Notes under the pieces: model-generated
Told to the model about the DNA's origin: nothing
The model's input: the letters and a program-made list of their open reading frames with translations, nothing else
Database searches by the model: none
Translations under genes and position numbers: made by a program
DNA from: Methylococcaceae bacterium
GTDB lineage: Bacteria > Pseudomonadota > Gammaproteobacteria > Methylococcales > Methylococcaceae
Direction: 5' to 3'
Assembly: GCA_004299145.1 (NCBI GenBank)
Contig: SCQD01000255.1
Span: forward strand, 1-32,444
DNA: 32,444 bases
Part shown: piece after piece, positions 1 to 32,444 of the stretch
How positions within the stretch are numbered: position 1 is the stretch's first letter
How the letters are laid out: each line of letters opens with the position of its first letter

Positions 1-128
1 TCCAATTCGCCCTTGACGGTATGCACGTTGTCGGCGAATTCACCCTCCGCGTGAATCAAATAGCAGCGGCGCGGGCAATAGGCGTATTGGTTGAGGGCGG
101 AAATGGGGACGGGATCAGGGGGATTCAA
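1..128 (-). CDS. cas4: Cas4 exonuclease, N-terminal part (cut by window edge)
   Basis: The frame after cas7 reads [20 protein letters not shown] and then continues to the window edge. This is the N-terminal signature of Cas4, a RecB/Dna2-like Fe-S nuclease that trims prespacers with Cas1-Cas2 during spacer acquisition. The Cys in AYCPRRC is the expected first cluster ligand. I see no ATG or GTG in frame. The best start is a TTG inside the last codons of cas7, giving a 14-nt overlap, with AAAGG about seven bases upstream. The position directly after cas7 is the standard type I-C order. Only about 42 codons are visible, so the nuclease motifs and the state of the gene cannot be judged. Confidence 0.85.
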
Positions 129-1002
129 TTTCGTGCCTTTTGTGCAACCGTATGCCTTTCGGCAAGGTGTCGTCCGTCCATGCGCAAGCGACCCGATAAT
201 CGGCGAACGATTCGGGAAAACCTTTGTCTTGTGCCGCGTCCGCCAATTCAACCCGGATGCCTTCGAACAATTTATGCGCATGGGCGCAGCCCAGGCGGGC
301 TTCGCGCCGGTTTTGTCCGGCGTTGTTTTCGTGCTGGGTGCCGACGTGTTCAAAATCGTACAGGCCGCGTACCACCATTTCACCGCGCGCCGCCGAACGG
401 TCGTGTTCGAACAGGTGCAGCAGGGCTTCGAACAACAGGTCGAGATCGGCCTGGGTAAAACCGGTGCGTTCGGCGAAAGCGGGAGAAACATAGCCTTTGG
501 CGGCGTAGAGGCCATAGGGAACGATGTGCTTGTTGCCCATGGTGCGCTCCTTGGCTTTGTCGTCTTCCTTGGTCACGGCGCAGCGGGTAATGGTGATTTC
601 CAGCGGGGTAATCGGGTGGAAAGACTGGCCGAAAGTGAACTGCACCGGGCCGCGTACCTGGCCCCAGGCGGAACCTTTCATCACGTCGTCGCCGGTGGAC
701 AATACGCCGCCGAAGGTGCGCACGTCGAAAAACTCCCGGCACAGCCAGCGCATGGCGGCTTCGGCTTGTTGGTCTTTTTCCTTGTACTGTTCCTTGGCGG
801 CTTCGATGCCTTTTTTCTGCTCGGTTTCGATCACCGCGCCTTGTTTGATGAGGATATTGAAGCCGTTGTCGTCTGCAGAAACGCGGGCTGGCGGAAATAG
901 TTCGACGTAGTTTCTGATTTTGCGCTTCAGACATACGTCGGAAACCAAGCCCCGGTTGGTGTTGGGGTCGAAGCGCGGCATATTGCCGGTATCGGGGTCG
1001 CC
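115..1002 (-). pseudogene. cas7: Cas7 (Csd2 family, type I-C backbone), 5'-truncated
   Basis: Cas7c forms the crRNA-coating backbone of the type I-C Cascade. From GDPDTGNMPR onward the frame matches the Csd2 family: GLVSDVCLKRKIRNYVE, then FGGVLSTGDDVMKGSAWGQV, the PVQFTFGQSFHPI segment and a normal C-terminal half. What is missing is the beginning. Csd2 proteins start with a strand like NRYDFVLLFDVxxGNPN ahead of GDPD; here the codons upstream are Pro-Tyr and then the TAG stop of cas5, in the same frame. Roughly 20-25 residues are gone. The first ATG left, at base 981, starts at NM-PR, has no ribosome binding site, and would give 288 residues lacking the first strand of the RRM-like fold. 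It may be translated at low level, but a working Cascade subunit is unlikely. Confidence 0.8.
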
Positions 1003-1008
1003 GTATGG

Positions 1009-1848
1009 CTATGCCTCCGCTGGCTGTTTACGGGCGAACTGGGCGCGGGTGGGATGGCAGTCGAGCTTGCCATCGCGCACGTCGGCAAAAAAGAACACCG
1101 CTTCCGGCTTTGCCAAAATGCCGGCGGTTCGCCGCGCAGCCTCCTCGGGCTTGTCTTTTTTGACTCGTTCGGGATGGGCGCGGGCATCGGCCAGGTGCTC
1201 GCCTTCGGGCAGCCAGCGGAACCCGTGCATCCGCGCTTCCGGGGCAAATACGTCGTACAGCATCAGTCCAATATTGTCGTCATAACCGCGCCACTCGCTG
1301 CCAAGCTCTTGCTTGCGCCGTTCGAGCGCGAATTCGGCGTCGTCTTCCCCCTCGAAATCGCAGGCAAATTCGCGCACGCCGAGATAGGGGCGGTGATAAC
1401 ACTTGCCGGCGCGCGCCCGGCGCCGGAATTCTTCGATATAGGTTTTCAGCGTGTGGCGGCTGCCGAGACCGGTCTGACAAATCTCCGCGGTAATGAGGTA
1501 TTCCACGCCTTGCAAGGCCAGCATATTGCGCTGGGTGCCATCCGGCGCACCGCCGCCTGCCTGGATGGGCGAGGTTTTTTCGGGCGATTTCATCCAGGTT
1601 TTTGCGCTGTCAAGGCTGATGACGCCGATGACTTCGTTGCGGCGGAAGGAAAACCAGTTTCCACGCCGTATGACGTGAATGGCGTCGATCAGGTAATAGA
1701 TTTCCGGTTCCCAAAACACCGCTTCGAGCACCCCGCGCGCGGCGGAAGGCGTTATGACGGGATAACTCACCCGTTCCACCTTCATTTCCGGGCGGGTGAA
1801 GCAAGCGTAATCGCCCCACACCCGGAGCGTGATTTGGTTGTCGGTCAT
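1009..1848 (-). CDS. cas5: Cas5 (Cas5c/Cas5d family, type I-C crRNA endonuclease)
   Basis: In type I-C, Cas5 replaces Cas6: it cuts the pre-crRNA repeat and stays on the 5' handle. The 279-residue product begins with ITLRVWGDYACFTRPE (residues 6-21), then TPSAARGVLEAVFW (33-46), both typical of Cas5d. The region CYHRPYLGVREF (150-161) is the conserved stretch where the family carries its catalytic Lys/His. The ATG overlaps the cas3 TGA by four bases (ATGA), so translation is coupled. The end is odd: after KLDCHPTRAQ the tail ARKQPAEA runs straight into a TAG followed in frame by the truncated cas7, where cas8c should lie. The Cas5 body looks complete; whether the last few residues are native or belong to the deletion junction cannot be told. 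Confidence 0.9.
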   Translation of the reverse strand: MTDNQITLRVWGDYACFTRPEMKVERVSYPVITPSAARGVLEAVFWEPEIYYLIDAIHVIRRGNWFSFRRNEVIGVISLDSAKTWMKSPEKTSPIQAGGGAPDGTQRNMLALQGVEYLITAEICQTGLGSRHTLKTYIEEFRRRARAGKCYHRPYLGVREFACDFEGEDDAEFALERRKQELGSEWRGYDDNIGLMLYDVFAPEARMHGFRWLPEGEHLADARAHPERVKKDKPEEAARRTAGILAKPEAVFFFADVRDGKLDCHPTRAQFARKQPAEA

Positions 1849-4115
1849 AGCAAGAAATCCTCCGTGGGACGTTGGTCGATGACGATGCCGAGATGGTCGT
1901 GATACCAACCCTCCTTCAGCACCGGAATGTCGAGATTGGGCAGCAACGATTCGATGGCGCTGAATTGCTGCAAGCGAGAGTAATCGCGGGAGTGCAGGTT
2001 TACCATATAACGTTGCAGCTTACGCATGTCGCTGCGGTCGATGCGGGGTTTGCCTTTTTTCACGGGACGTTCGCGAATATCGCGGACAATTTCCCTGGCT
2101 GCGCCGTAAGGGACGATGACCGCCTGGGTATCCTCCTCGATGACGCGGGCTGATTCGGCGACTTTGCGGAAATGCAGATTCTCACGTTCGTCCTGTACTT
2201 TTCGGTCTGTCGGTACATTTTGATAAAGCTGGTCGAAATAGCATTCGAACAAGGTTGGGTCGGTTGTCAGCGCATCGGCTTCCCATTTTTCCAACAGGCT
2301 TACCGTCAAATCAGCGGCTGTTTTGTAAATTCCGGCGGGCAAATTGTGCTGCTCGGGGCGGAATATGATCACTTCGCCCAGCCTGGGTTTGCCCATTTCG
2401 TCCGTCAGACGGTTTTCCCGGTTGCAACGCCCCGCCGCTTGCACGATGGAATCCAGCGGAGCCAAGGCGCGCCACACCACGGGGAAATCCACGTCCACGC
2501 CGGCTTCGATCAATTGGGTGGACACCAGACGGCAAGGTTGCTGGTAACGCAATTGATAACGGATGGTTCCGGGAGCGGGGTTTTGTTCGTCGCCCAACCG
2601 GGCCAGGCGATGCTCGGCGCACATGGCGGACGAGAGGTGGAATACTGCGTCTTTTTTCTCGGCGGGTACTCTGCCGCGCAGCTTTTCCCAAAGCTCGAAA
2701 GCGTGGCGGCGCACGTTGACGACGCATAGGGCTTGATCACGTTCGGCCATTGCTTCGGCCAGCGCCGCCCACGAAAGCGTTTCGCCGTGACGCGGAAATG
2801 GCTTGAAGGCAACCCGGTTGAGCCGCCGAAAAAGGGTTTCGGTTGTTGCGTTGTCGATGATGGATTTGATTTCGCCCGGTGCGAATCCTTCGGTTAACGA
2901 CAGCGGGCGGCGGCGGAATGCGGGTTGGGTGGCAGTGGAAAATACGAAACTGGTGCCGTAGTGTCGGCGCAATTCGCGGAATACGTTGAGCAAGGGGTTG
3001 AGCAAATGGGTCGGCAAAGTCTGCACCTCGTCGAAAAGCACCACGCTACGGGCGATATTGTGCAGCTTACGGCAGCGAGAAGTGCGGCAGGCGAACAGGG
3101 TTTCGATGAATTGCACCGAAGTGGTGACGATGACCGGGGCATCCCAGTTTTCCACGGCATACTCCGCAGGGTGTTTTTCGAAAGGCGAGAGGGGCCGCGA
3201 TTCGTCCCCGTCTTCCGGTGCGCGCACGGCCGAGTGGTGCTCGACAACGATGCCTTCGTCATTCGGATCGAAAATGCGCCGGTATTGCGCGGCGTTTTGT
3301 TCGATGATGCTCAGATACGGGATGACGACAATAATGCGGCGCAGCCCATTCCGGGCGGAGTGGGTCAGGGCGAAAGCCATGGCGGAAAGTGTCTTGCCGC
3401 CACCGGTGGGAACCGTCAATGAAAAAAAGCCGGGGGGAGCGCTCGCTTGGTCGAGACAGGCTTGGAAAATGCGGTTGCGCAAGGCGTTGAGTTCGCCTTC
3501 GGCGGATTTACTGTTTTTTTCGGCGATCAGGCGTTCCAGCAAGCCATCGGTATTCAGCTTCAGCGGTACACGGCAAAATCCTGTGCCGTGCGCTTCGGTA
3601 TCGAGCCGGTCGGCATCGATCAGCAGCGAAAACAGCATGCGGATGTAAAACTCGACCGAGTGAGGGCTGTGCTCAATGAACGCCGGGTCGATGATGCGCT
3701 CAGGGACTTTGCCCAGTTCCTGCTCGAAACGCGCCAATAAGGGCGGCACTCGCCGTTCGGCCTGATATTTCGATCCCAGCAATAAGGCTTCCAGATCGCC
3801 ACGGTCGTGCAGTCCGGCATGATGGCCGGCGATGGCAAATGCCAAGCCGTAACTTTCGCGCTGCAAAGCCAATGCTGCGCCATAAACCGCGTGGTGGGTT
3901 TCGGCACTACTGCTGCGCTCGGCGCGCAAATATTGCTGGAACTCGTCGCGGTATTTGCCGAGATCGTGCAGAACACCCGTCCAATAGGCCGCTTCGCTCA
4001 AGGCAGGACAGCCATCGGCCACGAAACGGCGCGCCAGGGTACCGACGGATAATAAATGTTCTTGTAATAGGTGGACATTTCCATGGGCATTTTCGGTGTG
4101 GGCGAGATAAGTCAT
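1845..4115 (-). CDS. cas3: Cas3 HD nuclease-helicase (type I-C)
   Basis: Cas3 is the effector that unwinds and degrades target DNA after Cascade binding. The 756-residue protein has an N-terminal HD nuclease domain (H50-D51 in VLHDLGKY, HH in AGHHAG near 98-99, and a DADR motif near 167) and a superfamily 2 helicase: Walker A PTGGGKT near 236-242, DEVQ box at 362-365, STATQ near 393-397 and the C-terminal AGRCNR arginine-finger motif. All key motifs are intact. I chose the start at MTYLAHTENAHG because a purine-rich site (AAAGAGAA) precedes it and HD-Cas3 proteins begin so; the frame stays open further upstream but without family similarity. It heads the operon, about 100 bases downstream of a 24-bp palindrome. 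Without Cas8c to recruit it, it probably has no target. Confidence 0.93.
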   Translation of the reverse strand: MTYLAHTENAHGNVHLLQEHLLSVGTLARRFVADGCPALSEAAYWTGVLHDLGKYRDEFQQYLRAERSSSAETHHAVYGAALALQRESYGLAFAIAGHHAGLHDRGDLEALLLGSKYQAERRVPPLLARFEQELGKVPERIIDPAFIEHSPHSVEFYIRMLFSLLIDADRLDTEAHGTGFCRVPLKLNTDGLLERLIAEKNSKSAEGELNALRNRIFQACLDQASAPPGFFSLTVPTGGGKTLSAMAFALTHSARNGLRRIIVVIPYLSIIEQNAAQYRRIFDPNDEGIVVEHHSAVRAPEDGDESRPLSPFEKHPAEYAVENWDAPVIVTTSVQFIETLFACRTSRCRKLHNIARSVVLFDEVQTLPTHLLNPLLNVFRELRRHYGTSFVFSTATQPAFRRRPLSLTEGFAPGEIKSIIDNATTETLFRRLNRVAFKPFPRHGETLSWAALAEAMAERDQALCVVNVRRHAFELWEKLRGRVPAEKKDAVFHLSSAMCAEHRLARLGDEQNPAPGTIRYQLRYQQPCRLVSTQLIEAGVDVDFPVVWRALAPLDSIVQAAGRCNRENRLTDEMGKPRLGEVIIFRPEQHNLPAGIYKTAADLTVSLLEKWEADALTTDPTLFECYFDQLYQNVPTDRKVQDERENLHFRKVAESARVIEEDTQAVIVPYGAAREIVRDIRERPVKKGKPRIDRSDMRKLQRYMVNLHSRDYSRLQQFSAIESLLPNLDIPVLKEGWYHDHLGIVIDQRPTEDFLL

Positions 4116-4215
4116 GTGGTTTCTCTTTGAGCAGTTTTCGCCTTCCCGGCCCGCAACCGAGGGTGAAGCATTGTGTCGCAACTGCGGGTAATTGTCTGTC
4201 AGTGGAAGCGGAATT

Positions 4216-4239
4216 TTTTGTAGTCCTAGGACTACAAAA
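4216..4239. promoter_or_regulatory. Perfect 24-bp palindrome upstream of cas3 (possible operator)
   Basis: Each arm of 12 bases is the exact reverse complement of the other, with no central spacer; the core is TGTAGTCCTAGGACTACA flanked by TTT and AAA. It lies about 100 bases before the cas3 start on the same strand. A gapless dyad of this length in AT-flanked DNA is typical of a homodimeric repressor or activator site. The cognate protein is unknown. A small transcription terminator is an alternative, but the stem is AT-rich at its base and has no loop. Confidence 0.55.
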
Positions 4240-4421
4240 TGGATGTGTTCCAGTGAGGTAGGCGGTGCGTGCCGAAATGTTCCCAACTCAAGGGCTTGGC
4301 ACCTCGTTGCTGGTTGCCAAGCTCTGTTCGGGAACCCTGCCTTGGAAGCTCAACTTCCCGTCAAGACACGGCGCGATGTTGCAGGGGAACGGATGAACGC
4401 GAAGCCGGAGCTTTGCGGAGT

Positions 4422-4449
4422 GGGTTCCCAAGCGGAGCTTGGGGAACCC
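4422..4449. repeat. Palindromic repeat with GGGTTCCC/GGGAACCC arms
   Basis: The arms GGGTTCCCAAGC and GCTTGGGGAACCC fold into a hairpin with one bulged base. The core TTCCCAAGC...GCTTGGGAA is shared with the repeat near 27.75 kb, so this is one member of a dispersed REP-like family rather than a gene-specific terminator. Confidence 0.55.
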
Positions 4450-4455
4450 GCTAAA

Positions 4456-4480
4456 GCCGGCGCACTTGATGTTCGCCGGC
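4456..4480 (-). terminator. Hairpin after the PilZ gene (probable terminator)
   Basis: Seven-base arms GCCGGCG and CGCCGGC enclose an eleven-base loop, starting five bases after the PilZ stop codon. On the minus strand the stem is followed by only a short CTTTA, so termination may be weak. On the plus strand it is followed by CGTTTTT, so it could also stop transcription arriving from the left. Confidence 0.5.
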
Positions 4481-4485
4481 CGTTT

Positions 4486-4812
4486 TTAGCCGCGCTTACG
4501 TTCGTTGATGAACGTGTCGAGGAAGTGTTGCTGCTGGGGTGTGAGTTTTTTGAAGCGCAGGTGGACGTGGAACAGGTTTTCGTCGCCCACCAGGATGCTG
4601 AGATTGGCGATGGCTTCGGCGGTGAGGGTATGGCTGGTGCTGCCGTTCAACACGCTGAAATGCAGCTTGAAAATATCACCCGCCACGGCGTTGTAAGGAC
4701 TCTTGATGGTCATGCCGGTGTTGTCGATGTCGTGCGTTCGGGTGTGGACGATGCGGCCGTTGGGCAGTTGCACGTCGATGGGTAACTCGTAATTAAGGCG
4801 TTGGGTGGGCAT
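4486..4812 (-). CDS. PilZ domain protein
   Basis: A 108-residue single-domain protein with the PilZ pattern: QRLNYELPIDVQL at the N-terminus, then HDIDNTGMTI, followed by a β-rich stretch (FKLHFSVL, LSILVG, FHVHLRFKKL) and a C-terminal helix (QQQHFLDTFI). PilZ domains are c-di-GMP receptors acting on motility, pili or polysaccharide. Both ligand motifs are imperfect: the RxxxR motif reads R-L-N-Y-E, and the (D/N)xSxxG motif has Asp in place of Ser (DIDNTG). Binding of c-di-GMP is therefore doubtful; it may act through protein contacts like other degenerate PilZ proteins. It stands alone between the cas leader and the sugar kinase, on the same strand. Confidence 0.8.
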   Translation of the reverse strand: MPTQRLNYELPIDVQLPNGRIVHTRTHDIDNTGMTIKSPYNAVAGDIFKLHFSVLNGSTSHTLTAEAIANLSILVGDENLFHVHLRFKKLTPQQQHFLDTFINERKRG

Positions 4813-4833
4813 GGCTGGGGTTGCTGTCGGTGT

Positions 4834-5745
4834 TTATATTGCGCCGGCCGCATGCTTTGCCAGCAGGGCCTGGATGGCGGCGAGGCGGGGTATGCCGAAT
4901 CTTGCGCCCAGGGCCGTGCAACTCAGCGCTGCGGTGGCGGAGGCGAATCGCAGGGTGTCTTGCCAGTTCCGGCCTTGCGCCAGCGCCAGGGCATAGGCGC
5001 CGTGGAATGCATCGCCGGCGCCGGTGGTGTCTATGGTGTCTACCGGGTAGGCCGGTAACTGGCCGTGGCTGCCGTCCTGTTTGGCCCAGAGCAGGCCTTT
5101 TGCGCCCAGCGTGATGACGGCGGTCGTGGCGTGCTGGATCAGAATTTCTATCGCCAGTTCAGGGGAGCTGAGTCCGGTGGCTTGGTGGGCGAATTTTTCC
5201 GAGCAGACCAGGTGGTCGACCTGATCCATGAGGATGCGCGTGCCGGTGTGGATGGAGCCGGCGTCCAGCACCGTGGGAATGCCCTGGCTTTTGGCCCAGG
5301 CGGCCAACGGCGGTGAAAGCAGCGGTTCGTGGCCGTCGAACAGGATGACTTTGGGCCGGCAACGGCTGAAGTCGATGGCGTTTTCCGGCAAGGCCCGGGT
5401 GGCGCCGCGATAATTGACCAGGGCGCGGCGTCCGTCGGGTTTGACCAGGATGGCGGATAGTGGGGTAGGGGCGTCGCCGCGCACGATAAAGCCGGTGTTT
5501 ACGCCGTTTTCCTGCAGTTCGTCCCAGTGTTTTTGGCCGAAGATGTCCGTGCCCAGGTAACCGGCGAAGGCGGCGCTGCCGCCGGCGCGCACCACGGTGA
5601 CGGCGGCGTTGGCGGCGGGGCCGCCGCCGCAGCCTAAAAAGCCGTCGGCCTGGGTTTTTTCGTCGGCTTCCGGGTGATGGGGTACCTGGAAAATCAGGTC
5701 GTAGGAGGCGTGGCCCAGGCAGAGGACGTCGATGGCGTGCGGCAC
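4834..5745 (-). CDS. PfkB-family carbohydrate kinase (ribokinase-like)
   Basis: The protein of about 303 residues has the PfkB fold: an N-terminal LGHASYDLIFQVP, the glycine-rich CGGGPAANAAVTVVRAGG (PfkB signature 1), the anion hole with catalytic Asp in DTTGAGDAFHGAYA (239-252, signature 2), and an ATP site around VITLGAKG. It phosphorylates a sugar or nucleoside at the expense of ATP; the substrate cannot be read from sequence, though ribokinase-like sugar kinases are nearest. The frame is open further upstream but that part overlaps bamD. A GTG four bases after the bamD stop, with AAAAGGA inside the bamD end, is the likely start. bamD and this gene are therefore cotranscribed. Confidence 0.88.
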   Translation of the reverse strand: MPHAIDVLCLGHASYDLIFQVPHHPEADEKTQADGFLGCGGGPAANAAVTVVRAGGSAAFAGYLGTDIFGQKHWDELQENGVNTGFIVRGDAPTPLSAILVKPDGRRALVNYRGATRALPENAIDFSRCRPKVILFDGHEPLLSPPLAAWAKSQGIPTVLDAGSIHTGTRILMDQVDHLVCSEKFAHQATGLSSPELAIEILIQHATTAVITLGAKGLLWAKQDGSHGQLPAYPVDTIDTTGAGDAFHGAYALALAQGRNWQDTLRFASATAALSCTALGARFGIPRLAAIQALLAKHAAGAI

Positions 5746-5749
5746 GTGC

Positions 5750-6571
5750 TCAATTGTCCTTTTCCAGTCCGAGAATGTCCCAGAGTTTTTCCACCGCCGT
5801 GCGTTCACGCACGTCCGCCGGCAACGGCACGCCTTCCCGGTAATTGTGGGCGTAGATGTGGGCGGCGGCGTCGGCCAGTTCAGCCAGTTCCAGATGCCGG
5901 TAGGAGTCTTCCAGCATTTTCAGGGCGACGGGTACGGCGGGCGTGCGCTGGTAGTCGCGGATGATGCTTTCGCAGCGCTTGGCCGCCGCCACATAGGCGC
6001 CGCGCCGCAGGTAGTATTCCGCAACGTTGGCTTCATACATGGCGATGTTGTTGCGCAGGGCGACGACGCGCTGGCGGGCGTCGGCGCTGTAGGGGCTGCC
6101 CGGAAATTTGCTGATCAATTCGTGGAACTGTTGCTGCGCTTCTTTGGCGGGCGTGGGGTCGCGCTGGGTGGTGTCGGTGGGCAGGAAGCGGTCCATGAAG
6201 CTGATGCCGCGGTTGTAATTGGTCAGCGCGCGCAGGTAATAAGCGTAGTCGACGTGGGGATTGCGCGGGTTGAGCGAGATGAAGCGGTCCGCGGCGGCGA
6301 TGGCGGAGTCGGGTTCGTCGTTTTTGTAGTAGGCGTAGGCGATGTCCATCTGCGCCTGGTTGGAGTATTTGCCGAAGGGATAGCGCGATTCGAGTTTTTC
6401 GTACAGGGTGACGGCCTGCTGATAATTGCCTTCGATCAGGGATTTTTTGGCTTCCGTGTAGAACTGGTCCGCGCTCCAGCCGGCGTATTGGTCGGTGTCT
6501 TTCTGGTCGGAAAACAGGGAACATGCCGGCAGGACGGCGCTCAGCAGAATCAGTAGAATGGTTTTTTTCAT
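5750..6571 (-). CDS. bamD: Outer membrane assembly lipoprotein BamD
   Basis: BamD is an essential part of the BAM complex that inserts β-barrel proteins into the outer membrane. The 273-residue protein begins with a lipoprotein signal (MKKTILLILLSAVLPAC) whose lipobox LPAC places the acylated Cys at about residue 17. Then come TPR-like helices: ADQFYTEAKKSLIEGNYQQAVTLYEKLESRYPFGKYSNQAQ is the classical BamD N-terminus, followed by YYLRALTNYNRGISFMDR and YEANVAEYYLRRGAYVAA. The length is usual for gammaproteobacterial BamD. It is transcribed away from the yjbQ-like gene, with a 109-base divergent spacer between them, and the sugar kinase follows directly. Confidence 0.95.
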   Translation of the reverse strand: MKKTILLILLSAVLPACSLFSDQKDTDQYAGWSADQFYTEAKKSLIEGNYQQAVTLYEKLESRYPFGKYSNQAQMDIAYAYYKNDEPDSAIAAADRFISLNPRNPHVDYAYYLRALTNYNRGISFMDRFLPTDTTQRDPTPAKEAQQQFHELISKFPGSPYSADARQRVVALRNNIAMYEANVAEYYLRRGAYVAAAKRCESIIRDYQRTPAVPVALKMLEDSYRHLELAELADAAAHIYAHNYREGVPLPADVRERTAVEKLWDILGLEKDN

Positions 6572-6680
6572 GGGGATCGCAGGGTCAAATCCGGCATAGG
6601 GCTGGCCCGCGAGTATACCTTGAGTGGCGATTTTCCGACAAACGCGGGCTTTGGGCCGGCCTTTCCAGATCTTGATTTTT

Positions 6681-7100
6681 ATGTGGTTGCAAAAGCATAT
6701 TAGCCTCAAACCCCGTCCGCGCGGCTTTCACTTGATTACCCGCGAGCTGTTGGGCCAGTTGCCCGAGCTTGCTGAGTTCCGCGTGGGCCTGGCGCATTTT
6801 TTCATTCAGCATACTTCAGCTTCGTTGGGTTTGAACGAGAACGCCGATCCCGACGTGCGTCGCGATATGGAAGCGCACTTCAACCATTTTGTCCCGGAAC
6901 GCCAGCCGTATTATCGCCATACCATGGAGGGCGCCGACGATATGCCGGCGCACATCAAGTGCATGACCATAGGCAGCAGCCTCAGCGTGCCCGTCGCCGA
7001 TGGGATTTTGCTGCTGGGTACCTGGCAGGGCGTTTATCTGGGTGAACATCGTGATGCCGGTGGGCCGCGTATAATCATCGCGACCATCAACGGTGAATAA
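6681..7100 (+). CDS. yjbQ: YjbQ/UPF0047 family protein
   Basis: This 139-residue product matches the YjbQ family over its whole length: FIQHTSASLGLNENADPDVR, then YRHTMEGADDMPAHIKCMTI and a C-terminal LLGTWQGVYLGEHRD. The conserved His and Glu residues of these motifs form a metal site in family structures. The family is annotated as secondary thiamine-phosphate synthase from a suppressor phenotype, and its physiological role remains unclear. I prefer the start at MWLQKHISLK, which fits family length, over an upstream ATG that adds 19 poorly conserved residues. It has no obvious Shine-Dalgarno. The DUF411 gene follows after 23 bases. Confidence 0.88.
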   Translation: MWLQKHISLKPRPRGFHLITRELLGQLPELAEFRVGLAHFFIQHTSASLGLNENADPDVRRDMEAHFNHFVPERQPYYRHTMEGADDMPAHIKCMTIGSSLSVPVADGILLLGTWQGVYLGEHRDAGGPRIIIATINGE

Positions 7101-7123
7101 ATCATTGGAACTACGAGGTTGTT

Positions 7124-7618
7124 ATGAAACTGAAATCTGTGCGCGCATTGTGGATGGCCGGCGCTTTGCTGGCGGTTTGCCCTTGGGTTGGCATGGCCGG
7201 CAGCGTGTGGGACAAGCTCACCCCGGCGGTGGCCGGGCCGCTGGAAATCACCGTTTATCGCAGTCCGTCCTGCGGCTGTTGCGGGCAATGGCTGGAGCAC
7301 ATGACCAAGCAGGGGTTTCACGTCAACGATATGCCGACCGAGGACATGGATGCCATCAAGCGTAAATTCGGCGTGGCTCCGAAGTTGGCGTCCTGCCACA
7401 CGGCTTTTATCAATGGTTATGTGATCGAGGGCCACGTGCCGGCGGGTGACGTCAAAAAGTTGCTGCAGGAGAAACCCGCCGTGGCCGGCCTGACCGTGCC
7501 GGGCATGGTGTCGGGCTCGCCGGGCATGGAAATGGGTGGCAAAAAAGCACCGTTTACCGTGTTGTCGTTCGATAAGGACGGCAATGCCACGCCGTTCAGC
7601 GAATATTCTTCTTATTAG
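7124..7618 (+). CDS. DUF411 periplasmic metal-binding protein
   Basis: The 164-residue protein starts with a cleavable signal peptide (hydrophobic segment LWMAGALLAVCPWVGMAG) and so is likely exported to the periplasm. The mature part carries the DUF411 hallmark SPSCGCCGQWLEHM, a cysteine-rich turn, followed by CHTAFINGYVIEGHVPAGDVKKLL and a methionine-rich end (GMVSGSPGMEMGG). DUF411 proteins are usually linked to copper handling because of such Cys, His and Met ligands; that link is family knowledge and not shown here. It is preceded by ACGAGG as ribosome site. It sits between yjbQ and glk with short gaps, which suggests a shared transcript, without an obvious functional connection. Confidence 0.87.
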   Translation: MKLKSVRALWMAGALLAVCPWVGMAGSVWDKLTPAVAGPLEITVYRSPSCGCCGQWLEHMTKQGFHVNDMPTEDMDAIKRKFGVAPKLASCHTAFINGYVIEGHVPAGDVKKLLQEKPAVAGLTVPGMVSGSPGMEMGGKKAPFTVLSFDKDGNATPFSEYSSY

Positions 7619-7628
7619 GCCGGTGGCG

Positions 7629-8615
7629 ATGTCGTCCGGTACTGGCGTGTTGGCGGGAGACGTAGGCGGCACTAAAACGCTGCTGGCGCTGTACGCTGTG
7701 CGCGGCCACAACTTGCAGTTGCTGCGCGAAGCGCGCTATGCCAGTGCTGATTTTGACGGACTGGCGGACATGCTCGTCAACTTTTTGGCGGGAGAGCCCG
7801 TCGCCGCCGCTGGTTTCGGCGTGGCCGGCCCGGTGGCGGGAGGGCGTTGTCAGGCCACTAATCTGCCCTGGTTGCTGGATGAGGGCGAGTTGTCCGCTGT
7901 GCTGGGTGGTGTGCCGGTCAAATTGCTCAACGATCTGGAGGCGGTGGCATTGGGCTTGTTGCAGGTGCCGGACGGGGCTTTTGTTTGTTTGAACGCAGGC
8001 CGGGCCATGGAGGGCAATATCGCCGTGCTGGCCGCCGGCACCGGTTTGGGTGAGGCGATATTGCATCGGCATGATGGCAACTATAGCGCTATTGCTTGCG
8101 AGGGCGGCCATTGCGATTTTGCCCCCGCTGACGCCTTGCAGGATGGTTTGCTGCTGTTTTTGCGTGAACGCTGCGGTGGCCACGTCAGTTACGAGCGCAT
8201 TCTGTCCGGCAGCGGTCTGCACCTGGTTTACCAGTATTTGCTCACCCGCAATCCTGAACTGCCTGATGTGTTGCAAGGGCTGGACGGAAGCGGGGAAGAT
8301 CCGGCGGCGCTGATCGCGCAGCGGGGGCTGGAGCAGGACGATGCCGCCTGCCGCTTGGCGCTGCGCTTGTTTGCGCGCATTTATGGTCAGGAAGCCGGCA
8401 ATCTGGCACTGAAGTGTCTGGCGCGCGGCGGCGTGCTGCTGGCGGGCGGCATCGCGCCCAAGCTGTTGCCGGTGCTCAGTGACGGCAGTTTTATGGCGGG
8501 TTTTTGCGACAAGGGCCGGTTTGCCGATTTGTTGCGGGACATGCCGGTGCGGGTTTGCCTGGAACCGCAAGCGCCGTTGCTGGGGGCGGCGACGGCGGCG
8601 GCGCGGTTGGCATAA
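7629..8615 (+). CDS. glk: Glucokinase (Glk family)
   Basis: Glucokinase phosphorylates glucose to glucose 6-phosphate with ATP. The 328-residue protein has the N-terminal phosphate loop VLAGDVGGTKTLLALY, then GFGVAGPV, TNLPWLLD, the LLNDLEAVALG segment containing the catalytic Asp, AAGTGLGEA, the EGGHCDFAP motif typical of bacterial Glk (rather than the ROK CxxCG zinc motif), and the C-terminal GGVLLAGGIAPKLLP. Length is slightly above the usual ~320. The ATG at MSSGTG is preceded by an in-frame GTG two codons earlier, so the exact start is uncertain. The pcm gene follows after nine bases. Confidence 0.92.
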   Translation: MSSGTGVLAGDVGGTKTLLALYAVRGHNLQLLREARYASADFDGLADMLVNFLAGEPVAAAGFGVAGPVAGGRCQATNLPWLLDEGELSAVLGGVPVKLLNDLEAVALGLLQVPDGAFVCLNAGRAMEGNIAVLAAGTGLGEAILHRHDGNYSAIACEGGHCDFAPADALQDGLLLFLRERCGGHVSYERILSGSGLHLVYQYLLTRNPELPDVLQGLDGSGEDPAALIAQRGLEQDDAACRLALRLFARIYGQEAGNLALKCLARGGVLLAGGIAPKLLPVLSDGSFMAGFCDKGRFADLLRDMPVRVCLEPQAPLLGAATAAARLA

Positions 8616-8624
8616 GGGAAAAAT

Positions 8625-9326
8625 ATGGTCAATGTGGTCGAGCCGCCGTTTTGGACGCCGGACCAGGAGCAAGCATTTGCTGCGCGGCGCGCGGCGTTAT
8701 TGGCGGAAATCGGCGACGAAGCGCGCCTGACTGCCCTTTATACCGGACGCCATGCGTTTTCTCCCGCCGTGATGGCGGCCGTCGGGCGGGTGTTGCGCCA
8801 TGCCTTTGTGCCGCCGGATCAGTTGCTCCAAGCCTATTACAACTGTCCTTTGCCCATCGGCCACGGCCAGACCATTTCCCAGCCTTATATCGTGGCGCTG
8901 ATGAGCGATTTGCTGGACGTCGATGCGCATTCGGTGGTGCTGGAAGTCGGTACCGGTTGCGGTTATCAGGCGGCGGTATTGGCGGAAATGGTGCGGCGGA
9001 TTTATTCCCTGGAACGGCTGCCGGATTTGGCAGAGTCGGCGCGGCGGCGCTTGCATAGCTTGGGCTACGACAATGTGGAGGTCATGGCGAACGACGGCTA
9101 TTACGGCCATCCCGCGCACGCGCCTTACGACGGCATTATCGTGACGGCGGCGGCGGAAGCCATCCCTGCGCCCTTGATCGAGCAGCTCAAGCCGGGGGGG
9201 CGGCTGGTGATTCCGCTGGGCCGGGCGTTTGGCGATCAGCAACTGGTGCGGGCGGTGAAGCAGCCCGATGGTTCGTTACAGTGCCGGGCTATGCTGCCGG
9301 TGGCGTTTGTGCCGTTTCGTCATTGA
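8625..9326 (+). CDS. pcm: Protein-L-isoaspartate O-methyltransferase
   Basis: Pcm methylates isoaspartyl residues in damaged proteins with S-adenosylmethionine, starting their repair. The 233-residue product shows HAFVPPDQLLQAYYNCPLPI, the substrate loop GHGQTISQPYIVALM, SAM motif I VLEVGTGCGYQAAVLAEMV, post-I acidic YSLERL and motif II PYDGIIVTAAAEAIPAPL, then LKPGGRLVIPLG. AAGGGA precedes the ATG at a good distance. Its last 38 bases overlap, on the opposite strand, the end of the ATP-grasp gene. Confidence 0.94.
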   Translation: MVNVVEPPFWTPDQEQAFAARRAALLAEIGDEARLTALYTGRHAFSPAVMAAVGRVLRHAFVPPDQLLQAYYNCPLPIGHGQTISQPYIVALMSDLLDVDAHSVVLEVGTGCGYQAAVLAEMVRRIYSLERLPDLAESARRRLHSLGYDNVEVMANDGYYGHPAHAPYDGIIVTAAAEAIPAPLIEQLKPGGRLVIPLGRAFGDQQLVRAVKQPDGSLQCRAMLPVAFVPFRH

Positions 9327-10614
9327 GCATTTGGCAAAAAGCGTCGAATACTTTGCGCATTTGCGGTTGCTTGTAGGGAAACAGCTCGGGCGGGTCCATG
9401 GCGTGGACGATCATGTTGCTGTCCACCTCGAAAATCAGCAGTTTGCCGTCGGCGGTTTCGGCGCAGTCGATGCCGAAATAGTGCAGCCCCACGCTTTCGT
9501 AAATGGCGCGCAAGGCGTTTTTGTGGCGTAGCGCAAAGCCTTCGTCGAAGTTCGCCATGAAGTTGGCTTCCTCGGCGCGGTTTGCGGCGTTGCCGGTCAT
9601 GTCGGCGTTCAGATAATGGATCATCCAGTGTTTGGAAATGGCCATGTGACAGGCGAACGGCCGGCCATTGATCAGCAGCACGCGGTATTTGCGAAACCAG
9701 CCGTCGGCACTGCGATAGTCGATGAACGGCGATAGATAAAACGCTACGGGGAGTGCTGCGTCGCCATGCTCGCGCAAATATTCCGCGATGCCGTCCGGAT
9801 GATCGAGTTTGGCCAAGCCGTGTCCCGCATGCGAGTCGACGGGGCGCACGATGATGGGACAGCCGCCGCGCAGCGGACTGACTAAGGCTTCCTGAAAGCC
9901 GCCGACGGTAGTCGGAATACTTAAAGCTTCTTGAATCACTAAGGCTTCGGGAAAGTCGGCGTGGGGTAGTGCCGCCGTCAGGGGCAGCGCTTGCTGGCCG
10001 ATTTGTTGCAGCGTGTTTTTATCGAGGCGCAACGTTACCGGCATGACGACACCGGGTATGGCGTGGAGCCTTTCGTAAGCATCATTACGCGAGAGCCGGG
10101 CAATGCCGGCAGGCCGATTGATGACCGGGCACGGCCAAGCGGCGACTGTTGTTGCAAGCTGTTGCAGCAGCGGCTGGTTCTGTTCGGATTCCCCGACGGC
10201 GATGAACAACGCATCGTGCGCGGGCAGCGTCGGCGGCAACGGCAGATCAGCGGAAACATAGAGCAGGTCGAGCTGAACGTTGGCCTGTTCCAGCAAGCAC
10301 TCCAGCGGCGTATTTGCCATCAGATCGCCCGGCGCCATGACTGCCAGTACGCGGAGGCAGGCAGGGCCGGCAGCGGTGGGAGCACGGTAAAGCTGCCGGA
10401 TTTGCAGCGCTTGGACCTGGGTGGCGAGCGCCACGCTTTGCTGTCCGCGCAGTTGCAATAGCGTCGATAAGTCCAGCAGGGCATTGGCGTCTTCGGCGTC
10501 GAGCGTGGCGCGCGTGATCAGTTGCGTGCCCAAGGCCGTCAAATCGTCATCGGCAACAGCCATGCGCATCAGCGCGGCCAGGCCGATCAGTGGTGTATGG
10601 TTGTGATTTTTCAT
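9289..10614 (-). CDS. TPR-linked ATP-grasp protein, RimK-like
   Basis: The 441-residue protein has three parts. The N-terminus (about 1-75) is helical and TPR-like (ANALLDLSTLLQLRGQQSVALATQVQALQI). A middle α/β domain follows (RVLAVMAPGDLMANTPLECLLE onward), like the pre-ATP-grasp domain of glutathione synthetase-type enzymes. The C-terminal half is ATP-grasp: IIVRPVDSHAGHGLAKL is the nucleotide-binding strand and loop, and FGIDCAETADGKLLIFEVDSN carries the acidic and Asn metal ligands. ATP-grasp ligases join a carboxylate to an amine or thiol through an acyl phosphate. Substrates are unknown. It follows the SerC-like gene after only 22 bases, so the two are probably one operon. The ribosome site is weak. 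Confidence 0.8.
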   Translation of the reverse strand: MKNHNHTPLIGLAALMRMAVADDDLTALGTQLITRATLDAEDANALLDLSTLLQLRGQQSVALATQVQALQIRQLYRAPTAAGPACLRVLAVMAPGDLMANTPLECLLEQANVQLDLLYVSADLPLPPTLPAHDALFIAVGESEQNQPLLQQLATTVAAWPCPVINRPAGIARLSRNDAYERLHAIPGVVMPVTLRLDKNTLQQIGQQALPLTAALPHADFPEALVIQEALSIPTTVGGFQEALVSPLRGGCPIIVRPVDSHAGHGLAKLDHPDGIAEYLREHGDAALPVAFYLSPFIDYRSADGWFRKYRVLLINGRPFACHMAISKHWMIHYLNADMTGNAANRAEEANFMANFDEGFALRHKNALRAIYESVGLHYFGIDCAETADGKLLIFEVDSNMIVHAMDPPELFPYKQPQMRKVFDAFCQMLNDETAQTPPAA

Positions 10615-10636
10615 GCTGTTTTATCTCGGGGGGTGC

Positions 10637-11776
10637 CTAGCCATAGCGCTGCCGGAAGTTTTCCATAAAGGCGCACAGCGCAGCGACGGCTTCCAGGCTG
10701 ACCGCGTTGTAGAGCGAAGCGCGTATGCCGCCCACGGCCCGGTGCCCCTCCAGGCCATAAAAGCCCTCGGTTTGCGCTGCTTGCAAAAAGGATTGTTCCA
10801 GCTCCGGGGTGGGCAGGTGAAATACCGCATTCATGGCCGAACGGTCGGTGCGCGCTGCACGGCAGCGGTAAAAACCGCCCCCGGCATCGATGCACTCATA
10901 CAGGCGCTGCGCTTTTTGTGCGTTGATGTTCTGCATGGCGTCGAGGCCGCCCACTTCGTTCAATAACCAGCGGGTCACCAGCAAAACTACGTAAATGGAA
11001 AATACCGGTGGCGTGTTGTAAATAGAGCTTTGCGCGATGTGCACGCGGTAATCCAGCATGCTGGGTAAATCCTTCGGCACATCCGCCAATAAGGCATCCT
11101 GCAAAATGACTACGGTGACGCCGGACGGCCCGAGGTTTTTCTGGGCGTGGGCATATATCAACGCATATTGGTTTATATCGAAAGGCTGCGCCAGAAAATC
11201 GGAAGACATATCGCAGATTCTCGGCACATCGGTCGGGCCGGGTATATATTTGAATTGCAAACCTTCGACGGTTTCGTTGGATATGTAATGCAGGTAGGTG
11301 GCATGCTGTGTTAATTGCAGCTCGCCGGGTTCCGGCAGGCGCGTATACTGTTGTGCGGCACCGTCCCACGCGACGTTTACTTGGCCCTCCCGTCGCGCTT
11401 CCGTCACGGATTTGGCGCTCCAATAACCGGATACGATGTAATCCGCCGCGCGCTCCCGATGGCGTAAAAAATTCATCGGGATCATGGAAAACTGCAGACT
11501 GCTGCCTCCCTGCAAGAACAAGACGTGATAATTGGCGGGGATGTTCAGCAAACGGCGTAAATTGGCTACCGCCTCTGTTACCACCGCCCGAAACCAGTCG
11601 GAACGGTGGCTGATGCCCAGCACGGACAGGCCGGCTTCCGGTACTTCGATGATGGCTTGACCGGCTGCGGCTAGGACGGCTGCGGGAAGCTCCCCTGGCC
11701 CACCGGAAAAATTGTAGACTGGCGGTGTGCTTTTTCCGCGGCAGGCGGATGCGGTGTGTGGCAGTTTAATTGGCAT
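10637..11776 (-). CDS. serC: Phosphoserine aminotransferase-like protein (SerC family)
   Basis: SerC converts 3-phosphohydroxypyruvate and glutamate to phosphoserine, with PLP. The 379-residue protein follows the family from end to end: YNFSGGPGELP, SHRSDWF, FLQGGSSLQFSMIPMNFL, SNETVEGLQF, CDMSSDFLAQPFD, the PLP-lysine segment AHAQKNLGPSGVTVV and GHRAVGGIRASLYNA. The phosphate-binding Arg/His pairs (SHR, GHR) are kept. There are unusual changes: FSAGP reads FSGGP, EISHRS reads GISHRS, AGAQKN reads AHAQKN, and the N-terminus is about 18 residues longer than typical. It is coupled to an ATP-grasp gene instead of the common gyrA/pheA context, so it may be a paralogue with another substrate. No good ribosome site is visible. 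Confidence 0.85.
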   Translation of the reverse strand: MPIKLPHTASACRGKSTPPVYNFSGGPGELPAAVLAAAGQAIIEVPEAGLSVLGISHRSDWFRAVVTEAVANLRRLLNIPANYHVLFLQGGSSLQFSMIPMNFLRHRERAADYIVSGYWSAKSVTEARREGQVNVAWDGAAQQYTRLPEPGELQLTQHATYLHYISNETVEGLQFKYIPGPTDVPRICDMSSDFLAQPFDINQYALIYAHAQKNLGPSGVTVVILQDALLADVPKDLPSMLDYRVHIAQSSIYNTPPVFSIYVVLLVTRWLLNEVGGLDAMQNINAQKAQRLYECIDAGGGFYRCRAARTDRSAMNAVFHLPTPELEQSFLQAAQTEGFYGLEGHRAVGGIRASLYNAVSLEAVAALCAFMENFRQRYG

Positions 11777-12103
11777 GCGTGTTGCTAGAGGATGGTTCTG
11801 TGGGGGCTGGTCTGGTGGCCTGGGCGTGGATCGATGCCGTTAAGTGACGTTCCATCTTTCTCGTAAGGAGAGCGTTGGGATGCAGGGGTTAGAGCCGTGG
11901 TTTTTTTGCAGTATTTCAGCTGTTCTGCCGGCTTTTGGAAAACCCCGCAAAACAGGGGGCGGATGCTTTGCCGCTGCGGCGGGCGGTCAGGAATCAGCTA
12001 AAGTTAGCCGGGCTGGAGACGATAACCACCACGAAAATGAATATCTGAAGGCGCATCGCCAACAGAAATTGCAATTTTAATATGTATTTTTAGGAGATGT
12101 GTC
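11777..12103. other. Intergenic region between serC and fliC
   Basis: These 327 bases separate the minus-strand serC-like gene from the plus-strand flagellar genes. The right third holds the σ28 promoter and the fliC leader of about 70 bases with an AGGAG site. A 78-codon open frame here has no family features and is not called as a gene. I see no clear promoter for serC. Confidence 0.6.
11999..12025 (+). promoter_or_regulatory. σ28 (FliA) promoter of fliC
   Basis: TAAAGTTA, an eleven-base spacer, then GACGATAA. This is one base off each half of the σ28 consensus TAAAGTTT-N11-GCCGATAA at exact spacing. It lies about 80 bases before the flagellin ATG, as expected for a class 3 flagellar gene. 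Expression should thus follow completion of the hook and export of the anti-σ factor FlgM. Confidence 0.88.
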
Positions 12104-13657
12104 ATGGCACAAGTAATCAATACTAACACTTTATCCCTGAATTCTCAGCGCCAATTGAATAAGTCGCAAATGGGGTTGGCGACGACGATGGAACGCCTGT
12201 CGTCCGGTTTGCGCATCAACAGCGCCAAAGACGACGCCGCCGGTTTGGCGATTTCCGAAGGCATGTCGTCCCAGATTCGCGGCCTGAATCAAGCCAATCG
12301 CAACGCCAACGACGGTATTTCCATGGCGCAGACGGCTGAAGGCGCATTGGGAGCATCGGGCGACATTTTACAGCGTATCCGCGAACTGGCCGTGCAATCG
12401 GCCAACGCTTCCAATACGGCTTCCGACCGTAAAGCGCTGAATGCCGAGGTCGCCCAGCTGGCTTCGGAACTGGATCGCATCGCGACCACGACGGAGTTCA
12501 ACGGCCAGAAGCTGCTGAATGGAACCAATTCGACGTCCACTTTCCAGGTGGGCGCCAACGCCAATCAGACCATCAGCGTCAATACCGCTAATTTCCGCAG
12601 TTCAGCCTATGGCAACTATCGCATCGGCGCCTCGGTGGCGACGACTACCGGCGGTACGGGGACGTTGACGCTGGGCAGTACGGCCGGCTCGAATATTTCC
12701 CAGGGCAGTCTTACCTTGGGCTCCTCCCGCATCGCGGCGGCGGGAACCCTGACGGTAAACGGAGCCGATGGTCTGGCGACGGTGGCCTATAGCGCCAGCG
12801 ATAGCGCCAAAACCGTGGCTTCTGCGGTGAATGCCCAGACCACCGCGACGGGGGTTACGGCCACGGCGCGTACCGAAGTGGGCTTGTCGGGTTTTGTCGC
12901 CAGCACGAATTATACGTTCAAGCTGGCGTCCGATAATAATACGGCACAGCCGCAGTCCATTACTTTTACCACGGGCGCTCCGCCCATCAATGCCGATGGC
13001 CTGGCTTCCGCAGTGAAAGCGTTCAACGACGTTTCCTCTAAAACCGGTGTTACCGCACAAATCGATACCGCCGGCACCGGGCTCATTCTGACCAATGCCA
13101 ACGGTGAAGACATCAAGCTGCTCAACGATTCGGTGACGGGTAACGATCTTAACGTTACGGATATATTGGGAGGCAATACCGTGGTTGCGACCGCCGCCAA
13201 TGCGGTGGGTGTTTTTGGCACGGCGGATGTTGTGATCACCGGGGAGCTGACTTTTGACTCCTCCAAGACGTTTAATATCGTCGATTCGGCTGCGGGTGCG
13301 GCTGGTTTCCTGGCGACGGCCACGGGCGATTCGTCACAGTTGCAGCAGGTCGCTCTGCTGGACGTCAGCAGTGTGTCTTCCGCAACCCGCTCGATATCGA
13401 TCATTGATTCCGCCATAGCGGCCGTCAACACCCAGCGCGCTACTTTCGGCGCCGCGCAATCGCGTTTTGAAACGACGATAGGCAACAACCAGACGACTTC
13501 GGAAAACCTGTCGGCAGCGCGCAGCCGCATCCGCGACGCTGATTTTGCCTCAGAAACGGCCAACTTGAGCCGCAACCAAGTGCTGCAACAGGCGGGCACT
13601 GCGATGTTGGCGCAGGCCAACGCGTCGGGGCAGGGCGTGCTTTCCTTGCTGAGATAA
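12104..13657 (+). CDS. fliC: Flagellin
   Basis: The filament subunit, 517 residues. The N-terminal D0/D1 region ([20 protein letters not shown], then [20 protein letters not shown] and [20 protein letters not shown]) and the C-terminal D1/D0 region ([37 protein letters not shown], ending SLLR) are both classical. The centre, about residues 170-410, is Thr/Ser/Ala/Gly-rich and variable, corresponding to the outer D2/D3 domains. There is no signal peptide because flagellin is exported by the flagellar type III apparatus. AGGAG precedes the ATG. A strong stem-loop follows the gene, so flagellin mRNA is probably more abundant than the downstream genes. Confidence 0.97.
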
Positions 13658-13678
13658 GCGCCGGGCAAGGGCACGCAC

Positions 13679-13717
13679 TTCAGGGCGACGGCTTGGGCTA
13701 TCGCCCTGAATGTGTTT
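13679..13717 (+). terminator. Terminator or attenuator after fliC
   Basis: Ten-base arms TTCAGGGCGA and TCGCCCTGAA enclose a twelve-base loop and are followed by TGTGTTTT. This intrinsic-terminator shape just after fliC probably cuts most transcripts there and lets a fraction continue into flaG, fliD and fliS. Confidence 0.75.
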
Positions 13718-13745
13718 TGATAACTGGATTTCGGAGGAATAAACA

Positions 13746-14231
13746 ATGGAGACTTTACCAACCAGTATGCAGGTCTCTGTTAATACGCCCCAGTACACAA
13801 CCGCCAAAAGTAAACTGCCTGAATCGGGAGCGGCAAACAAAGGCCAGGAGCAACCTTCCGCGTTTTCCAGTGCCAACGCCGTACGCAACGCGACGGAAAA
13901 TCTGCGCAAAATCACTTCCACCACAGAAAGCGATGCACTGAACAAGCCGAAGGAAGTTAACGATTCACAGGAATCAAAGGAAACGAAGGAATCAAAGGAA
14001 TCCAAAGACCTCAAGGAGCTGGACGATGCCGTCAGCAAAGTTAATCGATTTTTTGAACAAGTGAGTCGTGAATTGCGGTTTCAGCGTAGCGAATCCACCA
14101 ACCAAATGGTAGTGCAGGTCATCGATCATAAGACCGGTGAAGTGATCCGTCAGTTTCCATCGGAAGAAATGCTGAAAATTTCCAAGGAATTGGAAAAAAT
14201 TTCCGGTTTATTATTTAAAGATAAAGCCTGA
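13746..14231 (+). CDS. flaG: FlaG family flagellar protein
   Basis: The 161-residue protein ends with the FlaG domain: VSKVNRFFEQVSRELRFQRS, then VVQVIDHKTGEVIRQFPSEE and MLKISKELEKISGLLFKDKA. FlaG affects filament length and adhesion in species where it has been tested; the mechanism is not settled. The N-terminal half is disordered-looking and includes a charged repeat run of Glu-Ser-Lys units (residues about 76-92), encoded by near-repeats of GGAATCAAA. CGGAGGA precedes the ATG. The position between fliC and fliD is the usual one in many gammaproteobacteria. Confidence 0.9.
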   Translation: METLPTSMQVSVNTPQYTTAKSKLPESGAANKGQEQPSAFSSANAVRNATENLRKITSTTESDALNKPKEVNDSQESKETKESKESKDLKELDDAVSKVNRFFEQVSRELRFQRSESTNQMVVQVIDHKTGEVIRQFPSEEMLKISKELEKISGLLFKDKA

Positions 14232-14269
14232 TTGAAAGGCTTACAACTTTAATCTAATGGGAGGCGGTC

Positions 14270-15679
14270 ATGGCAGGTTTAACGACATCGGGGCTGGGTT
14301 CCGGCATGAACATCAGCTCAATGGTAAGCCAGTTGGTGGCTGCGGAACGCGGACCGGCAGACACTCGTATGGCGCGGAAGGAAACGCAGCTGCAAACAAA
14401 AATTTCCGCCATCGGCACCGTCAAAAGCGCGTTCAGCGATTTGCGCACCAGCCTTGCGGCTTTGCGTGACGCCAAGGCGCTGGACAAAGTCAGTGCGTCC
14501 AGCAGTGATACCAGCGTATTGACGGCATCCGCCGCCGCGACGGCGACGGCGGGCAGCTATGCCGTGGTGGTCAGTCAAGTGGCCCAGTCACATGCGCTGG
14601 CTTCAAAATCCTATACCGGCGACAGCGATGTTGTGATGGCGCGGCCGCTGGGAACTGAAGAAGGCTCGTTGACGATCACGAGAGGCACGGATTCCAAAAC
14701 CATCAAGATAGACGGCACCAACAATACTTTGTCGGGTATCCGCGATGCCATCAATACTGCCGGGGCGGGCGTGCAAGCCGCCATCGTGAACGACGGCAGC
14801 GGCTATAGGCTGACCCTGAGCAGCAATGCCACGGGTGCCGCCAACAGCATCGGCATCAGTGTTGTCGATCCAGACGGCGCCAACGGCGATGCGGCCGGTT
14901 TGTCTGCGTTGGCTTTCAACGCGACCGACAAACAATTGACGGAGACCCGTCAGGCCAAAGATGCTTTGCTGTCCGTCAATGGCTTGGACATTACCAGCAC
15001 TTCCAACACGGTTTCCACGGCCATCAACGGGGTTACCCTTAATCTGGCTCAAGCGCAGGCAGGTAAAACCGTCAATGTTACCGTAGCTCAGGATACCAAT
15101 AGTTTTTCCAGTGCCGTCAAAACCTTGGTCGATAAATACAATGCGGTTATCGACGCGGTCTCGCAGGTGGCGGGTTACGATGATAAAACCAAGCAAGCCG
15201 GGCCGTTGATGAGCGATGCGGGAATACGTACTGCGTTGGGGCATGTCAAAGATATTGTCGGCCAAGCGGTGGAGGGATTGACGGGCACCATCACCCGTTT
15301 GCAGGACGTGGGCGTGACGGCGCAACGGGGCGGTAAACTGGTGCTGGATACCAGCAAGTTCAATGCTGCATTGGCCGCCAATAAAGCCGACGTTATCACC
15401 CTGTTTACCGGGAGCAATGGCGTAATCAATAAACTGGATACCGCACTGAGCAGCATCGTGGATAGCGGAGGTTTATTGGCCGCCCGGAGCGATGGTCTGC
15501 AAAAGGCAGTCGATCAAATCGGCAAGGACAGAGAGACGCTGAATACCCGTATGGATAAGCTCCAAACGCGCTTGTCCACGCAGTTCAACGCCATGGATCG
15601 GTTACTGGGGCAATTGAATGCGACGGGTACGGCATTTTCACAACAGATGACCGCATTAACCAAATCTACGAGTGGGTAA
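14270..15679 (+). CDS. fliD: Flagellar filament cap protein FliD (HAP2)
   Basis: FliD forms the cap at the filament tip and guides flagellin folding. The 469-residue product starts with TTSGLGSGMNISSMVSQLVAAE, the FliD N-terminal motif, followed by a helical segment (ETQLQTKISAIGTVKSAFSDLRTSL). The middle contains a flagellin-hook IN-like motif (LSGIRDAINTAGAGVQAAIV). The C-terminus has the expected coiled coil (YNAVIDAVSQVAG; later LDTALSSIVDSGGLLAARSD, TRMDKLQTRLSTQFNAMDRL). GGGAGG stands just before the ATG. It lies in the filament operon between flaG and fliS. Confidence 0.95.
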   Translation: MAGLTTSGLGSGMNISSMVSQLVAAERGPADTRMARKETQLQTKISAIGTVKSAFSDLRTSLAALRDAKALDKVSASSSDTSVLTASAAATATAGSYAVVVSQVAQSHALASKSYTGDSDVVMARPLGTEEGSLTITRGTDSKTIKIDGTNNTLSGIRDAINTAGAGVQAAIVNDGSGYRLTLSSNATGAANSIGISVVDPDGANGDAAGLSALAFNATDKQLTETRQAKDALLSVNGLDITSTSNTVSTAINGVTLNLAQAQAGKTVNVTVAQDTNSFSSAVKTLVDKYNAVIDAVSQVAGYDDKTKQAGPLMSDAGIRTALGHVKDIVGQAVEGLTGTITRLQDVGVTAQRGGKLVLDTSKFNAALAANKADVITLFTGSNGVINKLDTALSSIVDSGGLLAARSDGLQKAVDQIGKDRETLNTRMDKLQTRLSTQFNAMDRLLGQLNATGTAFSQQMTALTKSTSG

Positions 15680-15714
15680 TGGACTTTAGACGGTTTTATA
15701 GATAGGAGACGATT

Positions 15715-16134
15715 ATGGTGATGATGACTTACGCGATGGGTGCAAAGTTTACCAGTCAATATCAGCAGTCGGATACCGAAATGATCGCCGATCCGAACCC
15801 TTATCAATTGATACTGATGCTGATGACCGGTGCGATGGACCGTATCGCTCGCGCCAAGGGCGCCATAGAGTATAAGGTTATCGAAGAAAAAGGCCTGAGG
15901 ATAGGCCAGGCCATTTCCATTATCGGTGGGTTACGGGAAAGCCTGGATATGGAAAAAGGCGGCGAGTTGGCCGTTAATTTGGATAGTCTTTACGACTACA
16001 TGCAGCAGCGCTTGCTGGAGGCCAATATTAAAAACGACATTAGTTTGCTGGATGAAGTCAGCAAGCTTATGGGGACGATAAAATCCGGTTGGGAAGAGAT
16101 TCCCCCCGAGTTACGCATTGGTGTGGCGCGTTAG
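15715..16134 (+). CDS. fliS: Flagellin export chaperone FliS
   Basis: FliS binds the C-terminus of flagellin in the cytoplasm and prevents early polymerisation. The 139-residue four-helix protein carries the family pattern DPNPYQLILMLMTGAMDRIARAKGAIE, then KGLRIGQAISIIGGLRESLDMEKGGELAVNLDSLYDYMQQRLLEAN. AGGAGA precedes the ATG at good spacing; other Met codons follow within five codons, so the start could be slightly later. It lies 35 bases after fliD and is followed by two FliT-like genes. Confidence 0.95.
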   Translation: MVMMTYAMGAKFTSQYQQSDTEMIADPNPYQLILMLMTGAMDRIARAKGAIEYKVIEEKGLRIGQAISIIGGLRESLDMEKGGELAVNLDSLYDYMQQRLLEANIKNDISLLDEVSKLMGTIKSGWEEIPPELRIGVAR

Positions 16135-16177
16135 TTTTTAGCGCGTGTTGGGCCGACGATTATTGAAGGGCTAAGCG

Positions 16178-16495
16178 ATGACGGCAGCAAGCGCAACCGG
16201 TACAGGCATGGCGGCATTGTTGCGCTTGACCGAAGACATGCTCTCGCTCGCCTCGCAAGGAGCATGGGATGCCGTCGGAGAGCATGAGGCGGAGCGTCAA
16301 GCCATTATTCAGCGGTTACCGTCCGTCAGCGTTGATACGGATGCAGGCGATGACTATCTCAGTCAGTTGAAACAATTGCTGGACCAAAACTCCCGGATTG
16401 TCGAGTTGGCGCTGTCTGAAAAAAATCGGATTGCGCAGGAGTTGGAAGAGGTAAGGCGTTATGCCAGTACTGAGCGGCTTCAAGAGCAGGAGTAA
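16178..16495 (+). CDS. fliT: FliT-like flagellar chaperone, copy 1
   Basis: A 105-residue helical protein in the fliT position after fliS. FliT is the chaperone of the cap protein FliD and in enterics also inhibits FlhDC. The protein has two helices, LLRLTEDMLSLASQGAWDAVGEHEAERQ and LKQLLDQNSRIVELALSEKN, separated by a loop, matching the family plan at low complexity. It is about two-thirds identical to the next gene and clearly a tandem duplicate. The ribosome site GAAGGG is moderate. Assignment rests mainly on context and helical pattern, since FliT sequences diverge strongly. Confidence 0.8.
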   Translation: MTAASATGTGMAALLRLTEDMLSLASQGAWDAVGEHEAERQAIIQRLPSVSVDTDAGDDYLSQLKQLLDQNSRIVELALSEKNRIAQELEEVRRYASTERLQEQE

Positions 16496-16498
16496 GCC

Positions 16499-16825
16499 AT
16501 GGCGGAAACCAGCCTGGCCGGCTCAGGCATTGCAATGCTGTTGCGCTTGACCGAAGAAATGCTTGCGCTCGCCTCGCAAGGAGAATGGGATGCCGTCAGA
16601 GAGCATGAAGCGGAGCGTCAAGCCGTTATTCAGACCCTCCCTACAGTCGACGCCGATATCGGCGGCGTCTATTTTGACCAGTTGCAACAATTGCTCGATC
16701 AAAATGCCCGGATTGTCGCTTTGGCGCTGTCTGAAAAAAATCGGATTGCGGACGAACTGAGGTCGGTAAGGAATATTGCAAAAGCCGAGCAGTTCTACCG
16801 GCAGATCGATAATAATCTGGAATAG
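16499..16825 (+). CDS. fliT: FliT-like flagellar chaperone, copy 2 (tandem duplicate)
   Basis: This 108-residue protein starts three bases after copy 1, with the ribosome site CAGGAG lying in the end of copy 1, so the two are translationally linked. The blocks LLRLTEEMLALASQGEWDAV, EHEAERQAVIQ and LALSEKNRIADEL repeat those of copy 1 with few changes; the termini differ, with copy 2 ending FYRQIDNNLE. Divergence between copies is greatest at the C-terminus, which in FliT controls partner binding, so the copies may serve different partners. The gene ends only four bases from the convergent cobQ stop. Confidence 0.78.
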   Translation: MAETSLAGSGIAMLLRLTEEMLALASQGEWDAVREHEAERQAVIQTLPTVDADIGGVYFDQLQQLLDQNARIVALALSEKNRIADELRSVRNIAKAEQFYRQIDNNLE

Positions 16826-16829
16826 CCGC

Positions 16830-18287
16830 CTACCATTCTTTTCCCACCAATTGTCCCAGCATCGCCAGATTGAGGTGGGTTTCCATGCAATCCGCCAGGC
16901 GATCGAAAGCCTGTAACTTCAATGCCCGATAATCCAGCGTTTGTGCTGCGGCCAGTCCGGCCCATGCCAACAGTTTGTCTGTGTGCTGGTCAAATAAGCC
17001 GTGCATATAAGTCGCCAATATCCGGTCGTCTTGAGAAATGGCGCCGTCGTATAAACCACTGTCCAATCTGAGTGCGGGCTGTTGCAACGCAGCCCCCGTG
17101 CTGATGCCTGCGTGAATCTCATAACCAGAAACCGGTGTTTCGCTAGGCAGTAACACGCCGCTGATGTTACGCAGCTGTTTTTGGGGTTGCAGCGTGGTAT
17201 TCAGATCGAGCAAACCCAGTCCTTCCGCACTGCCGGGCGCGCCTTCCAAGCCATGCGGATCGTGTATGGCCAGCCCCAGCATCTGTAGCCCGCCGCAAAT
17301 GCCGATCAATTTGCCGCCATAGCGCAAGTGGCGACGGATGGCCGCGTCCCAGCCTTGCGCGCGCAGCCACGCCAAATCGGCACGCACGTTTTTGCTGCCG
17401 GGCAAAATCACCAGATCGGCGGCAGGCCAGGCTTCGTTTGCTCGCAAGAAGCGTAAATCGACCTGCGGGTGCAGGCGCAATGCATCAAAATCGGTATGGT
17501 TGCTCAGACGGGGCAGGGCGGGGACGACGACGGAAATGCCTGGATCAGCCTTATCTGCCGGCCAAGGATTGATGCCGTCCTCTGCCTCCAGATACAAACC
17601 GTGCAGATAGGGCAGTACGCCCAACACCGGCTTGCCGGTGCGCTGTTCCAGCCAGTCCAGCCCCGGCTTAAGCAGGCCCAGATCGCCGCGGAACTTGTTG
17701 ATGATAAAGCCTTTGACGCGCGCACGTTCGCTATCCGAGAGCAAGGCCATTGTGCCCACCAATTGCGCGAATACCCCGCCCCGGTCGATATCGCCCACCA
17801 GGATCACCGGGCAGTCCACCGCTTCGGCAAACCCCATATTGGCGATATCGCCCTCGCGTAAATTGATTTCCGCCGGGCTGCCTGCGCCCTCGACCAGGAT
17901 GGCCTGGTATTGATCCCCTAAGCGCCGGTAAGACTCCAATACCGCCTGCATGGCGATGGGCTTGTATGCGTGATAATCCCGCGCCTGCAAATCGGCTACG
18001 GCGCGACCCTGTATAATCACCTGTGCGCCCATTTCCCCGGTAGGCTTGAGCAGCACCGGATTCATGTCGGTATGGGAGTTCAGGCCGGCGGCCATGGCCT
18101 GTACTGCTTGAGCGCGGCCGATTTCACCGCCGTTTTCGGTAACGGCGCTGTTGAGCGCCATGTTCTGCGGCTTGAAAGGGGCGACGCGAATGCCGCGCCG
18201 GGAGAGCGCCCGGCACAGCGCGGTGACGACTAAACTTTTGCCGGCGTCGGAGCCGGTGCCTTGAATCATTAACGTCGGACAGTGCAT
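16830..18287 (-). CDS. cobQ: Cobyric acid synthase
   Basis: CobQ (CbiP) amidates four carboxylates of adenosylcobyrinic acid a,c-diamide using glutamine and ATP, in the cobalamin pathway. The 485-residue protein has the N-terminal P-loop-like GTGSDAGKS (10-18), [10 protein letters not shown], then [20 protein letters not shown] and [14 protein letters not shown]. The C-terminal type 1 glutamine amidotransferase domain shows the nucleophile Cys in [10 protein letters not shown] and its His in YMHGLF. All key residues are present and the length is standard. It is divergent from cobU-cobT across 51 bases; this gap is too short for a cobalamin riboswitch. Confidence 0.95.
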
Positions 18288-18338
18288 GGCAAAGCGGCAG
18301 TGTGGTCAGACGGCAAAGTTTAACCAGATAATTCCACG

Positions 18339-18869
18339 ATGATCGAATTGATTTTAGGCGGCGCCCGTTCCGGTAAAAGCCGTTATGCCGAGGTACGCGC
18401 CACGGCATTGGCCGATGAGTGCGTTTATTTGGCCACCGCGACGCCGGGCGATGCCGAAATGGCCGAGCGTATTGCGCTCCATCGCCGGCGTCGTGCCGAT
18501 GCCTGGCTGACGGTGGAAGAACCGCTGGCGCTGGCCCAGGCGCTGACGGAATATTGCCGCCCAAACCGCTGCGTGCTGGTGGATTGTCTGACGTTGTGGT
18601 TGAGCAATGTGCTGTTCGCCGAGGATGGCGCTTGCGATGAACCGCGCTATCAGCGCGAACAAGCCGCTTTATTGAATACGTTGCCGCGTTTACCGGGCCA
18701 TGTCTTATTGGTCGGCAACGAACTGGGCATGGGTGTCGTACCGATGGGGGCTGTGACGCGCCGCTTTGTGGACGAGAATGGCCGTTTGCACCAGGATCTG
18801 GCCGCGCTGAGCCGGCGCGTGGTGTGGGTGGTGGCTGGCTTGCCGCAAATACTGAAAGAGGAAAACTGA
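18339..18869 (+). CDS. cobU: Adenosylcobinamide kinase / guanylyltransferase
   Basis: CobU (CobP) phosphorylates adenosylcobinamide and then attaches GMP to give adenosylcobinamide-GDP, activating the ring for lower-ligand attachment. The 176-residue product has the P-loop [15 protein letters not shown] (GARSGKS at 8-14), [12 protein letters not shown], the His of RIALHRRRR (H48), which fits the guanylylated residue of the family, [10 protein letters not shown] and the C-terminal [20 protein letters not shown]. cobT follows two bases after the stop codon. Confidence 0.95.
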
Positions 18870-18871
18870 GC

Positions 18872-19924
18872 GTGTTCGATTGGTTGCAACAACCCTTGGC
18901 GCATCTGAATAGCGCCGCCGAACACTCGGCACGGGAACGGCAAAACCAACTGACCAAACCGACGGGTGCTTTGGGTCGGCTGGAAGAAATCGCCATACGC
19001 CTGGCGGCGATGCAAGGCGGTGCACGGCCTTGCATAGACCCCGCCTGGATCAGCGTGTTTGCCGCTGATCATGGCGTGGCGCGTGCCGGTGTATCCGCTT
19101 ATCCTCAAGCGGTGACGGCGCAAATGCTGGTGAATTTTGTCCAGGGCGGTGCCGCCGTCAGTGTGCTGGCGCGTTATCTGGGGGCTGCGTTGGAGGTGAT
19201 CGACGTGGGCGTCGCCGGGCCTTTATTGGATTTGCCCGGCCTGATTCAGGCCCGAGCGGGCAACGGCACCGCCGATTTATCGATAGAACCCGCCATGACT
19301 GCCGTGCAACTGGCCGTAGCCATGGCAGCGGGGCGCGACGCGGTGGAGCGCGCCAAAGCCGCCGGTAGTCGCCTGTTTATCGGAGGCGAAATGGGCATCG
19401 GCAATACCACCGCCGCCGCCGCGCTGGCTTGTGCTTTGCTCGCGGCTCCGGCTGCCAGCCTGGTGGGTCCGGGCACGGGGCTGGACACAGCGGGCATGGC
19501 GCACAAATGCCGGGTAGTGGAGCAAGCCTTGCAATGCCATGGCGGGGCTATCGCGGATGTCCCTGGTGCCCTGGCGTGTCTGGGCGGTTTTGAAATCGCC
19601 GCTTTGTGCGGTGCCTACATCCGCTGCGCACAGTGCGGGTTGCCGGTGTTGGTGGATGGCTTTATCGCCGGCGTGGCGGCATTGTGCGCCGAACGCTGGA
19701 TGCCCGGCGTGGCGGCGTGGTTGCTGTTCGGCCATCGCTCCCAGGAGCCCGGTCATGCCGTGGTGCTGGAAGCGCTGGGCGCAAAACCGCTGTTGGATTT
19801 ATCCATGCGCCTGGGGGAAGGCAGCGGTGCGGCGGTGGCGCTGCCCTTGCTGCGAGCCGCTTGTGCCCTGCACAACGAGATGGCGACTTTTGCCGAAGCC
19901 GGAGTGGCGGACGCCATAACGTGA
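18872..19924 (+). CDS. cobT: Nicotinate-nucleotide-dimethylbenzimidazole phosphoribosyltransferase
   Basis: CobT makes α-ribazole phosphate, the lower ligand precursor of cobalamin, from dimethylbenzimidazole and nicotinate mononucleotide. The 350-residue protein shows [66 protein letters not shown] and the catalytic Glu region [19 protein letters not shown] place the start at a GTG two bases past the cobU stop, with AGAGGA upstream; that gives the usual length. Together with cobQ and cobU it covers the late steps; cobS is not in the window. Confidence 0.95.
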
Positions 19925-19962
19925 AAACAATCGTCGTCAATGTCTGTAACCGATTGAATCCC

Positions 19963-21921
19963 ATGCCCAGCCTTTTATTTTTCCGCCTATCGTTAGCGCT
20001 GTTGCTGTTGTTCACCTCCAGCGTTTTTGCCCAGACGCTGCAGGAACAGCGCCATCTGTTTTTGCAAGCTGAACAGGCGTCGGCAAAAAGCCACAGGACT
20101 GAATTGGAACGGCTGTTGCCGCTGCTGCGCGACTATCCACTTTATCCGGTGCTGCTGGCCCATCGATTACAAACGGATTTGGCGGATCACCGCGCCATTG
20201 AAACCTTTCTCAACCAGTATCCCCATAGCCACGCCGCCAGCCAACTGCGGCAAAAATGGCTGGAAGCACTGGCCGACGGCGGTGACTGGCCGCGCTTTTT
20301 CGCCCATTACCAGGAGAGCGACGGCAAAGGCCTGCGCTGTCTTTACCACTATGGGCAGATACGCAGCGGGCAGAGCGAAGCCGGCTATGCCGGCGGCGAA
20401 GCGTTATGGCTGAGCGGCAACGATTTACCCAAGTCTTGCGACCGGCTGTTCGAAACCCTTTATCAAACCGGCCATTTGAGCCGCGACAAAGTCTGGCGCC
20501 GTTTTCAGCTGGCGCTGGAACATAAAAAGCCGCAGTTGGCCGCCGCCATCGAAAACTATATGAACGGCGACGACCGCCGAGTCGCCGCTTTTTGGCTGAA
20601 CGTGCACGCCCATCCCCAATTGGTGCAGGACTGCGCCTGGCCGGTGAGCGGTGAGTTGGCTGGAAAAATTTTTGTATACGGGCTGGACCGGCTGGCCGGC
20701 AAAGAGGTGCAATTGGCCAAAAGCCTCTGGCAAAACCGCCGTGCACGCTTCGAGGTCACGCCACAGGACGCCGCCGCCATGGAGCGCCGCCTGGCATTGG
20801 CGCTGGCCTTGTCCCGTCACGGCGAGGCTTACCCGGCGCTGGAAGCATTGCCGGCGGAGCAAAACGATGAAGAAGTGCGCGCCTGGCGCGTGCGTGCCGC
20901 CTTGTTGCGGCAGGACTGGCGCGCCGTGCTGTCCGCCTGGCAGCGCTTGAGTGACGCTGAAAAATCCCAGCCGGAATGGCGCTACTGGCAAGCCCGCGCG
21001 CTGGAACAACTGGGCGATGCGCAAGCCGCCGGGGCAGTCTACGCCCTGGCCGCCCAGCAGCGGGATTTTTTCGGATTTCTCGCCGCCGACCGTATCGGCG
21101 TCAATTACCATACCAATCACCAGCCCGCGCCGGTGGACGCGCTGGATTTACAGCGCCTCGGCAATACCACGCCTTTTCCGATGGTGAGCGAATGGCGGGC
21201 TTTGGGTCGGGACGCGGAGGCGCGCAGCGAATGGCACCACGCTTTGCAGCGTTTGGCGCCACGCGACCTGATCGTGGCCGCCAAGCTGGCCCAGCAGTGG
21301 AACTGGCATTCGCTGGCCATCACCACCGCTGCCCGTGCTGGTTTGTGGGACGATTTATCGGTGCGTTTTCCCACACCCTATGAACACGCTGTGCTGGGCC
21401 ACGCCGGCCGGCAGCAATTGGAACCCGGCGTGGTTTATGGTTTGATCCGCCAGGAAAGCGCGTTCGACCCGGAAGCCAGATCGCCGGTCGGCGCGCGCGG
21501 GCTGATGCAGATCATGCCCAGCACCGGCCAGACCATCGCCAGATTACTGCGGGAAAAGCTGCCGTCGGCGGCGCTATTGCACGACCCGGATACCAATCTG
21601 CGTTATGGCACGTATTTTTTCAAGGATTTGCTGGAGCGTTTTCAGCGCAATTTCGCCATGGCGGCGGCGGCCTACAACGCCGGTCCGCAGCGGGTCGACC
21701 ACTGGCTGCCGACGGGTGGGCCGTTGGCGGCCGACATCTGGCTGGAACAAATTCCTTTTACCGAAACCCGCCGCTACGTCAGCACCGTGCTGGGCAATGC
21801 CATGGTCTATCAAGACCGGCTGGGCGTGGTGAACAAGCGGCGCATCAATCAGCTTTTGCCGCCGGTGCCCGCCGGTCACGGCAGAGCAGAGAACAGCGGA
21901 CCGGTGGGAGATTGTTCGTAA
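19963..21921 (+). CDS. slt: Soluble lytic murein transglycosylase
   Basis: A Slt70-type enzyme that cleaves peptidoglycan glycan strands to 1,6-anhydromuropeptides in the periplasm. The 652-residue protein has a signal peptide (hydrophobic LFFRLSLALLLLFTSSVFA), then a long helical superhelix U/L domain (about residues 25-450), and a C-terminal lysozyme-like domain: YGLIRQESAFDPEARSPVGA with the catalytic Glu, GLMQIMPST, DPDTNLRYGTYFFKDLL, AMAAAAYNAGP and IPFTETRRYVSTVLGN. I chose the ATG at MPSLLFF because it gives a clean signal peptide. A GTG overlapping the cobT stop would add 14 residues. It follows cobT directly but has no link to cobalamin. Confidence 0.93.
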   Translation: MPSLLFFRLSLALLLLFTSSVFAQTLQEQRHLFLQAEQASAKSHRTELERLLPLLRDYPLYPVLLAHRLQTDLADHRAIETFLNQYPHSHAASQLRQKWLEALADGGDWPRFFAHYQESDGKGLRCLYHYGQIRSGQSEAGYAGGEALWLSGNDLPKSCDRLFETLYQTGHLSRDKVWRRFQLALEHKKPQLAAAIENYMNGDDRRVAAFWLNVHAHPQLVQDCAWPVSGELAGKIFVYGLDRLAGKEVQLAKSLWQNRRARFEVTPQDAAAMERRLALALALSRHGEAYPALEALPAEQNDEEVRAWRVRAALLRQDWRAVLSAWQRLSDAEKSQPEWRYWQARALEQLGDAQAAGAVYALAAQQRDFFGFLAADRIGVNYHTNHQPAPVDALDLQRLGNTTPFPMVSEWRALGRDAEARSEWHHALQRLAPRDLIVAAKLAQQWNWHSLAITTAARAGLWDDLSVRFPTPYEHAVLGHAGRQQLEPGVVYGLIRQESAFDPEARSPVGARGLMQIMPSTGQTIARLLREKLPSAALLHDPDTNLRYGTYFFKDLLERFQRNFAMAAAAYNAGPQRVDHWLPTGGPLAADIWLEQIPFTETRRYVSTVLGNAMVYQDRLGVVNKRRINQLLPPVPAGHGRAENSGPVGDCS

Positions 21922-21994
21922 CCCGGCTGCAGCGCAGCGAAATCCGGGGTTCGTGCTTCGAACTCCCGAATTTCACGCCGTTCCATCCGGGCTA
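21920..21994. repeat. Paired REP-like inverted repeats
   Basis: On the minus strand two CCCGGAT...ATCCGGG-type units lie back to back: GTAGCCCGGATGGAACG...AATTCGGG and CCCCGGATTTCGCTGCGC...CCGGGTTACG. This resembles the widespread GTAGCCCGGATxxAGCGCAGCGxAATCCGGG repeat. It fills the gap between slt and the convergent membrane-protein gene, and its TAG provides the stop codon of that gene. Confidence 0.6.
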
Positions 21995-22699
21995 CGCCGG
22001 GCGGTAAATCTCCCGATAACCGGCATAAGTGGAGCCGATGATGGTGGGTATCAATACCAGCCAACCCAGACCGGCGGGAATGGAAGCCAACAGCGACAGC
22101 ACCACAAACCAGATGCCGTACAGCGTCAGCGCCAGCCAGTTTTTGCAGCAGCCGATGAAGCTCAGCTTCATGGCATCCCAAGGCGATTGTTCGTCGAAAA
22201 TCACCAGTGACGGTGCAAACCATATCGCCATGGCCAGGGGCAGGGAAAAGACCATCGCCACCAGGGCCATCAACAGCGGACCTAACGCCATGACGCCCAG
22301 CGCCGCGTCACCGCCGTCACCGCCGTCACTCAGACCGAAACCGGTTGCCGCCACCAATACGGTGGCCAGGGCCACCGCCAAAAAAGTACCGATGGCGTAG
22401 TACACGCCCAACAAAATCAACGGCGTGGTACTGCGGCGAAAGCCTTCGAACAGGTACTCGAATTTCATTTCCTGGCCGTTGCGGCCCTGTTCACAAGCCC
22501 ACTGCAAGCCGCCGACGAATACCGTGGACAGCAAAGCGGCGGCCACTTGGCCCAACACCGGCACCAGGCTGAGCACGATCAAAATGGCGAAAAAAACCAC
22601 CACTTGCGCGATCCAGATCCAGGGGGCCAGGCGAAACAGCGCAAAACCCTCTTTAAACCAAGCCGACGTGCTGCCGGCTTTAACGACACGGATTTCCAT
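21992..22699 (-). CDS. BPSS1780-like multi-pass membrane protein
   Basis: A 235-residue inner-membrane protein with a conserved N-terminus MEIRVVKAGSTSAWFKEGFALFR and about six hydrophobic segments (for example WIWIAQVVVFFAILIVLSLV, LILLGVYYAIGTFLAVALA, LLMALVAMVFSLPLAMAIWF, GIWFVVLSLLASIPAGLGWL). The motif APSLVIFDEQSPWDAMKLSF, followed by CCKNW, is typical of the BPSS1780 family, whose function is unknown. A glycine/aspartate loop (SDGGDGGD) lies between segments. TGGAGC precedes the ATG. It lies 92 bases after the small coiled-coil gene on the same strand. Confidence 0.85.
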   Translation of the reverse strand: MEIRVVKAGSTSAWFKEGFALFRLAPWIWIAQVVVFFAILIVLSLVPVLGQVAAALLSTVFVGGLQWACEQGRNGQEMKFEYLFEGFRRSTTPLILLGVYYAIGTFLAVALATVLVAATGFGLSDGGDGGDAALGVMALGPLLMALVAMVFSLPLAMAIWFAPSLVIFDEQSPWDAMKLSFIGCCKNWLALTLYGIWFVVLSLLASIPAGLGWLVLIPTIIGSTYAGYREIYRPA

Positions 22700-22791
22700 G
22701 GTTTGCTCCAGAGTGTGTGGATCGCCCGGCGATTGGGGCAATCGTGATTGACGACCGCCGGGTAAGCAGCGGGCAGTTACCGGCGAATCAT

Positions 22792-23022
22792 TCAAGCCAG
22801 TTCGGTGCGGCGTTCGAGCCGGTCCAGGCGGGCGTCGACGCGATCAAAGCGGGAGTGTATTGCAGCCACGTCCACGTGCATATTCGAGACCTGAGTTTCT
22901 AAAGATGAAAGCCGCAACTTAATCAACTGAAACTCCTGCCGGGATTCTTCGCGAAAATCCCGCAGATCATTGCGAATAATGCGCAAGTGTTCAAGCACCA
23001 GGTTTTCAACGTTGTCAGTCAT
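22792..23022 (-). CDS. Small coiled-coil protein, unknown function
   Basis: A 76-residue, highly charged protein without membrane segment. It reads as one long amphipathic helix with heptad spacing (LVLEHLRIIRNDLRDFREES, then LIKLRLSSLETQVSNMHVDV and FDRVDARLDRLERR). Short proteins of this layout occur widely in proteobacteria without known role; some accompany toxin-antitoxin or PIN genes. GAGGT ten bases upstream of the ATG and the coherent heptads support it as real. It ends shortly before the membrane-protein gene. Confidence 0.7.
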   Translation of the reverse strand: MTDNVENLVLEHLRIIRNDLRDFREESRQEFQLIKLRLSSLETQVSNMHVDVAAIHSRFDRVDARLDRLERRTELA

Positions 23023-23057
23023 GGTCGTTTTACCTCATCATCAAACCGGAATAATGT

Positions 23058-23093
23058 AGGATGGGTTACGGCATCCATGCCTTTACCCATCCT
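23058..23093. repeat. Inverted repeat with AGGATGGGT arms
   Basis: Nine-base arms AGGATGGGT and ACCCATCCT flank 18 bases containing GGCATCCATGCC, itself nearly palindromic. It lies between the coiled-coil gene and the GGDEF/EAL gene and looks like an intergenic REP element. Confidence 0.5.
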
Positions 23094-23136
23094 GCTTGCT
23101 GAATCGAAGCGATATTTTCATAGTCGAGCCAACCTT

Positions 23137-23193
23137 GTAGGTACGCTGTGCGTACCTTCAGCGGCGTCGAATGGTACGCACAGCGTACCCTAC
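23137..23193. repeat. Inverted repeat with GTAGG-TACGCTGTGCGTACC arms
   Basis: Two arms of about 20 bases (GTAGGTACGCTGTGCGTACC, and its reverse complement with one extra base) surround a short loop. Each arm holds a smaller GTACGC/GCGTAC dyad. It lies 40 bases after the GGDEF/EAL stop codon and may end that transcript as well as being a mobile palindromic repeat. Confidence 0.6.
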
Positions 23194-23233
23194 ATCGATA
23201 GGCTCGGTCAGGAAATTGTTTTCGGCAATATCC

Positions 23234-25322
<2,089 letters not shown>

Positions 25323-25342
<20 letters not shown>

Positions 25343-25547
25343 TTGCAGCGACAAAGGGCATGGGCTGGGTAAACACTTTGGGATGGGTGACAAGGCGAAG
25401 CAAACCGCTTGCCACCATCGGCAAAATCAAAACGGATTGTCCTGACTCCGCCGCATCCAGCGCCGTATTCAGCCAAGACAATGCTGGACCATGATGCGGA
25501 TGATCCGAGCGCGATGCAGCCACCAATACGTTCACATCGGGCGTCAT
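25323..25547 (-). pseudogene. vapC: VapC-like PIN toxin, C-terminally truncated
   Basis: The product begins MTPDVNVLVAASRSDHPHH, the first strand of a PIN domain with its first metal-binding Asp, and continues through LSWLNTALDAA, LILPMVASGLLRLVTHPKVF and QPMPFVAA. It then stops after 74 residues. VapC proteins of this subfamily run to about 130-145 residues; the second half with the GND..DA and DxD metal ligands is gone. The stop falls 20 bases past the start of the REC-PAS-GGDEF-EAL gene, so the lost half was replaced by that gene. The ATG overlaps the vapB stop (ATGA). A working nuclease is not expected. Confidence 0.75.
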
Positions 25548-25789
25548 GCCTGATCCTCCTCATCGGCGGCGTCCAATAGCGCACGGTGGGTCAGACTATC
25601 AGTCACGGAGGATGTCAATCCCCCATGTCCGCGATAAACAGGTAAGGCGGGACGATGCCGGAAAGATGATGTTCGCAAATGTAGAGCCAACGCATCTTCT
25701 ATCAAGCGATTCAGCGTCGTACGTTCCCGTTCCGCCAGTATTTGGGCTTGGGCCAATAGATGGTCATTCAATTCAATCGTGGTTTGCAT
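25544..25789 (-). CDS. vapB: VapB-like ribbon-helix-helix antitoxin
   Basis: An 81-residue protein with MQTTIELNDHLLAQAQILAE followed by ERTTLNRLIEDALALHLR, the β-strand and two helices of a ribbon-helix-helix DNA-binding domain. The C-terminal half (ALPVYRGHGGLTSSVTDSLT) is the flexible toxin-binding part. I chose the Met before QTTIEL because it gives the family start; the frame continues upstream through repeat DNA. Such antitoxins repress their own operon. With the partner toxin truncated, it may now mainly regulate the downstream signalling gene. Confidence 0.82.
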   Translation of the reverse strand: MQTTIELNDHLLAQAQILAERERTTLNRLIEDALALHLRTSSFRHRPALPVYRGHGGLTSSVTDSLTHRALLDAADEEDQA

Positions 25790-26210
25790 CGGTTTCTTAC
25801 CTGTTCCAATCATAAAAAAGGGGCGAATTTCCCGGCATTGCCAAGGCCGGACGGGGTATTCACCCCGTCCGTTGCGTTTCATACCGGGCTATCCCTGCCC
25901 GGCACCCTATGGGTAAATGCAAATGCAGGAAGCCTGAGTGATTCCGCGAGGATGCGGCGGCTTTCATGCCGGGCTTCCTGCCCGGCACCCTTCGGGCAAG
26001 TGCAAATCTGTTCCCGACAGATTTGTCGCTCCCGGCGGATTTGTGTTGCATCCCATGCGTTGACATTGACAACAAACCTTACAGGACAAACAAGCGTTTG
26101 GGACGGGGTTCAAACCCCGTTCCGCCTGTGCAATCGCTACATTAGTCTTCTCTTCGTGATCTTCGTGATCTTCGTGTCCTTCGTGGTGTTTTTGTATGGC
26201 TTGATACGCA
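25790..26210. repeat. Intergenic repeat block between vapB and the REC-PAS kinase
   Basis: These 421 bases hold no supported gene but several repeats. There is a perfect inverted repeat GGACGGGGT/ACCCCGTCC (25849-25870). Two direct copies of a ~46-base unit follow (25877-25924 and 25962-26007), each with CCGGGC...GCCCGGCACCC and ending TGCAAAT. Next come AAATCTGT/ACAGATTT arms, a second GGACGGGGTT/AACCCCGTTCC hairpin (26101-26122), and four 9-base tandem units of the CTTCGTGAT type (26152-26187). The vapB promoter must lie in the part nearest 25.8 kb. Confidence 0.65.
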
Positions 26211-27713
26211 TCAGGCGTCCCCGCCTTCGGCAAGCGGTAACCGTAGCGTAAATGTGCTGCTGACGCCCAACTCGCTGCTGACGTTGAGCGCGCCGCCCAT
26301 GAGTTCAATGTAGCGCAAGGTCACCGCCAGGCCGATGCTGTCTTCGGTTTCCCATTTATCTCCGTCGAAGCGCTCGAAAGGCAGGAACAAACGTTCCATT
26401 TGCTGTGGCGAGATGCCGGGGCCCTGGTCGCTGATCGCCAGATACGCTTGCCCGTCGTAAGCCGAACAGCAAACAGTCAGCCGTCCCTGGTCGTTGTTGT
26501 ATTTGATGCCGTTGGACAGCAGCTTCAGCAAGCACTTCTTCAGCACACCATGGTTGGCCAGCACGCTGACGTCGGCACAATCTTCCAGTTCGGCATGAAT
26601 GGCGACGCCATGCGTATTCGCCAGTGATTCCATCAGGTTCAGGGCTTCGGTCAGCATTTCACTCAAGCGCAGGGGTTCCAGGGACAAATGTGTCTCGCAG
26701 GATTCCAGTTGAGAAAGCTCCAGCACTTCATTGATCATTTTCAACAGTTGCTGACCGGAGTTGACGATAATGTCGATGTTTTCCTGTTGCGATTCCGTCA
26801 TCGGTTCTTCGGGATCGTACATGAGTTGAGCAAAACCGAGGATGGCGTTCAGCGGGGTGCGCAGTTCATGGCTCATGCGCGACAGGAACAGCGATTTGCC
26901 GCGGCTGACGGCTTCCGCGTGCTCTTTGGCCTGGCGCAAGGCATCCGCCGCTTTGCGTTCCGTGACGTCGATAATGGAGCCCACATAGCCGCGCATGGTC
27001 CCCTGGGAGTCGGTTTCCGCCTGCGCCTGACTGAGCGCCCAGATCACGGAGCCGTCGGGATGGAGAAAGCGGTGCTCCGAGGCGAAGGCCAGCCTAACCG
27101 CCGTGGCCCGTGTCCATTCCAGGATCACGCGCTCCCGGTCATCGGGATGAAGAGAACTCGACCAGTCCTGGTTTAAAGCGGCCTCCCGGCCCAGTCCGAT
27201 GATATGGCAACAGCGGTCGTTGACGTAAATGCATTTTCCCGTGGCATCGGTGCGGTAAATGCCCACCAGCGCAAACTCAGCCAGCGTGCGGAACAGGGCT
27301 TCGCTCTGCGCCAATGCCGTTTCCGCCTGTTTGCGCCGCAGGAGGTTGCGCACCTGGGCCAGCAGAACTCTGGTCATTACCGGCTTGACGAGGTAGCCGT
27401 CCGCGCCCAGTTCCAGCCCGTCGAGCTGTTTTTGCTCGGAGGCATCGGCGCTGACAAAAATGACGGGAATATCGCGGGTTCGCGGGTTTTCGCGCAAGCG
27501 CCGCAGCACTTCAATCCCGTCCATGCCCGGCATCATGACGTCCAACAGAATCAGTTGCGGTTGATCTTCCAACACTGCCAGCTCCAGGGCCGCTGCACCG
27601 CTGGTCGCCATTTTGATCTCGTAATCCGCTTTTAACGCCGATGCCAGCACGTGCAGATTGGCGGGTATGTCGTCGACCAGCAGGATCAGGGGTTTTTCGT
27701 TGGGTATATTCAT
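26211..27713 (-). CDS. REC-PAS-histidine kinase
   Basis: A 500-residue cytoplasmic protein: receiver 8-122 (phospho-acceptor D58 in LILLDVMMPGMDG, K110), PAS about 133-253 (NDRCCHIIGLG, ending IDVTERK), HisKA with H282 in SRMSHELRTPLNAILGF, and HATPase with N-box KLLSNGIKYN, G1 DQGPGI and F-box FLPFERF. The G2 box is degenerate: EDSIGLAVT instead of E-GTGIGLAVT, so ATP-lid function may be altered. A receiver at the N-terminus suggests that it is itself controlled by an upstream kinase. Its receiver is about 80% identical to that of the REC-PAS-GGDEF-EAL protein, so they probably share an input or arose by duplication. Confidence 0.92.
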   Translation of the reverse strand: MNIPNEKPLILLVDDIPANLHVLASALKADYEIKMATSGAAALELAVLEDQPQLILLDVMMPGMDGIEVLRRLRENPRTRDIPVIFVSADASEQKQLDGLELGADGYLVKPVMTRVLLAQVRNLLRRKQAETALAQSEALFRTLAEFALVGIYRTDATGKCIYVNDRCCHIIGLGREAALNQDWSSSLHPDDRERVILEWTRATAVRLAFASEHRFLHPDGSVIWALSQAQAETDSQGTMRGYVGSIIDVTERKAADALRQAKEHAEAVSRGKSLFLSRMSHELRTPLNAILGFAQLMYDPEEPMTESQQENIDIIVNSGQQLLKMINEVLELSQLESCETHLSLEPLRLSEMLTEALNLMESLANTHGVAIHAELEDCADVSVLANHGVLKKCLLKLLSNGIKYNNDQGRLTVCCSAYDGQAYLAISDQGPGISPQQMERLFLPFERFDGDKWETEDSIGLAVTLRYIELMGGALNVSSELGVSSTFTLRLPLAEGGDA

Positions 27714-27740
27714 AAGGGGTCTCTGACGTTATGCCTCTTA

Positions 27741-27785
27741 CTCGTTCCCAAGCTCCTGCTTGGGAACGCCGCTCTGGAAGCTTCC
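27741..27785. repeat. Dispersed palindromic repeat (TTCCCAAGC family)
   Basis: CTCGTTCCCAAGCTC followed by CTGCTTGGGAACGCC and CTCTGGAAGCTT. The TTCCCAAGC/GCTTGGGAA arms form a hairpin. The same order of blocks occurs, more degraded, near 4303-4360, and the hairpin core again at 4422-4449. It lies between the HEPN remnant and the REC-PAS kinase start. Confidence 0.6.
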
Positions 27786-27830
27786 GGCCTCAGGGCTTGA
27801 GATTGCCCGACAGGTTGGGTTTGGCGGGGT

Positions 27831-28231
27831 TCAACCCCCATCCTGCCCGGAGAACTCCGCTTGCACTGCCAAAAAAAACTGTTGTGCCTGCGCCACTGCC
27901 CAGGCAGCCCTGGCAGGGCTGATTTCATCCCCCGTGTAATCCGCGAGCCGTCTCATGTGTTCAACTTCATTCAACGCCCGCCCGAACTCGGTTTGCATCC
28001 GTCCGGTTTTGACCACGTATAAACCAAATGCGCCGATCAGCCCGCTGTGGGTCTTGGTCTGGACGGAAGTGACGGGGCATCAACGCCTAACAGGGCCGCA
28101 TGAGCAGCATCAAACATCGCGTAATAAGCGCGATTGCATGCCCCTTCGATATCTTCGTCAACCAACAACAGTTTGGCGGATGCCAAAGCCCTGGCTGCTT
28201 TATCCAGATATATTTGCGGCGTCAGAGCCAT
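27831..28231 (-). pseudogene. HEPN-domain toxin, frameshifted
   Basis: The N-terminal part MALTPQIYLDKAARALASAK, then GACNRAYYAMFDAAHAALL, is a typical HEPN protein of the MNT-HEPN pair. After GVDAPS the frame runs into an early stop. The continuation VQTKTHSGLIGAFGLYVVKT, GRALNEVEH and RLADYTGDEISPARAAWAVAQA sits in the next frame. A single missing base near 28066 explains this: the span is 401 bases, and one added base gives a 133-residue HEPN of standard size. The candidate ribonuclease motif R-x6-H (RALNEVEH) lies after the break. It overlaps the MNT gene by ten bases. A sequencing or assembly error is the main alternative. Confidence 0.75.
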
Positions 28232-28569
28232 ACCCCCTCGCGACGAATATTTTCTATCAGAGCGGGATTATTGAATTGCTCCGGGTGTTCCCACTCTGTT
28301 TCCCAAAGAGGAAGCGCCTCAATCAACACACCGGTTTCCAACAAAACATCGAATGCAATACCCGCCATGTCCAGCGCAGCATCCAGGCGTTGCCCCGGCG
28401 GCCCGCGTAAAAGGACGGCAATATCCAGATCGCTATCGGCGCGAAAAGTGCCTCGTGCCCGGCTGCCAAAAAGAATGGCACGGCTCAGGGGGTAACGTGC
28501 CGAAACGCGGCCAAGAAATGCAATGGCGGCATTTTTGGTTTCGGCGCAGGTATCGGCTTGGGTTTTCAT
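28222..28569 (-). CDS. MNT-type nucleotidyltransferase (antitoxin of MNT-HEPN pair)
   Basis: A 115-residue minimal nucleotidyltransferase with the Polβ-like active site AILFGSRARGTFRADSDLDIAVLL: the GS motif and the DxD pair (SDLD) are intact, and FDVLLE supplies the third acidic residue region. In studied MNT-HEPN systems this protein modifies the HEPN toxin with nucleotides and silences it. GGAGTG before the ATG lies within the end of the upstream hybrid-kinase gene, seven bases away, so it may be read from that transcript. Its partner here is frameshifted. Confidence 0.85.
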   Translation of the reverse strand: MKTQADTCAETKNAAIAFLGRVSARYPLSRAILFGSRARGTFRADSDLDIAVLLRGPPGQRLDAALDMAGIAFDVLLETGVLIEALPLWETEWEHPEQFNNPALIENIRREGVWL

Positions 28570-28576
28570 CAGTGGT

Positions 28577-31500
28577 TCACTCCTGCTCCAAGGTAGCCGT
28601 AATTTGGGCGATGCACAGCAGCGCCCCGTCGTGGTCGATCTGGTCGATTTGATGCAGCAAACGGGCCAGCGGTGCTCCCGGCAGATCGGTTTGCGTCAGA
28701 CGCTGCAAGGCTTGCATCAATTCATCGGGAACCAGCTTGCGCTGCTGAAGAAAAGGCGTCAACTCAGCGAGCAATGGCTGGATGGTTTGCCGGTCGATGG
28801 CGGCTTCCTCGGATGCCTGCATGGGATGAACGTGGCGGCGGATGGCGGAAACGGCGGTTTCCATGATGGCGTTGAAGGCCTGATGGGATGGGCGCTGTCC
28901 GCCGGCTTTGATTTCCTGCTCCAGTTGGCCGGCAACCAGTGCCAGCGTGGCGGCGCCCAGATTATTCGCGACGCCTTTGAGCGTGTGCAGCAAGGCAACC
29001 GCCTGCTCGGTATGGCCCTGGGCGAGCAGCGTTGCCAATTGCGTGGTCATGGCCGCTTGCTCTTCGGCAAAATTGAGTAGCAGGCGGGTCAGTAAATGTC
29101 TGTCGCCACCCAGGCGGCGCAAGGCTATGGGCAGATCAAAGCCGGGCAGGTTATATGGCAAGCTTGCAGAATCCACGGGGCCGGCGGTTTGTGCCGGTTC
29201 TTCGATGCTGCGCGCTTGAACTTTTAGAAAATCAGCGGGCAACCATTTTTTCAGGACATTGAGTAGTTCGCCAGGGTCGATGGGCTTGGCGAGAAAGTCC
29301 ACCATGCCTACCGCATAACAGCGCTCCTGGTCTTCCTGCATGACTGCCGCCGTCATGGCGATAATGGGCAATTGTTGTCCTTGTGGTAATTCACGGATGC
29401 AACGGGCTGCTTCAAAGCCATCCATGACGGGCATGTGCAAATCCATCAACACGGCGTCGAAATGCTGATGTTGAACTTGCGCCAGCGCTTCGCCGCCGTG
29501 GTTGGCGAGCGTCACTAACAAGCCGTGCATTTTCAGGATCGAGGCGGCCACTTCCTGGTTGATGGCGTTGTCTTCCACCAGCAGGATGTGGGCGCCGTCA
29601 AAGCGCAGCATGAGCGCCGGATTTGCTTTTCCGGTCGGGTCCAGCTTGCCGGGCGCTTTTGGGCTGCTGAACCGGGTCAGGATATCGAACAGGGTCGAAG
29701 GTATCACCGGCTTGGTCAATATTGCGTCAAGGCGGGTCGTTCCGGCTTGAGACAGCAGTTCTTCCTCCTGATAGGCGGTGATCATGACCACGTGCGGCGG
29801 ATAGGCAAGCCGTCCGGCTGTCACTTCGTATTCCAGCTTGCGTACCACTTCCAGGCCGTTCATTTGCGGCATGCACCAGTCCAGCAGGACGACGTCGAAC
29901 GGATGCTGGCCGCGCTGGGCTTCTTCGATGCATGCCAGCGCTGCTTCGCCGGAGGCCGCGGTATGAGGCTCCAGCCCCCAGTTTTCCAACAGCCGCTTGA
30001 GAAACAGGCGCGCACTGCCGTAATCGTCCACCACCAGCACTTTGAGATGGCCCAGTTGCTGTGAGTCGCGGCGGGAGACGGCGGTCGGCACCAGTCCGGC
30101 CTCAATGCCGAAGCTGAAGGTGGACCCCCTGCCTTTCACGCTGTCGACGACGATTTTGCCTCCCATCAGACCCACCAGTTTTTGGGAAATGGCCAACCCC
30201 AACCCCGTGCCGCCGTGCTTGCGGGTAATCGTGCCGTCCGCCTGGGCAAAAGGCTGGAACAACAGCTCGGCCTGTTCTTTGGACAGGCCGATGCCGGTAT
30301 CGCGCACGGCAAAACACAAGGAAATCAGCCCTGCTTTCTCGGGGAGAGGATCGTCATCCGCCCGGCATACGTCCACGTCGATGGAAATTTCGCCCCGCTC
30401 GGTGAATTTGATGGCATTGCTGACCAGGTTGTTGAGCACCTGGGTCAGCCTCAGTCCATCGCCGATCACTTCCATGGGGACCTGGGGGCCGATGTTCAAA
30501 AACAGCTCCAATCCCTTGCTCTCGATCTGCATGCCGAACAGGTCGGCGACGTTGCGCAGCAGCGCTTCCACCCGCATGGGCAGGTGTTCCAGCTCCAGGC
30601 GATTGGCCTCGATTTTGGAGTAGTCCAGAATGTCGTTGAGGATGTTCAGCAAGGCTTTGGACGAGGCGTAGATTTTTTTGAGGGCATCCTTTTGCTGCGG
30701 CAGCAGCGGGGTGTCCAATACCAGGTAAATCAGCCCCAGGATGGCATTCAAGGGCGTGCGGATTTCATGGCTCATATTGGCCAGGAATTCAGATTTGGCG
30801 CGGTTGGCGACGCTGGCGGTCTGTGTTGCCCTGATCAGGTCCAGCTCGATTTGTTTTTGCTGGGTGATGTCTTGAAAGGCCCCGACCAGCGACACGATTT
30901 TGCCGTGCTGGAACACGGCGGAGCCCTGTGCTCTTACCCACAGCGGATTGCCTTTGGCGGTGATAAAAGGTAATTCGAGGTCCCATGGCACACCATCGCT
31001 CATGGCTGTCTGCACGGCATTGCGAATCACGGATTGTGCTTCGGGCGCATAAAAGGCTATGGCTTGTTCCAGCGTCGGCCGGGTGGCCGGGTCGACCTCG
31101 TGAATGCGGTAAATTTCATCCGACCAATAGAGTTCCAGGCCGGGCAGGCTCAACTCCCAGGCGCCAACTTTGGCCAATTGGCCCATGTGGTGCAACAGTT
31201 CATTGCTGCGCGCAAAGTGTTTTTCCACCCGCTGGCGTTCGGTGATGTCGCGCATGGCGCTGGCGAAAAGAAAGCCTTGTGCCGTGGGAATCGGGCTTAA
31301 GCTGATTTCCACGTCGATGAAACTGCCGTCTTTACATTGCGCCAGTACCGCTGATCCCATCAAGCGCGGCGTCGGCGCCGCGGTATATTGAATGCGCTCC
31401 GCCGCATGTTCCGTACGCATCAGTTCCGGCACCAGCAGTTCGACGGTCTGGCCGATGAGTTCATCGGCTGCATAGCCCAACAAGCATTCGGTCTGCTGAT

Positions 31501-32444
31501 TGACCATGACGATCGCACCTTGCTCATCGCTGATGATCATGGCGTCCGGCGCCGCGTTGAAAATGGCGAACTGGCGCGCTTCGCTGGCTTGTAATTCGGC
31601 GGTGCGCTCAAACACCTGCTGTTCCAGGGGGCGGACGATTTTCCGGCTGAACCTGAATGCAGCGATGATTGCCAGCGCACAGAACAATAACGCGGCGCTC
31701 AGCGTTTTCCAGCGCAACGCTTGCAAACCGGCAAAAGCCTCGGCCTGGTCGATGTGCGCCATGATGCAACCGCCGCCTATCTCCGGGATAAAGCGGAACC
31801 CGTGAATGATGGGAACGTCGCGGTAGTCCAGATCCAGCGTTTCCCCATCCCCATACTCAAGACAGCGGCGCATAGGCCGGGCGGAGATAGGGTTGGTTAT
31901 TCCTTGCGTGGAAGGGTATCTGGACGGGGTGACAAAAAAACCGCCGTTGTCGGCCAGAAAAACTTCCCCCGATGATCCAAGTTGCGGCGATGACGCGAAT
32001 ATCTCATTGATGAGTTTGATGGGGTAAGTGATGGTCAACTGAGTCCCGCTGGACGGGTCGGTTACCGCAATGTAATAAAAAAAACGCCTGTCGCCGCCGG
32101 CATGGCGTGGGGGGATACCGGCCAGCTGTTCCTGTCGAAACGGCGCTGTTCCGATAAGGCGAATGGCGGCATGGCCGACCGAGATATTCCTGCCCGCATC
32201 GGGCAGGCGCAGGTTGGCGCCGAGCGCGAGTTCGTTTTCCACAAACATTTGCAAAGCATGCTGGATGCAATCATCCAGGGTTGCCTGGTGGTCCGCGGAA
32301 CAGTGTTTGTTGATGTTGGCGGCGAACTGTGCGGCGCGTCTGTGGGCCCTGCCGAGCATAAACCGCAATTGATCGTGCCTGATGCCGGCGATCTGGCCGA
32401 CCGCCCTGATGCTGGACGTTTTTATATTGTCGTAGACGTGGCTA
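28577..32444 (-). CDS. Hybrid sensor histidine kinase with two receivers and HPt (5' end outside window)
   Basis: An unorthodox BarA/EvgS-type phosphorelay kinase, at least 1288 residues. The frame is open to the window edge (…YDNIKTSSIRAVGQIAGIRH…), so the first part is missing. Visible in order: a periplasmic Cache-like sensor (ITYPIKLINEIF, GEVFLADNGGFFVTPSRYPS), a transmembrane helix (LSAALLFCALAIIAAF, near 31.7 kb), two PAS domains (ending DITERQ and DITQQK), HisKA with His in MSHEIRTPLNAILG (near 30,768), HATPase with NLVSNAIKF, DTGIGL and GGTGLGLAI, receiver 1 (VVLLDWCMPQMNG, TKPV), receiver 2 (LVEDNAINQEV, VLMDLHMPVMDG, AKPID) and a C-terminal HPt (LLHTLKGVANNLGA). All phosphorelay residues are present. 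The final partner regulator is unknown. Confidence 0.93.
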   Translation of the reverse strand, partial: SHVYDNIKTSSIRAVGQIAGIRHDQLRFMLGRAHRRAAQFAANINKHCSADHQATLDDCIQHALQMFVENELALGANLRLPDAGRNISVGHAAIRLIGTAPFRQEQLAGIPPRHAGGDRRFFYYIAVTDPSSGTQLTITYPIKLINEIFASSPQLGSSGEVFLADNGGFFVTPSRYPSTQGITNPISARPMRRCLEYGDGETLDLDYRDVPIIHGFRFIPEIGGGCIMAHIDQAEAFAGLQALRWKTLSAALLFCALAIIAAFRFSRKIVRPLEQQVFERTAELQASEARQFAIFNAAPDAMIISDEQGAIVMVNQQTECLLGYAADELIGQTVELLVPELMRTEHAAERIQYTAAPTPRLMGSAVLAQCKDGSFIDVEISLSPIPTAQGFLFASAMRDITERQRVEKHFARSNELLHHMGQLAKVGAWELSLPGLELYWSDEIYRIHEVDPATRPTLEQAIAFYAPEAQSVIRNAVQTAMSDGVPWDLELPFITAKGNPLWVRAQGSAVFQHGKIVSLVGAFQDITQQKQIELDLIRATQTASVANRAKSEFLANMSHEIRTPLNAILGLIYLVLDTPLLPQQKDALKKIYASSKALLNILNDILDYSKIEANRLELEHLPMRVEALLRNVADLFGMQIESKGLELFLNIGPQVPMEVIGDGLRLTQVLNNLVSNAIKFTERGEISIDVDVCRADDDPLPEKAGLISLCFAVRDTGIGLSKEQAELLFQPFAQADGTITRKHGGTGLGLAISQKLVGLMGGKIVVDSVKGRGSTFSFGIEAGLVPTAVSRRDSQQLGHLKVLVVDDYGSARLFLKRLLENWGLEPHTAASGEAALACIEEAQRGQHPFDVVLLDWCMPQMNGLEVVRKLEYEVTAGRLAYPPHVVMITAYQEEELLSQAGTTRLDAILTKPVIPSTLFDILTRFSSPKAPGKLDPTGKANPALMLRFDGAHILLVEDNAINQEVAASILKMHGLLVTLANHGGEALAQVQHQHFDAVLMDLHMPVMDGFEAARCIRELPQGQQLPIIAMTAAVMQEDQERCYAVGMVDFLAKPIDPGELLNVLKKWLPADFLKVQARSIEEPAQTAGPVDSASLPYNLPGFDLPIALRRLGGDRHLLTRLLLNFAEEQAAMTTQLATLLAQGHTEQAVALLHTLKGVANNLGAATLALVAGQLEQEIKAGGQRPSHQAFNAIMETAVSAIRRHVHPMQASEEAAIDRQTIQPLLAELTPFLQQRKLVPDELMQALQRLTQTDLPGAPLARLLHQIDQIDHDGALLCIAQITATLEQE

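Follow-up and report, generated by a model that had tools for sequence, protein, structure and literature searches.

In the type I-C Cascade, Cas8c is reported to carry a putative PAM site and, by prediction, the surface on which Cas3 docks; the small subunits, which correspond to the C terminus of Cas8c, are reported to be made from an internal start within cas8c, and a complex of Cas5c, Cas7 and crRNA is described as stable without Cas8c and Cas11c (PMC7684278). A natural type I complex that has no large subunit is also on record, that of the type I-Fv system of Shewanella putrefaciens CN-32, in which diversified Cas5fv and Cas7fv replace the missing protein (PMC7266957). Inactivation of CRISPR-Cas has been reported both in deletion mutants of Staphylococcus epidermidis RP62a (PMC3784566) and through IS insertions into cas genes (PMC10359306).

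The locus described here, from a bacterium of the methane-oxidising family Methylococcaceae, resembles the last two cases in that a lesion affecting cas genes, or removing them, has cost it its CRISPR function, in this instance almost certainly. It differs from them in kind: the RP62a deletions were selected in the laboratory and the IS cases are insertions, whereas the present lesion is a small deletion internal to a type I-C operon, which has very probably brought cas5 directly up against cas7. The RP62a system, moreover, is of type III-A. With I-Fv the locus shares the lack of a large-subunit gene but, in place of the diversified Cas5fv and Cas7fv, it encodes a Cas5 and a Cas7 of the ordinary I-C kind, the latter cut. 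Among the papers listed from the literature covered, outside which most subscription journals lie, no title or start of an abstract deals with a natural I-C operon lacking cas8c.

Gene order and components of the locus

The window, meaning the whole stretch of 32,444 nucleotides that was analysed, is an entire contig (C301) of a 4.64-Mb draft genome (G000) in 353 contigs, and its base 1 is a contig end. The minus strand carries cas3, cas5, cas7 and cas4 in that order, with cas8c absent between cas5 and cas7:

3..128, minus strand: the first 42 codons of cas4, broken off where the contig stops at window base 1
115..1004, minus strand: remainder of cas7, from part of codon 24 to the stop (115-117); first in-frame ATG at 981 (codon 32)
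1004..1005, no strand: deletion junction, with cas8c and the 5' end of cas7 gone, from base-by-base comparison with relatives
1009..1848, minus strand: cas5 (cas5c), 279 aa, intact; start at 1848, stop TAG at 1009-1011
1845..4115, minus strand: cas3, open, from profile matches and the point at which the alignments of relatives start

The longest cas3 reading frame extends to a TTG at 4286 but, since relatives align only from residue 52-59 of it, the ATG at 4115 is the probable start. The cas4 gene probably starts with the TTG at 128, the only nearby in-frame start (there is no ATG in the vicinity), and so shares its first 14 nt with the end of cas7.

Profile searches identify Cas3, Cas5c and Cas7. 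Cas3, with its HD and helicase domains, matches PF22590 (1.2e-14) and TIGR01596 (2.2e-27; 96.2 bits over a cut-off of 43.45), while its score against TIGR01587, at 101.3 bits, falls slightly below the cut-off of 102.45. Cas5 matches the Cas5c model TIGR01876 (4.4e-31; 108.6 bits over a cut-off of 85), is predicted on that basis to process crRNA, is 85% identical over residues 1-278 to the Cas5 of the closest relative, a Methylococcaceae MAG (locus L001 of genome G025), and is the sole Cas5 in the draft genome at E <= 1e-15. The remainder of Cas7 (Csd2), taken from its first in-frame ATG at 981, matches TIGR02589 (9e-76; 255 bits); it is around 84-85% identical to Cas7 of L001 and 83% identical to that of L002, and this cut copy is the only I-C type Cas7 in the genome (E <= 0.01). 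A search for the I-G cas7 family was uninformative, no control being matched. The cas4 part is 71% (residues 1-42) to 73% (residues 2-42) identical to Cas4 of L001. Judged by the components of a type I-C system, cas3 and cas5c are thus present; a full-length cas7/csd2 is not, and the large-subunit gene cas8c/csd1 with its internal Cas11c is found in neither the window nor the assembly.

The operon adjoins pilZ, pfkB and bamD-type genes, and the flagellin (12104-13657) and FliD (14270-15679) genes, lying within 12104-15679 of the window, are ordinary chromosomal neighbours. A genome of the same genus (G016) contains no Cas5 match and keeps the pfkB-bamD block, at 75% nucleotide identity to window positions 4853-6646. 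When 18 kb of that genome (L109, with the block around 12753-14580) were compared with the window by blastn, pfkB-bamD alone was matched, and neither pilZ nor the cas region. Taken as an empty site, G016 shows only that the locus varies.

The junction between cas5 and cas7

Read on the minus strand, the junction gives RAQFARKQPAEA, then the cas5 stop TAG (1009-1011), then PYGDPDTGNMPR, in which P and Y are followed by the interior of Cas7 in the frame of cas5; the translation of 1110-115 likewise runs ARKQPAEA, stop, PYGDPDTGNMPR. This confirms a sequence-only reading of the same DNA, according to which the inside of Cas7 resumes two codons beyond the cas5 stop in the same frame. In the complete genome G011 (locus L103) cas5 is followed by GGAGGCATAGCCATG, the ATG of which is the cas8c start, whereas the window has GGAGGCATAGCCAT and then ACGGCGACCCC, and ACGGCGACCCC corresponds in relatives to cas7 from within codon 24. 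The breakpoint can accordingly be placed at 1004|1005. Its left side falls between the T and the G of the former cas8c ATG, so that the cas5 stop survives, as do two bases of what was the start codon of cas8c, and its right side falls inside cas7 codon 24, converting an Asn codon to Tyr.

Measured against five relatives, the lost stretch comes to 2255 (L001), 2058 (L103), 2060 (L002), 2098 (L003) or 2015 (L104) bp, so that the earlier estimate of about 1.7 kb was too low. The truncation of cas7, earlier put at 20-25 codons, comprises 23 that are lost wholly and one, codon 24, that is lost in part. The 23-24 N-terminal residues absent from the window are present in all 13 full-length relatives aligned, which speaks against a Cas7 that naturally starts at this point, and residue 24 is Asn in the same 13 sequences, the Tyr of the window being a product of the join. 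The missing segment is presumably the first strand of the RRM fold; structure prediction for full-length Cas7 from 14 sequences (mean pLDDT 38) was too poor to show its fold.

A type I-C operon broken by one deletion of approximately 2.0-2.26 kb is, we consider, very probably the correct description. The suggestion of one internal deletion is upheld by the junction as read against relatives, by the intact operons of those relatives and by the lack of cas8c elsewhere in the assembly. Microhomology does not appear to have driven the event, there being none that is clear: with G011 taken as the model, the base after the left flank is G and the base before the right flank is A, and neither matches the window.

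Could the junction instead be a product of strain mixture or of assembly, with cas8c still in the population or genome and the contig representing a minority allele or a chimeric join? The fragmentation of the assembly and the position of the contig end, around 1 kb from the junction, lend this some plausibility, as does the fact that the remainder of cas4 and the cas1 of the operon are also missing, so that the region may have assembled badly. Nevertheless, gene order and orientation are normal on both sides of the junction, and no contig carries cas8c, though the 20 of 353 contigs whose lengths were looked at include some as short as 1.9 kb. Within 40 nt of the breakpoints the flanks in relatives have only 8 bp (L103) or 5 bp (L001) in common, and joining by an assembler without spanning reads would therefore be unlikely. 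Finally, window bases 1-150 match elsewhere in the assembly only by chance, over 16-28 bases, and no repeat shared with another contig was seen that would account for the contig end. We regard a mixture or artefact as unlikely.

Presence of cas8c in relatives and absence from the genome

The position of cas8c between cas5 and cas7 is maintained in 73 of 73 related loci that show both genes. These comprise 71 of the best 80 among 490 Cas5 relatives, the other nine having no cas7 in the stretch examined and being left out, along with G011 and G019, both complete genomes from the family. In L001 the genes cas5, cas8c, cas7, cas4, cas1 and cas2 are followed by a CRISPR array, and G011 shows the same order. 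The absence of cas8c from the window, as originally proposed, is confirmed and, set against these 73 loci, is not due to chance.

The Cas8c of L001, of 657 aa, is recognised by both PF09709 (2.4e-105) and TIGR01863 (1e-88). A search of the draft genome with PF09709 yielded nothing at E <= 1, the same profile matching two of 14 control genomes, one of them over the cut-off. With L001 Cas8c as the query against five genomes, matches were obtained in four (G025, G011, G026 and G019), the window's own genome being the sole exception. Two queries with positive controls thus rule out a cas8c elsewhere in the assembly, answering the proposal that the rest of the genome be searched.

Within the family, 16 of 38 genomes including the window's own have a Cas5 match; four of the others are 66-85% identical to the Cas5 of the window and the remaining 11 are 42-46% identical. 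Cas8c was checked in the four closest, all of which have it. Their operons (G025/L001, G011/L103, G026/L002 and G019/L104; cas3-cas5c-cas8c-cas7-cas4-cas1-cas2) share their order with the window and encode an equally long Cas5. What the window lacks by comparison with them is cas8c, together with the first 23-24 codons of cas7; its operon is unassembled beyond codon 42 of cas4.

These comparisons bear on a quite different reading, in which the locus is a working minimal I-C variant whose Cas5 and naturally short Cas7 suffice without a large subunit, as in Shewanella. There is a precedent in type I-Fv (PMC7266957), and the length of Cas5 (279 aa) and the open state of the remaining frames might be taken in its favour. 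However, none of the 73 comparable loci lacks cas8c, and for that reason the minimal variant is rejected. The long Cas5 tail is common to relatives that have Cas8c, with 25 of 25 loci (L001-L025) matching to query residue 266 or beyond, and the Cas5 and Cas7 of the window are orthologues of proteins from relatives keeping cas8c, with no sign of diversification to replace a large subunit. The event has also removed the start codon of Cas7 with the N-terminal segment present in the 13 relatives aligned and has split the old cas8c ATG, and the relatives checked, the four closest of the 15 other family genomes with a Cas5 match, are equipped with Cas8c. The minimal variant, already judged the less likely possibility by the sequence-only reading, is close to excluded.

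Age of the deletion

The 1300-odd codons of cas3, cas5 and the remainder of cas7 contain no stop or frameshift. Alignments of 22 sequences contain no column in cas3, none in cas5 and three in cas7 that would be invariant but for the window, compared with up to seven such exceptions for relatives with intact operons; by our reading of the alignment, the three in cas7 are the junction residue, A188G and M221L. Private changes were also counted for the window and L001, respectively, by reference to an outgroup. With L103 the figures are 55 and 57 (cas3), 12 and 20 (cas5), and 13 and 21 (cas7); with L104 they are 45 and 40, 16 and 6, and 15 and 17; and with L002, a poor outgroup since it belongs to the same genus (g13) as L001, they are 76 and 40, 16 and 10, and 16 and 13. 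The counts are not uniform, and neither they nor the invariant columns carry a consistent signal of relaxed selection on the remaining genes. Since their codons are free of stops and frameshifts and show no consistent acceleration, we consider the deletion probably recent on an evolutionary scale, as had been proposed.

Adaptation genes and CRISPR arrays

It had been proposed that spacer acquisition might still be running. For this we find no support: cas4 stops at 42 codons, no other contig of the assembly continues it beyond that codon, and the assembly contains neither an I-C cas1 nor an array resembling those of I-C relatives. The start of cas4 was said to be undamaged, and what is present of it is similar to its L001 counterpart, but that amounts to 42 codons only, ending with the contig. 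Nor is there any array to inspect to the left of the window, where inspection had been suggested, base 1 being the end of the contig.

The sole Cas1 in the assembly belongs to a second CRISPR locus, on contig C229 (L084, 1-3343), where it is joined to Cas4 in a fusion of a different subtype. The fusion is split between two frames near 1990-2020 and is followed by cas2 and five repeats of another type. The pieces score above the cut-offs of the general cas4 and cas1 models; of the models specific to a subtype, cas4g_cas1g and cas1_MYXAN do best but fall short of theirs. Just upstream on the other strand lies a RelE/ParE-type toxin gene (TIGR02683, over the cut-off), beside which is a possible antidote gene (TIGR02684, below the cut-off). 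The arrays of L001, L103 and L104 have in common the repeat end GTGGATTGAAAC; in the draft genome this occurs once, on C322, outside any array, and the array may be unassembled.

Together these observations raise the possibility that the whole locus is decaying stepwise, with further lesions besides the deletion of cas8c, among them the loss of the adaptation genes and array. This extends the explanation by a single deletion rather than opposing it. Pointing in this direction are the missing I-C cas1, cas4 remainder and array with the relatives' repeat, the split state of the genome's other Cas1, and the lack in the window of a stretch of 176-773 nt that separates cas7 from cas4 in five of five near relatives, the two genes probably overlapping by 14 nt instead. 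On the other hand, absence downstream of cas4 may be an assembly gap because the contig ends within that gene, and missing assembly of the adaptation genes and array is as likely as their true loss. As for the spacing, cas7 and cas4 are at most 62 nt apart in 50 of the 66 loci in which the distance is measurable (seven of the 73 are not) and more than 150 nt apart in the other 16, so that a short spacing may be ancestral. We hold stepwise decay to be possible, if somewhat doubtful.

Genes between cas7 and cas4 in relatives

The longer cas7-cas4 gaps contain a variety of genes. Those of L002 (9753-10525) and L104 (10484-11135) hold DUF433 and DUF5615 genes, that of L003 (9800-10547) a nucleotidyltransferase-HEPN pair and that of L103, on the reverse strand, a PemK/MazF-like fragment slightly below the cut-off, while L001 retains a remnant without a Pfam match. 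A DUF2281 match, also slightly below its cut-off, accompanies the PemK/MazF family in such gaps. We take the DUF433/DUF5615, nucleotidyltransferase/HEPN and PemK/MazF families to be of toxin-antitoxin type. On that footing, among the nine of the 16 loci with a gap above 150 nt whose frames were scanned, toxin-antitoxin-type families occur in five (L002, L003, L104, L005, with its gene at 9818-10443, and L103, with its match below the cut-off); L007 has an aspartyl protease, and the frames of L001, L004 and L022 match no family. At least three toxin-antitoxin-type families are therefore found at the cas7-cas4 boundary of relatives.

A CRISPR-regulated toxin-antitoxin, CreTA, is reported to punish the loss of cas6 or cas8 (PMC12737573); the CreT described in PMC10097628 is a small RNA. 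The genes in the gaps of relatives are protein pairs, in contrast to CreT, and a guard role for such pairs is speculation. The boundary in this I-C clade might nevertheless be a repeated seat of toxin-antitoxin genes that guard the effector, the loss of a guard having allowed the loss of cas8c: five of five near relatives have an insert or a remnant, and the window, with no insert, is the only locus seen without cas8c. Against this, the 50 measurable loci with close spacing have no insert and still keep cas8c. We view the idea as very improbable.

Consequences for interference

As the junction shows, the deleted sequence begins with the third base of the cas8c start codon and ends with the first base of codon 24 in cas7, and cas5 retains its stop. 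Residues 502-618 of L001 Cas8c align with PDB chains named Cas11 and, with the small subunits encoded inside cas8c, the window therefore loses the large and small subunits together. Without Cas8c there would be no PAM recognition and no docking of Cas3; without Cas11c the R-loop would not be stabilised; and a Cas7 deprived of its 23 N-terminal residues, and of a start codon at the old place, would be expected to be poorly made or misfolded. With Cas8c and Cas11c absent and Cas7 cut, interference by this I-C system has almost certainly been lost, and the earlier claim that the deletion abolishes interference is well supported by the loss of the first two. Processing of crRNA by Cas5c would still be possible if an array survives, and, should the cut Cas7 fold, a crRNA-bound Cas5c-Cas7 sub-complex could conceivably form. 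Why the deletion was kept, whether through relief from an immunity cost, from self-targeting or from exclusion of a wanted plasmid, is a matter for conjecture.

The inactivation of CRISPR-Cas is already known, and the window is a well-documented further example of it, an ordinary loss-of-function deletion. It offers a clear natural case in which one internal deletion has silenced a CRISPR effector and left the neighbouring genes readable. The toxin-antitoxin-type genes lying between the effector and adaptation genes of several relatives have a bearing on the maintenance of such loci. An annotation based on cas3, cas5 and cas7 alone, moreover, might call this genome I-C positive even though its effector is almost certainly dead.
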